64,000 bases of DNA from contig NZ_JBFEFL010000001.1 of the NCBI RefSeq assembly GCF_040717445.1, positions 1,364,001 through 1,428,000 of the forward strand, read 5' to 3'. The position numbers and the translations under genes were made by a program. The notes beneath the pieces were generated by a model. That model did no database searches and was not told where the DNA came from. It saw only the letters and a list, made by a program, of their open reading frames with translations. The DNA is from Qipengyuania sp. JC766. Lineage in GTDB: Bacteria; Pseudomonadota; Alphaproteobacteria; Sphingomonadales; Sphingomonadaceae. Positions 1 through 64,000 of the stretch are shown in pieces. Numbering within the stretch: position 1 is the stretch's first letter; each line of letters begins with the position of its first letter.

Positions 1-837
<837 letters not shown>

Positions 838-881
838 GAAAGGTCCCTCAGTTTGGAAAGCCTGACTGTATTGCCGTGCTA

Positions 882-909
882 ACATGGTGTTGCACTTGCG
901 CCACACAAG
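882..909 (-). promoter_or_regulatory. Sigma-32 (RpoH) type promoter of clpB
   Basis: Read on the minus strand, the -35 is CTTGTGT (903-909) and the -10 is CACCATGT (882-889), with a 13-base spacer. The RpoH consensus is CTTGAAA-N13-CCCCATNT. It lies 45 bases upstream of the clpB ATG, and clpB is a classical RpoH target. An 8-bp palindrome (891-913) overlaps its -35 half. Confidence 0.65.
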
Positions 910-913
910 TGCA
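891..913. repeat. Perfect inverted repeat TGCACTTG-N7-CAAGTGCA
   Basis: TGCACTTG (891-898) and CAAGTGCA (906-913) are exact reverse complements around a 7-base spacer. The repeat overlaps the -35 of the clpB heat-shock promoter and lies in the divergent region shared with the acylase gene, so it has the shape of a repressor operator. It is not the CIRCE element (TTAGCACTC-N9-GAGTGCTAA). Confidence 0.6.
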
Positions 914-1022
914 CCGGTCGATCAACATGCAACCGCCGTCCGGGTTTCTGGCGATGGCTGCATACCGCCCTTCACCATTGCCGAACAACGCGCTAGGTGC
1001 GCCAGCAAGAGAGGATTGCAAT

Positions 1023-3254
1023 ATGAAATGGATCGGACGCGCAGGCCTCGCCCTGCTCGCGGTGCTGCTGGTGGCATTCGTGGCGCTGGCGACATGGGAG
1101 CCGTTCTTCGCCGAACGTGGAACGGGGCCCGCGAGCGACGGAACCTACAGCGCGGAGATCATCCGCAGCGATTTCGGCGTGCCGCATATCTACGGCGAGA
1201 CCGATGCGGACGTCGCCTACGGGACCGCGATCGCCCATTCCGAGGACGATTTCTTCACCCTGCAGGACGTAATCGCCATGAGCCGGGGCCGCTACGGCGC
1301 GATCGCCGGGGAAGACGGCGCGCAGGTCGATTACGTCTACCACCTGCTGGACGCGCGCGGCACGGCGGAGCGGGAATATCCGAAGATTCCGGCGGATACG
1401 CGCGCGCTGTTCGAGGCCTACGCCGCGGGTCTCAACCAGTATGCCGCCGAACATCCGGGCGAGGTCAAGCTTGCGAACCTCTTCCCCGTGAACGGGACCG
1501 ATGTGGCTGCCGGCTTCGCCTTGCGCCAGCCGTTCTTCTTCGGCCTCAACAACGTCATCGGCCCGCTCGTCGCGGGTGAGCCGCTCAATCCCGAGCATGG
1601 CCCTGCCATCCCGCGCGAAGACCTCGTCGCGCCTTCCGATGCCGAACCCATCATGCAGGACGGGGATGCCGGGACCAAGACGGCATCTGCTCGCCCGCTC
1701 CCGCTCCACATGGGCGAGGACGGCGCCTATGCCGGTTCCAACGCCTGGGCCATCGCGCCGAGCAAGTCGGCCGAAGACGGCAACGGGCCGACCATCCTGG
1801 TGTCGAACAGCCACCAGCCCTGGCGCGGCGGCGTCGCCTGGTACGAACTCGTCGTCGAAAGCGGCGAAGGCTGGCACTATGCGGGAGCGAATTTCCCGGG
1901 GAGCCCGTTCCCGTTCCTGGGCCACAACGAGGATCTGGGCTGGACCAACACGGTCAACACGCCCGACATGGTCGATGTCTATCGCCTCGAAATGAACGAG
2001 GCCGGGACCCAGTACCGGCTCGACGGCGAATGGCGCGACCTTGAGAGCGAGACCGTTACCCTGCCGGTCAAGATGGGCCCGGTCGTCCTGCCGATCCGCC
2101 GGACCGTCCACCGCAGCGTTCATGGTCCCGTGATCGAGAACGACGAAGGCTTCTTCGCCATCCGCTATGGCGGCATGGGCAGGCTGGGCCAGCTCGACGC
2201 CTATTACCGGCTCAACAAGGCGCAGGACCTCGAGGAATTCCGCACCATACTGGCGCGCATGGACATCCCGAGCACCAATTTCCTTTATGCCGACAAGGCC
2301 GGCAACATCGCCTATTTCTACAACGCCGCCCTTCCCGACCGACCCAAGGGCTTCGACTGGCGCGGCATCCTGCCCGGCAATACCAGCGCCGCCATCTGGG
2401 ATGGTCCGGTGGGATTCGATGAACTGCCGCAATATGTGAACCCCGCCAGCGGCTGGCTCTTCAACGCCAACAACAGTCCGTTTTCCGCCGCCGGCGAAGG
2501 CGACGACCTGTCGCCCGACCAGTTCGCGCCCGAGCTGGGCGTGGAGCTGAAATCCACCAACAGGGCGCGGCGGGCCGCGAAGCTGATGGAGGAAACCGAG
2601 ATCATCGACCGCGCCAACCTGGAGCGAATCAAGTACGATACGGCCTACGAGCGCGAAGGCTATGTCGCGCGCCTGTTCGACGAGATCGCCGCACTGGACG
2701 TGTCGGACGATGCCGACCTGCAGCAGGCCAAGGCGCTGCTGCTGGACTGGGACTACACCGCGGACAGCGTGGGTCGCGGCGATGCGCTGGCATTGCTGAT
2801 GATCCGCGAATTCATGGGATCGTCCTACCAGAACACGCCATGGCCCGACGTGCGCGAGGAAATGGAGAAAGCGGTCGACCACCTGAAGACCCATTTCGGC
2901 CGCCTCGATCCGCCGATGAGCGACCTGCTGCGCCTGCGGCAGGGCGATGTCGACCTTCCGCTCGATGGCGGGTCTGACACGTTGCGGGCCAGCACCTTGT
3001 GGAATGTCGACGACGACGGCCGTCTCTCGGTCCGCCACGGGGACAGCTTCCTGATGTTCGTGGAATGGCTCGACGGCAGCCGCGTGGTCTCGCAATCGAT
3101 CCAGCCTTACGGCGCCGCCACGACCCGGCCGGACGATCCGAACTATGCCAGCCAGGCCGCCCTGTTCGTACGCCACGAATTGAAACCGGTGTATTTCTGG
3201 CGCACCGATATACTCGAAAACGCCGTTCGTCGAAAAACCGTGAGCAACCGATGA
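1023..3254 (+). CDS. Penicillin acylase family N-terminal-nucleophile hydrolase
   Basis: 743-residue hydrolase of the penicillin amidase / acyl-homoserine-lactone acylase family, probably exported: residues 2-24 are a hydrophobic signal or anchor (RAGLALLAVLLVAFVALA). As in the family, the precursor should cleave itself before a serine to give alpha and beta chains. The candidate nucleophile is Ser239 in GSNAWAIAPSKS, followed by a spacer-free SPFPFLGHNEDLGW motif of the beta chain. The ATG at 1023 is chosen because it starts the signal peptide and has GAGAGG about 10 bases upstream; the frame is open further upstream but that part looks non-coding. The substrate (beta-lactam, N-acyl-homoserine lactone or another acyl amide) cannot be told from the sequence. 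It is followed after 43 bases by an M16 peptidase gene. Confidence 0.85.
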   Translation: MKWIGRAGLALLAVLLVAFVALATWEPFFAERGTGPASDGTYSAEIIRSDFGVPHIYGETDADVAYGTAIAHSEDDFFTLQDVIAMSRGRYGAIAGEDGAQVDYVYHLLDARGTAEREYPKIPADTRALFEAYAAGLNQYAAEHPGEVKLANLFPVNGTDVAAGFALRQPFFFGLNNVIGPLVAGEPLNPEHGPAIPREDLVAPSDAEPIMQDGDAGTKTASARPLPLHMGEDGAYAGSNAWAIAPSKSAEDGNGPTILVSNSHQPWRGGVAWYELVVESGEGWHYAGANFPGSPFPFLGHNEDLGWTNTVNTPDMVDVYRLEMNEAGTQYRLDGEWRDLESETVTLPVKMGPVVLPIRRTVHRSVHGPVIENDEGFFAIRYGGMGRLGQLDAYYRLNKAQDLEEFRTILARMDIPSTNFLYADKAGNIAYFYNAALPDRPKGFDWRGILPGNTSAAIWDGPVGFDELPQYVNPASGWLFNANNSPFSAAGEGDDLSPDQFAPELGVELKSTNRARRAAKLMEETEIIDRANLERIKYDTAYEREGYVARLFDEIAALDVSDDADLQQAKALLLDWDYTADSVGRGDALALLMIREFMGSSYQNTPWPDVREEMEKAVDHLKTHFGRLDPPMSDLLRLRQGDVDLPLDGGSDTLRASTLWNVDDDGRLSVRHGDSFLMFVEWLDGSRVVSQSIQPYGAATTRPDDPNYASQAALFVRHELKPVYFWRTDILENAVRRKTVSNR

Positions 3255-3297
3255 CCGGGCCGATAGGCCCGACCGATCTGTTAGGGGACTGAGAATC

Positions 3298-6261
3298 ATG
3301 CTTCGTATCTATACTTCCACCAGCATCGCCGCCCTCGCCCTGGCGCTGGGCGCCTGCACCACGACCGGGGCCGACGGCCTCGATGCCGATATCCTCTCGC
3401 AGGAGACCGAAGGCACCGTCCTCGCCGCCGACTCGACGGGCGATGCGGACGTGGCGCAGTTCGAAGCGGCGCCGCTCGAAGACCTCGTCGCGCAGGTCGA
3501 CATTCCCTACGACCGGTTCGAACTGGACAACGGGCTGACCGTGCTGGTCCACGAAGATCGCAAGGCGCCCGTCGTCGCGATCAGCGTGTGGTACGACGTC
3601 GGCTCCAAGCACGAGCCCGACGGCAAGACCGGCTTTGCCCACCTGTTCGAACACCTGATGTTCAACGGCAGCGAGAACGCGCCGGGCGACTTCTTCGAAC
3701 CCCTGCAGCAGGTCGGCGCGACCGACTTCAACGGCACCACCTGGTTCGACCGCACCAACTACTTCCAGACCGTCCCCACCGGCGCGCTCGACCGTGCCCT
3801 GATGCTGGAAAGCGACCGCATGGGTTACCTGCTGGGCGCCGTGACGCAGGAGAAGCTGGATAACCAGATCGGCGTCGTCCAGAACGAGAAGCGGCAGGGC
3901 GACAACCAGCCTTACGGCCTCGTGGAATACGAGCAGCTCGAAAACCTCTACCCCTCGGGGCACCCCTACCACCACTCGACCATCGGTTCGATGGAAGACC
4001 TTTCCAACGCCACGCTGGAAGACGTGAAGCAGTGGTTCCGCGACAACTACGCGCCCAACAACGCCATCCTCGTGCTGGCGGGCGACATCGACACCGCGAC
4101 CGCACGCCAGAAGGTCAACAAATGGTTCGGCGCGATCCCCAGCGGTCCGGCCAGCCGCGAGGTCGAAGCGCCGGTCCCGACCCTGTCGGCCGAAAAGACC
4201 AAGGTCATCTACGACCAGATCGCGTCCCCGCGCGTCTACCGCATGTGGGCGGTACCGGGCCTCGACAATCCGGACTCGCTGCCGATTTCGATCGGCACGA
4301 CGATCCTCGGAGGCCTCGCCAGTTCGCGGCTCGATGAAAGCCTGGTTCGCGGGCAGGAAGTCGCGACGTCCGTCAGCGCCAATGCCGGCATCTTCGCGCA
4401 GGCCGGCCAGGTCAGCATCTACGCGGACGTGAAGCCCGGTGTCGACACCGCGACGGCCGAAGCCGCACTCGACGCGCAGATCGCGAACTTCCTCGCCAAT
4501 GGCCCGACGCAGGACGAACTGAACCGTGCCGTGACCAGCTATGCCGCCGGCGCCATCCGCGGTCTCGAGCAGAATGGCGGCTTTTCCGGCAAGGCGCCGA
4601 CGCTGGCCGAAGGCCTGCTGTACGAAGGCGATCCGGCCGCATTCCGCGCCAATCTCGAACGCGCCGCGGCCATGACCCCGCAGGAAGTCCAGGCCGTGAT
4701 GCAGCGCTGGCTCTCCCGTCCGGTCTTCAAGCTCGACGTCCTGCCGGGCGAACGGCAGGAAGGCGGAGAGAACCGCGGCGGTTTCATCTTCGGCGGCGAC
4801 AATGACGGCCTGCCCGGCCCCGCCTTCTACAACCCGCCCTTCGCCCTGCAGGCGAGCGGCGGCGCGACGGCGCCCGAAGCGGACCGTTCGCAGCTTCCGG
4901 AAGTGGGCGAACTGAAGCCGCTCGACTTCCCCGACATCCAGCGTGCCACGCTGTCCAACGGGATGGAACTGTACTTCGCCCGCCGCGAAGGCGTGCCCAC
5001 GGTCAGCGTCCAGATGGTCTTCGATGCCGGCTTCGCGGCCGATCCGAACGACCAGCTCGGGCTCCACTCGCTCATGCTGAGCGCGATGAACGAAGGCACG
5101 ACGAGCCTCGATGCGTCCGAACTGGCCATCGCTCGCGAGCGCCTGGGTGCGCAGATCTGGGGCGGTGCCGATGCCGACACCACCTATTTCAACCTGAGCG
5201 CGCTGGTGCCGAACCTCGATGCCTCGCTCGAGCTGATGTCCGACTTCGTGCGCAACCCGGCCTTCGAGCCGCAGGCGCTCGAGCGCGTGCGCGCGCAGCA
5301 GCTGACGGCGATCACGAACGAGCTGAACAATCCGGGCGCGATCGGCCAGCGCACGATCGCCCCGATCCTGTTCGGCGACCATCCCTATGGCCGTCCGCCG
5401 AGCGGACGTGGCAATGCCGACGTCGTGTCCAGCCTGCAGGTTTCGGACCTTCGCCAGTTCCACTCCACCTGGTTGCGTCCGGACACGGCGAAGATCTTCA
5501 TGGTCGGCGACACGACGCTGGCCGAAGCGCGCCGCCAGCTGGAAGCCAATTTCGGTGACTGGCAAGCACCGGCGTCGCCCCCGCCCACGAAGAACTACGA
5601 TGCGCAAATCCCCGAACAGACCAACCGCATCGTGCTGGTCGACCGGCCCCAGTCGCCGCAGTCGATCATCCTCGCCGGCCGGGTCCTGGACTTCCGGGGC
5701 ACGGACGACCTGATCACGCTGGGTGCCGCGAACGAGGTCTTTGGCGGCAGCTTCCTCAGCCGTATCAACATGAACCTGCGCGAGACCAAGGGCTGGTCCT
5801 ACGGGGTGCGCAGCCTTGTTCAGCAACCGCTCGACCGGACGAGCTTCCTCATCTACGCGCCCGTCCAGGCGGACCGTACCGGGGACTCGATCGTCGAACT
5901 GCGCAAGGATCTGGCGTCCTACACGGACGGCCAGGGCGTCACCGAGGAAGAGCTGGTCCGGCTGATCAACGGCAATGTTCGCCAGCTGCCGGGCAGCTTC
6001 GAAACGAGCCGCGACGTTCTCGGCGGAATCTCCAACATCGTCCAGTACGGCCGACCGGACGACTATTACGAGACGCTGGCGGACAAGTACTCCGCCCTCA
6101 CCGCCGATGAGATCGACGCTGCCGCGCTTGCATCCTTCACCGGGGACGATCTCGTCTTCGTGGTCGTCGGCGACGCAGACGAGGTGCGTCCGCAGCTTGA
6201 CGCGCTCGGCCTGCCCGTGGAAGTGCGGCAATCCGGAACTTCGACCGCGTCGCAGGAGTAG
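3298..6261 (+). CDS. M16 family zinc peptidase, two-domain lipoprotein
   Basis: 987-residue insulinase-like peptidase. The N-terminus carries a lipobox (LALGAC, Cys about residue 19), so it should be a periplasm-facing lipoprotein. The first M16 half has the inverted zinc motif HLFEH (His115, Glu118, His119) with the distal Glu197 in QNEKRQG. The second half (from about residue 545, 'LSNGMELYFARREG') keeps the M16 fold pattern but has no HxxEH, the normal state for fused active/inactive M16 pairs. Length fits the two-repeat family. TTAGGGGA precedes the ATG. It probably degrades peptides in the periplasm; the real substrate is unknown. Confidence 0.9.
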   Translation: MLRIYTSTSIAALALALGACTTTGADGLDADILSQETEGTVLAADSTGDADVAQFEAAPLEDLVAQVDIPYDRFELDNGLTVLVHEDRKAPVVAISVWYDVGSKHEPDGKTGFAHLFEHLMFNGSENAPGDFFEPLQQVGATDFNGTTWFDRTNYFQTVPTGALDRALMLESDRMGYLLGAVTQEKLDNQIGVVQNEKRQGDNQPYGLVEYEQLENLYPSGHPYHHSTIGSMEDLSNATLEDVKQWFRDNYAPNNAILVLAGDIDTATARQKVNKWFGAIPSGPASREVEAPVPTLSAEKTKVIYDQIASPRVYRMWAVPGLDNPDSLPISIGTTILGGLASSRLDESLVRGQEVATSVSANAGIFAQAGQVSIYADVKPGVDTATAEAALDAQIANFLANGPTQDELNRAVTSYAAGAIRGLEQNGGFSGKAPTLAEGLLYEGDPAAFRANLERAAAMTPQEVQAVMQRWLSRPVFKLDVLPGERQEGGENRGGFIFGGDNDGLPGPAFYNPPFALQASGGATAPEADRSQLPEVGELKPLDFPDIQRATLSNGMELYFARREGVPTVSVQMVFDAGFAADPNDQLGLHSLMLSAMNEGTTSLDASELAIARERLGAQIWGGADADTTYFNLSALVPNLDASLELMSDFVRNPAFEPQALERVRAQQLTAITNELNNPGAIGQRTIAPILFGDHPYGRPPSGRGNADVVSSLQVSDLRQFHSTWLRPDTAKIFMVGDTTLAEARRQLEANFGDWQAPASPPPTKNYDAQIPEQTNRIVLVDRPQSPQSIILAGRVLDFRGTDDLITLGAANEVFGGSFLSRINMNLRETKGWSYGVRSLVQQPLDRTSFLIYAPVQADRTGDSIVELRKDLASYTDGQGVTEEELVRLINGNVRQLPGSFETSRDVLGGISNIVQYGRPDDYYETLADKYSALTADEIDAAALASFTGDDLVFVVVGDADEVRPQLDALGLPVEVRQSGTSTASQE

Positions 6262-6299
6262 GTTCCACAAGACAACGCATACCAAGCAAGGAGACGAGA

Positions 6300-6605
6300 A
6301 TGTCCGTAGCAGGCACCTATGATACCGTCGTGAAGAGCCCGATGGGCGACCAGAAGGGGACCTTCACCGTGGTTCCGGGCGACGATGGCAACACCTTCAC
6401 CGGCAGCATGGCCGGCGGCATGGGTTCCATGGATGTCAAGGACGGCACGATCGACGGCGACACGCTGAAGTGGAAGATGGACATGACCGTCCCGATGCCG
6501 ATGGAACTGAACTGCGAAGCCACCGTCAACGGCGACCAGATGACCGGCAAGGTCAATGCGGGTGCCTTCGGCGACATGCCGCTGACGGGCGAAAAGCAGG
6601 GCTGA
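6300..6605 (+). CDS. Small conserved hypothetical protein (101 aa), Gly/Met-rich beta protein
   Basis: 101 residues with no signal peptide. The sequence alternates short beta-type segments (GTYDTVVKSPMGDQKGTFTV, 'TFTGSMAGGMGSMDVKDG', 'LKWKMDMTVPMPMELNCEAT', 'MTGKVNAGAFGDMPLTGEK'), suggesting a small beta-sheet or lipocalin-like barrel. It has a strong AAGGAGA ribosome site 5-6 bases before the ATG and is followed by a strong terminator. It lies 38 bases after the M16 peptidase gene and is probably co-transcribed with it. I do not recognise a function. Confidence 0.8.
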   Translation: MSVAGTYDTVVKSPMGDQKGTFTVVPGDDGNTFTGSMAGGMGSMDVKDGTIDGDTLKWKMDMTVPMPMELNCEATVNGDQMTGKVNAGAFGDMPLTGEKQG

Positions 6606-6632
6606 CCCTCTTTTTTCTGTACTACTAAAACG

Positions 6633-6664
6633 AAGGCCGCCGGAGCGATCCGGCGGCCTTTTTT
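6633..6664 (+). terminator. Rho-independent terminator
   Basis: Perfect 12-bp stem (6633-6644 with 6649-6660), loop GCGA, then a run of six T including the stem end. It closes the acylase/M16/small-protein unit. Confidence 0.9.
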
Positions 6665-6694
6665 GATGCGCGCGGCCGTGCCGAAATCAGTTTC

Positions 6695-6720
6695 GGAACG
6701 GGACCGTCCTGCCTGACGTT
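6695..6720 (+). promoter_or_regulatory. EcfG-type (general stress response) promoter
   Basis: GGAAC (6695-6699), 17-base spacer, CGTT (6717-6720). This matches the alphaproteobacterial sigma-EcfG consensus GGAAC-N16/17-CGTT exactly. It lies between the upstream terminator and the dehydrogenase ATG at 6757, the expected place for a promoter. The match was found by eye and is not tested. Confidence 0.65.
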
Positions 6721-6756
6721 CGGATAACAAACCCCGAAACCGGAAGGCATCCCCCC

Positions 6757-8136
6757 ATGAACCAGGTAACCACCATCAATCCCGCCACGGGCGAAGACCT
6801 GTCGACCTACGACCGCATCTCGGCGGACGAAGCGAAGCACAAGGTCGAGGCGTGCCACGCAGCTTTCCAGGAATGGAAGATGCGCAGTCTCGAAGACCGG
6901 GCGGAGGTCCTGCGCGGAGTGGGCAAGGCCCTGCGCGACCACAAGGACGAACTCGCCCAGCTGATGACCGACGAGGTCGGCAAACTTATCAAGGATAGCC
7001 GCGACGAGGTCGAACTGTGCGCGGCCATCTGCGACTATACGGCAGAGAATGGTCCCAAGGAACTCGCGGACGAGAAGCGCGAACCCGGCAACGCCGGTCG
7101 CGGTATCGTCCATTACTCGCCCATCGGCGTGATCTACGGCATCCAGCCGTGGAACTTCCCCGCCTATCAGGTCATTCGCTACGCTATCGCCAACCTCATG
7201 ACCGGCAATGGCGTGCTGCTGAAGCATGCCGCCAACTGCACCGGCAGCGGGCTCAAGATCGCGGAGATTTTCGAAAAGGGCGGACTGCCGGAGAACCTCT
7301 TCACCGTCCTCGTCATCGACCATGACGTGTCGGACGCGATCATCGCGCACAACAAGGTGCGTGGTGTGACCCTCACCGGGTCCGATGGTGCGGGCAAGCA
7401 CATTGCGGAAGAAGCCGGCAAGGCGCTCAAGCCCACGGTGCTCGAGCTCGGATCGAACGATGCCTATCTCGTGCTGGAGGACGCCGACCTCGATGTCGCC
7501 GTGAAAGTCTGCGCCAATGCGCGGCTCTACAACAATGGCCAGACCTGCATCAACGGCAAGCGGTTCATCGTGACGGAAGCCGTCTACGACGAATTCGTCG
7601 AAAAATTCGTCGCCCGGTTCGAAGCGGTCAAGACCGGCGATCCCAATTCAGACGATACCGACATGGGCCCGATGGCCCGCACCGACCTGCGGGACGATGT
7701 CCAGAAGCAGGTCGACCAGTCGGTCGAAAAGGGCGCGACCATCGCCTGCGGCGGCGAGATCCCGGACGGCCCGGGCGCGTTCTATCCCGCCACCGTCCTG
7801 ACCGATGTGGCCAAGGGCCAGCCGGCCTATGACGACGAGATCTTCGGCCCCGTGGCTTCCGTCATCCGCGCGAAGGACGACGAGGATGCCATGCGCATCG
7901 CAAACGACAGCCGCTACGGGCTCGGCGGCGGCATCCTGTCGCGCAATACCGAAAAGGCGATCGAACTGGCGGCGCAGCATTTCGATACCGGCATGATCTT
8001 CATCAACACCTTCGGTGTCGCCGACCCTTCCATGCCCTTCGGCGGAGTCAAGAATTCGGGCTACGGCCGCGAACATGGCGGCTTCGGCATAAAGGAGTTC
8101 GCCAACGCCAAGGCGATTTTCGTCGGCGCCGACTGA
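6757..8136 (+). CDS. NAD(P)-dependent succinate-semialdehyde dehydrogenase-type aldehyde dehydrogenase
   Basis: 459-residue ALDH-superfamily enzyme that oxidises an aldehyde to the acid with NAD(P). The catalytic residues are visible: the base Glu230 in VLELGSND and the nucleophile Cys264 in NNGQTCINGKRF. IQPWNFPAYQ is the conserved PWNFP cofactor segment, and the C-terminal signature MPFGGVKNSGYGREHG is present. Length and the short N-terminus match the Sad/YneI-like succinate-semialdehyde dehydrogenase group, which acts in 4-aminobutyrate breakdown, but the substrate is inferred only from family resemblance. Usual ELGG is ELGS here, which this subgroup tolerates. The gene is single, between two hairpins, behind an EcfG-like promoter, so a role in stress physiology is likely. 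Confidence 0.85.
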   Translation: MNQVTTINPATGEDLSTYDRISADEAKHKVEACHAAFQEWKMRSLEDRAEVLRGVGKALRDHKDELAQLMTDEVGKLIKDSRDEVELCAAICDYTAENGPKELADEKREPGNAGRGIVHYSPIGVIYGIQPWNFPAYQVIRYAIANLMTGNGVLLKHAANCTGSGLKIAEIFEKGGLPENLFTVLVIDHDVSDAIIAHNKVRGVTLTGSDGAGKHIAEEAGKALKPTVLELGSNDAYLVLEDADLDVAVKVCANARLYNNGQTCINGKRFIVTEAVYDEFVEKFVARFEAVKTGDPNSDDTDMGPMARTDLRDDVQKQVDQSVEKGATIACGGEIPDGPGAFYPATVLTDVAKGQPAYDDEIFGPVASVIRAKDDEDAMRIANDSRYGLGGGILSRNTEKAIELAAQHFDTGMIFINTFGVADPSMPFGGVKNSGYGREHGGFGIKEFANAKAIFVGAD

Positions 8137-8155
8137 CGAAGACGCGATATCCGGA

Positions 8156-8190
8156 AAGGGCCGTCGGAGAAATCCGGCGGCCCTTCCTGC
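8156..8190 (+). terminator. Probable terminator hairpin after the dehydrogenase gene
   Basis: 13-bp stem 8156-8168 with 8173-8185, one G-U wobble, loop GAAA. The T-tract is poor (CCTGCGTTTCG), so termination may be incomplete. Confidence 0.6.
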
Positions 8191-8230
8191 GTTTCGTTGC
8201 TGACGCGCTGACCATTTCGGAGGTAATGCC

Positions 8231-9574
8231 ATGCCGATGGACGACGAGGACGATACGCCTGTCGACAATGCCCGCTACCGCGCGGTGCCCAGCGGCCGCG
8301 CGTCGCGGCTCGGCGCCTTCGGCAAACTTGCCGGCGGGGTTGCCGGAAGCCTGATCGGGGAAGGCGCGCGCCGTCTCGCACGTGGCGAACGCCCCCAGAT
8401 GCGCGACCTGCTCCTGACCCCGGCGAATGCCCGTCGCCTGACCGACCAGCTTTCCCACCTGCGTGGCGCCGCCATGAAGCTGGGCCAGATGATCAGCATG
8501 GATGCAGGCGAGTTTCTTCCGCCGGAGCTCGCGGAGATACTGTCCGCCCTTCGGTCACAGGCCCATCGGATGCCACCGGCGCAGCTGCGCGATGTCCTCG
8601 ATGCCGAATGGGGCAAGGGCTGGCGCACGCGCTTCCGGCGGTTCAACGCCACGCCCATCGCCGCCGCCTCCATCGGGCAGGTCCATCACGCGATCCTGCC
8701 CGACGGCCGCGAATTGGCGATCAAGGTCCAGTATCCCGGCGTTCGCGAGAGCATCGACAGCGATGTCGACAATGTCGCGACCTTGCTGCGCGTGTCGGGC
8801 CTGCTGCCGCGCGAACTGGCGATCGGGCCGCTGCTGGAGGAAGCGAAGCGGCAATTGCACGAAGAGGCGGACTATCTGCGCGAAGCGGAGCAGATGCGCC
8901 GCTATGCCACGATGCTGGATGGCGACGACCGCTATCTCGTCCCCCTGCCCCATGACGACCTCTCGACGGTCAGGGTCCTCACCATGGATTTCGTCGCCGG
9001 CGAACCGATCGAGGCGCTGGAGACCGAGCCGCAGGACATCCGCGATCGCGCCATGGCTGAACTGATCGACCTGGTGCTGCGCGAACTGTTCGAGTTCGGC
9101 GTCATGCAGACCGATCCCAACTTTGCCAATTACCGGTACCGGCGTGAAACCGGACAGCTCATCCTACTCGATTTCGGGGCCGCCCGCGACGTCGAACCCT
9201 CGGTCGCGGACGGGTACCGGCGCCTGCTCTCGGCGGGGCTGGCCGAAGACCGGGATGCGGTGCGCGCGGCAGCGGTGGAGGCCGGTTTCGTCGGCCCCGC
9301 CGTCGTCGAGAACCATCGCGACCTGCTCGACCGGATGATCGACATCGTCCTTCGCGAGATGAACCGCGAAGGCCCGTTCGATTTCGGGGACCGCGCCTTC
9401 GTCGGCGTCCTTCGTGAACAGGGCATGGAAATGGCGAGCGACCGGGCGACCTGGCACATCCCGCCTGTCGAAACGCTGTTCGTACAGCGCAAGATCAGCG
9501 GGACGGCGCTTCTTGCAGCACGGGTGAAAGCGCGCGTGGACATCCGCGAAATGGCCCGCTCCTATCTCGGCTGA
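8231..9574 (+). CDS. ABC1/UbiB family atypical kinase-like protein
   Basis: 447-residue protein of the ABC1 (AarF/UbiB/ADCK) family. The KxGQ motif is at KLGQMISMD, the alanine-rich nucleotide loop at AAASIGQVH, the lysine at AIKVQYPGV, the catalytic-loop equivalent at QTDPNFANY and the metal-binding DFG at LLDFGAAR. Classical UbiB proteins have H-x-D-P-H/N-P-G-N; here it reads QTDPNFANY, a departure shared by the bacterial soluble ABC1 group. No C-terminal membrane helices are evident, unlike UbiB. Such proteins are ATPases that help ubiquinone or lipid metabolism; the exact role here is unknown. A GGAGGT site lies 6 bases before the ATG. Confidence 0.85.
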   Translation: MPMDDEDDTPVDNARYRAVPSGRASRLGAFGKLAGGVAGSLIGEGARRLARGERPQMRDLLLTPANARRLTDQLSHLRGAAMKLGQMISMDAGEFLPPELAEILSALRSQAHRMPPAQLRDVLDAEWGKGWRTRFRRFNATPIAAASIGQVHHAILPDGRELAIKVQYPGVRESIDSDVDNVATLLRVSGLLPRELAIGPLLEEAKRQLHEEADYLREAEQMRRYATMLDGDDRYLVPLPHDDLSTVRVLTMDFVAGEPIEALETEPQDIRDRAMAELIDLVLRELFEFGVMQTDPNFANYRYRRETGQLILLDFGAARDVEPSVADGYRRLLSAGLAEDRDAVRAAAVEAGFVGPAVVENHRDLLDRMIDIVLREMNREGPFDFGDRAFVGVLREQGMEMASDRATWHIPPVETLFVQRKISGTALLAARVKARVDIREMARSYLG

Positions 9575-9662
9575 CGGGCGAAAGGTAGGCCCGTATCATT
9601 ATCGTCTTGCTCCGACTCGGATTGAGGCATAAGCGCGCCGCCCGCCCATCGCAGAGGCGTCC

Positions 9663-11009
9663 GTGAGGTCCTTTCGCTTGCCGAAGCCGCTCCAGAACCC
9701 GATCCGCTTCATCCCGGCCCTGTTCCTGGCCGCGATCGGGATCGGCACGATCCTGCTGATGCTACCCGTCGCCCGGGTCGGGAGCGATAGCGCACCTTTC
9801 ATCACCGCCCTGTTCACGGCGACCTCGGCCGTGGCGGTCACCGGCCTCATCGTGGTCGATACCCCCACCTACTGGACCGGCTTCGGACAGGGCGTCATCC
9901 TGCTGCTGTTCCAGATCGGCGGGTTCGGAATCATGACCGCCGCCACGCTGCTCGGCCTGCTCGCCGGGCGCAGCTTCGGCTTGCGCGACCGGATGGCCAC
10001 CCAGGTGGAACGCAGCCGGCTGGACATCGGCAGCGCACGCTCCGTCCTGAAGCTGGTACTGGGCATCACCGTGACGGTGGAACTGATCGTCGCGGCGATC
10101 CTGACCCTGCGCTTCCACTTCCACCACGGTTTCGGCTGGGGAGAGGCGCTGTGGCACGGCGTGTTTCATTCGGTCAGCGCGTTCAACAATGCCGGCTTCT
10201 CGACCTTTTCGGACAGCGTCATGGGCTTCCAGTCAGATTGGCTGATCCTGGTCCCCATCATGCTGTCGGTCATCATTACCGCCCTTGGCTTCCCGGTGAT
10301 GCAGGAACTGCGCGCCCGTCCGTTCGCGGTGCGCAAATGGACGCTTCATTCGAAGATCACCGTCCTCGGCACGGTGCTGCTGCTATCGGCGGGCTTCATC
10401 GGCGTGCTGGTGGCCGAATGGTCCAACCCCGACACGCTCGGCCCGATGTCGTTCGCGGACAAGGCGCTCAACGCCGCCTTCCATTCCGCCATGCCGCGCA
10501 CCGCCGGTTTCAACAGCCTCGACGTCGGCAGCTTCCGTGACGAGACGTTGATGGGCAATTACCTGCTCATGTTCATCGGCGGCGGCAGCGCGGGGACCGC
10601 CGGCGGGATCAAGATAACGACCTTCTTCGTGCTGCTGGCAATCGTCTTCTGCGAAGTCCGCGGGCAGCGCGACGCTGCCCTGTTCGGTCGCCGCGTGGGC
10701 CATGGCATTGAACGGCAGGCCTTGTCGGTCATCATCCTAGCGCTGATGCTCATCACCCTCGGCACCGCCTTCATCCTGGCCATCACTCCGCTGCCGATGG
10801 ACGCGGTGCTGTTCGAAACGATCTCCGCCTTTTCCACCGTCGGCCTGTCCACCGGCATCACGGCGGACCTGCCGGTGGCAGGCCAGCTCGTCATCATCGC
10901 GCTGATGTTCATCGGGCGGGTCGGAACCATTACCGTCGCAACGGCGCTGGCGCTGGGCGATGCACGCAAACCCTATCGTTATCCGGAGGAGAACCCCATT
11001 GTCGGCTAA
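9663..11009 (+). CDS. TrkH/KtrB-type potassium uptake channel subunit
   Basis: 448-residue inner-membrane protein of the TrkH/TrkG/KtrB superfamily, which conducts K+ (or Na+/K+). It has four M1-P-M2 repeats. Filter segments are seen at SAVAVTGLIV, SAFNNAGFSTF, MPRTAGFNSL and AFSTVGLSTG, with the central glycine in each, and the intramembrane loop GGGSAGTAGGIK after the third repeat. The start is GTG at 9663 with AGAGG upstream. It overlaps the next gene, a TrkA-domain regulator, by 11 bases. This gene order and length fit the two-gene Ktr system more than full Trk. Confidence 0.9.
   Translation: MRSFRLPKPLQNPIRFIPALFLAAIGIGTILLMLPVARVGSDSAPFITALFTATSAVAVTGLIVVDTPTYWTGFGQGVILLLFQIGGFGIMTAATLLGLLAGRSFGLRDRMATQVERSRLDIGSARSVLKLVLGITVTVELIVAAILTLRFHFHHGFGWGEALWHGVFHSVSAFNNAGFSTFSDSVMGFQSDWLILVPIMLSVIITALGFPVMQELRARPFAVRKWTLHSKITVLGTVLLLSAGFIGVLVAEWSNPDTLGPMSFADKALNAAFHSAMPRTAGFNSLDVGSFRDETLMGNYLLMFIGGGSAGTAGGIKITTFFVLLAIVFCEVRGQRDAALFGRRVGHGIERQALSVIILALMLITLGTAFILAITPLPMDAVLFETISAFSTVGLSTGITADLPVAGQLVIIALMFIGRVGTITVATALALGDARKPYRYPEENPIVG
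10985..11001 (+). promoter_or_regulatory. Ribosome site and TTG start of the KtrA-like gene
   Basis: GGAGGA (10985-10990) lies 8 bases before TTG (10999-11001). The only upstream in-frame ATG (10960) has no ribosome site and would add 13 residues unlike the family. The TTG is therefore the likely start, and lies inside the end of the channel gene, so the two are translationally coupled. Confidence 0.7.
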
Positions 11010-11667
11010 ACGCAGGAAACCGATCCTCGTCATCGGTCTGGGCCGTTTCGGCGAAGCCGTGGCCCGCTCGCTCGGCCGAATGGGCCACGAAGTCCTCGGC
11101 ATCGACGTGAGCCCCGAAAACGTGCGCCAGATGGCCGATGTGGTGACCCAGTGCGTGGAAGCGGATGCCACCGACATAGAAACGCTGCGCAAACTTGGCG
11201 TCGAGGATTTCGAGGCTGCAGTCGTCGGGATCGGCACCGATCTCGAGGCGAGCGTCCTGTCGGTCCTCGCCCTCTCCGACCTCGGCGTACAGCAGATCTG
11301 GGCCAAGGCCATCAACGCCAATCACGGCCGCATCCTGGAGCGGACCGGCGCGACCAACATCGTCTATCCCGAAGCGAGGATGGGTGAGCGCGTGGCCCAT
11401 ATCCTGAGCGGACAGATGATCGATTACATCGAGTTCGACGACGACTTCGCCATCGCCAAGATGGCCACGCCGAGCGACGTTTCCGGCAAATCGCTCGGCC
11501 AGAGCCGTATCCGGACCGATCACGGCGTTACGGTGGTCGGCGTCAAGCGGCCGGGCCAGGACTTCATCTATGCAGAAGCGCACACGCAGGTCGAACTGGG
11601 CGACCTGCTGATCGTGTCCGGGACCCGCCAGCGGGTCGAACGGTTCGTGGCCCGCGCCGGGAAATAG
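10999..11667 (+). CDS. KtrA/TrkA-type potassium uptake regulatory subunit (RCK protein)
   Basis: 222-residue cytoplasmic regulator with one RCK_N and one RCK_C domain. RCK_N is a Rossmann fold with the dinucleotide-binding stretch VIGLGRFGEAVARSLG at the start and the acidic end of beta-2 at VLGID. RCK_C follows from about residue 140 (FAIAKMATPSDVSGKSL...). One RCK pair means it should assemble as a ring on the channel encoded just upstream and gate it by nucleotide. TTG start as argued in the site entry. The gene faces gatB tail to tail with 21 bases between. Confidence 0.9.
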   Translation: MSAKRRKPILVIGLGRFGEAVARSLGRMGHEVLGIDVSPENVRQMADVVTQCVEADATDIETLRKLGVEDFEAAVVGIGTDLEASVLSVLALSDLGVQQIWAKAINANHGRILERTGATNIVYPEARMGERVAHILSGQMIDYIEFDDDFAIAKMATPSDVSGKSLGQSRIRTDHGVTVVGVKRPGQDFIYAEAHTQVELGDLLIVSGTRQRVERFVARAGK

Positions 11668-11688
11668 GCCGGCGGACGGAGCCGGGCG

Positions 11689-13185
11689 TCAGCCCAGCTT
11701 GTCCTTCAGCAGCTGGTTCACCACCGCCGGGTTGGCCTTGCCCTGCATCGCCTTCATCGTCTGGCCGACGAAGAAGCCGAACAGCTTGTCCTTCCCGCCG
11801 CGATACTGCTCCACCTTGTCCTGGTTGTTGGCAAGGATGTCGTCGATCGCGCTTTCGATCGCACCGGTATCGCTGACCTGCTTCAAGCCCTCGGTCTCGG
11901 CGATCTCGGCCGGCTCGCGTCCGGTCTTGAGGACGATCTCGTAGATTTCCTTTGCCTGTCCGCCGGAAATCTCGCCCTTATCCTGCATCGCCAGGATCGC
12001 TGCCTGCGCATCGGCCTTGGCGAAGGCGGGGTCCGCTTCCTCGCCCAGCGACTTCATAACGCCCGGTGCCACCGAAAGCGCCCAGTTGGCGACCTGCGTG
12101 GCGACGTCGGCCGCCGGCTTGCCGATCGCCTTCGCGCTCGCTTCCAGCAGCGTTTCGAAACGGGCGAAGGTCTCCACCTCCGCCGTCAGTTCGCGTGCGT
12201 TGTAGGGCGTCAGGCCCAGTTCCTGCTCGTACCGGCGGCGCTTGGCATCCGGCAGCTCGGGCAGGCTCTCGCGGCATTCGGCGAGGAAGTCCTCATCCAG
12301 TTCCAGCGGCAGCAGGTCCGGATCGGGGAAATAGCGATAATCGTGCGCGTCTTCCTTGCTGCGCATGGTGCGCGTGGTGCCGGTGTTGGGATCGAACAGG
12401 CGGGTTTCCTGGTCCACCGTGCCGCCATTCTCGATCACGTCGACCTGGCGATTCGCCTCGTATTCGATGACCTGCATCACGAACCGCACCGAATTGACGT
12501 TCTTCGTTTCGGTGCGCGTTCCGAATTCCGCGCCGGGCTTGCGCACGGACACGTTCACGTCCGCGCGCATCGAACCTTCTTCCATGTTGCCGTCGCAACT
12601 GCCGACATAGCGCAGGATGCTGCGCAGCTTGCGGACATAGGCGCCGGCCTCGGCGGGGCTGCGCATGTCGGGCCGGGAAACGATTTCCATCAGCGCCACG
12701 CCGCTGCGGTTGAGGTCGACATAGCTCATGGTCGGGTGCTGGTCGTGCATCAGCTTGCCCGCGTCCTGCTCCACATGGATACGTTCGATCCCGATGACCT
12801 TGTCCTCGGGAATGCCGGCCTTTTCGTCCGCCTCGATCAGCAGCTGCCCCTCGCCCACGAGCGGGTGGTAGAGCTGGCTGATCTGGTAGCCCTGCGGCAA
12901 GTCGGCGTAGAAGTAGTTCTTCCGGTCGAACCGGCTCCAGGCGTTGATCTGCGCCTCGATCGCCATGCCGGTGCGCACTGCCTGGCGGATGCATTCGCGG
13001 TTGGGCACGGGCAGCATGCCGGGCATCGCCGCGTCGACCAGGCTGACCTGCGCGTTCGGCTCCGCCCCGAACTCGGTGGAGGCGCCGGAAAACAGCTTCG
13101 CGTTGGAAGTCACCTGTGCATGGACCTCGAGGCCGATCACGACCTCCCACTCGCCTGTCGCGCCCTGGATGCGGTAATTAGTCAT
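11689..13185 (-). CDS. gatB: Aspartyl/glutamyl-tRNA(Asn/Gln) amidotransferase subunit B
   Basis: 498-residue GatB, the tRNA-binding and kinase subunit of GatCAB, which converts Glu-tRNA(Gln) and Asp-tRNA(Asn) to the amides. The N-terminus [13 protein letters not shown], the segment [32 protein letters not shown] and [20 protein letters not shown] are family hallmarks. The C-terminal YqeY-like tail ends in VNQLLKDKL. The ATG overlaps the stop of the small upstream membrane-protein gene by 8 bases. Order on this strand is gatC, gatA, small gene, gatB. Confidence 0.97.
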
Positions 13186-13417
13186 CGTCTATTACCTTGC
13201 CATTCTGATTGAAACGAGCCTCGCCCATGCCGTGCGATTTCGCGAAGCGGTCTAATAAGGAGAGGAGTAAAACCAAGCCAAAGACCACGCCGGCGATCCT
13301 GAGAAGGCTTCCGAATTCCGCCGCGCCCCACTGCCAAGGCGGGTTCTCGAGCCAAATTATTCCCATAAAGACCACAAAGACCAGCGACATACCCGAACGG
13401 TAGAGCCTGTCCCTCAC
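13178..13417 (-). CDS. Small two-helix membrane protein between gatA and gatB (79 aa)
   Basis: About 79 residues if the GTG at 13417 is used. Three GTG codons in a row (13417, 13420, 13423) overlap the gatA stop, and an ATG follows at 13390. There are two hydrophobic stretches, [14 protein letters not shown] and [19 protein letters not shown], followed by a polar tail ending in NGKVIDDD. It overlaps gatA by 4 bases at its start and gatB by 8 bases at its end, so it is translated as part of the gat operon. No known Gat subunit looks like this and I recognise no family. It is probably real because the frame is embedded in the coupled operon with conserved-type spacing. Confidence 0.65.
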
Positions 13418-14895
13418 CACCACTTCTCCGGCTTTGCGGCAAATTGCGCCCGCTGTTCTATCGCAAGGCCCGCATTCAACACGCCCTGCTCGTCGAAAGG
13501 CTTGCCCACGATCTGCAGGCCGAGCGGGAGCCCGTCCTTGTTGACCGTCGCCGGGACGCTCATCGCCGGCAGGCCTGCGAGCGATGCCGGCACCGCGAAC
13601 ACGTCGTTCAGGTACATGGTCAGCGGATCGTCGTTCAACGATCCCAGCGGGAAGCTGGCGGTCGGCGTGGTCGGCGCAAGGATCGCGTCGCACTGCGCCC
13701 AGGCCTTTTCGAAGTCGCGGGCGACCAGCGCGCGGACTTTCTGCGCCTGGTTGTAATAGGCGTCGTAGAAGCCGGCGCTGAGCACATAGGTGCCGATCAG
13801 GATGCGGCGCTTGACCTCGTCCCCGAAACCGGCGGCGCGCGTGGCGGCGTACATGTCCTGCAGCCCCGCCCCGTCCGGCAGGTCGCGCAGGCCGTACCGC
13901 ACGCCGTCATAGCGCGCGAGGTTGCTGGACGCTTCGGCGGGCGCGATGATGTAATAGGCCGGCAGCGCGTATTTCGTGTGCGGCAGCGAGATATCGACGA
14001 TCTCGGCGCCCGCATCGCGCAGCCATTCCTTGCCCTGTTCCCAGCTGGCGAGGATTTCCTCGTCCGTACCGTCCATCCGGTATTCCTTCGGGATACCGAT
14101 CTTCTTACCTTTCAGGTCCGCCGAAAGGCCGGCTTCCCATTCGGGCACGGGCATGTCGAGACTGGTCGAATCCTTCGGGTCGAAGCCCGCCATCGCTTCC
14201 AGCATGATCGCGCAGTCGGTGACGTCGCGCGCCATCGGCCCGGCCTGGTCGAGGCTGCTGGCAAAGGCGACGATGCCCCAACGGCTGCAACGGCCATAGG
14301 TCGGCTTGATCCCGGTAATGCCGGCAAATGCGGCGGGCTGCCGGATCGATCCGCCGGTGTCCGTGCCGGTCGCGGCAGGCGCGATGCGCGCGGCGACTGC
14401 GGCGGAGGATCCGCCGGACGATCCGCCCGGGCTCATCGCCGAATTGCTGCCCTGCTTGCGCCAGGGGGAAGATACATTGCCGAAATAGCTCGTCTCGTTG
14501 GACGACCCCATGGCGAACTGGTCGAGGTTCAGCTTGCCCAGCATGCCGGCACCTGCGTCCCAAAGCTTCTGAGAAACGGTGCTCTCGTATTCCGGGACGA
14601 AGCCTTCGAGGATGCGGCTCGCAGCCGTGCTCTGCACACCCTTCGTGCAGAACAGGTCCTTCATGCCGATCGGCACGCCCGCCATCTTGCCGAGCGTCCT
14701 TCCGCCGGAGCGCGAGTCATCGACCGCTTCGGCGGCCTCGATCGCCTTGTCCGGCGTGGCGATGATGAAGGCGTTAAGCGCGCCCGCGTCAGCGACCGCC
14801 GCGTTGTAGCTTTCCGCCACTTCGCGTGCCGTGAATTCGCCGGAGACGACCCCGTCGCGGATCGCCTTCACACCCATGTTGGTGAAGTCCGTCAT
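13414..14895 (-). CDS. gatA: Aspartyl/glutamyl-tRNA(Asn/Gln) amidotransferase subunit A
   Basis: 493-residue GatA, the glutaminase subunit of GatCAB; it frees ammonia from glutamine for the GatB site. It is an amidase-signature enzyme: the catalytic Lys79 is in PIGMKDLF, and the Gly/Ser-rich stretch [14 protein letters not shown] and the nucleophile region [12 protein letters not shown] complete the Ser-Ser-Lys triad. [17 protein letters not shown] is a GatA-specific segment. The ATG shares one base with the gatC stop (TAATG), so the two are coupled. Confidence 0.97.
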
Positions 14896-15197
14896 TATTC
14901 GATCACCTTGGGGACGCCGAAGAAACCGTGTTCGGCGGCCGGAGCGTTGGCGAGCACGTCCTCTCGCCGGCCACCGCCGGTCAGCGGGTCGGCGTCGATC
15001 TCGTCCGCGCGCAGGCGCAGTTGCTGCGGAATGACTGCCGTCATCGGCTGGACGTCGCTCGTATCGACCTCGCCCAGCTGCTCGACCCAGTCGAGGATGT
15101 TGTTCAGTTCCGGCGCCATGCGCTCGAGCTCCGCATCGGACATGCGGATGCGGGCAAGACTGGCGATTTTCGCCACTTCGTCGCGAGTGATAGACAT
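14895..15197 (-). CDS. gatC: Aspartyl/glutamyl-tRNA(Asn/Gln) amidotransferase subunit C
   Basis: 100-residue GatC, the small belt subunit that stabilises GatA-GatB. It starts [17 protein letters not shown] and holds [11 protein letters not shown] and the typical C-terminal [19 protein letters not shown]. The start at 15197 is used because the frame upstream (12 more residues) is not like the family. It is the first gene of the gat operon. Confidence 0.95.
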
Positions 15198-15204
15198 AGT
15201 GATC

Positions 15205-15233
15205 GCGTTAGCCGTGCCGCATCGCACCATCAA
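15205..15233 (-). promoter_or_regulatory. Possible sigma-70 promoter of the gat operon
   Basis: Minus strand: TTGATG (15228-15233), 17-base spacer, TAACGC (15205-15210), ending 8 bases before the gatC ATG. Spacing is ideal but the -10 is weak, and the leader would be almost absent. Confidence 0.3.
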
Positions 15234-15251
15234 GCAGCCCGTGCGAGGTAT

Positions 15252-17039
15252 CTAATCGAAAATCGGGCCAACCTGTTTATCACCGATAAAGATGCTCCGC
15301 TCTTGCGCAGGAGCGATCCGCACGTCGCCGCGCTCGATTGCCTCTCGCTCCAAGCGAAGCGATTCACGTTCTTCCTCAGCGGACATCTCAGGCTCGGTTG
15401 GAATTGACTGGATGGCGACCCACGAACCGTCGATCAAGACGAAGGGTTCAGCATCAATACTGCAATCATACTTTGGTTCGATAGCATCATCGCGGGACAC
15501 CCGCGGCGGGACGCACCGATCTCCGAGAACAGCGGCGGTTCTCCCGTCAGGCTGCAGATAGATGCGACAAACCAGATCGCCGCGACAGACCGGCTCGGAC
15601 TTGATCGCTTCGGCGAGTGCATCCGGCATCTGGGCACCAGATGGGTAGACAATGATCTGGTCCGTCATGTCGCTCACCCAAAACTCGTCGCTCCAGCGGT
15701 CCGGACGAGATTCCTGGGCCAAAGCCTCTCCAGCCTCGACACGTATCGCTTCGTCTTTCGACGCGACCAGAGCCGCGAGGCCATCTCGCCCCGCATCGCC
15801 GAAGTCCCAGCGCAGAGCGGCGAAGTCGAACTCTTCCGGAGAAACTTCGCCCGATTGCAACCGCGCCAGCTGGTCGCGGGTCGAGATCGCGCCGAAATCG
15901 AGCAGCGGCATGGCGAGCACGAATGCGATAGCGCAAGTCACCACGGCGAGATGCAGGTTGGCGCGCCGGATATGCGCGCCCCAGCCCGTCAGGCGCCCCC
16001 GGACGAGCGCGGCCCAGTACGCCACGCCATAGGCAAATGCGATGGCGATCGCGACCAGCGCCCAGATCCGCTCGGGCGCGAGACCGTACTGGTCGATGCG
16101 GATCCCCATGCTGATCGCGGCGAAGATTGTCAGCGGGAGGATCATGACGGCAAGTGCCAGAGCGGCGGCTTGCATGACCACGTTGCCGCTGCGCGATGCA
16201 TCGTCGTCCCGCACCACGGAATTGGCGAGGACGAAGCATCCGACGGCGCAGGCCAGCAGGACCGGCGTCGCGCTGTCGGTCGCTTCCCACAGGGCGTTGC
16301 CGCCCGAAAGCAACAGGATCGCCACGAAGATGACGACTGCCAGCGCGAACGGCACTGTGAGCAGGGAGAATACCAGCATGACGACACGCTGCAGCGTCCC
16401 GATCACGCCGATCTGGTTACGCAGGACCCCCAGCGCCCCGCCGAATGTCGCCCCGCAAAAAAGCCCGACGAACCATCCTTCGCGAATCATCTCGTCGATG
16501 AGATCGATCCCGACGAGGCTGAACAGCCCGTGCAGCAGCCACAGCAATATCCAGCTCAGGATGACGAACAGGAACGCGCCCCCGGCGCAGACCGCGTCGG
16601 TCCAGACATGGAAATGCGTGTCGCAATAGGGTGTGTGCCAGCGCAGGCGGTGGAAATCGGACTGGTAGAGCGGAATGGCGAGGAGCGCGAAGAAGACGCC
16701 GGCGGCAAAGGCATATTCCTCGCCCGCATAGCTGGCCCCGGCCGCGACGGCCCAGCCCGAGATCCCGCCCATGACCGCCCCCACGCCGGCGGCGAAGGCG
16801 AGGTCCGCGATACGGATGGGTGGCCCCAGGACGAAGCCAAGGGTGCCCGAAGCGAAGAATATGAAAGCGGCGAAGGCGGATCGGACGGGGCCGGGATCGA
16901 AGCCGTCGAGCAGCTCCCAGACGACCAGTCCAGCCACGCCGCCCAGAGCGGCCAGGATGGCGGGACGCAGCGGCCAGTCCTCGGCCTCGGAACTCGCGAT
17001 CGGCGTTTCCCCTGCCGCGTCCCCGGATCGGTCGATCAT
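15252..17039 (-). CDS. DUF4153-type polytopic membrane protein
   Basis: 595-residue inner-membrane protein. Residues about 25-390 hold some ten to eleven hydrophobic helices (for example AILAALGGVAGLVVWELL, AFLFVILSWILLWLLHGLF, VVMLVFSLLTVPFALAVVIF). The last ~200 residues form a soluble domain rich in charged residues with two short Cys patterns (PVCRGDLVCRIY, GDRCVPP ... YDCSID). The arrangement fits DUF4153 proteins, whose function is unknown. It is transcribed towards gatC's upstream side in the same direction and may share a unit with the gat operon, 54 bases away. Confidence 0.65.
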   Translation of the reverse strand: MIDRSGDAAGETPIASSEAEDWPLRPAILAALGGVAGLVVWELLDGFDPGPVRSAFAAFIFFASGTLGFVLGPPIRIADLAFAAGVGAVMGGISGWAVAAGASYAGEEYAFAAGVFFALLAIPLYQSDFHRLRWHTPYCDTHFHVWTDAVCAGGAFLFVILSWILLWLLHGLFSLVGIDLIDEMIREGWFVGLFCGATFGGALGVLRNQIGVIGTLQRVVMLVFSLLTVPFALAVVIFVAILLLSGGNALWEATDSATPVLLACAVGCFVLANSVVRDDDASRSGNVVMQAAALALAVMILPLTIFAAISMGIRIDQYGLAPERIWALVAIAIAFAYGVAYWAALVRGRLTGWGAHIRRANLHLAVVTCAIAFVLAMPLLDFGAISTRDQLARLQSGEVSPEEFDFAALRWDFGDAGRDGLAALVASKDEAIRVEAGEALAQESRPDRWSDEFWVSDMTDQIIVYPSGAQMPDALAEAIKSEPVCRGDLVCRIYLQPDGRTAAVLGDRCVPPRVSRDDAIEPKYDCSIDAEPFVLIDGSWVAIQSIPTEPEMSAEEERESLRLEREAIERGDVRIAPAQERSIFIGDKQVGPIFD

Positions 17040-17132
17040 CTTCGTGCCCCCTCGCGCAGTCCGGACCGAAGAATACCGGTCCGGACCGCAAAGGCACGTG
17101 AAATCGGTGGCCGCCGCCCTGACGGCCCGGTC

Positions 17133-17747
17133 TTACTGCGGGGGAGCGGGCTGCGGAGGCGGCGCCTGCGGCGTGCCGGGCGCGCCGCCCTCTGCCCCTT
17201 CGGCCGGCTGGCCCTGCATCATCTGCTGCTGCATCATGCCCTGCAGCACCTGAAGCCGGCGATCGAAATCGGCGCGGCTCATGATCTCGACCACTTCGAC
17301 CTCGAAGGTCAGGTCGGATCCCGGCGGAATGGGGGAGCCGGGCTGCGGCGTATCGCCATAGGCCTGGTCGGACGGGATTTCGAAGCGGTAGGTCCCGCCC
17401 TTCTGCACCTGCGTCAAACCTTCGTAGAATCCGGGGATCGAAGCGCCTTCCTCCACCGGGAAAGGCGTGCCTTCGGGGAAGAAACCTGCGATTTCGGGCG
17501 GCGTCGGCTGCGACTGGTCGAACACCGTGCCATCCTCCAGCTGCCCTTCGTATTTCGCGAACACCACGTCGCCTTCCTTGGCGACCGGACCGGTGCCCGC
17601 CTGCACCACGGTGATGCTGGTTCCCGGCGGCACGGTGGCCCAAGCCAGCCCCGCTCCCACGAGCACGGCGGCGATGATGCCGATCCACATCTTGGCAAGC
17701 GTGCCCTTGCCGATGGGCTTCAACGGTACGCGGGTAACTTCGGTCAT
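17133..17747 (-). CDS. FKBP-type peptidyl-prolyl cis-trans isomerase, membrane-anchored
   Basis: 204 residues. An N-terminal helix (TLAKMWIGIIAAVLVGAGLAWA) anchors or exports the protein. The FKBP domain spans about 55-165, with GDVVFAKYEGQLEDGTVFDQS, IPGFYEGLTQVQKGG, YRFEIPSDQAYGD and IPPGSDLTFEVEVVEI as the usual active-site strands. A low-complexity tail follows (Met/Gln-rich, then Pro/Ala/Gln-rich). It should speed proline isomerisation in the periplasm. The start at 17747 is the ATG just before the basic plus hydrophobic segment. Confidence 0.9.
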   Translation of the reverse strand: MTEVTRVPLKPIGKGTLAKMWIGIIAAVLVGAGLAWATVPPGTSITVVQAGTGPVAKEGDVVFAKYEGQLEDGTVFDQSQPTPPEIAGFFPEGTPFPVEEGASIPGFYEGLTQVQKGGTYRFEIPSDQAYGDTPQPGSPIPPGSDLTFEVEVVEIMSRADFDRRLQVLQGMMQQQMMQGQPAEGAEGGAPGTPQAPPPQPAPPQ

Positions 17748-17772
17748 GGCATGTCCTGGAAAAAGCGCCGGC

Positions 17773-17809
17773 AAAACAAAAGGGCGCGGATTTCGTGAAT
17801 CCGCGCCCT
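17773..17809 (-). terminator. Terminator of rpsU
   Basis: 12-bp perfect stem 17781-17792 with 17798-17809, loop of five, followed on the minus strand by TTTTGTTTTG. It lies right after the rpsU stop. Confidence 0.85.
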
Positions 17810-17867
17810 GATGGCTTATCGACAGTGTCGGTTCAAGCGCGAATGCCCGTGCGGGCACAGCATATGG

Positions 17868-18068
17868 TCAGCCGTCGCGTTCGGCGCGCTTGCGATCCAT
17901 CTTGCGCGCACGGCGAACGGCGGCGGCCTTTTCACGGGCGCGCTTCTCGCTCGGCTTTTCGTAATGGCGACGCAGCTTCATCTCGCGATAGACACCTTCG
18001 CGCTGCAGCTTCTTCTTGAGCGCGCGCAAGGCCTGTTCCACATTGTTATCGCGAACGACGATCTGCAT
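17868..18068 (-). CDS. rpsU: 30S ribosomal protein S21
   Basis: 66-residue S21, a small basic protein that helps 30S subunits start translation. [20 protein letters not shown] and the Lys/Arg-rich C-terminus ([20 protein letters not shown]) are diagnostic. GAGGTG (18078-18083) lies 9 bases before the ATG at 18068; the in-frame ATG four codons earlier overlaps this ribosome site and is not used. It has its own promoter and terminator. Confidence 0.97.
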
Positions 18069-18179
18069 AAATCCAAACACCTCGATACGAAGGCAGAGCC
18101 CGCAGATCGCGCGGGAGTGCGCTTCTCATTGAAACGAAAAAAGCGCCGAATCCAATCAGGATCGGCTCAGCTGGTGCCT

Positions 18180-18208
18180 TCTATACGCAAGAGCGGCCCT
18201 TCTTGCAA
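18180..18208 (-). promoter_or_regulatory. Sigma-70 promoter of rpsU
   Basis: Minus strand: TTGCAA (18203-18208), 17-base spacer, TATAGA (18180-18185). It is among the best housekeeping promoter matches in the window, about 110 bases upstream of rpsU. Confidence 0.7.
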
Positions 18209-18256
18209 GTGTCCTGCGCCTTTCCCTCGGCCATGCGCATCGCTACAGCGCACCTC

Positions 18257-18649
18257 ATGGCATCACCTTCACCCCTACTGGCAACGGGTCTGGTCGCGAT
18301 CGGCGGCGGCATCGGCGCGGCGCTGCGCTTCCATCTCGGCCGTGCGATCGGCCCGCTGGCCGGCGGTTTTCCGGCCGCGACCCTGACCGCCAATGTCGGG
18401 GGAAGCCTGGCGATGGGGCTCCTCGCGGGATGGCTGGCCCGGCACGGCACGGGCGGCGAAAGCCTGCGCCTGCTATTGGGGGTCGGGCTGCTGGGCGGCT
18501 TCACCACCTTTTCCGCGTTCAGCCTCGAGATGATGCTGCTGATCGAGCGCGGCCAGGCCGGCATGGCCATCGGATACGCGGCCGCTTCGGTCGCGGCTGG
18601 CCTGCTCGGCCTCTATCTAGGCCTCCTGGTCATGCGGGCGACGGCATGA
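18257..18649 (+). CDS. crcB: Fluoride channel FluC/CrcB
   Basis: 130-residue, four-helix inner-membrane protein that exports fluoride as a dual-topology dimer. Hallmarks are GGGIGAALRFHLGR, the conserved TLTANVGGSLAMGLL (Asn in helix 2) and GLLGGFTTFSAFSLE, with the F-box phenylalanines and the TTFS break that binds the central Na+. The start at 18257 is chosen from family length; ATG at 18233 is possible. Its stop overlaps the next gene (ATGA). I see no fluoride riboswitch upstream. Confidence 0.93.
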   Translation: MASPSPLLATGLVAIGGGIGAALRFHLGRAIGPLAGGFPAATLTANVGGSLAMGLLAGWLARHGTGGESLRLLLGVGLLGGFTTFSAFSLEMMLLIERGQAGMAIGYAAASVAAGLLGLYLGLLVMRATA

Positions 18650-19815
18650 GCACGGACGCATCCCGGGAAGTGCGCCAGTTCACCGTGGCGCCGGACGATG
18701 ACGGCGTGCGCCTCGACCGCTGGTTCAAGCGGCACCTGCCGCAGATCGGCTTCGCCACCATCGGCAAATGGGCCCGCACCGGCCAGATCCGCGTGGACGG
18801 CAAGCGGGCCAAGCCGGACGACCGGCTCCAGGCGGGCCAGGTCCTGCGCGTACCGCCCGGCGGCGAATCGCCGCATCGCAAGCCGCGCGCGCGCCGCGAA
18901 TTGACCGCGGAGGAGCTGTCGCAGGCAGAGGACATGGTAATCAGGACCACCCCGTCCGCCATCGTGCTCAACAAGCCCCCGGGCCTCGCCACGCAGGGCG
19001 GCAGCAAGACGACCAAGCACGTGGACGGCCTGCTCGATGCCTACGCACCGGGAGAGGACGATCCGCGCCCGCGCCTCGTCCACCGGCTGGACAAGGACAC
19101 CAGCGGGGTCCTGCTGGTTGCCCGCACGCCGGGCAGCGCCGCGTCCTATTCCAAGCGCTTTTCGGGCCGCAGCGCGAAGAAGATCTACTGGGCGCTCGTC
19201 GTGGGCGTGCCCGACGTGCGCGAGGGCACGATCGACGCGCCGCTCGCCAAACAGCCGGGCACGGGCGGCGAGAAGATGCACGTGGACGAGGAAAACGGCC
19301 AGGCCGCGAAGACGCGCTACCGGGTCGTCGATTCGGCGGGCAAGAAGGCCTGCTGGGTCGAACTGGAGCCGCTGACCGGCCGCACCCACCAGTTGCGCGT
19401 CCATCTCGCCGCGATCGGCCACCCGATCGTGGGCGATGGCAAGTATGGCGGGCAGGACGCGATGCTGACCGGCAGCGTGAGCCGCAAGATGCACCTGCAC
19501 GCGCGCCGCCTGATCATCGACCAGCCCGAGGGCGGCAAGCTGGACGTGACGGCCGACCTGCCCGAACATTTCGCCGCCACGATGGAACAGCTCGGCTTCG
19601 ATCCGGCACTGAGCGACGCGGAGCCCGAACGCGGCCCACCCGAGCGCAGCAAGGCGGAAAAGAAGCAGGCCGCGCGCCAGCACGCCAAGCAGTATCGCCG
19701 TGCCCAGCGCGGGCCGCGCCGCGCGCGCGGGGGTGCCGGACCGGGCGGCGGAAAGCCAGGCGGAAAGGGCGGCGCGAAGCCCGGCGCGAAGCCCGGCAGG
19801 GGCCGCAAGCGCTGA
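18646..19815 (+). CDS. RluA-family pseudouridine synthase (RluC-like) with basic tail
   Basis: 389 residues; converts selected uridines of 23S rRNA to pseudouridine. An S4 RNA-binding domain fills about 15-75 (VRLDRWFKRHLPQIGFATIGKW ... RVDGKRAKPDDRL split here for length). The catalytic motif is HRLDKDTSG with Asp149, and GRTHQLRVHLA and HARRL follow. After the domain ends near residue 320, a strongly basic Gly/Lys/Arg tail of about 55 residues (KQAARQHAKQYRR ... PGRGRKR) is added, probably for rRNA binding. It overlaps crcB and the following gene by a few bases each. RluC is more likely than RluD because a separate RluD-type gene lies at 43.4 kb. Confidence 0.88.
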   Translation: MSTDASREVRQFTVAPDDDGVRLDRWFKRHLPQIGFATIGKWARTGQIRVDGKRAKPDDRLQAGQVLRVPPGGESPHRKPRARRELTAEELSQAEDMVIRTTPSAIVLNKPPGLATQGGSKTTKHVDGLLDAYAPGEDDPRPRLVHRLDKDTSGVLLVARTPGSAASYSKRFSGRSAKKIYWALVVGVPDVREGTIDAPLAKQPGTGGEKMHVDEENGQAAKTRYRVVDSAGKKACWVELEPLTGRTHQLRVHLAAIGHPIVGDGKYGGQDAMLTGSVSRKMHLHARRLIIDQPEGGKLDVTADLPEHFAATMEQLGFDPALSDAEPERGPPERSKAEKKQAARQHAKQYRRAQRGPRRARGGAGPGGGKPGGKGGAKPGAKPGRGRKR

Positions 19816-20417
19816 TGCATCCCCATCCCGCCTTTCGCGACGGGGATCGCGCGCTACACGAAACGCTGATCGAACAGATCGGCTTCGGCATGGTGTTCGC
19901 GCAGACGCCGGACGGTCCGCGCGTCGCGCATACCCCGCTGGTGTCGACCGGCGACGGAGCGATCCAGTTCCACCTTTCGCGCGGCAACGCGATGACGCGC
20001 CACCTCGCAGGCACCACCGCGCTTCTGCTGGTCAACGGACCCGACGCCTACGTCTCGCCGCGCTGGTACGCCGATCCCAGCCAGGCGCCGACATGGAATT
20101 ATGTCGCGCTGGAAATGGAAGGTCCGGTCCGCCGCATGGAACGCGAAGGCCTGGAAGCGTTCCTCGAAGCGCTCGCCGCCCGCAGCGAAGGGCGGATCAC
20201 GGATGGCGGCGCGCCGTGGACGATGGACAAGATGGAGGACGATTACCGGCGCAAGCTGCTCGCCGGGATCGTCGGCTTCGAAATGGAAGTGCGCGCTTGG
20301 CGCGATACGGTGAAGCTGTCCCAGAACAAGCCGGAGGACGAGCGGGAACGCCTGATCGAAGGGCTTGATGCCCAAGGGTCCGCGGCCATTGCCGAACTGA
20401 TGCGGACGCTGGCGTGA
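19815..20417 (+). CDS. PaiB-type FMN-binding protein
   Basis: 200-residue protein of the PaiB / 'FMN-binding negative transcriptional regulator' family, a split-barrel flavin-binding fold. Hallmarks are MHPHPAFR at the start, HTPLVSTGDGAIQFHLSRGN, YVSPRWYADPSQAPTWNYVA and the C-terminal GIVGFEMEVRAW ... KLSQNKPEDE. The name comes from Bacillus PaiB; a real regulatory role in this genome is not shown, since no DNA-binding domain is evident. The ATG overlaps the previous stop (TGATG). Confidence 0.88.
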   Translation: MHPHPAFRDGDRALHETLIEQIGFGMVFAQTPDGPRVAHTPLVSTGDGAIQFHLSRGNAMTRHLAGTTALLLVNGPDAYVSPRWYADPSQAPTWNYVALEMEGPVRRMEREGLEAFLEALAARSEGRITDGGAPWTMDKMEDDYRRKLLAGIVGFEMEVRAWRDTVKLSQNKPEDERERLIEGLDAQGSAAIAELMRTLA

Positions 20418-21073
20418 CGCGCCTCGCCATATTCGATTGCGACGGAACCCTGGTCGACGGGCAAGCCGGCGTGTGCGACGCCATGGAAATCGCCTTTGCG
20501 CGGGCCGACCTCCCTCTGCCGGACCGCAATGCCGTGCGCCGGATCGTAGGGTTAAGCCTGCCGCAGGCCGTTCGCCAGCTTGCCCCCGACGCGCCGGGAG
20601 AACGGCAGGCCGCGGCCGTCGATGCCTACAAGGAGGCGTTCCGGGCCAGCAGGCTGGAAGGCCGCCTGCAGGAACCGCTGTATGACGGGATCGCCGCACT
20701 GCTGGCGGATCTTTCCGCAAACGGATGGCAGCTTGCCGTGGCGACCGGCAAGTCCGATCGCGGCCTGCAATCCTGCCTTGCCACGCACGATTTGCTGGAC
20801 CTGTTCTGCAGCCTGCAGACAGCGGACCGGCACCCTTCCAAGCCCCATCCGGCCATGCTCGAAGCGACGCTTTTCGAAGCGGGCGCGCAGCCGGGCGACG
20901 CCTTGATGATCGGCGACACTACGTTCGACATCGCGATGGCCCGCGCCGCGGGCGTGGACGCGATCGGCGTCGCCTGGGGCTACCACACGCCGGCAGAACT
21001 GATCGAGGCCGGCGCCCGCGGTGTGGCGGCAGATGCTGCGGAACTGAAGGACATGCTGAATGACCAATCCTGA
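20414..21073 (+). CDS. HAD-family hydrolase, phosphoglycolate-phosphatase-like
   Basis: 219 residues, HAD subfamily IA. Motif I is FDCDGTLVD (nucleophile Asp8, acid Asp10), motif II VATGKS, motif III the Lys in SKPHP, motif IV GDTTFDIAMA. The alpha-helical cap lies between motifs I and II. Resembles Gph or beta-phosphoglucomutase-type enzymes; substrate unknown. GTG start overlaps the previous stop by 4 bases. Confidence 0.88.
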   Translation: MTRLAIFDCDGTLVDGQAGVCDAMEIAFARADLPLPDRNAVRRIVGLSLPQAVRQLAPDAPGERQAAAVDAYKEAFRASRLEGRLQEPLYDGIAALLADLSANGWQLAVATGKSDRGLQSCLATHDLLDLFCSLQTADRHPSKPHPAMLEATLFEAGAQPGDALMIGDTTFDIAMARAAGVDAIGVAWGYHTPAELIEAGARGVAADAAELKDMLNDQS

Positions 21074-21275
21074 CGATCTGGCCCGGACGCGCTTCTTCCT
21101 GATGTCGATGATGCGGCTGGGCGGCGCGGTGCTGGCCCTGATCGGTGCCGTACTGGTGTCCGGCCGCATCGTCGATGCGCCGATCCTGGGCTACGGCCTG
21201 ATCGTCATCGGCATGGTCGAATTTTTCTTCCTTCCCAAGTTGATGGCAAAACGCTGGCGGAGCCCGCCGGAATGA
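21060..21275 (+). CDS. Small two-helix membrane protein (71 aa)
   Basis: 71 residues with two hydrophobic segments, LGGAVLALIGAVLVSG and LGYGLIVIGMVEFFFLP, and a basic C-terminus. It overlaps the HAD gene by 14 bases and the ATP12 gene by 4, so it is translated in the same cluster. No function recognised. Confidence 0.75.
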   Translation: MTNPDDLARTRFFLMSMMRLGGAVLALIGAVLVSGRIVDAPILGYGLIVIGMVEFFFLPKLMAKRWRSPPE

Positions 21276-21967
21276 AGCGGTTCTACAAGGATGCGACGGC
21301 GCGGCGCGAGGGCGACGGATGGCTTGTCATGCTGGACGAACGCCCGGTAAAGACCGCGCAGGGCAAGCTGCAAATCGTACCTTCCCTCGGCCTGGCCGAA
21401 GCGATGGCGGCCGAATGGCGCGCGCAAGGGGAAATGCTCGATCCCCGTTCCCTGCCGCTGCGCGATCTTGCGGACCTGGCGATCGACGTGGTCGCACCCG
21501 ATCCGCAGCAGACCATCATCGAAACGCTTCCCTTCGCGGAGACCGACACGCTCTGCTATCGCGGCGATCCCGGCACGCCCCTGTTCGAGCGGCAGGAAGC
21601 GCTGTGGGAACCGCTGCTCGAAAACCTGGAGCGGCACACCGCGACGCGCTTCGAGCGGATATCGGGCGTCCTGCACCGGCCCCAGCCTGCAGAGACCATC
21701 GACGCCCTCTCGCGCGAACTGGCGCAGCTCGACCCGTTCCGGATGGCCGCGGTCAGGACCATGGCCTCGCTCGCCGCATCGCTGTGCATCGCTCTCGCGG
21801 CACTCGATCCGGACAGCGATCCGCAGGAACTGTGGAACGCCGCCAATCTGGAAGAGGACTGGCAGGCCGAACAATGGGGCATCGACGCCGAAGCCGCGGC
21901 GGTCCGGGAGGCGAAAGAAGCGCTCTTCCTGACGGCCGGCCGCTTCGCGCGACTGATCGGCGAATGA
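21272..21967 (+). CDS. ATP12 family F1-ATPase assembly chaperone
   Basis: 231 residues. Proteins of this family bind the F1 alpha subunit before it is built into ATP synthase; they occur in mitochondria and alphaproteobacteria. MKRFYKDATARREGDGW with VMLDERPVKTAQGK, EWRAQGEMLDP, LPFAETDTLCYR and the C-terminal WNAANLEEDWQAEQWG are family landmarks. It is last in the overlapping crcB-rluC-paiB-HAD-small gene-ATP12 series and converges with the Mla lipoprotein gene 16 bases away. Confidence 0.93.
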   Translation: MKRFYKDATARREGDGWLVMLDERPVKTAQGKLQIVPSLGLAEAMAAEWRAQGEMLDPRSLPLRDLADLAIDVVAPDPQQTIIETLPFAETDTLCYRGDPGTPLFERQEALWEPLLENLERHTATRFERISGVLHRPQPAETIDALSRELAQLDPFRMAAVRTMASLAASLCIALAALDPDSDPQELWNAANLEEDWQAEQWGIDAEAAAVREAKEALFLTAGRFARLIGE

Positions 21968-21983
21968 GCGTTGGGAAACGGAG

Positions 21984-22589
21984 TTAGCGGACCCAGTCGG
22001 TGACCTGGGCAGCGACGTCGTTCGCAGCCTGGTTCAGCGCTTCGCCCACGGGGCCGGGTTCGGGTCCGTCATCGCCGGAAATCACCGGGACCGTGCTTTC
22101 GAACCTGCGCGTCTGGACAGGTTCGGTCCCGCCGCCGCGCACGGCATCGAACCGCACCACGACGGATCCGGCCTGCGCATCGTAACCGAATTCGCGCAAG
22201 GTTCCGCGCAACTGGGTCGCGGCGAGGAATTCGGGATCGTCCCCGTCCACCACCACGGTATTGCCGCGGGCGCGCAGAGTTTCTGCCAGCAATTGCTGGA
22301 ACAGGCGCGCGGGCCGTTCCACCCAGACCGCGTCCTTGAGATAGGCGATGGTCGTCTCGTCCACCTGCACCGGGACCCGGGTCACGGAGATCTTCTGCGG
22401 CACGCCCGGCTCGGCAACCGCGATCGCCGAGGACTCGGTCGCCTGGACGGCACTGCCCGCCTGCAACGTGGCGCGCGGGGTCAGGGTCAGCAGGCTGGGC
22501 GGCGCTTCGGCGCCGAAGCTGATGCAGCCGGCCAGGAGCACGGGCGCGAAGGCCAGCGGAACGAAACGGATCATGCGGGTCAGGGTCAT
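21984..22589 (-). CDS. ABC-type transport auxiliary lipoprotein of the Mla/PqiC type
   Basis: 201 residues. Signal peptide ends in the lipobox LLAGC, so it is a lipoprotein. The body (SVTRVPVQVDETTIAYLKD, WVERPARLFQQLLAETL) fits the ABC_trans_aux / PqiC domain, which in outer-membrane lipid systems contacts the MCE protein. The ATG at 22589 has GAGG about 9 bases upstream, inside the mlaD stop region; a GTG at 22604 overlapping that stop (GTGA) is an alternative start. Confidence 0.82.
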   Translation of the reverse strand: MTLTRMIRFVPLAFAPVLLAGCISFGAEAPPSLLTLTPRATLQAGSAVQATESSAIAVAEPGVPQKISVTRVPVQVDETTIAYLKDAVWVERPARLFQQLLAETLRARGNTVVVDGDDPEFLAATQLRGTLREFGYDAQAGSVVVRFDAVRGGGTEPVQTRRFESTVPVISGDDGPEPGPVGEALNQAANDVAAQVTDWVR

Positions 22590-22600
22590 TTCCGGGTGCC

Positions 22601-23578
22601 TCACTCGGGCTCGTAATCGGGCAGCGGCGGGCTGGACAGGAGCGAGGTCGCCCCTTCCTGCTCCAGCCGTTCGGTCACTTTGCGCAGCGCCGCGCTGGTC
22701 TTGCGCAGGTCCTGCATGGTCGCTTCGGCGGCAGGCAGCGTGCTTTGCGTCAGCTGCTGCGTGATCGCGCGGGTCGCGGGGCGCGTCTCGTCGAGCGCGG
22801 CGCTGAGCGACGCGGCCGCCTTATTGGCCGAGTTCAGCGTCCCGCGCAGTTCCTTTGCCAGCGCCGCGCCTTCCTGGTTGAGCAGGCTGTCGGTCGACCG
22901 GGTGACGTTCTGGAATTCGGACAACGCGCCGGACGCCTCGTTGAGCGTGCCCTGCAAGGCTACCAGCGTGCGCTGGAGTTCCGGCCCCTGGATGGCGACT
23001 TGGTCGGCCAACTGGTCGGTGATCTGGTTGGTGTTGGCGAGGATCGCGGTGATCTCGCTCTGGTTGCGGTCGTCGAGCAGCTGCGTCAGCCGCTCGGTCA
23101 GCGTCGCCAGCCGTTCGAGCAGCAGCGGAGCATTGGCGAGGATCGCGTTGAAGCCGCCATCGGCGGGCGGGATCTGCGGGATGCCGGGTTCGAGGCATGC
23201 CGTCGTCTCGCAGGTGATGGCGGGCGCTCCCTGGCGCGCGCCGTCGAGCAGGATGGTGGACACGCCGGTGAAGGACCCCTGCACGGTCGCAGTGGTTCCG
23301 ATCAGGATCGGAACCTCGTCCTTCACCTTGATCCGCACGCGGATGAATTCGGGATCTTCCTGCGAAATGGCGATGTCGGACACGGTGCCCACCGGCACAC
23401 CCGCGAAGGACACCTGCGAGCCTTCGGCAAGTCCGGCGACGGACTGCTGGAACAGGATGTCGTATTCCTTCTGGTCGCCCTGTCCCCAGCGCGTCAGGAA
23501 CACGACGAAGAGCGCGAGGCCCGCCAGGAGGATCAGCGTGACGATCCCGACCCAGAGATGATTGGCGCGTGTTTCCAT
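22601..23578 (-). CDS. mlaD: MlaD-type MCE family lipid transport protein
   Basis: 325 residues. One N-terminal helix (HLWVGIVTLILLAGLALFVVF) anchors it in the inner membrane. The MCE domain follows (about 38-120: YDILFQQSVAGLAEGSQVSF, GVPVGTVSDIAI, GSFTGVSTILLDG). The rest is a long Leu/Gln/Thr-rich helical region, likely a coiled-coil tunnel or brush in the periplasm. It carries lipid between the membranes with MlaE and MlaF, which are encoded just upstream. Confidence 0.9.
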   Translation of the reverse strand: METRANHLWVGIVTLILLAGLALFVVFLTRWGQGDQKEYDILFQQSVAGLAEGSQVSFAGVPVGTVSDIAISQEDPEFIRVRIKVKDEVPILIGTTATVQGSFTGVSTILLDGARQGAPAITCETTACLEPGIPQIPPADGGFNAILANAPLLLERLATLTERLTQLLDDRNQSEITAILANTNQITDQLADQVAIQGPELQRTLVALQGTLNEASGALSEFQNVTRSTDSLLNQEGAALAKELRGTLNSANKAAASLSAALDETRPATRAITQQLTQSTLPAAEATMQDLRKTSAALRKVTERLEQEGATSLLSSPPLPDYEPE

Positions 23579-23587
23579 CGTCTTGCC

Positions 23588-24499
23588 CTATGAACCTGTG
23601 TCTGTCTGCTTGTCCAACGCTTTGACGGCGTGTCCGGCGATGGGCTTGTCCATGTGCTGGCGCAGCTCGTCCAGCGCCTGCGCGGTCAGTGCCGCACGGC
23701 CGCGCGGACCGTTGAAATATTCCTGGATCCAGGGATGGTCGGTCTCCAGCAACTCGCTGACCGTGCCGACCTTGATGACCTTCTTGTCCGCCAGCACCGC
23801 GACCCGGTCGCAGATTTCGTAGATCGTATCGAGGTCGTGGGTGATCAGGAACACGGTCAGGCCCAGCACCTCCTTCAGTTCCTTGGTCAGCCGGTCGAAT
23901 TTCGACGCACCGATCGGGTCGAGGCCGGCGGTCGGCTCGTCCAGGAACAGGACTTCCGGATCGAGCGCCAGCGCCCGGGCGAGGCCGGCACGCTTGCGCA
24001 TCCCGCCCGAAAGCTCGGACGGATACTTGTTGGTCGCTTCTTCCGGCAGGCCGGACAGTACGACCTTGTAGCGCGCGATCTCGCGCCGCAGTTCGGGTTC
24101 GATGTCGGGGTAGAACTGCTTGAGCGGCACTTCCACGTTCTCGCCCACCGTCAGGGTGGAGAACAGCGCCCCGCCCTGGAACAGGACGCCCCAGCGGCTG
24201 CGCACACCGATCGCCGCATCGGGCTCCGCATCGGTGATGGACTTGCCGAAGACCTTCACGTCGCCCTCGTCCGGGCGCTGGAGTCCGATGATGGAGCGCA
24301 TCAGGACGGACTTGCCGGTGCCCGACCCGCCGACCACGCCGAGGATCTCGCCCCTTCGAACCTTCAGGTCGAGGTTCTCGTGGATCACCTGGTCGCCGAA
24401 ACTGTTGCGCAGGCCCTCCACCACGACGGGATATTCGCCGCGGAAGCGCTCGTGCCGCTCGGGGAGGCGGTCCTCCTGCTGGTCGCTGTCCTGGCTCAC
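23588..24499 (-). CDS. mlaF: Mla lipid transporter ATP-binding subunit
   Basis: 303-residue ABC ATPase. Walker A is GGSGTGKS, Q-loop FQGGALFSTLTVGEN, signature ELSGGMRKR, Walker B VLFLDEPTAGLDP and the switch His in FLITHDLD. GGMRKR (rather than GGQ) in the signature is typical of MlaF. It starts at GTG 24499, overlapping the mlaE stop (GTGA). The C-terminal tail after residue 255 (EYFNGPRGRAAL) matches MlaF. Confidence 0.93.
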   Translation of the reverse strand: MSQDSDQQEDRLPERHERFRGEYPVVVEGLRNSFGDQVIHENLDLKVRRGEILGVVGGSGTGKSVLMRSIIGLQRPDEGDVKVFGKSITDAEPDAAIGVRSRWGVLFQGGALFSTLTVGENVEVPLKQFYPDIEPELRREIARYKVVLSGLPEEATNKYPSELSGGMRKRAGLARALALDPEVLFLDEPTAGLDPIGASKFDRLTKELKEVLGLTVFLITHDLDTIYEICDRVAVLADKKVIKVGTVSELLETDHPWIQEYFNGPRGRAALTAQALDELRQHMDKPIAGHAVKALDKQTDTGS

Positions 24500-25611
24500 A
24501 TCCAGCCTATTTCTGCGAAGAACACCGCGAAGAACGCGTCGAGCACGATGACGGAGAAGATCGCTGTCACCACTGCCTGCGTCGTGCGCAGGCCGACCTG
24601 TTCGCTGTCGCCTTCGACCTGCATGCCCTGATAGCAGCCGCACAGCGCCACAATCAGGCCGAAGATCGGCGCCTTGATGAGACCGACCCACAAATCGTAG
24701 GTCGGCACGACTTCCTGGATCCGTTCGAGGAAGGTCATGAAGGCGATGCCGAGCGTCACGTCCGCGATCGCCGCGCCGCCGACAATGGCGAGGCACGCGG
24801 CGTAGAAGCCGAGCAGCGGCATCATCAGCACGGCTGCCAGGATGCGCGGCAGGACGAGCGCCTCGATCGGCGAAATCCCGATGGTGCGCATCGCGTCCAC
24901 TTCCTCGGTCAGGCGCATGGTGCCGATCTGCGCGGCAAAGGCACTGCCCGAACGGCCCGCGACCATGATCGCAGTCATCAGCACGCCCAGTTCGCGCAAG
25001 GTGATCCGGCCGACAAGGTTCACGGTCAGCGTTTCCGCCCCGAACTGCGCCAGCTGAGATGCGCCCTGCTGCGCGATGACGACCCCGATGAGGAAGCTCA
25101 TCAGCCCGACGATCGGCAAGGCCGACACGCCCACCAGTTCCATCTGGCGGACCAGCGCCTTGAAGCGGAAGGTCCACGGCCGGGTAAACAGCACCACGGC
25201 AAAGGCGGCGAGCACTTCGCCCAGGAACGCAACCGATCCGCCGAATCCCTTGCCGAAATTGACGACCTGTTCCCCGACCCGGCCCGGCACCCGGCGGAAG
25301 ACGGGTTCGCGCGGCGCGGACAGTTCCGCCTCGCTGCCGACATCGGACAGGGCGGCCATCAGTCGTTCGGCGCGCTCGCTCCCGTTGATGACGCTGACAT
25401 CGTTGCGGGAGGCGATAGAGCAGGCGATCCACGCGCCCGCCGTGTCGATCTCCGTCACGTCCGCGAGGTCGACTGCGGAAATTTCCGCGTCGATGCCCTG
25501 CAGTTCGGTGTCGATCGGACCGATGGTGGATACGAGGAAGGGGCCCTTCAGGGCCAGCTTCTCGCCGCCTTGGCCATCGTCCTCGAAGGAAAAGTGTGCC
25601 CCACCGGCCAT
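24496..25611 (-). CDS. mlaE: Mla permease MlaE fused to an N-terminal STAS-like domain
   Basis: 371-residue protein. Residues 1 to about 100 look like a STAS domain (SFEDDGQGGEKLALKG ... DLADVTEIDTAGAWIACSIASR), the fold of MlaB. Residues about 115-371 are the MlaE permease with ELVGVSALPIVGLMSFLIGV, VAGRSGSAFAAQIGTMRLTEEVDAM and FAEIGW at the end. So the MlaB and MlaE functions are in one chain; no separate mlaB is seen. The start at 25611 is the first ATG before the STAS domain, but its ribosome site is weak. It is divergent from valS. Confidence 0.9.
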   Translation of the reverse strand: MAGGAHFSFEDDGQGGEKLALKGPFLVSTIGPIDTELQGIDAEISAVDLADVTEIDTAGAWIACSIASRNDVSVINGSERAERLMAALSDVGSEAELSAPREPVFRRVPGRVGEQVVNFGKGFGGSVAFLGEVLAAFAVVLFTRPWTFRFKALVRQMELVGVSALPIVGLMSFLIGVVIAQQGASQLAQFGAETLTVNLVGRITLRELGVLMTAIMVAGRSGSAFAAQIGTMRLTEEVDAMRTIGISPIEALVLPRILAAVLMMPLLGFYAACLAIVGGAAIADVTLGIAFMTFLERIQEVVPTYDLWVGLIKAPIFGLIVALCGCYQGMQVEGDSEQVGLRTTQAVVTAIFSVIVLDAFFAVFFAEIGWM

Positions 25612-25724
25612 GGGTTGCGCTATGAGACCATTTCGCTGTCCGGACAAGACGTTGCGTGCCTGCGATGAAACATGGCCGCATTGAGGCGTTGCCACAAAAC
25701 CACGGCGCTGGCAGGGGAACGCGC

Positions 25725-28469
25725 ATGAGCGAGACACTGCCCACCACCTTCGATCCGTCCCAAATCGAGGCGCGCTGGTACGCGCACTGGGAAGAGAACG
25801 GCCTGTTCCGTCCCGAGCGGCCCGACGCGCAACCCTTCACCATCGTGAACCCGCCGCCCAACGTGACCGGATCGCTCCATATCGGCCACGCGCTCGACAA
25901 CACGCTGCAGGACATCGTGATCCGGTACGAGCGGCTGCGCGGCAAGGACGCGCTGTGGGTGGTCGGCACCGACCACGCCGGCATCGCCACGCAGATGGTG
26001 GTCGAGCGCCAGCTGGAAGAACGGCAGGACAAACGCACGAACTACTCGCGCGAGGATTTCGTGCAGAAGGTGTGGGAATGGAAGGCCGAAAGCGGCGGCC
26101 AGATCACCCGCCAGCTGCGCCGCCTGGGCTGTTCGATGGACTGGAGCCGTGAACAGTTCACCATGGACGAGCATTTCAGCAAGGCCGTGATCAAGACTTT
26201 CGTGGACCTGTACAATGACGGGCTGATCTATCGCGACAAGCGGCTGGTGAACTGGGACCCCAAGCTCAAGACCGCCATTTCCGACCTGGAAGTGGAGCAG
26301 CAGACCATTCCTGGCAGCTTCTGGCACTTCCGCTACCCGCTCGCCGACGGCGTCACGCTCGACAACGGGCAGGATTACATCGAAGTCGCCACTACCCGTC
26401 CCGAGACCATGCTGGCGGACATGGCGGTCGCCGTGCACCCGACCGACGATCGCTATGCCAGCGTCGTGGGCGGCCACGTGATCCTTCCCATCACCGGCCG
26501 CCGCATCGCAATCGTGGCGGACGAGCATGCCGACCCCGAACTGGGTTCGGGCGCCGTGAAGATCACGCCGGGCCACGACTTCAACGATTTCGAGGTCGGC
26601 AAGCGCGCGGGCATCGCCCCTGCGGACATGCTCAACATGCTCGATGCGGAGGCCAATGTCTGCCAGACGGCGGACGGGCTGGTGCCGGATGAATTCCTCG
26701 GCCTCCATCGCTTCGCGAAGGACGGCGTGGCGGGCGCGCGCGAACTCGTCGTGCAGCGGTTGAAGGAAAGCGGCCACCTCATCCCCCATGTCGCCAAGAC
26801 GAAGAAGGGCGAGGAGGTCGAACACGACGCGGAACCGCGCCAGATCGCCACGCCTTTCGGCGACCGCGGCGGCGTGGTGATCGAACCCTGGCTGACCGAT
26901 CAGTGGTATGTCGATGCCGCGAAGCTGGCCGAAAAGCCGATCGCGCAGGTCCGCTCTGGAGAGGTCGAGATCGTCCCGAAGAGCTGGGAAAAGACCTTCT
27001 TCAACTGGATGGAGAACATCCAGCCCTGGTGCGTCAGCCGCCAGCTGTGGTGGGGCCACCAGATCCCGGCCTGGTATGACGAGGACGGCAACGCCTATGT
27101 CGCGATGAGCGAAGAGGAAGCGGCCGAACAGGCGGGAGGCAAGGCACTGACCCGCGATCCCGACGTGCTCGACACCTGGTTCTCGTCCGCCCTGTGGCCT
27201 TTCGCGACGCTCGGCTGGCCGGAAAAGACCGACCTGCTGGCAAAGCATTATCCCAATGACCTGCTCGTTTCCGGCTTCGACATCCTGTTCTTCTGGGATG
27301 CGCGCATGCTGATGGCGGGCAATTACAACACCGGACAGGCACCCTGGCCGCGCCTCTACCTGCATGGCTTGGTGCGCGCGGCGGACGGGGCCAAGATGTC
27401 CAAGTCCAAAGGCAATGTCGTCGATCCGCTCGGCCTCATCGACCAGTACGGGGCGGACGCGCTGCGCTTCTTCATGGCGGCGATGGAAAGCCAGGGCCGC
27501 GACATCAAGATGGATGACCGCCGGGTCGAGGGGTATCGCAATTTCGCGACCAAGCTGTGGAACGCGACCCGCTTCTGCCAGTCGAACGGCATCGGCGCGA
27601 GCGCGCAGGTCGCAGCACCCGAAGCGCGGCTGGCCGCCAACCAGTGGATCATCGGCGAAGTGGCGCAGACCGTGCGCGCGCTCGACGCCGCGATGGCGGA
27701 CCTGCGCTTCGATGCGGCAGCCAATACCATCTACCACTTCGTGTGGGACCGGTTCTGCGACTGGTACCTGGAACTGATCAAGCCGGTCTTCGCGGAAGGC
27801 GCGAGCAAGGCGGCGGCGACGGAAACGCGCGAAGTCGCCGGCTGGGCGCTGGACCAGATCCTGGTGATGCTGCACCCCTTCATGCCCTTCATCACCGAGG
27901 AACTGTGGAGCAAGCAGGGCGCGGTGAACGGGCGCGAACGGCCCGATCACCCCCTGATCACCGCGAAATGGCCCGACCCGCAAGCGAGCGTCAGCAAGGA
28001 CGCGACCGACGCGATCGACTGGGTCATCGAACTGACCGGCAATGTCCGCAGCGCGAAGAACGAGCTGGGCATCCCGCCCGGCACGCGCCTCGCCGCCCAT
28101 GTCGCGGATCCCTCGGACGTCGCCGCCCGGACGATCGAGCGCAGCGCCGCTGCCATCGAACGGCTGGCGCGCATCACGCCGATTTCCGTGGGCGAGGCGC
28201 CGGCGGGCCCTGCCATGCAGGTCACGGCGGGGGCCGACGTGTTCGTGATCCCGCTGGAAGGGGTCATCGACATCGACGCCGAAAAAGCGCGCCTGTCGAA
28301 AGCGCTGGAAGCCTCGCAAAAGGAAGCCCGATCGCTCGAAGGACGGCTGTCCAATGCAAGCTTCGTGGAACGCGCCAAGCCGGAGGCGGTGGAAAAGGCG
28401 CGCGCGGACCATGCCCATCACGCGGCGGAAGTGGAACGTCTGACGGCGGCGCTGGCGCGACTGGGATAA
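25725..28469 (+). CDS. valS: Valyl-tRNA synthetase
   Basis: 914-residue class I synthetase that charges tRNA-Val and edits threonine. HIGH motif is in [22 protein letters not shown] in [13 protein letters not shown]. The editing domain lies between ([20 protein letters not shown]). The C-terminal coiled-coil is seen in the last 65 residues ([18 protein letters not shown]...). The ATG at 25725 has AGGGGA upstream and begins [15 protein letters not shown], normal for the family; the frame is open for another 23 codons upstream. Confidence 0.98.
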
Positions 28470-28515
28470 ATTCAGCCGCGGCGTTTCGAAACCTGCGGCG
28501 GGTCCGCCCGTTGGT

Positions 28516-28551
28516 CGATCGAAGGAATTCTCCTCACGATCGATCGAAGGA
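28516..28551 (+). repeat. Direct repeat CGATCGAAGGA upstream of the dehydrogenase
   Basis: The 11-mer occurs at 28516-28526 and 28541-28551, 25 bases apart. The second copy contains the ribosome site of the dehydrogenase ATG at 28561. It may be a local duplication or a paired regulator site. Confidence 0.5.
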
Positions 28552-28560
28552 CGTACACCC

Positions 28561-29674
28561 ATGCAAGTCATCGCCTATGGCACGGAAAAAGCCAGCGCCT
28601 CTCGGCCCCCTTAAATTCGAGCGGCGCGACGTGCGTGCGGGCGAGATCGGGATCGAGATCAGCCATTGCGGCGTTTGCCATTCCGACCTCCACCAGGCGC
28701 GCGACGACTGGGACAACACCGTCTGGCCCTGCATCCCGGGCCACGAGATCGTGGGCACCGTCACCGAAGTCGGCGAAGGCGTGACCCGCTTCAAGGTCGG
28801 CGACCGGGCGGGCGTTGGCTGCATGGTCAACTCCTGCCAGCAATGCGACCAGTGCAAGATGGGCGAAGAGCAGTATTGCAGCGGCCCGAAGAGCTGCACC
28901 CTTACCTATAACGGCCCCAACAAGCCCGACGGGTCCAACACCTACGGCGGATATTCCACCGCCATCGCGGTCCGCGAGGAATTCGCCCTGACGATCCCGG
29001 AGGCGATCGACAGCGAACATGCCGCCCCGATCCTGTGCGCCGGCATCACGACGTACCAGCCGATGAAGTATTTCGGCCTGAAGGAAGGCATGACGCTGGG
29101 CGTCGCCGGGATCGGCGGGCTCGGCCACATGGCGGTCCAGATCGGCAAGGCGCTGGGCGCGCGCGTCGTCGCGCTGACCACCAGCTCCGAGAAGAAGGAC
29201 GCGATCGCAAAACTGGGCGCGGATGCGGTCATCGACATCCATGACGAAGATGCGATGGAAGAAAACGCGATGACGCTGGACCTGATGGTCAACACCATCC
29301 CCTACAAGCACGACCTCAATCCCTACCTCGCCCTGATGAAGCCGAAGAGCCAGGTCGCGGTGGTCGGCAATTTCCTCGGCTTCGACGATCTCGACACGGC
29401 CACCATGGTGTTCCAGCACGTGGGCGTGACCGGCTCCCTGATCGGCGGGATCGCGGATACGCAGGAAGTGCTGGACCTGTGCGGCAAGCACGGCATTCGC
29501 CCGGAAATCGAGATGATCCGGATGGACGAGATCAACACCGCCTTCGAACGGATGCAGGAGGAAGACGTGCGCTTCCGCCACGTGATCGACATGGCGAGCC
29601 TGCGCGACGATCGCGATGCGGCGGACAAGGCGGTGAAGGTCGCCGATCCCGAGCGCGGCGAAGTGGTCGGCTGA
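28561..29674 (+). CDS. NAD(P)-dependent zinc alcohol dehydrogenase (YahK-like), apparent frameshift near the start
   Basis: Medium-chain dehydrogenase/reductase of the YahK/cinnamyl-alcohol type, which reduces aldehydes with NADPH. Catalytic zinc ligands are Cys in HCGVCHSDLH, His and Glu in PGHEIVGTV, and a distal Cys in ILCAGITTYQP; four Cys in CQQCDQCKMGEEQYC hold the structural zinc; the Rossmann motif is GIGGLGHMAVQ. The ATG at 28561 has AAGGA about 10 bases upstream and encodes MQVIAYGTEK, the expected first strand, but this frame ends at TAA 28612. The rest of the enzyme is one frame over, reachable by removing one A from the run at 28586-28590. If the sequence is right, translation must begin at ATG 28577 (MARKKPAPLG) without a good ribosome site, giving 365 residues. 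Confidence 0.85.
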
Positions 29675-29852
29675 CGACAGGCCGGGGCGCGGCGGCAACG
29701 AAAGGCTGTCCTACAGCCTGCGGATCGTGCGATAGGGCCGCCATGATCCGCATTCCGCCCCGCCCCCTGCCCGCTGCGTTCCGGGTCAGGAAAGCCTCCC
29801 TCTTTTCTACCCTTGGACAGCGGTCCATGCGGTCCATGTCTGTGTCTTCGCG

Positions 29853-30602
29853 GTGACACTCGTCCTCGCAACCCACGCGCCGGCGGACCCCGATTCGGTC
29901 GAGCCGGAGATCTTCGCCTCCATCCAGGGGGAAGGCCCCAGCATCGGCCGGCCGGTGGTGTTCGTGCGCCTCTCGCGCTGCAACCTCTCCTGCGTGTGGT
30001 GCGATACGGCCTATACCTGGCACTTCGAAGGCGACGAGCGCCCGCACAGCGCGGGCCTCACCTTCGATCGCAAGCGCAACCAGGTGAAGCTGTCGCCCGA
30101 AGACGTGGCCCAGCGCGTCCGCGACCTAGGCCATCCGCATATTGTGCTGACCGGCGGGGAGCCGATGCTGCAGGCGAATGCGCTGGCGGACATGCTCGAC
30201 CTGCTGCCCGACCATACGGTGGAAGTGGAAACCAATGGCAGCGTCACGCCCTCGCCCCGGCTGGACGTGCGGATCGACCAGTTCAATGTCAGCCCCAAGC
30301 TCGCGCATAGCGGGAACCCTGCGGACCTCGCTCTGGTGCCCGAACGTCTGGATGCCTTCGCCACCGACGGGCGCGCCTTCTTCAAGTTCGTGATCGCCGA
30401 ACCGGCGGATCTCGACGAGGTGCTGGCTTTGCGCGACCGCTACCGCTTCCGGCCCGGCCACGTGTTCCTGATGCCCGAAGGCACCGACAGCGCGACCCTG
30501 CGCCGCCGGATGGAATGGCTCGCGCCGCTATGCCTGGAACACGGCTTCCGCCTGTCAGACCGGATGCACATCCACCTCTACGGCGATACGCGCGGGACCT
30601 GA
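29853..30602 (+). CDS. queE: 7-carboxy-7-deazaguanine synthase
   Basis: 249-residue radical-SAM enzyme that contracts the ring of carboxytetrahydropterin to 7-carboxy-7-deazaguanine, a step to queuosine. The [4Fe-4S] cysteines are Cys43, Cys47 and Cys50 in SRCNLSCVWCDT. FASIQGEGPSIGRP is the QueE substrate loop and VLTGGEPMLQ the SAM-binding GGE motif. The start is GTG at 29853 with a weak ribosome site; no in-frame ATG precedes it. queC and queD are not in the window. Confidence 0.95.
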   Translation: MTLVLATHAPADPDSVEPEIFASIQGEGPSIGRPVVFVRLSRCNLSCVWCDTAYTWHFEGDERPHSAGLTFDRKRNQVKLSPEDVAQRVRDLGHPHIVLTGGEPMLQANALADMLDLLPDHTVEVETNGSVTPSPRLDVRIDQFNVSPKLAHSGNPADLALVPERLDAFATDGRAFFKFVIAEPADLDEVLALRDRYRFRPGHVFLMPEGTDSATLRRRMEWLAPLCLEHGFRLSDRMHIHLYGDTRGT

Positions 30603-30612
30603 CGGCGGTCCG

Positions 30613-32304
30613 TCAGACTCCCTGCGCGCGCCAGCGCTGGACGGTGCGGTAGACCGCTTCCTCCTCGCCGCCGCTCTTGCTCCAGAGGTCGACGAAGCTG
30701 GGATCCTCGGAAGCCGGTCGCTTGACCTCCTCCAGGTTGTCGAAGGAAACGCGGATGGGAATGGCAACGCCCTCGCCGCAGATGATGCACTCGCGGTTGC
30801 GCAGCGCGGGAATGCTGTCGAGGAACCCGCGCGATCCTTCGGGCATGGCGGCCTTCACGAAAGCCTGGTCGCGATCGTTGTTGAGACGCATGGAGATGAT
30901 CGTGCCGCACTGCGACAGCACGCCCTCTGCAAGGTCGGACGGGCGCTGGGTGATGAGGCCCAGGCTGATGCCGTACTTGCGGCCTTCCTTGGCGATCCGG
31001 CTGAGGATATTTCCTACGCTGGAGCCTTCCGCGTTCTTCTCGCTCGGCACGTACCGGTGCGCTTCCTCGCACACCAGCAGGATCGGCCGCGTCTTCTCGT
31101 CCCGCCCCCAGATCGCGAAGTCGAACACCAGCCGGCTAAGCACCGCCACCACCGTGCTGGTGATGTCGGACGGCACGCCGGACACATCGATGATGGAGAT
31201 CGGCTTGCCCTCGCCCGGCATGCGGAAAATCTTGGAGATGAACTCCGCCATCGTGTCGCCCACCAGCATGCCCGAGAACATGAACTGGTAGCGCGGATCT
31301 CCTTTGATCTCGTCCAGCTTGTTCTTGATCCGCATGTAGGGCGCGGAACTGGTCGCCTTGTCCAGCTTGCCCATCTCGTCCTGGATCTTGTTGGACAGGT
31401 CGGAAAGCAGGTAGGGGACCGGGCTGTCGACGGTGATCTTGCCCATCGTCTCGGCCAGCCGGTTGCGGTTGCGCGCATGCAGCAGGCACTTGGCGAGGAT
31501 GTCCGCATCGACCTGCCGTTCGTTGCCGGTGCTGGTCAGGAGCACTTCGCAATGCTCCTCGAAGTTCATCAGCCAGTACGGCATCTGCAGGTTCGACACG
31601 TCGAAGATCTTGCCGGTGGTCTTGAACGCCGCCGAATATTCTCCGTGCGGGTCGATCATGACCACGTGCCCTTCGGGCGCCGCCTCGCAGATCCGGTGAA
31701 GGATAAGCGCGGCACTGGTGGATTTGCCGGTACCGGTGGATCCCAGGAGCGCGAAATGCTTGCCGAGCATCGCGTCGATATAGATGCCCGCCCGGATATC
31801 CCGCGTGGGATAGACGGTGCCGACCTGGATGTTCGCGCGGCCGTCGCTGGCGTAGATCTGCTTGAGGTCGGGCGTCGTCGCCGGATAGACCAGCGCACCC
31901 GGCACGGGATAGCGCGTCACACCGCGGCGGAAGCCGTGGATGCGCCCGGTCAGTTTCTCTTCCTGACCCTCGCCCAGGAAGTCGATATTCGCGATGATCG
32001 AGCCTCCCGCGCGGCGGTCCTGCTTCTGGTTGCGCACATTGGCGAGAAGCCAGCTGTTGCCGACGCGGATCTTGATCTGGCTGCCCACCTGCCCGGCGAG
32101 AGCGATTGAAGGATCCTCGTCCTGGATGCATTCGTTGAGGCGTTCCAAGTCGATCGCGATCTGCGATCCGGAGCCGGCGATTTCCAGCACGACGCCGATC
32201 GGCAGCGTCGCGTTGTCCTGCTTCGCCGCGGGCCGCGGCGCGGCCTGCTGTCCGCCGAGCGGCTGCGGCTGGCGACGGAAATCCGCATTGGTCATGTCAT
32301 TCAT
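30613..32304 (-). CDS. HerA-like P-loop ATPase with HAS-barrel domain
   Basis: 563 residues of the HerA/FtsK superfamily (DUF87). An N-terminal HAS-barrel domain occupies about 30-160 (PIGVVLEIAGSGSQIAIDLE ... GRIHGFRRGVTRYPVPG). Walker A is GSTGTGKST, Walker B region ILLVCEEAHRYVPS, and the arginine/sensor part LGLITQRPSDLAEGVLSQC. Archaeal HerA works with the nuclease NurA in DNA-end resection; no NurA-like gene lies beside it, so its partner and job here are unknown. It is present as a lone gene, next to queE (tail to tail). Confidence 0.85.
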   Translation of the reverse strand: MNDMTNADFRRQPQPLGGQQAAPRPAAKQDNATLPIGVVLEIAGSGSQIAIDLERLNECIQDEDPSIALAGQVGSQIKIRVGNSWLLANVRNQKQDRRAGGSIIANIDFLGEGQEEKLTGRIHGFRRGVTRYPVPGALVYPATTPDLKQIYASDGRANIQVGTVYPTRDIRAGIYIDAMLGKHFALLGSTGTGKSTSAALILHRICEAAPEGHVVMIDPHGEYSAAFKTTGKIFDVSNLQMPYWLMNFEEHCEVLLTSTGNERQVDADILAKCLLHARNRNRLAETMGKITVDSPVPYLLSDLSNKIQDEMGKLDKATSSAPYMRIKNKLDEIKGDPRYQFMFSGMLVGDTMAEFISKIFRMPGEGKPISIIDVSGVPSDITSTVVAVLSRLVFDFAIWGRDEKTRPILLVCEEAHRYVPSEKNAEGSSVGNILSRIAKEGRKYGISLGLITQRPSDLAEGVLSQCGTIISMRLNNDRDQAFVKAAMPEGSRGFLDSIPALRNRECIICGEGVAIPIRVSFDNLEEVKRPASEDPSFVDLWSKSGGEEEAVYRTVQRWRAQGV

Positions 32305-32390
32305 GTAGAAAGCCCCGAAACCCCTGAATTCACACGGGAGCGGGACTGCCCGAAATGGGTTAATTTCGGGTCAACCGGGAAACGCCGACC

Positions 32391-33146
32391 TCAGATCAGC
32401 GCGAACAAGCGACCAGCCAGCCATCCCATCAGGATCGAAAGCGAGACGGCAAGGAGTCCGTACAGCAGCGACTGGTCCTGCGAGAAAGTTTCCACGAACC
32501 GTTCGAAGCCGACCTTGCGTACTTCCACGTCGGCAACCGCACTGGCGATGACGCGTCCTCGCGAAACCGCAAACGTTTCCGCTGTATATTCGCCGGTCTG
32601 CACGTTGGACGGCAGGGCGATGCGTGCCTGGTAGAGGACCTGCTCGCTCAGCTCGACCCCGTTCGTGTCTTCCTTGTAAAGCCCCTGCCGGCGGCGGAGA
32701 TCGACAAGCCCCGCACTGAAGCGCGACTGCACTTCCGGCTCGATCGCTCCGCTCGGCGACAGCTGGATGAAGTCCAGACCGAATTCGTAGATCGCCGCCG
32801 TCCGAGCGTCGACGATCTCCTCGATCGGACGGGAAGACGCCATGGCGAAATAGGAGGGCGCGGACCGGAACGCTGTGCTCTCCGCATTCATCCAGATGCC
32901 GCCGATCTGCTCCTTCTCCCGCACCCGGATGGGCTCCGCCGGGCCCTTGAGAATGACGACGATATCGTACTCGCGGCTGGCACGGGCACCGTCCGGATCG
33001 AGGATAGCGCCGAACAGGAGGAGTTCGGTCCCCGTGAAGCCCTGGCGCACCTGCACCTCGCTCTGCGAAACCTCGGGCACCAGGATCGGTTCGCGCTGTC
33101 CCGTCAGCGCGAAGAAGGCCAGGAGGCAGAGAACGAACCGCGTCAC
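32391..33146 (-). CDS. TIGR02186-type membrane protein with N-terminal signal
   Basis: 251 residues. Signal/anchor FVLCLLAFFALTGQ at the start, a beta-rich external domain (PEVSQSEVQVRQGFTGTELL, YDIVVILKGPAEPIRVREKE, GIWMNAES), and a C-terminal membrane helix LLYGLLAVSLSILMGWLAG followed by RLFALI. This matches the TIGR02186 family, which sits next to TauE/SafE exporters in alphaproteobacteria. It starts at GTG 33146, overlapping the exporter stop (GTGA). Function is unknown; partner of the exporter is a fair inference. Confidence 0.75.
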   Translation of the reverse strand: MTRFVLCLLAFFALTGQREPILVPEVSQSEVQVRQGFTGTELLLFGAILDPDGARASREYDIVVILKGPAEPIRVREKEQIGGIWMNAESTAFRSAPSYFAMASSRPIEEIVDARTAAIYEFGLDFIQLSPSGAIEPEVQSRFSAGLVDLRRRQGLYKEDTNGVELSEQVLYQARIALPSNVQTGEYTAETFAVSRGRVIASAVADVEVRKVGFERFVETFSQDQSLLYGLLAVSLSILMGWLAGRLFALI

Positions 33147-34057
33147 AGTCCGCTCACCGAAAAGATTTCGTCCGGCTGGTAACTGAGGCCGACCAGCATG
33201 CGGATCGCAACCGCCAGAACGATCGCCGCAAGAATGACCCGCAGGACTTCCGGCCGGGCCTTCTGCGCCAGCTGCGTCCCGATTTGCGCTCCGGACACCG
33301 ATCCCAGAAGGAGAAGCGCCGCCAGCACGATGTCGACCGCCTGCGTCGTCAGCGCATGGACCATCGTCGCCACCATGGTCACGGCCATGATCTGGAACAG
33401 GGACGTACCGACAACCACGCCTGCGCTCATCCCGATGATGTAGAGCATGGCGGGCACCAGGATGAAGCCGCCGCCGACCCCCATCAGCATGGTTAGTATG
33501 CCCACGACGGTTCCTAGGATAAGGGGAGCGAGCGGGGAAATGTAGAGGCCCGAGCCGTAGAACCTCCACCGGAGCGGCAGCATCGCAACGAGGCGGTGGT
33601 GGCGTCTCTTCGCTGCCTTGCGTGTCACGCCATCCTGCGGAGGTCTCAGTGCGGTAATCGCTTCGCGCAGCATCAGCGACCCGATCGTCCCAAGCAGCAC
33701 GACGTAGAGGATCGAGATGACCACATCGATCTGGCCGATGGACTCGAAGAACCGGAACAGAAGCGAGCCGATGATGGCCCCCACGACGCCGCCGGCAATC
33801 ATCACGCCGCCCATCTTGAAATCGACACCCTTGCGGCGCGCGTGGGCGAAGACACCGGAAATGCTGGCGCCCGTCACCTGCGTGGAAGCGGAGGCCGCTG
33901 CCACGGTCGGGGGTATGCCGGAAAAGATGAGCAAGGGCGTGGTCAGGAACCCGCCGCCCACACCGAAGAGCCCGGACAAGAGACCGGTCAGGCCACCGAG
34001 CGCGATGATCCACAGGCCATTGACCGATAGGTTCGCGATCGGGAGGTAGACGTCCAT
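33143..34057 (-). CDS. TauE/SafE family sulfite/organosulfonate exporter
   Basis: 304-residue inner-membrane protein with two homologous halves, each with the family's glycine-rich helix-loop: LLSGLFGVGGGFLTTPLLI and GILTMLMGVGGGFILVPAML. About eight helices are visible. The family exports sulfite, sulfoacetate or related anions. The ATG at 34057 begins MDVYLPIANLSV. It is co-transcribed with the TIGR02186 gene downstream. Confidence 0.9.
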   Translation of the reverse strand: MDVYLPIANLSVNGLWIIALGGLTGLLSGLFGVGGGFLTTPLLIFSGIPPTVAAASASTQVTGASISGVFAHARRKGVDFKMGGVMIAGGVVGAIIGSLLFRFFESIGQIDVVISILYVVLLGTIGSLMLREAITALRPPQDGVTRKAAKRRHHRLVAMLPLRWRFYGSGLYISPLAPLILGTVVGILTMLMGVGGGFILVPAMLYIIGMSAGVVVGTSLFQIMAVTMVATMVHALTTQAVDIVLAALLLLGSVSGAQIGTQLAQKARPEVLRVILAAIVLAVAIRMLVGLSYQPDEIFSVSGL

Positions 34058-34107
34058 TGTGCATCGCACCCTAGCGGAGCTGGCGCGGCGGCAAAAGGCG
34101 TCGAAAC

Positions 34108-35232
34108 TCAGAATCCGGTAGAAAGGGTCAGCGCCGCTCCCGAACCCGGTTCCGCATTGCCTGCGACCTTGAAACGATAGTCCAGGGACAGCCGGACAGG
34201 CACATTTACGACGCGTCCTTCCAACGTGGCCGTTGGCCCGGCCGTGACGATATTGACGTCGCGCTGCGCTCCGCCCCAGGCCCCGCCGCCCAGCCTGAGA
34301 CTTGCGCCTCCGACCTGCGCCAGTTCACGTTCCAGCCGAACCTGACCATCCACGAAGCCGGTTGCGAAATCGCCGGCCACGTACCCCGCCTGCACATACG
34401 CCTCTCCGCGCACATTGAGCGGCAAACGAAAGGGCGGGAGTTCGGTCACGGCGAGAACCGCAGGTCGCAGTTCCGCGCCGTTCCCATCCTCCCTGACGCG
34501 AAGCTCGACCTGCGTCCTTATCGGGATATCCGGGACCGGTCGTCCCGAGACGCCCAACGCAACTTCCGGATAGCGCGGTGTATTGAGAGCGCTGGTCGCT
34601 CTCAAATAGGCGTCGGTGGAGTGTCGGTCGGACAGATCGAAGCGACGGCGCAGGACCGCGCCTGCCTGACTGCGCCCGTAGCTCGGCAGCGTCGCGGCCT
34701 GCGACACATTGCCGCCATCACGCAGAAAGAGCCATGCACCGAGGCTCCATCGCTTCGCCGCGTAATCCGCGGGCTTGGCCGAGGCGCTTCGAACATACCT
34801 GTCCGGAGCGCTCTCCGCTGAACCGCCATCGATTGCCGAACCGCCCCCAATGCGAATTGCGGGTGCATTTGTGATGGCTTCTGTGTCCATTTTTTCGCTC
34901 GGGAGATAGCGGAGCTCGGCGTACACGCCATCCTCTCCGAAGGGACGCACCATATTGCGTCGCCAGTTCTCCAGCCGTGCGACTGACCGATGCGGCGTCT
35001 GCACGGAAGTATTCGGTTCGGCCGACTGCCACGCATCGAAGGCCGGAATGTCGCGATCGCCGCTGGAAACCTCTCCCCCTTTCTGCGGCGTCGATGCAAG
35101 GAATACATCGTCCTGCACCTGTAAGGGGAATGGCGATTGCCAGAACGCCGCTCTGACGGCTGCCCATGCGGCGATCAGCGCAAACAGCGCGACGACGGGC
35201 TGGCCCCTGCGTCCCGGAACGGCGCCGGTCAC
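34108..35232 (-). CDS. Probable outer-membrane beta-barrel protein, NfrA/YaiO-like, paired with a glycosyltransferase
   Basis: 374 residues. One hydrophobic segment near the N-terminus (VVALFALIAAWAAVRAAF) acts as signal or anchor. The C-terminal ~250 residues show alternating amphipathic strands (VELRVREDGNGAELRPAVL, GEAYVQAGYVAGDFATGFVDG, RLSLDYRFKVAG) and the chain ends in Phe (LTLSTGF), the outer-membrane insertion signal. GTG 35232 overlaps the stop of the glycosyltransferase gene by 4 bases. The pairing recalls the C-terminal barrel of NfrA beside NfrB, but length is far shorter than full NfrA and no TPR repeats are seen. Function inferred. Confidence 0.55.
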   Translation of the reverse strand: MTGAVPGRRGQPVVALFALIAAWAAVRAAFWQSPFPLQVQDDVFLASTPQKGGEVSSGDRDIPAFDAWQSAEPNTSVQTPHRSVARLENWRRNMVRPFGEDGVYAELRYLPSEKMDTEAITNAPAIRIGGGSAIDGGSAESAPDRYVRSASAKPADYAAKRWSLGAWLFLRDGGNVSQAATLPSYGRSQAGAVLRRRFDLSDRHSTDAYLRATSALNTPRYPEVALGVSGRPVPDIPIRTQVELRVREDGNGAELRPAVLAVTELPPFRLPLNVRGEAYVQAGYVAGDFATGFVDGQVRLERELAQVGGASLRLGGGAWGGAQRDVNIVTAGPTATLEGRVVNVPVRLSLDYRFKVAGNAEPGSGAALTLSTGF

Positions 35233-36614
35233 GTCGAACGTTCCTCGTAAAGGGCCGCGGCGGGATGGATCGGATGATCCGTCTTGTCCCATGCCGGAGG
35301 CTTCCCGGTCAGCGACCGAAGATAGGCCGTGAATGCCTTGCGCCCGGCCAGTATGGCGATGAAGTTGCTGACGGGTATCCGCGCGATCGATCTCACGCCT
35401 TCGCGCCATCCGAACAAGTTCGCCGTGAAGCCGAAGCGCCAGATCGCGCGCCAAAATAGCGCGGCCAGATTGAGCCAGAGGACCGTCTCCAATAGGGGAC
35501 TGATCGGAGGGGGATCCACAAGATCGAACCATACCGCCAATACGCTCGTGGAACCTGTCACGACCAGTAGATAACCCAGGAACAATACGAGTGCCGCAAA
35601 GGGACCGCGCCGGTCCCTCAGCCGCATCCAGATTTCTGCAGGCTGCCAGCTCCAGCCGAGCCGGTCCCAGCCCTGGAACGCGATGCCATGTATCCAGCGG
35701 GTCTTTTGCCGGATCGACTGATCCAGGTCCGACGGGAAATAGGCGCGCGTCGCGATCAATCGGCCTGTTTCGTCACGCGCACGGACGAACCGCCCCCTCT
35801 CGCCCGTCCGGGCAAGCCCGAGGCCGAGCTCGTAATCCTCCGTGAGGCACTGGCTCGCGAAAGGCTCTCCATCGCGCGCCAGCCGATCGAGATGGTCCCT
35901 TGTTATCGCGCATCCCACGCCGGCAAGCGGGATCGCCGTACCCAGAAGTTCCCTGACAGGCATTGCCCGGCCATGGGCTTCCGCGAACTCCTCGCTGTAA
36001 TGGCTCCCGACCCAGCGGGAGCCGGCTTGCGGCATGGCGATAACCGGCAATTGCGCGAGCGCCGCCCCCTCGAGAGAGGTCTCGAGCAGGACGAGGCCGG
36101 CCGGGTCGATCATGTCTTCGGCATCGTGCAGGATGACGAACCGGACCTTGGTTCCGGAGGCTTCTTCGTCCGAGACGAGCGACCGATAAAGGCAGTTAAG
36201 GCAGTCGGCCTTCGTCGTCGGTCCATCGGCATCATGGACGACGATCCTTACGCGCGGGTCCGCGCCCGCGGCTTTGGTCGCCTGCTCGAGGGTGGCCAGA
36301 TCGTTCCGGTAAACGCCTACAAAGACCCGCAGTGCCGACTGCGGCCAGGCTTGCAGCATGTGCCCTAGCATGGCCGCAATGACTCGTTCCTCCTGCCAAG
36401 CGGGCACGAAAACCGCTACGGGGCCCTGCAAGGGACGCTCATTGTTCGACGATCGAAACTCGCGCGGTTTCAGCCGGCCGGTCAGTTTCAGCCAGATCCA
36501 GCAGAGGTCCATCGCGATCTCGTCGACCGCGCCGATCAGGAAGAAAATACCCGCGAAGAGGAAAAGCTCGTGCTGCACCAGCACGAACCATTCCCACAAT
36601 GAGAACTCCGTCAT
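35229..36614 (-). CDS. Membrane-bound family 2 glycosyltransferase, NfrB-like
   Basis: 461 residues. An N-terminal helix (LFLFAGIFFLIGAVDEIAM), a GT-A catalytic domain (VAVFVPAWQEERVIAAML, the DxD-type 'VILHDAEDMIDP', the acceptor/base region TEDYELGLGL and the QxxRW-type QKTRWIHG), then three or more C-terminal helices (ALVLFLGYLLVVTGSTSVLAVW, LLETVLWLNLAALFW). The Q-x-x-R-W motif marks processive or polymer-forming synthases. FQGWDRLGW and the DxDE-like pattern match the cytoplasmic part of NfrB. No c-di-GMP-binding domain is attached, unlike full NfrB. Confidence 0.8.
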   Translation of the reverse strand: MTEFSLWEWFVLVQHELFLFAGIFFLIGAVDEIAMDLCWIWLKLTGRLKPREFRSSNNERPLQGPVAVFVPAWQEERVIAAMLGHMLQAWPQSALRVFVGVYRNDLATLEQATKAAGADPRVRIVVHDADGPTTKADCLNCLYRSLVSDEEASGTKVRFVILHDAEDMIDPAGLVLLETSLEGAALAQLPVIAMPQAGSRWVGSHYSEEFAEAHGRAMPVRELLGTAIPLAGVGCAITRDHLDRLARDGEPFASQCLTEDYELGLGLARTGERGRFVRARDETGRLIATRAYFPSDLDQSIRQKTRWIHGIAFQGWDRLGWSWQPAEIWMRLRDRRGPFAALVLFLGYLLVVTGSTSVLAVWFDLVDPPPISPLLETVLWLNLAALFWRAIWRFGFTANLFGWREGVRSIARIPVSNFIAILAGRKAFTAYLRSLTGKPPAWDKTDHPIHPAAALYEERST

Positions 36615-36709
36615 TTCAGAAAATCGCGCCCCCGTGATCCCCAACCGCCTTCTACCATCAGATTGAGCAGTTGCAACGGGAAGGAAATTGCGAAAGAGGG
36701 GGCCGAACC

Positions 36710-37924
36710 ATGGTTCGATCCCGCTCCCGCATTCGTCGCCTCGTCGCCCCGGTCCGCTCGCTTTTCGTAAGCGACGCTTCGGCGGGGGTACTTCTGATCC
36801 TCGTCGCGATTGCCGCGATGATCGCAGCCAATTCGCCGCTGTCCGACGAATATCGCGACCTTTTCTACGGGTACATGTTCCCGAAGGACGTGTTCAAGCT
36901 GAACACGCTGCACCTCTGGATCAATGACGGGCTGATGGCGATCTTCTTCTTCGTCGTCGGCTTGGAGATCAAGCGGGAGATCATCTGCGGCCAGCTCTCT
37001 TCCCCGGAACAGCGGCGCCTGCCGGTGCTGGCGGCGTCTGCCGGCATGATTGCACCGGCGCTGGTGTACCTGTTCTTCATCGGCGGCGACGCGGGTCTGA
37101 CCCGCGGATGGGCGATACCGGCTGCAACAGACATTGCCTTCGCGATGGGTGTAATCGGGCTGCTCGGCAGCCGTGTTCCGGCATCTTTGCGCCTCTTCCT
37201 GCTGACGATCGCCATCGTGGACGACATGGGCGCCGTCATCATCATTGCGGCGTTCTACGGAGAATACTTCAACCCGTTCTGGTTCCTGATGTCGGTCCTG
37301 CTCCTGGCCGTGATGGTCGGGATGAACCGGTTCGGGGTGAACCGGATCTGGCCCTTCGTCCTGGTGGCCTTCGCATTGTGGTTTGCCGTCCTGTTTTCCG
37401 GCGTACACGCGACGATTGCAGGTGTACTTGCCGCGCTGACCATTCCGATGCGTTCATCGAACGGCTCCAGTCTGCTGGAGCGCATGGAGCATTCGCTGGC
37501 GCCCTGGAGCGCGTATCTCGTCGTTCCCATATTCGGCTTCGCGAATGCGGGGGTCGATCTGTCGGATATGGGGCTGAACGAGATATTCGCTCCGCTGCCC
37601 CTGGCGATCGCGACCGGACTGTTTGTCGGAAAGCAGCTCGGCATATTCGGGATCGTCGTGGGGGCCGTCAAACTCGGGATTGCAAAGGCTCCCGACAATG
37701 CGAGCTGGCCTGAGATATGGGGCGTGGCCGTCCTGTGCGGGATCGGCTTCACCATGTCCCTCTTTATCGGGGAACTGGCCTTTGTGGGTAACCGAACCCT
37801 GATCGACGAAGCCAAGATCGGAATCCTCATGGGGTCGATCATCTCGGCGTTCCTGGGCTATTTCATCCTGCGCCTGACGACGCGGCACCCGGAGGAATCG
37901 GACCCGCAGTCGGAACCCGCCTAA
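36710..37924 (+). CDS. nhaA: Na+/H+ antiporter NhaA
   Basis: 404-residue inner-membrane antiporter that expels Na+ in exchange for 2 H+. The ion-site motif is AIVDDMGAVI (two neighbouring aspartates of helix V), with PAATDIAFAMGV in helix IV and SGVHATIAGV in helix VIII; GLEIKREIICGQLSS lies at the pH-sensing side. The ATG at 36710 has AGAGGGGG 8 bases upstream. Gene stands alone and ends 27 bases before the convergent porin gene. Confidence 0.96.
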   Translation: MVRSRSRIRRLVAPVRSLFVSDASAGVLLILVAIAAMIAANSPLSDEYRDLFYGYMFPKDVFKLNTLHLWINDGLMAIFFFVVGLEIKREIICGQLSSPEQRRLPVLAASAGMIAPALVYLFFIGGDAGLTRGWAIPAATDIAFAMGVIGLLGSRVPASLRLFLLTIAIVDDMGAVIIIAAFYGEYFNPFWFLMSVLLLAVMVGMNRFGVNRIWPFVLVAFALWFAVLFSGVHATIAGVLAALTIPMRSSNGSSLLERMEHSLAPWSAYLVVPIFGFANAGVDLSDMGLNEIFAPLPLAIATGLFVGKQLGIFGIVVGAVKLGIAKAPDNASWPEIWGVAVLCGIGFTMSLFIGELAFVGNRTLIDEAKIGILMGSIISAFLGYFILRLTTRHPEESDPQSEPA

Positions 37925-37951
37925 CCGGCGGGTCCCGAACGACGGCAATAT

Positions 37952-38704
37952 TCAGAAACTCATCGACAGGGTTGCGACCACCGTATCGTCGGTCAGGCCG
38001 TCGACCTCCGGTCCGTCCACGGCGACATAGGCCACGCTCGCTTCCAGCTTCCCGAAGAACGTGGCACTCGCCCCGATCGAATAATCGAAGCCCGTATCGT
38101 CCGTGGTCCCCGCAAGGATTGGCGGCGCGAGTACGCCATCTGTGTAACCGATATGCGCGTTCAGCGAGATCGGCGTATTGGGAACGCCTGTCGAAAAGTC
38201 GGTATAAACGTAGAGGTTGTCGCCACCGAGGGAATCCTGGTCCCAGGCATAGGCGATGCCAAGTTCGGCCTCCGCAGGGCCCAGCGAACCGCTGATCGAT
38301 GCGTAGGGCTCCCAGTAATTCACGTTCGCGTCGATATTCTCGGTCGGATACAGGTAGTACAATATGCCGACGTCGAGCCCGACGCCGTCCGCCACATCGC
38401 CGCTCCATCCGGCATAAAGGTCGAGCTCCATCTCCCCGAAAGACGGACCGCCTTCGATCGAGGACGCCCAGGTCCCGACGTAAATACCGCTCTCATGCGC
38501 GACATCGATCCCGCCCTGGATTGCAGGATCGCCATTGGACAGCGACACGCCGCGAAAGCGGTAGTCGCTGGTCAGCGCTACGTTGCCGGAGATTTCGATT
38601 TCACTGGGCGGATCGGTCACGTCCTGCGCCGCGGCCGGTAGGGCCGCGAACGCCGGAAGGGCGAAAAGGGAAGCGGCCAGAAGACCGCGTGTGGACGTTA
38701 GCAT
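37952..38704 (-). CDS. TorF family putative outer-membrane porin
   Basis: 250 residues with a signal peptide (LLAASLFALPAFAALPAAAQ). The body is a regular series of beta strands (ISGNVALTSDYRFRGVSLS, AIQGGIDVAHESGIYVGTWA, ELDLYAGWSGDV, FFGKLEASVAYVAVDG) and ends in Phe (TLSMSF). The N-terminal DYRFRG motif is typical of the family TIGR02001/TorF. Substrate unknown. GAGGTGAT precedes the ATG at 38704. Confidence 0.85.
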   Translation of the reverse strand: MLTSTRGLLAASLFALPAFAALPAAAQDVTDPPSEIEISGNVALTSDYRFRGVSLSNGDPAIQGGIDVAHESGIYVGTWASSIEGGPSFGEMELDLYAGWSGDVADGVGLDVGILYYLYPTENIDANVNYWEPYASISGSLGPAEAELGIAYAWDQDSLGGDNLYVYTDFSTGVPNTPISLNAHIGYTDGVLAPPILAGTTDDTGFDYSIGASATFFGKLEASVAYVAVDGPEVDGLTDDTVVATLSMSF

Positions 38705-38811
38705 AGCGTAATCACCTCGATTAGCAGTTGTGCTTTCGTCCCTCCTGCCGTCCATCGGTCGCAATTTTATAGGCGCGATCTCGTCTGGACTTGAAATCTT
38801 ATTGCAAACAA

Positions 38812-38826
38812 TTGTGCAATGCACAA
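38812..38826. repeat. Perfect inverted repeat TTGTGC-AAT-GCACAA
   Basis: Two 6-base arms around a 3-base centre, in the 253-bp region between the porin gene and the metallophosphoesterase gene; extra TTGC/GCAA half-sites flank it (38802-38826). The rest of this region has the -10-like TATAAA on the minus strand (38766-38771), about 62 bases upstream of the porin start. It is operator-like; no regulator is assigned. Confidence 0.45.
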
Positions 38827-38957
38827 GTAGCCGCCAATTCGAATTGCGGGACGTTGCGATAATGTCACGCAGGTCCTATCTGATTGCCGGTACATGCTCG
38901 GTCCCGGCACGCGGGTGACGAGCTTCCCGAACCCTTGCCAGTATAGTTTCACACCGC

Positions 38958-39782
38958 ATGTTTGAACCTCTGCGCAGACTTTTTCGCGCTTCTCCGCCGC
39001 TCGACCGACCGCGTATCCCGGCCGGCGAACGCACCTTCGTGATCGGCGACATTCACGGCCGCCTGGACCTTTTCCAGGCGCTGGCGTCCGAAATCGAGCG
39101 GGAGGACGAGCGGCGCGGACCTGCCCGAACGACGGTCATTCTCCTTGGGGACCTGATCGACCGCGGACCGGACAGCGCGGGCGTGATTGCGAAGGCCAGG
39201 CATTGGCAAGCCCAGCGCGATGTCCGGATCCTGATGGGCAATCATGAGGAAATGTTCCTCGATTCGTTCGAACGCGAATCCGTTCTTCGTCATTTCCTGA
39301 AACATGGCGGCCGGGAAACGCTCATCAGCTACGGCATCGACCAGAAACTGCTGACCGAGAGTACGGTCGAGGAACTGCGCGAGATCATCGACACCGTGGT
39401 GCCGCAGGACGACCGGGATTTCGTGGCAGGGTTCGAGAGCACGATCGAACAGGGCGATTACCTGTTCGTCCATGCCGGTATCGATCCCTCGCTTCCCATG
39501 GAGGCCCAGTCGGCAAGGGACATGCGCTGGATCCGCGAACCTTTCCTGACCCATGAGAAGCCCCATTCGCATGTGGTCGTTCACGGACATACGATCGTCC
39601 CGGAAATCGTCGAGAAGACCAACCGGATCGGCATCGATACAGGGGCCTACCGTTTCGGACGGCTGACGGCCTTGGTGCTCGAAGGCGAAGATCGCGCCTA
39701 TATTCAGGCGATCGAACCGGAAGGTGGCGGTACGATCACCTTCGACTACCTTGCGCATTCTGTGGGAGAAACTGCACGATGA
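38958..39782 (+). CDS. Metallophosphoesterase (PPP-type serine/threonine phosphatase-like)
   Basis: 274 residues. The dinuclear-metal motifs are in order: GDIHGRLDLF (Asp31, His33), GDLIDRGPDS and GNHEEMF, later FVHAGIDP and VVHGHT. Matches bacterial PPP-family phosphatases such as PrpA/ApaH-like proteins. Its stop overlaps the ugd start by 4 bases (ATGA), so a role in sugar-nucleotide or cell-envelope physiology is possible. Confidence 0.88.
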   Translation: MFEPLRRLFRASPPLDRPRIPAGERTFVIGDIHGRLDLFQALASEIEREDERRGPARTTVILLGDLIDRGPDSAGVIAKARHWQAQRDVRILMGNHEEMFLDSFERESVLRHFLKHGGRETLISYGIDQKLLTESTVEELREIIDTVVPQDDRDFVAGFESTIEQGDYLFVHAGIDPSLPMEAQSARDMRWIREPFLTHEKPHSHVVVHGHTIVPEIVEKTNRIGIDTGAYRFGRLTALVLEGEDRAYIQAIEPEGGGTITFDYLAHSVGETAR

Positions 39783-41089
39783 AAATCGCCATGGTTGGAT
39801 CCGGCTATGTCGGACTGGTTTCGGGCGCGTGCTTCGCCGATTTCGGGCACGAAGTGGTGTGCATCGACAAGGACTCCTCCAAGATCGAACGGCTCCACGA
39901 TGGCGTCATGCCGATCTACGAGCCTGGCCTCGCGGAACTGGTCGCGGCGAACGTCGATGCCGGACGCCTTTCCTTCACGACCGATCTGGCGGAGGGCATC
40001 GAGGGGGCAAGCGCCATTTTCATCGCGGTGGGGACTCCCAGCCGCCGGGGCGACGGGCATGCCGACCTGTCGTTCGTGCATGCCGTGGCGGAAGAAGTCG
40101 CGGCAAACCTTTCAAACGATGCCGTGATCGTGACCAAGTCGACCGTTCCTGTCGGAACCGGAGACGAGGTGGAGCGGATCATCGCGGACAGCGGGACAGC
40201 GCATCGCTTCACCGTGGTATCCAACCCAGAATTCCTCCGCGAAGGCGCTGCGATCGGCGATTTCAAACGACCGGACCGGATCGTGATCGGAACCGAGGAC
40301 GAGTTCGGCAAGGATATCATGCGCGAGGTCTATCGCCCGCTGTTCCTGAACGAGTCCCCGATCCTGTTTGTCAGCCGGCGCAGCGCCGAATTGATCAAGT
40401 ATGCGGCCAACGCGTTCCTCGCGACGAAGATCACCTTCATCAACGAAATGGCGGATCTGTGCGAGAAGGTCGGCGCCAACGTGCAGGACGTCTCGCGCGG
40501 GATCGGGATGGACAACAGGATCGGGTCCAAGTTCCTGCATGCCGGCCCGGGATATGGCGGCTCGTGCTTCCCGAAGGACACGCTCGCCCTGCTTAAGACT
40601 GCCGAGGATTACGAGAGCCCCACCCGCATCGTCGAAGCGGTCGTCAAGGTGAACGACAGCCGCAAGCGTGCGATGGGCCGCAAGGTCCTCGAAGCGCTGG
40701 GCGGACATGATGCCGCGCGCGGAAAGAAGGTCGCCCTGCTGGGTCTGACCTTCAAGCCCAACACAGACGACATGCGCGACAGTCCGGCCATCGCCGTGGC
40801 ACAGACCCTGATCGATGCCGGCGTATCCGTATCGGCCTACGATCCGGAAGGGATGGAACTCGCCGCACCGCTCATGCCCGAGGTCGAGATGTGCGAGAAC
40901 ACCTACGCTGCGATCGAAGGTGCGGACGCCATCGCGATCGTCACCGAATGGGACGTGTTCCGCGCGCTCGACCTGCCGCGCGTCAAGAAGCTGGCCAAGG
41001 CTCCGGTCCTGATCGACCTGCGCAACATCTACCAGCCGGACGATATCCGCGCCGCCGGGTTCCAGTACACAAGCATCGGCCGCAGCTGA
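39779..41089 (+). CDS. ugd: UDP-glucose 6-dehydrogenase
   Basis: 436 residues; oxidises UDP-glucose to UDP-glucuronate with two NAD+. Rossmann motif GSGYVGLVSGACFADFGH at the start, catalytic Cys263 in GYGGSCFPKD, and the substrate loop SNPEFLREGAAIGDF. The third domain closes with ALDLPRVKKL and DLRNIYQP. Product feeds surface polysaccharide or lipid. It is coupled to the metallophosphoesterase gene. Its 3' end lies nine bases from the convergent rnpB. Confidence 0.96.
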   Translation: MKIAMVGSGYVGLVSGACFADFGHEVVCIDKDSSKIERLHDGVMPIYEPGLAELVAANVDAGRLSFTTDLAEGIEGASAIFIAVGTPSRRGDGHADLSFVHAVAEEVAANLSNDAVIVTKSTVPVGTGDEVERIIADSGTAHRFTVVSNPEFLREGAAIGDFKRPDRIVIGTEDEFGKDIMREVYRPLFLNESPILFVSRRSAELIKYAANAFLATKITFINEMADLCEKVGANVQDVSRGIGMDNRIGSKFLHAGPGYGGSCFPKDTLALLKTAEDYESPTRIVEAVVKVNDSRKRAMGRKVLEALGGHDAARGKKVALLGLTFKPNTDDMRDSPAIAVAQTLIDAGVSVSAYDPEGMELAAPLMPEVEMCENTYAAIEGADAIAIVTEWDVFRALDLPRVKKLAKAPVLIDLRNIYQPDDIRAAGFQYTSIGRS

Positions 41090-41098
41090 CAAGCGGTC

Positions 41099-41488
41099 GC
41101 CAGGGGGCCTGTAAGCCGGGTTCTGTCCCGGACGCGGTATCGTTTCCGACCTGCCGTCCGGTGGCAGCCATTCATCTGGGCGGTCCGTTGCCGGACCGCT
41201 CGAGCAGCCAACCCGGACTTCCCGGGGCGAAGCGCCCCTGCCCTTGCGAGCGCGAAGTCCCTATTTGGCCTTGCTCCGGGTGGGGTTTGCCGTGCGGGCG
41301 ACGTTGCCGCCACCCCGGTGCGCTCTTGCCGCACCCTTTCACCCTTGCCTGAGAGGCCGAAGCCCCCATCGGCGGTCTGCTCTCTGTGGCACTGTCCCTG
41401 GCGTTTCCACCGGCGGGCGTTACCCGCCACCCTTTCTTCGTGGAGCCCGGACTTTCCTCGGTTTCCCGCGGCTGCCCGGCCCCCTGGC
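41099..41488 (-). ncRNA. rnpB: RNase P RNA
   Basis: About 390 nt class A RNase P RNA, the catalytic RNA that trims tRNA 5' ends. On the minus strand it holds GAGGAAAGTCCGGGCTCC (41443-41460), a universal core motif, and ACAGAACCCGGCTTA near the 3' end. The ends are set by the P1 helix: 41478-41488 pairs perfectly over 11 bp with 41099-41109. The 5' end sits 5 bases after the amidase stop. Confidence 0.95.
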
Positions 41489-41493
41489 CCGCG

Positions 41494-42240
41494 CTATCTA
41501 GCGCGTCCCTGGTCGCGATCCAAGAGCAACTGGAAAAGGATCGCCCGGACCTGCCCGTCGATTTCGCCATCGATCTTTTCGGGCCGCCAGCGACGCTGGA
41601 AGGCCTCGACCACCTTGTGCCCGTCACTCACGTCGTAACCGAACCGCTCAAGCGCGAGATAGAAGCTGGCATCGTTGTCGAACGGGTCGCCATGTTCGAG
41701 CTTCTTCGGTCGCGGCAGGCACAGGCCGTATTCGGCGAGGCGATCCCAAGGGAAGAGCTCGCCTGGATCGATCTTGCGAGCCGGCGCGACGTCGGAGTGG
41801 CCGACGACATTCGCGCGGGGGATGTCATAATCCTTGACCATGCGGGCGACGAGCGGGACGAGAGCCTCGAACTGCGCGTCGGGAAAGCCCTGATAACCGT
41901 ATTTATGGCCTGGATGGTCGAGCTCGATGCCGATGCTGGCCGAATTCACGTCCCTGTGACCGCGCCAGTAGGAAACGCCGGCATGCCACGCCCGCTTTTC
42001 CTCGGGGACGAGCTGGACCACTTCCCCGCCCTTCCCGATCACGTAGTGGGCCGAGACGCCGGCCTCCGGATCGCAAAGGCGCTCTATCGCGAAGCCCTTG
42101 TCTTCCATTTCGGTGTAGTGGATCACCACCATCGAAATCGGCAACTTGCGCTCGTTCCAGTTGGGAGAGCGCGTCTCCCGATCGACGAGCTCGTCGCGGC
42201 TGGCGGACAGGTCCTCGCCCGACTTGCCGAAATCGCTCAT
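41494..42240 (-). CDS. N-acetylmuramoyl-L-alanine amidase (Amidase_2, AmpD-like)
   Basis: 248 residues, amidase family 2 with the zinc fold. Ligand His41 is in VVIHYTEM, a later His and Asp in VVGHSDVAPARKIDPG, with GVSAHYVIGKGG, AWHAGVSYWRG and SIGIELDH between. A C-terminal region from about residue 185 (FYLALERFGYDV ... VEAFQRRWRPEKIDGEID) fits the peptidoglycan-binding-type domain found in AmpD-like enzymes. It may recycle cell-wall fragments. No signal peptide is seen. ATG overlaps the chpT stop by 4 bases. Confidence 0.9.
   Translation of the reverse strand: MSDFGKSGEDLSASRDELVDRETRSPNWNERKLPISMVVIHYTEMEDKGFAIERLCDPEAGVSAHYVIGKGGEVVQLVPEEKRAWHAGVSYWRGHRDVNSASIGIELDHPGHKYGYQGFPDAQFEALVPLVARMVKDYDIPRANVVGHSDVAPARKIDPGELFPWDRLAEYGLCLPRPKKLEHGDPFDNDASFYLALERFGYDVSDGHKVVEAFQRRWRPEKIDGEIDGQVRAILFQLLLDRDQGRAR
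41495..41523 (-). promoter_or_regulatory. Candidate sigma-70 promoter of rnpB
   Basis: Minus strand: TTGGAT (41518-41523), 17-base spacer, TAGATA (41495-41500). A start 7 bases further on would fall at about 41488, the first base of the P1 helix. The promoter lies in the last codons and stop of the amidase gene. Confidence 0.55.
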
Positions 42241-42896
42241 GCGACGGGACCTTCGGGTTGCGGCAGGACGGCTCCGAGGACCAGCGTTTCGTCGGTCCGG
42301 TGGTGCTGCAGGCCACCGCCCGCGCGTTCGGCGAGCAGGGCCAGCATATGCGCCGGCGCCGTTCGCCCGCTCAATTCCTCCTCGGGAAGGTCGCCTTCCA
42401 GCGCCGTCCCGATCTTCTCGTCGAAGGCGATCCGCGTTCCTGCGGCGCGCACGACGATCTCCGTCGCTCCGTCGCGCGTCTCCGCGCCGATATCGAGCGT
42501 TCCACCGCGAACCAGCGCATCGATCGCCATATGGGCGAAATTCAGCATGACCTTGACCGCATCCTTGGGCAGGCGGTCGTCGGCAAGCGCCCAGTTGACC
42601 CTGATCCGTTTCGCATCTCCGGCCAACGCTTCGATCGCCGCCTGGGCCTCTTCCACCGGGACCAGTGCCCCGAAACCGCCTGCTGCGCCGAAAGCGAGCC
42701 GGAAGAACTTCAGCTTGTCGGCACTTGCCTTCGCACTCTGTTCCAGCAGCTCGAAGCAGCGGGCCCGCATATCGGGGTCCTTCTCGTCCGCCAGCAGTTC
42801 GAGACCGTTGCTGAGCGCCCCGACCGGAGACAGCAGGTCATGGCACAGACGCGAGCAAAGCTGGCTGGCAAGGTCTAGAGCTTTGGCGTCGGTCAT
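42237..42896 (-). CDS. chpT: Histidine phosphotransferase ChpT
   Basis: 219 residues; in Caulobacter and relatives ChpT passes phosphate from CckA to CtrA and CpdR. The phospho-accepting His19 is in SRLCHDLLSPVGALSNGLEL, the histidine-box helix of a dimeric, HisKA-like fold. The C-terminal part (about 95-215) is the degenerate ATPase-like domain of the family, without ATP motifs. It shares an operon with the amidase and a JAMM peptidase; cckA and ctrA are not in the window. Confidence 0.88.
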   Translation of the reverse strand: MTDAKALDLASQLCSRLCHDLLSPVGALSNGLELLADEKDPDMRARCFELLEQSAKASADKLKFFRLAFGAAGGFGALVPVEEAQAAIEALAGDAKRIRVNWALADDRLPKDAVKVMLNFAHMAIDALVRGGTLDIGAETRDGATEIVVRAAGTRIAFDEKIGTALEGDLPEEELSGRTAPAHMLALLAERAGGGLQHHRTDETLVLGAVLPQPEGPVA

Positions 42897-42958
42897 GAAT
42901 TTCCCTGGTTCTCGGTATCGAAATATGCGGATCCGGTCTGGCGACCCGCCCCTGCTGC

Positions 42959-43366
42959 CTAGCGTTTCGAGACGACGTATGGAAGCGGGGTGAACCCATC
43001 CTCCCCATCGAGGAAAAGCCGGACATGTTCACCTGCGATGATCGCCCATATCGAGTTGTCGCCAGCGGACATTGCCTGGTCGGTCTGCGAAGGAACCGCA
43101 CGGCCTTCGGGGTGGGAGTGATAGTATCCGGCAACCGGCAAGCCGCCGCCGCGCGCGTCCCGGTGCGCGTCGATAAGTGCCTGCGGATCGATCTCGAAAT
43201 GGGAACGTGGGGTCGGATGCACGTTACGCGCCGGTTGGATCGCCTCGATCGCCGATCGGTCGCCGCGAAGGATGCCGCAACATTCGGCCGGATACGCACG
43301 TTCCGCCTCCTCGACCAGTCGGGTCAGAAGGTCACTTGTCAGGCGGACCGGCCTGTCTCTAGGCAT
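42959..43366 (-). CDS. M67 family JAMM metallopeptidase
   Basis: 135 residues, Mov34/MPN/PAD-1 fold. The JAMM zinc motif is complete: Glu28 (PAECCG), His83 and His85 in YYHSHPEG and Asp96 in PSQTDQ. Bacterial proteins of this size act as proteases on sulfur-carrier or ubiquitin-like proteins or are of unknown role. The start at 43366 lies 5 bases from the start of the divergent rluD gene. Confidence 0.88.
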   Translation of the reverse strand: MPRDRPVRLTSDLLTRLVEEAERAYPAECCGILRGDRSAIEAIQPARNVHPTPRSHFEIDPQALIDAHRDARGGGLPVAGYYHSHPEGRAVPSQTDQAMSAGDNSIWAIIAGEHVRLFLDGEDGFTPLPYVVSKR

Positions 43367-43371
43367 CGAAG

Positions 43372-44316
43372 ATGGACCGCGAACGCGTCATGGAAGGTAC
43401 AATCGGCACTGCGGGGCGGCTCGACAAGGCCCTGGCCGACGCGACCGGCCTTTCGAGGGAGCGGATCAAGGGACTGATCGCGGGCGGCCGCGTTGTGATC
43501 GATGGAGAGATCGGCCGGTCCGCATCGGCGAAGACGGAACTCGGCTCGTCGTTTTCCGTCCACTTGCCGCCCACCGCCGATCCACAGGCCCGTCCACAGG
43601 ACCTCGCGCTCGATATCGTCTACGAGGACGCGCACCTTCTGGTCGTGAACAAGGCCGCCGGCATGGTCGTGCATCCCGCGGCTGGCAATCCTGACGGCAC
43701 TCTCGTCAACGCGCTGCTGCACCACTGCGCCGGACGCCTCTCAGGCATCAATGGCGTGGCCCGCCCGGGGATCGTCCATCGCATCGACAAGGATACTTCG
43801 GGCCTGCTGGTAGTCGCGAAGACCGACGCCGCGCACGAAGGGCTCGCCGCGCAGTTCGCAAGGCATTCGATTGAGCGGAAATATATCGCCGTCTGCGTCG
43901 GACATCCCGTTCCGTCCGCCGGCACGATCGAGGGACTGCTCGGGCGTTCCGACGCCAACAGAAAGAAAATGGCGGTGCTCCCCAAGGATTCCTCGCGTGG
44001 CAAGCATGCCGTCACGCACTACAACACCATCGACCGGCTTGACGGCGCTTCGGTGCTCGAATGCCGGCTGGAAACCGGGCGCACCCACCAGGTGCGCGTT
44101 CACTGTGCATCAATAGGTCATCCGCTATTGGGAGATCCTGTCTATGGACGCTCACCTGCGCGGCTTCGACCGCTCCTCGCACAGCTCGATTTCAGGCGTC
44201 AGGCCCTGCATGCGGCAAGCCTCGGCTTCGTCCATCCGGCAAGCGGCGAAACGGTCCGTTTCGAGGCCGAAGTGCCGTACGATATGGCGGAACTTATCGA
44301 CCAAGCCGCTCGTTGA
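43372..44316 (+). CDS. rluD: 23S rRNA pseudouridine synthase RluD-type
   Basis: 314 residues. An S4 domain occupies about 14-62 (GRLDKALADATGLSRERIKG ... GGRVVIDG). The catalytic Asp139 is in HRIDKDTSGLLV. ERKYIAVCVGHP, GRTHQVRVHCASIGHPLLGDP and the C-terminal ETVRFEAEVPYDM fit the RluD group, which modifies helix 69 of 23S rRNA. An alternative ATG at 43390 would shorten the protein by six residues. Confidence 0.9.
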   Translation: MDRERVMEGTIGTAGRLDKALADATGLSRERIKGLIAGGRVVIDGEIGRSASAKTELGSSFSVHLPPTADPQARPQDLALDIVYEDAHLLVVNKAAGMVVHPAAGNPDGTLVNALLHHCAGRLSGINGVARPGIVHRIDKDTSGLLVVAKTDAAHEGLAAQFARHSIERKYIAVCVGHPVPSAGTIEGLLGRSDANRKKMAVLPKDSSRGKHAVTHYNTIDRLDGASVLECRLETGRTHQVRVHCASIGHPLLGDPVYGRSPARLRPLLAQLDFRRQALHAASLGFVHPASGETVRFEAEVPYDMAELIDQAAR

Positions 44317-44332
44317 AATCGATGAAACGCAC

Positions 44333-44361
44333 TGCACAAAAAGCAGGTCTGCGCCTATATG
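44333..44361 (+). promoter_or_regulatory. Possible sigma-70 promoter of rpoH
   Basis: TGCACA (44333-44338), 17-base spacer, TATATG (44356-44361), in the 123-bp gap between rluD and rpoH. Four of six bases match at both boxes. No RpoH-type or EcfG-type motif was seen in this gap. Confidence 0.3.
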
Positions 44362-44439
44362 TAACCGTGTGGCCGATACCGCTGGATGCCCGTTCGGGGT
44401 CCGGCAACAGCGGTCGACGCAAGAAAGGTTAGGGACAAC

Positions 44440-45345
44440 GTGAGCAACAGCAAAGCACTGGCCGTACCGGCCCTCGGCGGGGAGCAGAGCCTCAATCGCT
44501 ATCTGTCCGAGATCAAGAAGTTTCCCGTACTGACGCAGGAGCAGGAATATATGCTCGCGAAGCGGTACGAAGAGCACGAGGATCCCGAAGCTGCGGCGCA
44601 GCTCGTTACCTCACACCTGCGCCTCGTGGCGAAACTTGCCATGGGCTATCGCGGTTACGGACTGCCCGTGAGCGACCTCATTTCCGAAGGCAATGTCGGC
44701 CTGATGCAGGGCGTGAAGAAATTCGAACCCGATCGCGGTTTCCGTCTCGCGACCTATGCGATGTGGTGGATTAAGGCGAGCATCCAGGAATACATCCTGC
44801 GCAGCTGGTCGCTCGTGAAGATGGGCACTACCGCCGCGCAGAAGAAGCTGTTCTTCAACCTTCGCCGGATGAAGAAGCAACTGGAGGCCTACGAGGACAG
44901 CGACCTCCATCCGGACGACGTGACCAAGATCGCCACCGATCTCGGCGTGCCGGAGCAGGAAGTCGTCAACATGAACCGGCGCATGATGATGGGCGGCGAC
45001 GGATCGCTGAACGTCAGCATGCGAAACGGGGAAGAAGGCTCGGGCGAATGGCTCGACTGGCTGACCGACGATCGCCCCTTGCAGGACGAGACGGTTGCCG
45101 ACGCGCAGGAGGCCGAAGTCCGGCACGAAATGCTGGCGGAAGCTATCGGCACGCTGAACGATCGTGAGAAGCACATTTTCACGGAACGGCGACTGACGGA
45201 GAACCCGCAGACGCTCGAAGAACTGAGCCAGGTCTACGATGTCAGCCGCGAGCGCATTCGTCAGATCGAAGTCCGCGCTTTCGAAAAGGTCCAGAAAGCG
45301 ATGAAGACCATCGTTGGCGAACGCCTGACGCCGGTCGCAGCCTGA
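44440..45345 (+). CDS. rpoH: Heat-shock RNA polymerase sigma factor RpoH
   Basis: 301-residue sigma-32. The RpoH box Q-K-K-L-F-F-N-L-R sits at AQKKLFFNLRR, which sets RpoH apart from other sigma factors. Region 2 contains DLISEGNVGLMQGVKKFEP and FRLATYAMWWIKASIQEYI; region 4.2 is TLEELSQVYDVSRERIRQIE. The start is GTG at 44440 with AGGGA just upstream; an ATG at 44386 would add 18 residues unlike the family. clpB and probably clpP promoters in this window are likely targets. Confidence 0.96.
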   Translation: MSNSKALAVPALGGEQSLNRYLSEIKKFPVLTQEQEYMLAKRYEEHEDPEAAAQLVTSHLRLVAKLAMGYRGYGLPVSDLISEGNVGLMQGVKKFEPDRGFRLATYAMWWIKASIQEYILRSWSLVKMGTTAAQKKLFFNLRRMKKQLEAYEDSDLHPDDVTKIATDLGVPEQEVVNMNRRMMMGGDGSLNVSMRNGEEGSGEWLDWLTDDRPLQDETVADAQEAEVRHEMLAEAIGTLNDREKHIFTERRLTENPQTLEELSQVYDVSRERIRQIEVRAFEKVQKAMKTIVGERLTPVAA

Positions 45346-45363
45346 TCATCCCCCAATCAATCG

Positions 45364-45397
45364 AGCCCCTTCCGCGCCATGCGGGAGGGGCTTTTCT
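45364..45397 (+). terminator. Terminator of rpoH
   Basis: 12-bp stem 45364-45375 with 45381-45392, one G-U wobble, loop GCCAT, then TTTTCTT. Confidence 0.85.
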
Positions 45398-45425
45398 TAT
45401 GGAGGAAAGCATCTAGACTGCGTCC

Positions 45426-46028
45426 ATGAAGACACGACTTCTCCTGACGCTTGCCCTGCCCGTTTTTTCGCTCGCTGGTCTATCGACGAGTGCATCGGCG
45501 CAGCAGGAAATCGACGCGCCCGATGGCCCATGGACACACCGCGTCGCAAAAGCGGTCTTCCCCCAATATGCGGGTGGCTTCGTTCGCACGCGCGTTACCG
45601 AGTTCAATGCCTCCGGAGACGATGTCGGCGTAGGCTACGGCCTGGAAAGAGGCGACGACGAACTCTTCATCACGGTCTATCTGTACCCGGCCGAACAAGG
45701 TCGCTCTTGCCGGACCGAGATGGACGATACGAAAGCGCCGATCGTGCGCTACGAAGGGGAGACGGAACTCTTCGACCGTCCCGCACCGCCCGTTCCCGCA
45801 CAATCTTCGGGCGAGGCCTACCACGCGCGCTACACCATTCCCGCAAACGGAATGCGCCCGGGATCCCCGGCCTTCGTCTCCGATGCCTATCTGCACTGCC
45901 CCGCAGGTGGCGAATGGATGGTCAAGGTGCGCGCAAGCTGGACCGGTGAGGCCGAGACCTTCCCCGACCTTTCCCCATTGCTGAACGCGATCGGCTGGTC
46001 GCACATGGATACCGGCCCCGCTGCCTAG
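45426..46028 (+). CDS. Secreted hypothetical protein (200 aa)
   Basis: 200 residues with a clear signal peptide (LLLTLALPVFSLAGLSTSASAQ), so likely periplasmic. Two cysteines (SCRTEMDD and LHCPAGG) could form a disulfide. The mature part has alternating strands (DDELFITVYLYPAEQG, YHARYTIPANGMRPG, EWMVKVRASWTG) but no family I recognise. It is a single gene between rpoH and mtgA. Confidence 0.75.
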   Translation: MKTRLLLTLALPVFSLAGLSTSASAQQEIDAPDGPWTHRVAKAVFPQYAGGFVRTRVTEFNASGDDVGVGYGLERGDDELFITVYLYPAEQGRSCRTEMDDTKAPIVRYEGETELFDRPAPPVPAQSSGEAYHARYTIPANGMRPGSPAFVSDAYLHCPAGGEWMVKVRASWTGEAETFPDLSPLLNAIGWSHMDTGPAA

Positions 46029-46110
46029 TATCGGCAAAAGGTCAAACGGGCTGCCTTATCTCGGTCGATCCCTGTTTGGCATACCGGCTCCCCAACGCTA
46101 GGGACGACCG

Positions 46111-46782
46111 ATGGCCCTCCGCCTCGCAATCTTCATCGCGAAATTCATTCTCTGGTTCGTCGGAATCAGCCTCGCTCTGGTGCTGCTGTTCAAGTTCGTC
46201 CCGCCCCCGGCGACGGCGACCATGCTGCTCGACGAAAACGGCTACACGAAGGAATGGCGGCCACTGTCGGGCATCGATCGCAACATGGTCGGCGCGGTGA
46301 TCGCGGCGGAGGACGGCAAGTTCTGCACGCATGACGGCTTCGATCGCGAGGCGATCGAACAGGCGATGCGGGAGAATGCCAAGGGCGGGCGCATACGCGG
46401 CGGCTCCACGATAAGCCAGCAAACCGCCAAGAATGTCTTCCTCTGGCAAGGCGGCGGGTTCTTCCGCAAGGGACTGGAGGCCTGGTTCACGTTCCTGATC
46501 GAGCTTCTCTGGGGCAAGGAGCGGATCATGGAAGTCTATCTGAACGTGGCGGAAACCGGCATCGGGACCTACGGGGTCGAAGCCGGTGCGCAACGCTATT
46601 TCCAACAATCCGCCGCAAGCCTCTCGCCGATCCAGGCAGCCCGTATCGCCGTCAATCTCCCGCTGCCCAAGAAACGCTCGGTTCTCAATCCGCAGGGATG
46701 GCTCAGGCGCCATGGCAACAGCGTCGCCGCGCAGGTTTCCATTGTCCGGCGTGACGGACTGGATTCCTGCATCTATGGGTGA
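46111..46782 (+). CDS. mtgA: Monofunctional biosynthetic peptidoglycan transglycosylase
   Basis: 223 residues; polymerises lipid II into glycan strands. An N-terminal membrane helix (FILWFVGISLALVLLF) anchors the family 51 glycosyltransferase domain. The catalytic Glu67 is in VIAAEDGKFCTHDGFD and the second conserved motif is GGSTISQQTAKNVFLW, followed by KERIMEVYLNVAETG. There is no transpeptidase domain. It overlaps the next gene by 4 bases (GTGA). Confidence 0.95.
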   Translation: MALRLAIFIAKFILWFVGISLALVLLFKFVPPPATATMLLDENGYTKEWRPLSGIDRNMVGAVIAAEDGKFCTHDGFDREAIEQAMRENAKGGRIRGGSTISQQTAKNVFLWQGGGFFRKGLEAWFTFLIELLWGKERIMEVYLNVAETGIGTYGVEAGAQRYFQQSAASLSPIQAARIAVNLPLPKKRSVLNPQGWLRRHGNSVAAQVSIVRRDGLDSCIYG

Positions 46783-47708
46783 TCCCCATGGGCGCGGGGC
46801 ATTCTCATTCACATTCCCACGCGCATGGCGACGGCCATGCGCATGGGCCGACCAACTACGGACCGCGGTTTGCGCTCGGCGTGGTGCTCAACAGTGCCTT
46901 CGTCGTCTTGGAAGCCACTTACGGTTTCCTTTCGGGATCCATGGCGCTCGTAGCGGACGCGGGTCACAATCTTTCGGACGTTCTGGCCCTGCTCCTGGCA
47001 TGGGGCGCTTCCGTCGCGGCGCGCAAACCACGTTCGTCCCGTTACACCTACGGCTACAAGAGTTCGACGATCCTCGCCGCCATGGCGAATGCCTTGCTGC
47101 TGGCGGTAGCCATCGGCATCATCTCGTACGAGACGATGCATCGCTTCGTGAACCCTTCACCGGTCGAAGGCTGGACGATGATCATCGTGGCAGGGATCGG
47201 CATCGTCGTTAATCTCGGCACAGCATTGCTTTTCCTCGGCGGACAGCATGACCTGAACATCCGGGGGGCATTCCTCCACATGGCGGCGGACGCACTCGTT
47301 TCGGTGGGTGTGGTCATTGCCGGCCTGGCGATCCTCCTGACCGGGCTCCCCTGGATAGACCCGCTGGTCAGCCTGCTGATCGTGGCGGTCATTGCATGGG
47401 GGACCTGGGGCCTGGCGCGCGACAGCGTGATGCTCGGCCTCAATGCGGTCCCTGCCGGCATTTCGGAAAGCGAAGTGCGCCAGCACCTAGCCAGCCTCTC
47501 CGGCGTCCAGACGGTTCACGACCTTCACATCTGGCCGATGAGCACGACGGAGACCGCATTGACCGCACACCTCGTCATGCCTGGCGGCCATCCGGGCGAC
47601 GCCTTCCTGGCCGGACTGGCCCGCGATCTCGAACAGCGGTACCGCATCGGCCACACGACCATTCAGGTGGAGCGGGACCGCGACGGATGCGAAACCGGCG
47701 GATGCTGA
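46779..47708 (+). CDS. CDF family divalent-cation (zinc-type) exporter
   Basis: 309 residues. A His-rich N-terminus (GHSHSHSHAHGDGHAHG) binds metal. Six helices follow, with the metal-site aspartates and histidine in ALVADAGHNLSDVLA and FLHMAADALVSVG; the C-terminal ~90 residues form the cytoplasmic ferredoxin-like domain (GVQTVHDLHIWPMSTTE). Family members such as ZitB and CzcD export Zn2+ or Co2+/Cd2+. GTG 46779 overlaps the mtgA stop; ATG 46788 is an alternative start. Confidence 0.92.
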   Translation: MIPMGAGHSHSHSHAHGDGHAHGPTNYGPRFALGVVLNSAFVVLEATYGFLSGSMALVADAGHNLSDVLALLLAWGASVAARKPRSSRYTYGYKSSTILAAMANALLLAVAIGIISYETMHRFVNPSPVEGWTMIIVAGIGIVVNLGTALLFLGGQHDLNIRGAFLHMAADALVSVGVVIAGLAILLTGLPWIDPLVSLLIVAVIAWGTWGLARDSVMLGLNAVPAGISESEVRQHLASLSGVQTVHDLHIWPMSTTETALTAHLVMPGGHPGDAFLAGLARDLEQRYRIGHTTIQVERDRDGCETGGC

Positions 47709-48355
47709 GGCCGGGGTTCAAGTCTTGCATCGCGACCACGCTCGCATGGTCGATCGCCGGCTGCGCTGCCCCGAGCAGCTACATGGGCATCCCCTTCACT
47801 TCCGCGAACGCATCCGAATTTGCGGCACCGGAGCCGCTACGGGCGAGGCGTGACGAAGACCTGCGCCTGCTCGTGCAGTACGTGAATACCGGCTGCCTCG
47901 TCGACAGGGACGACCCGGCGGCCATCGACTTGCGGACGCCCGAGACGATCGCGGCCTGCCGGGTAATCGAACACGATCTCGCACTGGCCGGGTTCCCGAT
48001 CACCGAACTGCCGTCCATGTTCGACTATTCGGCCTACCCGCTCTCAAGGCTCGCGCAATCGGCCAGCACGGGCAACAAGAGCGCGCAACTGGAACTGGGC
48101 CTGCGGTTCGAAGCTGGCCGCGATGTTCCCGTCGATTACGAGAAGGCACGCGAACTTTATGCGTCCGCTGCCAGGACATCCTGCGGTCCGGTCTGGGTAT
48201 ACGTCCCGCCAGTGGGGAACGGGACCAGCGGCAGGACGATGCAGGTCGACACAGGTCCTTTGCAGCCCGGCCTGGCCGTGGCAAAGCGCCATCTCGAAGC
48301 GCTGGATCGCAAGCTGTGCGATGCAGGCGAAGCCAGGAGATGTGCAGGATCATGA
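47702..48355 (+). CDS. Lipoprotein with one Sel1-like repeat
   Basis: 217 residues. It starts MLRPGFKSCIATT and the lipobox AWSIAGC follows, so it is a lipoprotein. The middle (LAQSASTGNKSAQLELGLRF then VDYEKARELYASAA) resembles one Sel1/TPR-type repeat. Four cysteines in the mature part may form disulfides. ATG 47687 is an alternative start. It overlaps the CDF gene at its start by seven bases and the sigma-factor gene at its end by four. Function unknown. Confidence 0.75.
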   Translation: MLRPGFKSCIATTLAWSIAGCAAPSSYMGIPFTSANASEFAAPEPLRARRDEDLRLLVQYVNTGCLVDRDDPAAIDLRTPETIAACRVIEHDLALAGFPITELPSMFDYSAYPLSRLAQSASTGNKSAQLELGLRFEAGRDVPVDYEKARELYASAARTSCGPVWVYVPPVGNGTSGRTMQVDTGPLQPGLAVAKRHLEALDRKLCDAGEARRCAGS

Positions 48356-48918
48356 GCGAGGCGCAAAGCGCGCGCGATGCCCTGAAGGCCGCCATGCTTC
48401 GTATCGCGAAGGGCGATACCGATGCGCTGGAGCAGGTCTACCGCGCGACGCATATGAAGCTTTTCGGCATCTGCCTTCGTATCTTGGGCGACCGAAAGGA
48501 GGCCGAAGACGCTTTGCAGGATGTGTATGTGACGCTCTGGCGCCGCGCCGACCGCTACGATGCGGAGCGCGCCAGCCCGATAACCTGGCTCGCCACGTTC
48601 GCCCGCAACCGGGCGATCGATCGTCTGCGCACGGGCAAGGTTCGTCGCGGTGCTGTCCCGCTCGAAGAGGCCGGGCGTATCGAGGACGATACCCCTTCGG
48701 CGGACCAGCGCATGATCGATGCCGAGCGTTCGGCGCGCATCCATTCGTGTATCGAGGAGCTCGAGAACAGGCAGCGCGATGCGATCAGAAGTGCCTATTT
48801 CGAAGGCCGCACCTATGCCGAACTGGCCACCAAGGTCGATGTGCCGCTCGGCACGATGAAAAGCTGGATCCGCCGGGGTCTCATGAAGCTGCGTACATGC
48901 ATGGAGAGGGGCGAATGA
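48352..48918 (+). CDS. ECF sigma factor (SigK-like)
   Basis: 188 residues with only regions 2 and 4. Region 2: HMKLFGICLRILGDRKEAED and ALQDVYVTLWRRADRYD, then PITWLATFARNRAIDRLR. Region 4: RQRDAIRSAYFEGRTYAELA and PLGTMKSWIRRGLMKLR (helix-turn-helix). It is followed at a 4-base overlap by an RskA-like anti-sigma gene, the arrangement of SigK systems. It starts ATGA over the stop of the lipoprotein gene. Confidence 0.9.
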   Translation: MSEAQSARDALKAAMLRIAKGDTDALEQVYRATHMKLFGICLRILGDRKEAEDALQDVYVTLWRRADRYDAERASPITWLATFARNRAIDRLRTGKVRRGAVPLEEAGRIEDDTPSADQRMIDAERSARIHSCIEELENRQRDAIRSAYFEGRTYAELATKVDVPLGTMKSWIRRGLMKLRTCMERGE

Positions 48919-49640
48919 ACGACGACGAGCGCCCCGACCTGATCCTCGCTGCCGAATATGCCGTCGGCCTGCTGGAGGGAGAGGAACTTCTCTCCTTCCG
49001 CGCACGTATGGCAAGGGAGCCCGAGCTCGAAGCCGAAGTCGCGTTCTGGGAAACGCGCTTGGCACCGCTGCTGGACGAGGTGTCCGGCGGTCGACCCGAC
49101 CGAACGGTATGGGACAGAATTGCGGCAGAGATCGGATCAGGGGGCTGCGGCGGAGAAGTCGTCCGAATGAGGCGCCAGATCACCTTCTGGCAGAGGGCGG
49201 CGGCCGCCGCCTCGGTTGCAGCCGTCGCGGCGATGGCGCTGGTGCTGTTCCAGCTTTCGCCTGCAACACCGCCGCAAACGCCGCGGGAAACGCCGGAATC
49301 CGAGGCGCCGCTGGTTGCGTCGATCCCGATCGGCGATACGCCCTTGCGACTGGGAGTGACGTTCCTTCCGGATCGCGAGGAGATGCTGGTTTCCGCCAGC
49401 GGCCTGACGGCGGACGGCGTCCACGATCACGAGTTGTGGCTCGTACCCGCAGCTGGCGATCCCCTGTCACTCGGCGTCGTCGCGCCGGGCGAGGAACGGC
49501 GTATGCCGATCGATCCCGCACTGGCGGAACTGATCGGGGACGGATCGCGGATGGTCCTGACCCGCGAGCCGATCGGCGGGAAGCCGCCCGCCGCGCAAGC
49601 CGGCCCGGTCGTGGCCGAGGGCTCCTTCTCCACCACCTGA
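48915..49640 (+). CDS. RskA-like membrane anti-sigma factor
   Basis: 241 residues. The N-terminal ~75 residues are the anti-sigma domain (AAEYAVGLLEGEELLSFRAR ... EVAFWETRLAPLLDEV); a single helix follows (AAAAASVAAVAAMALVLFQLS), and a periplasmic RskA-type domain ends the chain (MLVSASGLTADGVHDHELWL, EPIGGKPPAAQAGPVV). It should hold the sigma factor encoded just upstream at the inner membrane until a signal releases it. Confidence 0.88.
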   Translation: MNDDERPDLILAAEYAVGLLEGEELLSFRARMAREPELEAEVAFWETRLAPLLDEVSGGRPDRTVWDRIAAEIGSGGCGGEVVRMRRQITFWQRAAAAASVAAVAAMALVLFQLSPATPPQTPRETPESEAPLVASIPIGDTPLRLGVTFLPDREEMLVSASGLTADGVHDHELWLVPAAGDPLSLGVVAPGEERRMPIDPALAELIGDGSRMVLTREPIGGKPPAAQAGPVVAEGSFSTT

Positions 49641-49648
49641 CATTTTTT

Positions 49649-49674
49649 GCATCCATCGAGCGGCGGGCTTCGTA
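49649..49674 (+). promoter_or_regulatory. Candidate ECF promoter of the fasciclin gene
   Basis: GCATCC (49649-49654), 16-base spacer, CGTA (49671-49674), 50 bases before the fasciclin ATG. The -35 shares CATCC with the mycobacterial SigK motif (CCATCC), but the -10 differs. Confidence 0.4.
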
Positions 49675-49723
49675 GCTCCTCGTGCAAGACCGGACGGGCT
49701 TGCGCGAACAGAGGAGTATCCGA

Positions 49724-50287
49724 ATGCCCTTCGTAAATCGCTTGAAGACCGCCACCCTTGCCGCCGCCGTCGCGATCGGAGCGACCGGCTTTGCCGGCAA
49801 GCCCGCGATGGCCGATCATCACGGATCGCATGGTCAGGCGGAGTCGAACATCGTCCAGACCGCCATGGGAACAGGCGTCCACGAAACGCTGGTGACTGCA
49901 GTGAAGGCGGCGGACCTCGTGGACACGCTTTCCGGACCGGGCCCCTTCACCGTCTTCGCGCCGACCGACACCGCGTTCGCGAAACTTCCGGACGGGACGG
50001 TCGCCTCCCTAGTGATGCCGGCGAACAAGGATCAGCTGACCGACATCCTGACCTATCATGTGATTGCCGGCAACGTATCCTCCGCCGATCTCGCGGCGCT
50101 CGTCCGTCGGCATGGCGGAAGCGCAAGTATCGAGACCCTCGCGGGCGAAGAACTTTCCGCACGGCTTTCCGGTGACACCATCGTGATCACCGACGGCGCC
50201 GGTCGATCGACTGCGGTCACGCAAGCCGATGTGCGCACGTCCAACGGCACCATCCATGTCACCGACGGGGTCTTTCTTCCCGGCTGA
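49724..50287 (+). CDS. Secreted fasciclin-domain protein
   Basis: 187 residues. Signal peptide ends near PAMADHH. A single FAS1 domain follows (about 45-187): HETLVTAVKAADLVDTLSG, GPFTVFAPTDTAFAKLP, LTDILTYHVIAGNVSS, TIHVTDGVFLP, with the conserved FAPTDxAF and YHV motifs. Such proteins mediate adhesion or matrix contact. AGAGGAG precedes the ATG. It lies downstream of the sigma/anti-sigma pair. Confidence 0.92.
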   Translation: MPFVNRLKTATLAAAVAIGATGFAGKPAMADHHGSHGQAESNIVQTAMGTGVHETLVTAVKAADLVDTLSGPGPFTVFAPTDTAFAKLPDGTVASLVMPANKDQLTDILTYHVIAGNVSSADLAALVRRHGGSASIETLAGEELSARLSGDTIVITDGAGRSTAVTQADVRTSNGTIHVTDGVFLPG

Positions 50288-50339
50288 GTGACCAATTCCC
50301 CGGGCGTTGCCTGAAACCCACGCAAGGCAGCGCCTTCTT

Positions 50340-50383
50340 GGCCCGTCCGACCCCTCCTCCTTGGGTCGGGCGGGTCCTTTTTC
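50340..50383 (+). terminator. Terminator of the fasciclin unit
   Basis: 12-bp stem 50342-50353 with 50363-50374, one wobble pair, followed by TCCTTTTT. It ends at the stop of the convergent DUF2939 gene and could also work in the other direction. Confidence 0.8.
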
Positions 50384-50936
50384 ACATGCGTTCAGAAGCC
50401 GGGCGCTCGAGTTCCGGGATCTCGATCTCGACGAGCTTCCAGGACAATCCCTCGCGTTCGAAGACGAGGCGTGGTGCGGTTTCCGCGTCGATGTCATCGG
50501 TTTCCGGGATCGCCCGAAAACGTGACAGGCCATCGCGTTCGATACGCCAGTCGATCGGTTCCTGCGCGGCATCACCTGCCGGCGCGGCTTCGATCAGCCC
50601 CGATCTTGCCTGCCCTTCGCGCACGACCGACCCGATGACTTCGGGTGTCACAATATTGTCGACCATGCCGTCGATCACGACCATGCCCAAGGCCGCGCCA
50701 AGCTTTTCGCCACCCGATCCGGTCTCGGAGGCAAGCTCGGCCTGCATCCTGGCGCGCAGGTCGGCCTTCATTTCCGTGCGAACGGAATCGAAATCTACGC
50801 GCGCCTCGATCGCCTCGCTGTCACCGGCCACGACCGCATCGCGCAGGCCGTTCATCGCCAACCACGGCGCCGCCACATACCAGCCGACGACGCCCAGAAG
50901 GACGAGCGCCATAACCCCGACGATCCATTTCTTCAT
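50382..50936 (-). CDS. DUF2939 domain protein
   Basis: 184 residues. One N-terminal helix (WIVGVMALVLLGVVGWYVAAP) exports or anchors it. The rest shows the DUF2939 pattern: LAMNGLRDAVVAGDSEAIEA, then RVDFDSVRTEMKADLRARM, and a C-terminal strand pair (TAPRLVFEREGLSWKLVEIE). Function unknown. It is transcribed in the same direction as clpX, 41 bases downstream. Confidence 0.8.
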   Translation of the reverse strand: MKKWIVGVMALVLLGVVGWYVAAPWLAMNGLRDAVVAGDSEAIEARVDFDSVRTEMKADLRARMQAELASETGSGGEKLGAALGMVVIDGMVDNIVTPEVIGSVVREGQARSGLIEAAPAGDAAQEPIDWRIERDGLSRFRAIPETDDIDAETAPRLVFEREGLSWKLVEIEIPELERPASERM

Positions 50937-50977
50937 TTAAAGGTGCCTCCCCTGTGCCAAGAAGGGAGGGCGGCGAA

Positions 50978-52234
50978 CTAGGCCGCTTCTTCCTTCTCGG
51001 CGTGAACCTGGACCGGTTCCTTGCGTCCGTCCACGACGTCCTTGTCGACGACGATCTCCGCGACACCTTCCATGTCGGGCAGGTCGAACATGGTGTCGAG
51101 CAGGATACCTTCGACGATGGACCGAAGGCCGCGCGCGCCGGTCTTGCGCTGGATCGCTTTCTCGGCAATCGCGCGCAGCGCTTCGTCGGTGAAGGTCAGT
51201 TCCACGTCTTCCAGTTCGAAGAGCTTCGCATACTGCTTGGCGATCGCGTTTTTCGGTTCCTGGAGGATGGTCACGAGCGCATCGACGTCGAGGTCGTGCA
51301 GGGTCGCGATAACCGGCAGACGACCGACGAATTCGGGAATGAGACCGAATTTCAGGAGGTCTTCCGGTTCGCACTTCTGCAGGAGCTCACCCACGCGGCG
51401 CTTGTCCGGATCGGCGACATGCGCGCCGAACCCGATGGAACGCTTCTGCAGTCGGTCCGCAATGATCTTGTCAAGACCGGCGAAGGCACCGCCACAGATG
51501 AACAGGATGTTGGTCGTGTCGACCTGAAGAAATTCCTGCTGCGGGTGCTTGCGGCCACCCTGCGGCGGAACGGACGCGGTGGTCCCTTCCATCAGCTTGA
51601 GCAACGCCTGCTGCACACCCTCGCCCGAGACGTCGCGCGTGATCGAGGGATTTTCGGCCTTGCGCGTGATCTTGTCGATCTCGTCGATGTAGACGATGCC
51701 GTGCTGGGCCTTGTCGACGTTGTAGTCGCTCGCCTGCAGCAGCTTGAGGATGATGTTTTCGACATCCTCACCCACATAGCCGGCCTCGGTCAGGGTGGTG
51801 GCGTCGGCCATGGTGAAGGGCACGTCGAAAGTGCGCGCCAGCGTCTGGGCCAGCAGCGTCTTGCCGCAACCGGTCGGTCCGACGAGCAGAATGTTCGACT
51901 TCGCCAGTTCGACGTCGCCCGCCTTGCCGGCGTGCTTCAGGCGCTTGTAGTGGTTGTGCACCGCGACGCTCAGCACGCGCTTGGCGCGGTCCTGACCGAT
52001 CACGTAGTCGTTGAGGGTGCCGAAAATCTCGCTAGGCGGCGGAACTTCGCCTTCCTTGCGACCGGTCAGGCCGGCCTTGGTTTCCTCGCGGATGATGTCG
52101 TTGCACAGCTCGACGCATTCATCGCAGATGAACACGGTCGGGCCGGCGATCAGTTTGCGCACTTCGTGCTGCGACTTGCCGCAAAAGCTGCAATACAGCG
52201 TCGACTTGCTATCGGTACCACTCAATTTGGTCAT
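50978..52234 (-). CDS. clpX: ClpX, ATPase subunit of ClpXP protease
   Basis: 418-residue AAA+ unfoldase that recognises tagged proteins and feeds them into ClpP. The N-terminal zinc-binding domain has [14 protein letters not shown] and [10 protein letters not shown]; Walker A is GPTGCGKT, Walker B VYIDEIDK, and the IGF loop that docks on ClpP is in [10 protein letters not shown]. Pore loop GYVGEDVE is present. It follows clpP on the same strand with a 177-bp gap. Confidence 0.98.
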
Positions 52235-52411
52235 ATCCCATTTCCCGAATCGCCTACCGGTCCCGGTCCGGTGGGATTCCTCCGACTCTAAAGCCGGAAT
52301 GATTTAATTCAACAGCCGCCCCTAGCAGCGCCCACCTTGCCCTCGCCTGAAACGGCAGGGTTTCCAAAGCGTGAAGCGTGCAAGGGGCCGCCATTCGCGG
52401 CCTGCGGCCCC

Positions 52412-53116
52412 TTATTCGGGGGCGCCGCCGGAACCTTCGGTCTCGTCGATCTTGTCGCTGTCCGGGCGAGTTTCGAAGACCTTGTCAACAATCCCGAACT
52501 TCATCGCCTCGTCGGCTTCGAGGAAGGTATCGCGGTCCATCGCCTTCTCGATCTCGTCGAGGCTCTGGCCGGTATACTTCACGTAGAGTTCGTTCATGCG
52601 CTTCTTGATGCGCAGGATCTCGCGCGCCTGGATCTCGATGTCCGATGCCATGCCGCGGGCCCCGCCGCTCGGCTGGTGCACCATGATCCGTGCATTGGGC
52701 AGAGCGATGCGCATGCCCGGCTCGCCCGCGGCCAGCAGGAAGCTGCCCATGGACGCAGCCTGCCCCATGCACACGGTGGACACGCGCGGCTTGATGTACT
52801 GCATCGTGTCGTGGATCGCCATGCCGGCCGTCACCACGCCGCCGGGCGAGTTGATGTACATGCTGATGGGCTTGGACGGGTTCTCACTCTCGAGGAACAG
52901 CAGCTGCGCCGTGATGAGCGAAGCCATGCCGTCTTCCACCTGACCGGTTACGAAGACGATGCGTTCGCGCAGAAGGCGGCTGAAAATGTCGAAGCTGCGT
53001 TCGCCGCGGCTGGTCTGTTCCACCACCACGGGCACGAGTGCGCCGGTGACGGGATCGCGCGTGAACTGGCCTTGGGCACCGTATGTTTCGCCAAGCTGCG
53101 CGGACAGGTCGATCAT
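52412..53116 (-). CDS. clpP: ClpP, proteolytic subunit of ClpXP
   Basis: 234-residue serine peptidase that forms the double-ring chamber. The triad is Ser122 ([10 protein letters not shown]), His147 (IMVHQPSGG) and Asp196 (MDRDTFLE). [19 protein letters not shown] and the handle helix [19 protein letters not shown] are typical. AAGGAA lies 6 bases before the ATG at 53116. A candidate heat-shock promoter lies upstream. Confidence 0.98.
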
Positions 53117-53144
53117 GGAAATTCCTTTGGTCTGGGTCGGCACG

Positions 53145-53175
53145 CTATGTCGCGTGCGCCCGGTCGAAGTTCAAG
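53145..53175 (-). promoter_or_regulatory. Candidate sigma-32 promoter of clpP
   Basis: Minus strand: CTTGAAC (53169-53175), 16-base spacer, CGACATAG (53145-53152), 28 bases before the ATG. The -35 is nearly perfect; the -10 is partial and the spacer is at the long end. Confidence 0.4.
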
Positions 53176-53225
53176 GGCGTTTACCCTGCTTGACGACAGG
53201 TGCGATTTGGGACGACGGTGGAACC

Positions 53226-54791
53226 ATGAAAAAATCCATTCGCGTTCTGACGCTTGCCATGATCCCTCTCTTGTTGGGACCTGCCCTCGCCTCACCGGCA
53301 TTCGGGCAAGACGCCCCGACGGAGGGGGATTCCATCGTGCTCGTCGAGATGCCGATCGAGGCCGGTGTCGTCGCGGAAGATCAGCTTGCGCGGATCGCGC
53401 GAATGGACGATGCCGGTCCGATGCTCAACGCGGTCATCGCCACCAACCCGAACGCCGCCAGCGAAGCGAGCGCCGCGCTCGCCGCAGACCTGCCGCTTCG
53501 CGGCCGCACGATGCTGGTGAAGGACAACATCGAGACCCGCGAACTGCCGACCACGGCCGGCAGCCTTGCGCTCAGGGACAACCGCACCGGCCGGGACGCG
53601 CCGCTTATCGCGAACCTGCGCCGCAATGGCGGCGTGGTGCTGGGCAAGACGAACCTGTCCGAATGGGCCAATATCCGCAGCAACGAGTCCACCAGCGGCT
53701 GGAGCGCGGTCGGCGGACTCACGCGAAATCCGTTCGCGATCGACCGCAATTCCTGCGGGTCTTCTTCGGGTAGCGGGGCCGCGGTTGCGGCGGGCTTCGC
53801 ATGGGCCGCGATCGGGACCGAGACCAATGGCTCGATCACCTGCCCTGCCAGCATCAACGGCATCGTCGGTTTCAAGCCGAGTGTTGGCCTCGTGTCCCGC
53901 ACCCATGTCGTGCCGATCTCCAGCACGCAGGATACCGCCGGACCGATGGCGCGGAGCGTGGCCGATGCGGCGAAATTGCTGAGTGCCATCGCGGGGGAAG
54001 ACACGGCCGATCCGGTCACCCGGACGGTGCCGAACCGGGTGGCCGACTATTCGCAAGGCCTGGCGGAATATTCGCTCGAAGGTGTCCGCATCGGCGTGAT
54101 GCGGAACCAGATCGGGGACGACGACCGGGTTCGCGAAGTCTTCGAAGCGGCACTGGCCGACATGGAAGCGGCCGGGGCCGTGCTGGTCGATATCGAATTC
54201 GAGCCGGACAGCCAGATGTACGGGGACAGCTTCACCGTCCTGATGTTCGAACTGCGCGAGGAGATGGGCCGGTATCTTGCCTCCATCCCGCCCATCGGCG
54301 GAGACGAGACGGCCACGCCCCGGAACCTCGCCGACCTGATTGCCTTCAACGAAGCCAATGCCGGTACCGAACTGCGCTGGTTCGACCAGGATCTGTTCGA
54401 GCTTGCCGAGAGTACGACCGACCGCGAGGCCTACGAGGAAGCCCGGGCGAACGCCGTGCGCATCGCCGGCGAGGAAACTCTCGACGTGCTGCTGGCGGAC
54501 AACCAGGTCCGCTTCCTGGTCGCGCCGACGCGCGGGCCTGCGTGGATGAGCGATCTCGTCCTCGGCGACCAGTTCAACGGCAGCATCGGGTTCGGCAGTC
54601 CGGCGGCGATTGCGGGCTATCCGCACCTGACCGTGCCCATGGGCGACGTGGAAGGCCTGCCGGTCGGCATCAGCTTCTTCGGCGCGAAATGGGCCGACCA
54701 TGACGTGCTGAAGGCCGGCGCTGCCTACGAGCGCGCCCGCACGGCGGACTTGCCGGAACCGACATTCGAACGCTGGGCGCCAAGAGACTAG
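53226..54791 (+). CDS. Secreted amidase-signature family protein
   Basis: 521 residues with a signal peptide (LTLAMIPLLLGPALASPAFGQ), so exported. The amidase signature is present: catalytic Lys in MLVKDNIETREL, the Gly/Ser stretch SCGSSSGSGAAVAAGFA and the nucleophile region IGTETNGSITCPAS, giving the Ser-Ser-Lys triad. Unlike GatA it has no operon partner subunits and the signal peptide points to the periplasm. Substrate unknown. It is divergent from clpP, 109 bases apart. Confidence 0.88.
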   Translation: MKKSIRVLTLAMIPLLLGPALASPAFGQDAPTEGDSIVLVEMPIEAGVVAEDQLARIARMDDAGPMLNAVIATNPNAASEASAALAADLPLRGRTMLVKDNIETRELPTTAGSLALRDNRTGRDAPLIANLRRNGGVVLGKTNLSEWANIRSNESTSGWSAVGGLTRNPFAIDRNSCGSSSGSGAAVAAGFAWAAIGTETNGSITCPASINGIVGFKPSVGLVSRTHVVPISSTQDTAGPMARSVADAAKLLSAIAGEDTADPVTRTVPNRVADYSQGLAEYSLEGVRIGVMRNQIGDDDRVREVFEAALADMEAAGAVLVDIEFEPDSQMYGDSFTVLMFELREEMGRYLASIPPIGGDETATPRNLADLIAFNEANAGTELRWFDQDLFELAESTTDREAYEEARANAVRIAGEETLDVLLADNQVRFLVAPTRGPAWMSDLVLGDQFNGSIGFGSPAAIAGYPHLTVPMGDVEGLPVGISFFGAKWADHDVLKAGAAYERARTADLPEPTFERWAPRD

Positions 54792-54823
54792 CCGCCCCTT
54801 CCTTTTGCTCTAAGAACGGAGCG

Positions 54824-56176
54824 ATGGAATTCGACCCCCGCATCTTCATGTTCGTCCTGTTTGGGCTCGGCATGATGCTCGCCGTCGGTCTCGAGAAATG
54901 GCTTCTCAGATACTGGCTTTCGCTCCCGATCGCGTATGTGGGCGTCGGCTATCTCGTCTTTTCCCTTCCGCTGGGCATGCCGACGTTCAATCCGGCGACC
55001 GACGGGTTCGACGCGCTGACCTTGGAATACGTGACGGAGTTCATCGTCATCGTCTCGCTGATGGCGGCCGGTATCGCGATCGACCGCCCGGTCAGCTGGA
55101 CGAACTGGCGGCAGATATGGCCCCTGCTCGCGATCGCGATGCCGCTGACGATCCTCGCGGTGGCGTTGCTAGGCTGGTGGGGCCTGGGGCTCGTTCCGGC
55201 CAGTGCGATCCTGCTCGGCGCGGTCCTTGCGCCCACGGATCCGGTGCTGGCCCGAAGCGTCCAGGTCGGGCCGCCCGGTGAAAGCCAGCGCCACGACGTG
55301 CGCTTCAGCCTGACGACGGAAGCCGGCCTGAACGACGGGCTGGCATTCCCCTTCACCCATCTCGCGATCGCGGTTCTGGGCATGACGGCCCTGTGGCCCG
55401 GCCTGATCGAGTGGGCTGCACTTGACCTCGTCTGGCGCATCGCCGCCGGCTGCGCGGTCGGATACGGCGTGGGACGGCTGGGGGCGTGGTACGTGTTCGA
55501 GCGGGAAGCGGACGCGCCGATCGAAGACGTCGAACAGGAGCGGCCGAGATATTCCACGAGCGAAGGCCTCATCGTGCTCGGCACGCTGCTGCTGGCTTAC
55601 GGTGCAGCGGAACTGGTCAACGGATACGGCTTCCTCGCCGTGTTCGTCGGCGCCGTCACGGCGCGGCAGCGGGAGAACGCCAGCCGGTACCACAAGATCA
55701 GCCATCACTTCATCGACCAGATCGAGCAGATCGTCCTCGTCGCGGTCCTCTTCGGATTCGGGGCGATGCTGGCCGGCGGCGTGCTCGATGCGCTGACCTT
55801 GCCGGCGGCCGCCATCGCCGCCGCGCTGGTATTCGTCATCCGGCCCATCGGAGGCCTGCTGGCGGAAAGCCTCAGCGGGCTACCCTGGCAGGGGAAGCTC
55901 GCCGTCGCGTTCCTGGGCGTGCGCGGAATGGGCTCGATCTACTACCTCGCCTACGGACAGACCCATGGCGACTTCCCCCAACTCGCCTTGCTGTGGGCGA
56001 CGGTCAGCTTCGCGATCCTGCTGTCGATCGTGGTCCACGGGATCGTGTCCGGCCCGTTCATCGCGCTGGTGGAAAGGCGCAACTGGCACATTCATGTCGG
56101 CATGGAACCGACCATGGACGCGCTCTCGCCCGAACCGCGGCGCGAGGTAGAGATAGAAAAATCGGGCAGGACCTAG
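54824..56176 (+). CDS. CPA1-type cation:proton antiporter
   Basis: 450-residue inner-membrane protein of the NhaP/NhaG (CPA1) type with about 12 helices. The ion-site motif [11 protein letters not shown] lies in helix V region, [13 protein letters not shown] carries the conserved Asp/Asn and [15 protein letters not shown] a conserved Arg region. Probably exchanges Na+ or K+ for H+. A charged tail ([18 protein letters not shown]) ends it. The stop lies in the loop of the following hairpin. Confidence 0.88.
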
Positions 56177-56192
56177 AGGTCCCGCCCGATTT
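56154..56192. terminator. Bidirectional terminator between antiporter gene and trigger factor
   Basis: 16-bp stem 56159-56174 with 56177-56192, one mismatch. On the minus strand it is followed by TTTTTCTAT, a good tail for trigger factor; the plus-strand tail is weaker. The stop codon of the antiporter gene is in its loop. Confidence 0.75.
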
Positions 56193-56213
56193 CGATAACC
56201 CGGTTTTGAAGAC

Positions 56214-57851
56214 TTACTTGGCGGTCGTCTTCTTGGCGGCCGGCTTCTTCGCAGGCGCCTTCTTGGCAGCAGCCTTCTTGGCCGGTGCCTTCTTTTCGGA
56301 AGCGTCGTCGGCCTTGGCCGCCGGCGCCTTCTTGGCGGCCGGCTTCTTGGCCGGAGACTTCTTGGCGGGGGCTTTCTTGGCGGGCGCCTTTTCGCCCTCG
56401 TCGCCGGCAGCCTTGGCTTCGGTCTTCTTGGCTTCCGCCTTTTTCGCCGGAACCTTCTTAGCGGGCGCCTTCTTGGGAGCGGCCTTCTTGGCCGGAGCCT
56501 TGGCCTTTTCGGCCTCGGCGTCTTCTTCCGCCTCGATCGCGGCTTCCAGTTCCTCGCGAGTCACTTCGCGCTCTTCGATCTTGGCCTTTTCGAACAGGAA
56601 GTCGACGACCTTGTCTTCGTAAAGCGGCGCACGGAGCTGCGCGGCTGCCATCGGCTCGTCCTTGATGTACTGGATGAAGCGCTCACGGTCCTCGGCGCGG
56701 TATTGCTGCGCGGCCTGCTGCACGAGCATGGACATTTCCTGCTGCGTGATCTGGACGTTGTTGGCCTGCCCGATCTCGGACAGCAGCAGGCCGAGCCGCA
56801 CGCGCCGTTCGGCGATGCTGCGGTAATCGTCCTTCTCTTCCTCGATTTCCTTCAGGGCCTTGTCCGGATCCTCTTCCTTGGCGGCTTCCTGCTGGAGCTG
56901 CTGCCAGATCTGGGAGAATTCGGCCTCGACCATCTTCTCGGGCACCTCGAAGTCGTGGCCGGCGGCCAGCTTGTCGAGCAGCTGGCGCTTCATCTGGGTG
57001 CGGGTAAGACCGTTGGTCTCCTGCTCCAGCTGGCCGCGCATCAGTTCCTTGAGCTTGTCGAGGCTGTCGAGGCCCAGCGCCTTGGCGAACTCGTCATCCA
57101 CCTTGGTCTCGTCCTCGACCTTCACCTGCTTGACGGTGACGGCGAACTGCGCGTCCTTGCCCTTCAGGTGCTCGGCCGGGTAATCCTCGGGGAAGGTCAC
57201 GGTGATGGTCTTCTCGTCGCCGGTCTTCACGCCGACCAGCTGTTCCTCGAAGCCGGGGATGAACTGGTTGGAACCGATCACGAGCGGCGCGTCCTCGGCC
57301 TTGCCGCCTTCGAATTCCTCGCCGTCGATGCTGCCGACGAAATCGATGATCAGCTGGTCGCCTTCGGCGGCCTTCTTCGTCTTGGCGGCGTTCTTGTAGC
57401 TCTTCTGACGCTGCGCCAGTTCGCCGATCGCTTCGTCCACGCGCTCGTCCGACACCGGGACCACGAGACGGTCGAGCGTCAGGTCGTCGGTCGAAGGCAC
57501 CTCGATTTCGGGCAGGACTTCCATTTCAACCGTCAGGACGGCGTCCTTGCCTTCCTCATAGTCCTGGTTGAGGTCGATCGCCGGCTGCATCGCCGGACGC
57601 AGCGCCTTTTCGGACAGCAGGCCGTCCACGGACTGGCGGATCGTGTCGTTCACGACCTTGGCGTGCAGCTGCTCGCCGTGCATCTTCTTCACCAGGTTCG
57701 CCGGAACCTTGCCCGGCCGGAAGCCCGGCATGCGCACCTGCGGCGCGATCTTCTTGATCTCTGCATCGACCTTGCCCGCGATTTCATCGGCGGGGATGGT
57801 CACTTCGTAGGAGCGCTTGAGGCCGCTATTGGTGGTCTCTTTGATCTGCAT
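56214..57851 (-). CDS. tig: Trigger factor with long Lys/Ala/Pro-rich tail
   Basis: 545-residue ribosome-bound chaperone; the usual length is about 430-450. The ribosome-binding signature is [15 protein letters not shown] in the N-terminal domain. The FKBP-type PPIase domain is in the middle ([40 protein letters not shown]). The helical C-terminal domain ends near residue 448. After it, residues about 449-545 are a low-complexity tail of [12 protein letters not shown]-type units with one acidic interruption, like histone H1 tails. The gene follows a tRNA-Leu gene on the same strand. Confidence 0.97.
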
Positions 57852-57915
57852 GGCCGCTGGTCTTGCTCTTTCGTGTCAATCAGTCTGGTCGATGGAATGG
57901 GGGCATCGGGGAAAC

Positions 57916-58000
57916 TGGTGCGGGCGAAGGGACTCGAACCCCCACATCTTGCGATACTGGTACCTAAAACCAGCGCGTCTACCAATTCCGCCACGCCCGC
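57916..58000 (-). tRNA. tRNA-Leu (anticodon UAG)
   Basis: 85-nt class II tRNA on the minus strand, with CCA encoded. Acceptor arm GCGGGCG pairs with CGCCCGC; the anticodon arm is CTGGT-TTTAGGT-ACCAG, so the anticodon is UAG, reading CUA. The D-loop GGAATTGGTAGACGC and the T-arm GGGTTCGAGTCC are standard, and the variable arm is long as in leucine tRNAs. Confidence 0.95.
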
Positions 58001-58102
58001 AACCCGAACGAAGCCGCGCGCGAGGCAGGCCCCGCGCGGACGAAGCGGTCCCCTTAAGCGGGCGAATTGCAAAGGGCAAGCGATGAACGGAACGCTTTGC
58101 CC

Positions 58103-58128
58103 GGAACACGGGCGCGCCGCCTCGCGTT
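58103..58128 (+). promoter_or_regulatory. EcfG-type (general stress response) promoter of the microprotein cluster
   Basis: GGAAC (58103-58107), 17-base spacer, CGTT (58125-58128), 23 bases before the ATG of the 77-residue protein. It is an exact consensus match and has the same spacing as the motif at 6695. Confidence 0.65.
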
Positions 58129-58151
58129 TGCACAGGGAAAGGACAGTTACG

Positions 58152-58385
58152 ATGCGTGACTACGACGAACCGGAAAAGCCCGCCGACACTCCGCCGGTGA
58201 TCGACCCGGCCACGAAGCCGAAGACCTCGGAAGAGATGGAGGCCGATGGCGAAGCGGAAGAGGCGCTCCTCGAGAGGCAGACCGCCCCTTCCGAAATCGA
58301 AACCGAACTCGGGGTCGAACTTACCGAGCGCAACAGGCGCGACGGCCTCGGCGAAGCCGACCTGGACTCGCTTCCGCCCGACTGA
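58152..58385 (+). CDS. Acidic hypothetical microprotein (77 aa)
   Basis: 77 residues, strongly acidic and Pro-rich at the start (MRDYDEPEKPADTPPVIDPA). The remainder (SEEMEADGEAEEALLERQT ... ELGVELTERNRRDGL) looks mostly helical or disordered. No signal peptide, no membrane helix, no cysteine. AAAGGA precedes the ATG. First gene of a three-gene series with 24- and 50-base gaps. No family recognised. Confidence 0.7.
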   Translation: MRDYDEPEKPADTPPVIDPATKPKTSEEMEADGEAEEALLERQTAPSEIETELGVELTERNRRDGLGEADLDSLPPD

Positions 58386-58409
58386 AACCGACACAAGAGG
58401 ATTACCCGC

Positions 58410-58589
58410 ATGGCTACCCAGCCCGACCCGAACCCCGATACGATCAATCCCGGCTCTCCGAACGAGATGCCGCCCGACAGCGTACCGCCCGAAGCCCCGC
58501 CGTCGCAGCCGGACGAGATCGACCCGCCCGGCCCCGACATCGACAATCCGGGCCGCACGCCGATCGAGACGCCTCCTCCACCGGATTGA
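58410..58589 (+). CDS. Proline-rich hypothetical microprotein (59 aa)
   Basis: 59 residues, about one third proline, with many Asp/Glu and no Lys, Cys or aromatic residue. It reads MATQPDPNPDTINPGSPNEM and ends in TPIETPPPPD, so it is probably disordered. An AAGAGG site lies 9 bases before the ATG, good support for a real gene of this size. It lies between the 77-residue protein gene and the DUF3297 gene. Confidence 0.65.
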   Translation: MATQPDPNPDTINPGSPNEMPPDSVPPEAPPSQPDEIDPPGPDIDNPGRTPIETPPPPD

Positions 58590-58639
58590 GGTGCGGGATT
58601 GGCTTGTGAAGAGCCGGCTCCCGGCATAAGGGCGCGCGC

Positions 58640-58948
58640 ATGAGCGACGATCAGAACCAGCAGGCCGACCAGACGGCGGCCTCCGACACCCCACCGGACC
58701 GCCTTTCCGTGAACCCGCGCAGCGAACACTTCGACGCGGACAAGCTCCAGCGCGGCATCGGGATCCGGTTCAAGGATCGTACCCGGACCGACATCGAGGA
58801 ATACTGCATTTCCGAAGGCTGGGTCCGGGTCCAGGCCGGCAAGACGGTCGATCGCAAGGGTCAGCCGCTGACCATCAAGCTGAACGGCCCGGTCGAGGCG
58901 TGGTACGAAGATCTGGGCGACGAACCGCCGGTCGCGAAAAAAGGCTGA
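58640..58948 (+). CDS. DUF3297 family protein
   Basis: 102 residues. Acidic N-terminus (MSDDQNQQADQTAASDTPPD), then the DUF3297 core: RLSVNPRSEHFDADKLQRGI, GIRFKDRTRTDIEEYCISEG and WVRVQAGKTVDRKGQPLTIK. The family is small, conserved in proteobacteria and of unknown role. Third gene of the microprotein cluster behind the EcfG-like promoter, if transcripts run through the 50-base gaps. It converges with a CHAP-domain gene 9 bases on. Confidence 0.88.
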   Translation: MSDDQNQQADQTAASDTPPDRLSVNPRSEHFDADKLQRGIGIRFKDRTRTDIEEYCISEGWVRVQAGKTVDRKGQPLTIKLNGPVEAWYEDLGDEPPVAKKG

Positions 58949-58957
58949 TTACGACAT

Positions 58958-59758
58958 TCAGTCGTAACGCGAGAGGACATCCACCAGCGGATCTCTCGCC
59001 GCTGGTTTGCGATCCGCTTTCACCGCGACATTGCGCTCCTGCCTGACGGGCTGCGGCTGGACCTTCGCCCTCGGTGCCGGTTGGGCCAGCGTCGCGAAGG
59101 CGTCGGCAAATCCCGTGGACTTGCGCGACCGCGGCTGTTCCGGCGGGCGAGCCGCGCGCGCCTGCTCGGTCTCGGCCTGTGATGCCTTCGCAATTGCCTG
59201 CCCCGTGTTTCCGGTATCGCGGGCGATGCGCTCCAGCGCGCCGGGCTTGCTCTTCGAAGAGTAGATGAAGCCATGGACCGGCCAGGCCGTCTTTCCGAGG
59301 TCCTTGATCGGGGCATACCACACCCGGACCTGGCTCCAGTCGTTGTTCGGCGACACGTCGATCGCCTTCACATTGCGTTCGATCTGCCCCCGTCGCCCGT
59401 TGATCGGCGACCAATTGGCGTGGTCGAGCAGGACCGTGCGGCTATCGATGATCTCGCTGACGGCGGCGACATGGCCCAACCGCATGTTCCCGTGGGGCTG
59501 GAAGGCCATGACCGCTCCGACGCGGGGCGTGTTCCCGCGCTCGTAGCGCCCGGCCGCCTGCCCCCACCACGTATGCGCATCGCCGTAGATCGCGACGCCG
59601 GAGAGCTGCCGCGCATAGGGAACGCACTGGAGATAGGCCGGCAATTCCGCCGCGGGCTGGCTGCGCGATCTTTCGGTCCCTGCAAAATCCTCCGCTCCTG
59701 CTGCAGAGGGGAGCCAAAGAACCGCCAGGCACGGCGCCAGATAGATCGCTCTTTTCAT
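58958..59758 (-). CDS. Secreted CHAP-domain peptidoglycan amidase/endopeptidase
   Basis: 266 residues with a signal peptide (YLAPCLAVLWLPSAAGAED). The CHAP domain (about 36-130) has its catalytic Cys45 in LQCVPYARQLSG and His96 in MRLGHVAAVSEI; GNTPRVGAVMAFQPHG and LLDHANWSP complete the motif set. A long, basic, Ala/Pro/Gln-rich disordered tail follows from about residue 185. Probably cuts peptidoglycan in the periplasm. Start region carries a CtrA-like site. Confidence 0.88.
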   Translation of the reverse strand: MKRAIYLAPCLAVLWLPSAAGAEDFAGTERSRSQPAAELPAYLQCVPYARQLSGVAIYGDAHTWWGQAAGRYERGNTPRVGAVMAFQPHGNMRLGHVAAVSEIIDSRTVLLDHANWSPINGRRGQIERNVKAIDVSPNNDWSQVRVWYAPIKDLGKTAWPVHGFIYSSKSKPGALERIARDTGNTGQAIAKASQAETEQARAARPPEQPRSRKSTGFADAFATLAQPAPRAKVQPQPVRQERNVAVKADRKPAARDPLVDVLSRYD

Positions 59759-59806
59759 GGTGCCTTCTTGAATTTGGTAACCTTGATACCGCGCTGCGAA
59801 ACATGG

Positions 59807-59821
59807 TTAACGGCCCGTTAG
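59807..59821. promoter_or_regulatory. CtrA-like half-perfect site TTAA-N7-TTAG
   Basis: TTAA (59807-59810), 7 bases, TTAG (59818-59821). The CtrA consensus is TTAA-N7-TTAA(C), so one base differs. It is between the CHAP gene and der, in the right place for either. Seen by eye only. Confidence 0.3.
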
Positions 59822-59880
59822 GCTTCGCAATTTCGCGACTTGCGCTTGGGCAAGGCATTCGCCACCTGCTCACCACAGTC

Positions 59881-61311
59881 ATGACACGCAAATCTCAACA
59901 TCCCGCCGGGTCCCTGCCCGAGGTGGTGATCATAGGTCGCCCCAATGTCGGCAAGTCGACGCTGTTCAACCGGCTCGTGGGCAAGAAGCTCGCGCTGGTC
60001 GACGACCAGCCGGGCGTCACCCGCGACCGCCGCATGGGACAGGCGGAGCTTGCGGGGATGCACTTCACCGCCGTCGATACCGCCGGCTGGGAAGACCAGG
60101 ACGAACACAGCCTGCCCGGCAGGATGCGCAAGCAGACCGAGGCCAGCCTGGCCGGTGCCGATGCGGCGATGTTCGTGATCGACGCGCGCGCCGGGATTAC
60201 GCCGCTCGACGAGGAAATCGCGCGCCACCTGCGCAGTTCGACCGTTCCCATCGTACTGATCGCCAACAAGGCGGAAGGCAGGACAGGAGAGGCTGGCGTC
60301 CTCGAAAGCTACGCCCTCGGACTGGGTGAACCCGTCCCCGTGTCGGCGGAGCACGGGGAAGGCATCGCCGACATGTTCGGCGCGCTCTGGCCGCTGATCG
60401 GGGACAAGGTGGAAGCTGCCGAAGCCGCCAGGGAAGCAGCCGATCTTGAAGCGGTGGACGCGGAGGACCGCCCGCTCGGACCGCTGCAACTGGCGATCGT
60501 GGGGCGGCCCAATGCCGGCAAGTCCACTCTCATCAACCAGCTGCTGGGCGAAGACCGGCTGCTGACCGGTCCCGAAGCGGGGATCACACGCGATTCGATT
60601 TCGATCGACTGGAACTGGACCGATCCGCAGAGCGGCGAGACGCGGCAGATCAGCCTGATCGACACGGCCGGCATGCGCAAGCGCGCCAAGGTGGTCGACA
60701 AGCTCGAAAAGCTTTCGGTCGCGGACGGCCTGCGCGCGGTGGACTATGCCGAAGTCGTGGTGCTGCTGCTCGATGCGACGCAGGGGCTGGAGCACCAGGA
60801 CCTGAAGATCGCGGACCGGGTGCTGCAGGAAGGACGCGCGCTGATCATCGCGATCAACAAGTGGGACGTGGCACAGGATGCCAGCCGCCTGTTCAACGGC
60901 ATCAAGGATGCGCTGACCGAAGGGCTCGCGCAGGCGCGCGGCGTGCCGCTGTTCGCCGTCAGCGCCAAGACCGGCAAGGGTCTCGACGCGATGCTCAAGT
61001 CCGCCTTCGAGACCCGTGACAGCTGGAGCCGGCGCGTCCCGACCGCCGCCCTGAACCGGTGGTTCGACGATGCGCTGACCGCCAATCCGCCGCCGGCGCC
61101 CAAGGGTCGCCGGATCAAGCTGCGCTACATCACGCAGGTCGGCACGCGCCCGCCCCGCTTCGTGATCTTCGGCACGCGGCTCGACGCGCTGCCGACGAGT
61201 TACGAGCGGTATCTCGTCAACGGGATCCGCAAGAATCTTGGTTTCGATGCCGTGCCCATCCGGCTGACCCTGAAATCGCCGAAGAACCCGTTCGACAGCG
61301 ACAAGTCATGA
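59881..61311 (+). CDS. der: Ribosome-assembly GTPase Der (EngA)
   Basis: 476 residues with two GTPase domains in tandem and a C-terminal KH-like domain. G1 is GRPNVGKST and GRPNAGKST; G3 DTAGWED and DTAGMRK; G4 NKAE and NKWD. It helps build the 50S subunit. The ATG at 59881 is preferred from the family start, though its ribosome site is not obvious; ATG 59803 would add 26 residues. Confidence 0.97.
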   Translation: MTRKSQHPAGSLPEVVIIGRPNVGKSTLFNRLVGKKLALVDDQPGVTRDRRMGQAELAGMHFTAVDTAGWEDQDEHSLPGRMRKQTEASLAGADAAMFVIDARAGITPLDEEIARHLRSSTVPIVLIANKAEGRTGEAGVLESYALGLGEPVPVSAEHGEGIADMFGALWPLIGDKVEAAEAAREAADLEAVDAEDRPLGPLQLAIVGRPNAGKSTLINQLLGEDRLLTGPEAGITRDSISIDWNWTDPQSGETRQISLIDTAGMRKRAKVVDKLEKLSVADGLRAVDYAEVVVLLLDATQGLEHQDLKIADRVLQEGRALIIAINKWDVAQDASRLFNGIKDALTEGLAQARGVPLFAVSAKTGKGLDAMLKSAFETRDSWSRRVPTAALNRWFDDALTANPPPAPKGRRIKLRYITQVGTRPPRFVIFGTRLDALPTSYERYLVNGIRKNLGFDAVPIRLTLKSPKNPFDSDKS

Positions 61312-61814
61312 TCGAATACCTGTCTCTGACGGGCGAGCTGATCGAGCGCACCTCCAGCACCGTCCGGGTGCAAGAGATCGTCCAGCTGAGCCTGGCACCG
61401 GTCTTCCTGCTCGCCGCGATCGGCGCGGTGGTGAACGTGATGAATTTGCGGCTTACATGGCTGATCGAACGGATCGACCGCATCGAACAGCGGGTCGAAA
61501 AGGGCACGGACGGGCGCCAGGGCGAGGAATTGCCCGCGCTCCGCCAGCGGCAGCATTACGCGGAGCTGGCGGTGAACCTCAGCACTTCCTCGGCGCTGAC
61601 GATCTGCATCGTCATCGCCTCACTATTCGTCAGCGCCTTCATCCGGCCGCAGATCGGCACCTTCGTGGCAATCGCGTGGATCGCCACGATGGCGCAGCTG
61701 TTCGTGGCGCTGGTGCTGTTCCTGCTGGAGACCCGGCTGGCGACGAGCACGGCACGCGAGCGGCGCAAGCGCAGCCGCCGGATCGTGAAGCGCCAGGGCG
61801 AGAGCGATCAGTAG
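61308..61814 (+). CDS. DUF2721 membrane protein
   Basis: 168 residues with three or so helices (LAPVFLLAAIGAVVNVMNLR, ALTICIVIASLFVSAFI, GTFVAIAWIATMAQLFVALV) and an intervening basic/helical loop (RIDRIEQRVEKG). The order matches DUF2721. The ATG overlaps the der stop (ATGA). The 3' end overlaps the convergent bfr gene by 7 bases. Role unknown. Confidence 0.85.
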   Translation: MIEYLSLTGELIERTSSTVRVQEIVQLSLAPVFLLAAIGAVVNVMNLRLTWLIERIDRIEQRVEKGTDGRQGEELPALRQRQHYAELAVNLSTSSALTICIVIASLFVSAFIRPQIGTFVAIAWIATMAQLFVALVLFLLETRLATSTARERRKRSRRIVKRQGESDQ

Positions 61815-62329
61815 CCGCCGGGCCCCTTGGGCGCACCGGCCTTCGTCTCGTCCTCGCCCGCAGGGGCGCTTTGCAACTGGGTGTAATTTTCGATTCCCAT
61901 CCGCGCGATCATGTCGAACTGCGTTTCCAGGAAATCGACGTGCTCTTCCTCGTTCGCGAGGATGTTCTCGAACAGCTGGCCGGACACGAAATCCTTGATC
62001 TCCTGGCAGTAGTCGGCAGCCTCGCGCAGCAGCGGGATCGCCTCCTCCTCGAGCTTGAGGTCGGCCTTCAGGATTTCCTCGACGCTCTCGCCGACCTTCA
62101 GCTTGTGAATCGCCTGGAAATTGGGAAGCGCGTTCAGGAAGAGGATGCGCTCGGCAAGCCAGTCGGCATGCTCCATTTCCTCGATCGATTCCTTGCGCTC
62201 ATAGGCCGCCAGCTTGGTGACGCCCCAGTCGGCAAGCACGCGGTAGTGGAGCCAGTACTGGTTGATCGCGGTCAGCTCGTTCGTGAGCGCCTTGTTGAGA
62301 TAGTCGATGACCTTGGGGTCGCCCTTCAT
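61808..62329 (-). CDS. bfr: Bacterioferritin
   Basis: 173 residues; 24-subunit iron-storage cage. Ferroxidase ligands are Glu18, Tyr25, Glu51 and His54 (EMEHADW), then Glu in LKLEEEAIP and Glu/His in NEEEHVDFLE. The haem-binding Met52 is present, so haem should sit at the dimer interface. The last ~15 residues (APAGEDETKAGAPKGPGG) are a flexible tail. It is transcribed after bfd on the same strand. Confidence 0.96.
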   Translation of the reverse strand: MKGDPKVIDYLNKALTNELTAINQYWLHYRVLADWGVTKLAAYERKESIEEMEHADWLAERILFLNALPNFQAIHKLKVGESVEEILKADLKLEEEAIPLLREAADYCQEIKDFVSGQLFENILANEEEHVDFLETQFDMIARMGIENYTQLQSAPAGEDETKAGAPKGPGGY

Positions 62330-62451
62330 GCGTCGTCTCCTGAACTGGCAGTCATGCCGTCACATGACCGGGAAGCCGCATGGTTGGCAAGCCGGAATGC
62401 AGTGAAAATCGCAGAAATCCGCCTGTTGCAAGCGGTTTGCGTTAGCTGGGA

Positions 62452-62643
62452 TCAGGCAGCGCGGGTGCGCGGGATCGATGCCTCGCGCTCCTCGTGGATC
62501 AGCTCGTCCGCTTCCTCGAGGCAGGTTCCGCAATTGGGTTTCTTGCCGAGCGCCGCATAGACCGCTTCCGCATCGCCCGGAATGACGCGCGCGGCACGGC
62601 GCAGTTCGCATTCCCGGATGGCATTGCAGATGCAGGTGTACAA
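62452..62643 (-). CDS. bfd: Bacterioferritin-associated ferredoxin
   Basis: 63-residue [2Fe-2S] protein that releases iron from bacterioferritin by passing electrons to its haem. The ligands are Cys in YTCICNAIREC (positions 4 and 6) and in KPNCGTCLEEAD (positions 38 and 41), the Bfd spacing C-x-C ... C-x2-C. The start is a TTG at 62643: GAAGGAG (62652-62658) is 8 bases upstream, while an in-frame GTG at 62670 would put that site inside the gene. Confidence 0.93.
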   Translation of the reverse strand: MYTCICNAIRECELRRAARVIPGDAEAVYAALGKKPNCGTCLEEADELIHEEREASIPRTRAA

Positions 62644-62669
62644 GCGAGCGACTCCTTCAGTGCCACCCA

Positions 62670-62698
62670 CCTATATTGCGAGTTATTATCAGTAGCAA
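62670..62698 (-). promoter_or_regulatory. Promoter of bfd with overlapping Fur-box-like site
   Basis: Minus strand: TTGCTA (62693-62698), 17-base spacer, TATAGG (62670-62675). The stretch 62676-62697 begins TTGCGAG, has TTATTATCA in the middle and ends AGCAA, close to Fur boxes with TTGCGA...GCAA arms. It covers the spacer and -35, so iron-bound Fur would block transcription. Confidence 0.55.
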
Positions 62699-62718
62699 GC
62701 GCATTCGTGCGCGCGGGT

Positions 62719-62748
62719 AAAAAAAGACCCCCGGCACCGCCGGGGGTC
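62719..62748 (-). terminator. Terminator of the SPOR-protein gene
   Basis: 10-bp perfect stem 62726-62735 with 62739-62748, loop ACC, followed on the minus strand by seven T. It lies 30 bases after the stop. Confidence 0.9.
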
Positions 62749-62778
62749 AGTCACTCGCTAGGAAGATTGTAAGTCGGC

Positions 62779-64000
62779 TCAGCGGCGCGCCATGCGCACG
62801 CCGCGGTCGAGCGCCCCGGGCAGCGGCTTGCCGTCCGCCCATGCGATGCAGCCATGGCCGCCGGTCTTGACGCTGGAGCACATGCCGTTCGCCGCGGTAC
62901 GTTCGAAACCGCCGGCGGACACGCGCCAGTACATCTTGCCGCGCACGCGGGCCTGGGTGATGACCATCTGGTATTCGGACAGCTGCGGATAGCGCTTCTT
63001 GTAGATGTCCCACGCACGCTTCGCGCTCGCTTCGCTGGAGAAGGAGCCGAGCTGGACGAGGTAGTCGCCCTGGTTCTGAGTTGCAGCCTGCTGCACGGCC
63101 GGCGCGGACCCGCGGTCGCGCGACACGGCAGACGCCGCCACCGGCGCGGCGGTGGTGCGCGCGACGGCAGCCACGGTCGAACGCGGCATCGGCGGATCGA
63201 TGAAGCCCGGCTCCTGCGACGGCCTGGCGACCGGTGTCGCCACGCGCGCCGGTTCGCGAGTAGCGCCGAACGCGTCGTCGAAATTGCGCGCCTCGGGGGC
63301 CGCTGCCTGCTGCGGCACGACTGGCACCGGAACGGCGGCGGGCGCGTAACGCGGCGTGCTGGCGACGGCGAGTGCCGGGAGTTCGGGCGCACGCCCGTCT
63401 GCCGCAAGGGCCATGGCCGGCATTTCGGCCGGGGCCGCCTGGTAGGTCGGGGCCGCTTCGGCGACCATCGCGTCCATCGAGGGATGGTTGGCGAGCGCCA
63501 GTTCCACCGGCTGGCCGTTGTCTGACGTCACGGGCACGCCCAGCAGTCCGGCGACGCGCTGCTGCGTCGCGCCGGGCGCGGCGTTCTGCGCCCATTCGGC
63601 GATGCGATCGTTGATCTTGTCCGCCGGCACGTCTTCGGCCGCCATCACCCGCGCCGAACGCCAGTCGCCGGCGAGCGCGTAGGAATAGGCGAGGTTCTGG
63701 CGAACCTTGGCGGTGTTCTGTCCCCCGGCGAGCGCGTTGCGCAGGACATGCACGCCCTGCTGCGGCTGGCCGGCGAGCGACAGCGCGAGGCCGTAATCGG
63801 CGGCGTCGAATTCGTCGCGCCGGCTCTCCAGCATGCGCAGGGCCGTCGCATGGTTGCCCGCCGCGATCTCGGCGAGCGAATAACTGAGCGCCGTGCGCGC
63901 GCTGGTATCGCCCAGCGCCATCGCGTCCTTGAAGCTCGTCGCGGCGGACTTGAACCGCCCGGCTTCCATGTAGGTGGCACCAAGGACGGTGCGCAGCTGC
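62779..64000 (-). CDS. TPR and SPOR domain protein, N-terminal part beyond window
   Basis: About 407 residues are visible and the frame stays open at the window edge, where QLRTVLGATYMEAGRFKSAA continues a TPR pattern. TPR-type repeats cover the first ~130 visible residues. A disordered Pro/Ala-rich linker follows (VPVPVVPQQAAAPEARNFDD). The C-terminal 80 residues are a SPOR domain (GDYLVQLGSFSSEASAKRAW, KMYWRVSAGGFERTAANGMC), which binds denuded peptidoglycan at the division site. Septal or envelope function is likely. Confidence 0.88.
   Translation of the reverse strand, partial: QLRTVLGATYMEAGRFKSAATSFKDAMALGDTSARTALSYSLAEIAAGNHATALRMLESRRDEFDAADYGLALSLAGQPQQGVHVLRNALAGGQNTAKVRQNLAYSYALAGDWRSARVMAAEDVPADKINDRIAEWAQNAAPGATQQRVAGLLGVPVTSDNGQPVELALANHPSMDAMVAEAAPTYQAAPAEMPAMALAADGRAPELPALAVASTPRYAPAAVPVPVVPQQAAAPEARNFDDAFGATREPARVATPVARPSQEPGFIDPPMPRSTVAAVARTTAAPVAASAVSRDRGSAPAVQQAATQNQGDYLVQLGSFSSEASAKRAWDIYKKRYPQLSEYQMVITQARVRGKMYWRVSAGGFERTAANGMCSSVKTGGHGCIAWADGKPLPGALDRGVRMARR

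Follow-up and report, generated by a model that had tools for sequence, protein, structure and literature searches.

A proline-rich microprotein family of the Sphingomonadaceae, encoded beside tig and likely under EcfG control

The window, by which we mean the whole 64-kb stretch of DNA that was analyzed, carries a group of three closely spaced genes behind a predicted EcfG-type promoter, with the gene for trigger factor (tig) on the opposite strand upstream of them. The gap between the acidic and the proline-rich gene is 24 nt and that between the proline-rich gene and DUF3297 is 50 nt. The features are as follows:

56214–57851, minus strand: tig (trigger factor; Pfam Trigger_N, FKBP_C and Trigger_C), the head-to-head neighbor of the proline-rich gene
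57916–58000, minus strand: tRNA-Leu between tig and the promoter (ARAGORN)
58103–58128, plus strand: EcfG-type promoter, an exact match to GGAAC-N17-CGTT that ends 23 nt before the ATG at 58152
58152–58385, plus strand: acidic microprotein ORF, 77 aa, 31% D+E, net charge -16, ending in PPD before the stop
58395–58401, plus strand: AAGAGGA, the ribosome-binding site of the proline-rich gene as read from the sequence, ending 8 nt before the ORF
58410–58589, plus strand: proline-rich acidic microprotein ORF, 59 aa, 36% P, net charge -11, the conserved core of the finding
58640–58948, plus strand: DUF3297 ORF, 102 aa, the lineage-specific last gene of the unit (PF11730, E 1.6e-38, 130.8 bits versus a gathering score of 27)
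58948–58968, no strand assigned: hairpin between DUF3297 and a CHAP gene that converges on it, resembling a terminator on the minus strand but weak, as the region has 2 terminator-like sites versus 1.4 expected in shuffles

Re-reading of the sequence bore out all of the coordinates that a preliminary description of this DNA had given for the promoter box, the three ORFs and the gaps, together with its mention of a good ribosome site before the 59-residue ORF and its identification of the third gene as DUF3297. Its statement that nothing is known of the first two proteins also held, in that neither microprotein matched any family in Pfam (E up to 10) or in NCBIfam and PHROGs (E up to 1).

A protein-only search identified relatives of the proline-rich protein in 122 of 397 Sphingomonadaceae genomes, representing 41 of 96 genera, with a single copy in 117 of the 122 carrier genomes. 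The 59-residue frame, whose absence from relatives had been named beforehand as grounds for rejecting the preliminary description, is thus kept in relatives. Within the order, 246 genomes gave 66 matches, every one of them in Sphingomonadaceae, in a sample whose number of genomes from other families is not given; the 3 matches from 240 genomes of the class likewise all belong to Sphingomonadaceae. No plasmid-borne copy was found by tblastn with one family member, a search that is weakened by the low-complexity filter. Among 36 independent pairs with usable dS, six same-genus pairs have dN/dS values of 0.05–0.36, 3 pairs have values >1, and the pair holding the window gene has a value of 0.90; across 1503 pairs the median is 0.48 and 99% are <1, with synonymous sites near saturation in most. 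Judged by these substitution ratios, the proline-rich frame is under purifying selection in same-genus pairs.

Gene neighborhoods were counted at 101 of the 127 loci, the omitted ones being four from G175, G186, G246 and G092 and the 22 weakest. The tig gene lies head-to-head within 700 nt at 81 of the 101 loci, and the tig-adjacent loci span 22 of 33 genera (82 loci, admitting one at 1.2 kb). Nineteen loci are without tig within 1.3 kb; their scores are mostly lower, the exact promoter box was found at 4 of them, and they may include unrelated proline-rich proteins. DUF3297 stands downstream of the proline-rich gene at 38 of the 101 loci, in 15 genera, and where it does not follow, the next gene varies, based on a by-eye reading of translations at 40 loci. 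The three-gene order that had been proposed as a unit is therefore a local form and not itself what is conserved, given that tig adjoins far more often than DUF3297 follows and that the acidic gene is rarer still. Rather, as far as gene order across these genomes indicates, the conserved unit is the promoter and the proline-rich gene beside tig, with the acidic gene as an optional member and DUF3297 as a lineage-specific downstream neighbor.

The acidic family was identified in at least 21 of the 397 genomes, a lower bound because no more than 13 candidates were scored per genome in a search seeded with six rows that share a PPD ending and so favor such members. The acidic gene can lie on either side of the proline-rich gene, and 5 of the 21 genomes have it without one. 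At least 16 of the 21 acidic loci have the exact box, a lower count because several acidic genes were assigned starts that are too far upstream. At two of these 16 loci a proline-rich gene comes first and the box stands before that gene. Profile–profile comparison of the acidic and proline-rich families gave an hhalign probability of 0.5% over 11 columns, a result that is subject to composition bias and few rows.

DUF3297 is present in 189 of 199 Sphingomonadaceae genomes, and most of its loci (81 of 107 unique ones) have no microprotein genes. The exact box was absent from all 74 loci without microproteins (those of the 81 with 650 nt available) and present at 22 of the 26 with them. In addition, the accessible text of PMC3751524 places a Caulobacter DUF3297 gene in a list of iron-response genes. 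Given that listing and the predominance of loci without microproteins, DUF3297 is not an EcfG gene as such. No solved-structure relative of it was found by sequence, and comparison of its model (pLDDT 75, pTM 0.56), with a small beta-barrel (SH3/Sm-like) fold in view, gave no match of significance, the best Foldseek E being 0.72 and the best Z 3.3 over 60 residues at 3.6 Å.

Six GGAAC-N16-18-CGTT boxes occur in the window versus 1.47 expected, a number that none of 100 shuffles reached, with two of the six overlapping on opposite strands. Over the whole genome, however, the 34 GGAAC-N16-17-CGTT sites are not enriched relative to the 31 sites of a reversed control pattern, so that a single match proves little and the case against chance has to be positional and comparative. 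A reader might accordingly suppose that chance produced both the promoter and the two small ORFs that precede DUF3297, since the genome-wide box count is about that of the control and GC-rich DNA yields many open frames. That explanation is already contradicted by the occurrence of the protein family in 122 genomes, by the purifying selection in same-genus pairs and by the distribution of the box itself, and we consider it highly improbable. An exact GGAAC-N16/17-CGTT was found within 450 nt upstream at 50 of the 101 proline-rich loci, versus 0.39 expected from shuffles of two-base blocks and 1 on the opposite strand. With a relaxed box, GSAAC-N16/17-CGTW, which adds GCAAC and CGTA (the latter an extension introduced in this analysis), the number rose to 70 loci, versus 1.5 expected from shuffles and 4 when the reverse strand was read, and 66 of the 70 fall among the 82 tig-adjacent loci. 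GCAAC ranks among the two most frequent -35 boxes of EcfG in Sphingopyxis granuli, in which the -10 element is flexible, according to the available text of PMC7083833.

Fifty-two of the 66 relaxed boxes at tig-adjacent loci end 21–40 nt before the proline-rich start codon, and 11 sit 221–319 nt upstream, where an acidic-family gene was found in 10 of those 11 genomes. Toward tig, these stretches carry the exact box at 1 of 101 loci, so tig does not look EcfG-driven. Seven tig-adjacent genera without DUF3297 downstream (g2, g37, g43, g45, g75, g76 and g96) have the exact box at 13 of 44 loci and the relaxed box at 32 of 44. Three genera count against a general-stress transcription unit. In genus g37 the gene is beside tig at 9 of 9 loci, but a box, exact or relaxed, was found at 1 of 9; none was found at the 2 loci of g3 or the 1 locus of g86.

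The genome also encodes the expected regulators. NepR was recognized by Pfam (58.6 bits versus a cut-off of 25.7), although it missed the stricter NCBIfam NepR equivalog (22.4 of 100), and PhyR scored 358.7 against a profile cut-off of 240. Directly behind nepR is an ECF sigma ORF that passes Sigma70_r2, r4_2 and the sigma70-ECF superfamily and matches no listed NCBIfam equivalog. The same kind of box lies 29 nt before phyR and 70 nt before the nepR–sigma gene pair, as predicted by the autoregulation for which EcfG is known. Since the genome has genes for PhyR, NepR and an ECF sigma factor, and since the promoter is conserved far beyond it, EcfG control of the unit, as originally claimed, is likely.

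Other boxes were noted in the window. An exact GGAAC-N17-CGTT at 44289–44314 on the plus strand lies 71 nt before rpoH (sigma-32), a position that suggests that EcfG may feed the heat-shock sigma factor. Another exact match, at 6695–6720 on the plus strand, is followed after 36 nt by a 459-aa ORF, a putative aldehyde dehydrogenase as judged from its translation. A GGAAC-N18-CGTT match at 53220–53246 on the plus strand shares bases with a start codon and probably arose by chance.

To characterize the proline-rich proteins themselves, 80 unique tig-adjacent members were aligned. Their mean composition is approximately one-third proline and one-fifth D+E, with 1% aromatics and no cysteine. The alignment holds 106 bits of position-specific information versus 39–45 bits in eight composition-preserving shuffles that were realigned, and a core, P[DN]x[IV]xPx[SAP]PxE, is present in 77 of the 80 versus 0.085 in shuffles, with shared ancestry included in both comparisons. 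The recurring motifs are the core P-D-x-I-x-P-x-x-P-x-E and, near the end, P-D-x-D-x-P...P-x-E-T-P-P. Such conservation in relatives, together with the frame and the family, upholds the claim that the 59-aa protein is genuine. The microproteins are very hydrophilic and, as had also been claimed, probably disordered; all 80 proline-rich proteins fall on the disordered side of a charge–hydropathy plot, a lenient test that also places DUF3297, modeled as mostly folded, on that side. In genus g45 (L248 and L253), ~40 further residues at the C terminus lengthen the proline-rich protein; they include GGVLQSNLD and finish with GSVE.

The reading that we favor, and hold to be somewhat probable, is that the locus is a general-stress transcription unit whose 59-aa product is a disordered cytosolic peptide that presents conserved short linear motifs to a protein partner or partners. 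Under stress, PhyR would titrate NepR and so free EcfG, which would then start at 58103 and transcribe all three genes, acidic, proline-rich and DUF3297. The core product would be the 59-aa P/E/D-rich protein of this undescribed Sphingomonadaceae family, most likely cytosolic, disordered and extended, and its core and near-terminal motifs would be displayed to at least one protein partner during stress. This proposal builds on the promoter, frame, family, neighborhood and conservation apparent in the genomes compared; induction by stress would be expected by analogy with established EcfG biology. We infer partner binding based on the logic that a bulk protectant would need a composition and not an order of residues, so that conserved order and motifs favor a linear-motif peptide.

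The same EcfG-driven unit could instead produce bulk protectants: disordered, highly charged, hydrophilin-like proteins that need no specific partner and that shield other proteins or hold water under osmotic stress or drying. This alternative, the idea of the preliminary description, which we regard as possible but doubtful, is consistent with the strong hydrophilicity and charge, with the EcfG-type promoter and with the encoding of two distinct acidic microproteins by a single unit; position-specific conservation far above that expected from composition argues against it, as does the presence of one copy per genome in nearly all carriers. Hydrophilins are defined by glycine >6% and hydrophilicity >1. 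Both window proteins fall short of this definition (the proline-rich protein has 5.1% glycine and a hydrophilicity of 1.32, the acidic protein 5.2% and 1.15), and in the proline-rich family glycine exceeds 6% in 21 of 80 members and hydrophilicity exceeds 1 in 62 of 80, so that it is the glycine criterion that mostly fails.

A further explanation would make the proline-rich ORF a translated leader or a pausing element that acts in cis, in which polyproline would stall ribosomes in an EF-P-dependent manner and thereby tune the downstream gene. PPD is a ribosome-stalling triplet, PPP and PPD stretches do occur, and PPD directly precedes the stop in 34 of 80 proline-rich proteins and 20 of 21 acidic ones (the seed rows of the acidic search all having this ending). 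However, the gene to be tuned differs between genera, with DUF3297 in place at little more than a third of loci, and conservation runs along the whole peptide and not the stall site alone. We judge this explanation very unlikely.

For a linear-motif peptide with a partner, trigger factor is a candidate, since its gene is adjacent, it is an isomerase acting on prolines and it has a basic tail in this family. Specifically, the proline-rich microprotein might be a stress-induced ligand of the prolyl-isomerase domain and/or the long lysine-rich tail, by which the ribosome-bound chaperone would be parked or redirected once growth ceases; we consider this specific proposal unlikely. Conserved gene order beside tig can simply be inherited. 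The window trigger factor has a lysine/alanine/proline-rich, histone-H1-like C-terminal tail of ~120 residues, with a weak match to Pfam HC2 that is below the cut-off, and a brief literature search found no paper on such a tail. Co-occurrence of the tail and the proline-rich gene was considered as a sign of binding and set aside: a long K/A-rich tail is present in every completely read tig, both beside the proline-rich gene (81 of 82 read completely) and at DUF3297 loci without it (23 complete of 25, absence being judged at the locus), and so gives no signal for or against. If the peptide does act on trigger factor, the stress response would be linked to protein folding at the ribosome, and we know of no report of such a route.

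We identified no paper naming the proline-rich family in a literature search that covered main texts and few subscription papers. The terms "trigger factor", "tig" and "proline" do not occur in the main texts of PMC6599016 and PMC7083833, as far as these are available, and the gene may stand unnamed in their supplementary tables. None of 26 of the 50 promoters in Table 1 of PMC6599016 matched the loci of the proline-rich study with up to 4 mismatches, and one exact promoter sequence from the same paper had 0 matches in the 397 genomes, which indicates that S. melonis Fr1 or a near strain is probably not in the sample. The EcfG regulons of Sphingomonas melonis Fr1 and Sphingopyxis granuli TFA contain many genes of unknown function, according to the consulted parts of PMC6599016 and PMC7083833. 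One such EcfG unknown now gains a defined family and a rule for its recognition (promoter, core motif and place beside tig), and the 60-residue peptide with its conserved motifs is a small, testable object.

With respect to known systems, the third gene is a clear member of DUF3297 (PF11730), most of whose loci elsewhere are without microproteins. The microproteins resemble hydrophilins and LEA-like bacterial stress proteins in being small, very hydrophilic, probably disordered and preceded by a stress-type promoter, but they differ from them in being proline-rich instead of glycine-rich, in their position-specific conservation and in having no Pfam match. The closest correspondence is with the EcfG regulons of Sphingomonas melonis Fr1 (PMC6599016) and Sphingopyxis granuli TFA (PMC7083833), which, in the text available from both papers, have the same kind of box, a similar spacing to the start codon and the same regulators; we place the present finding as an undescribed protein family within a known kind of system, the EcfG regulon.
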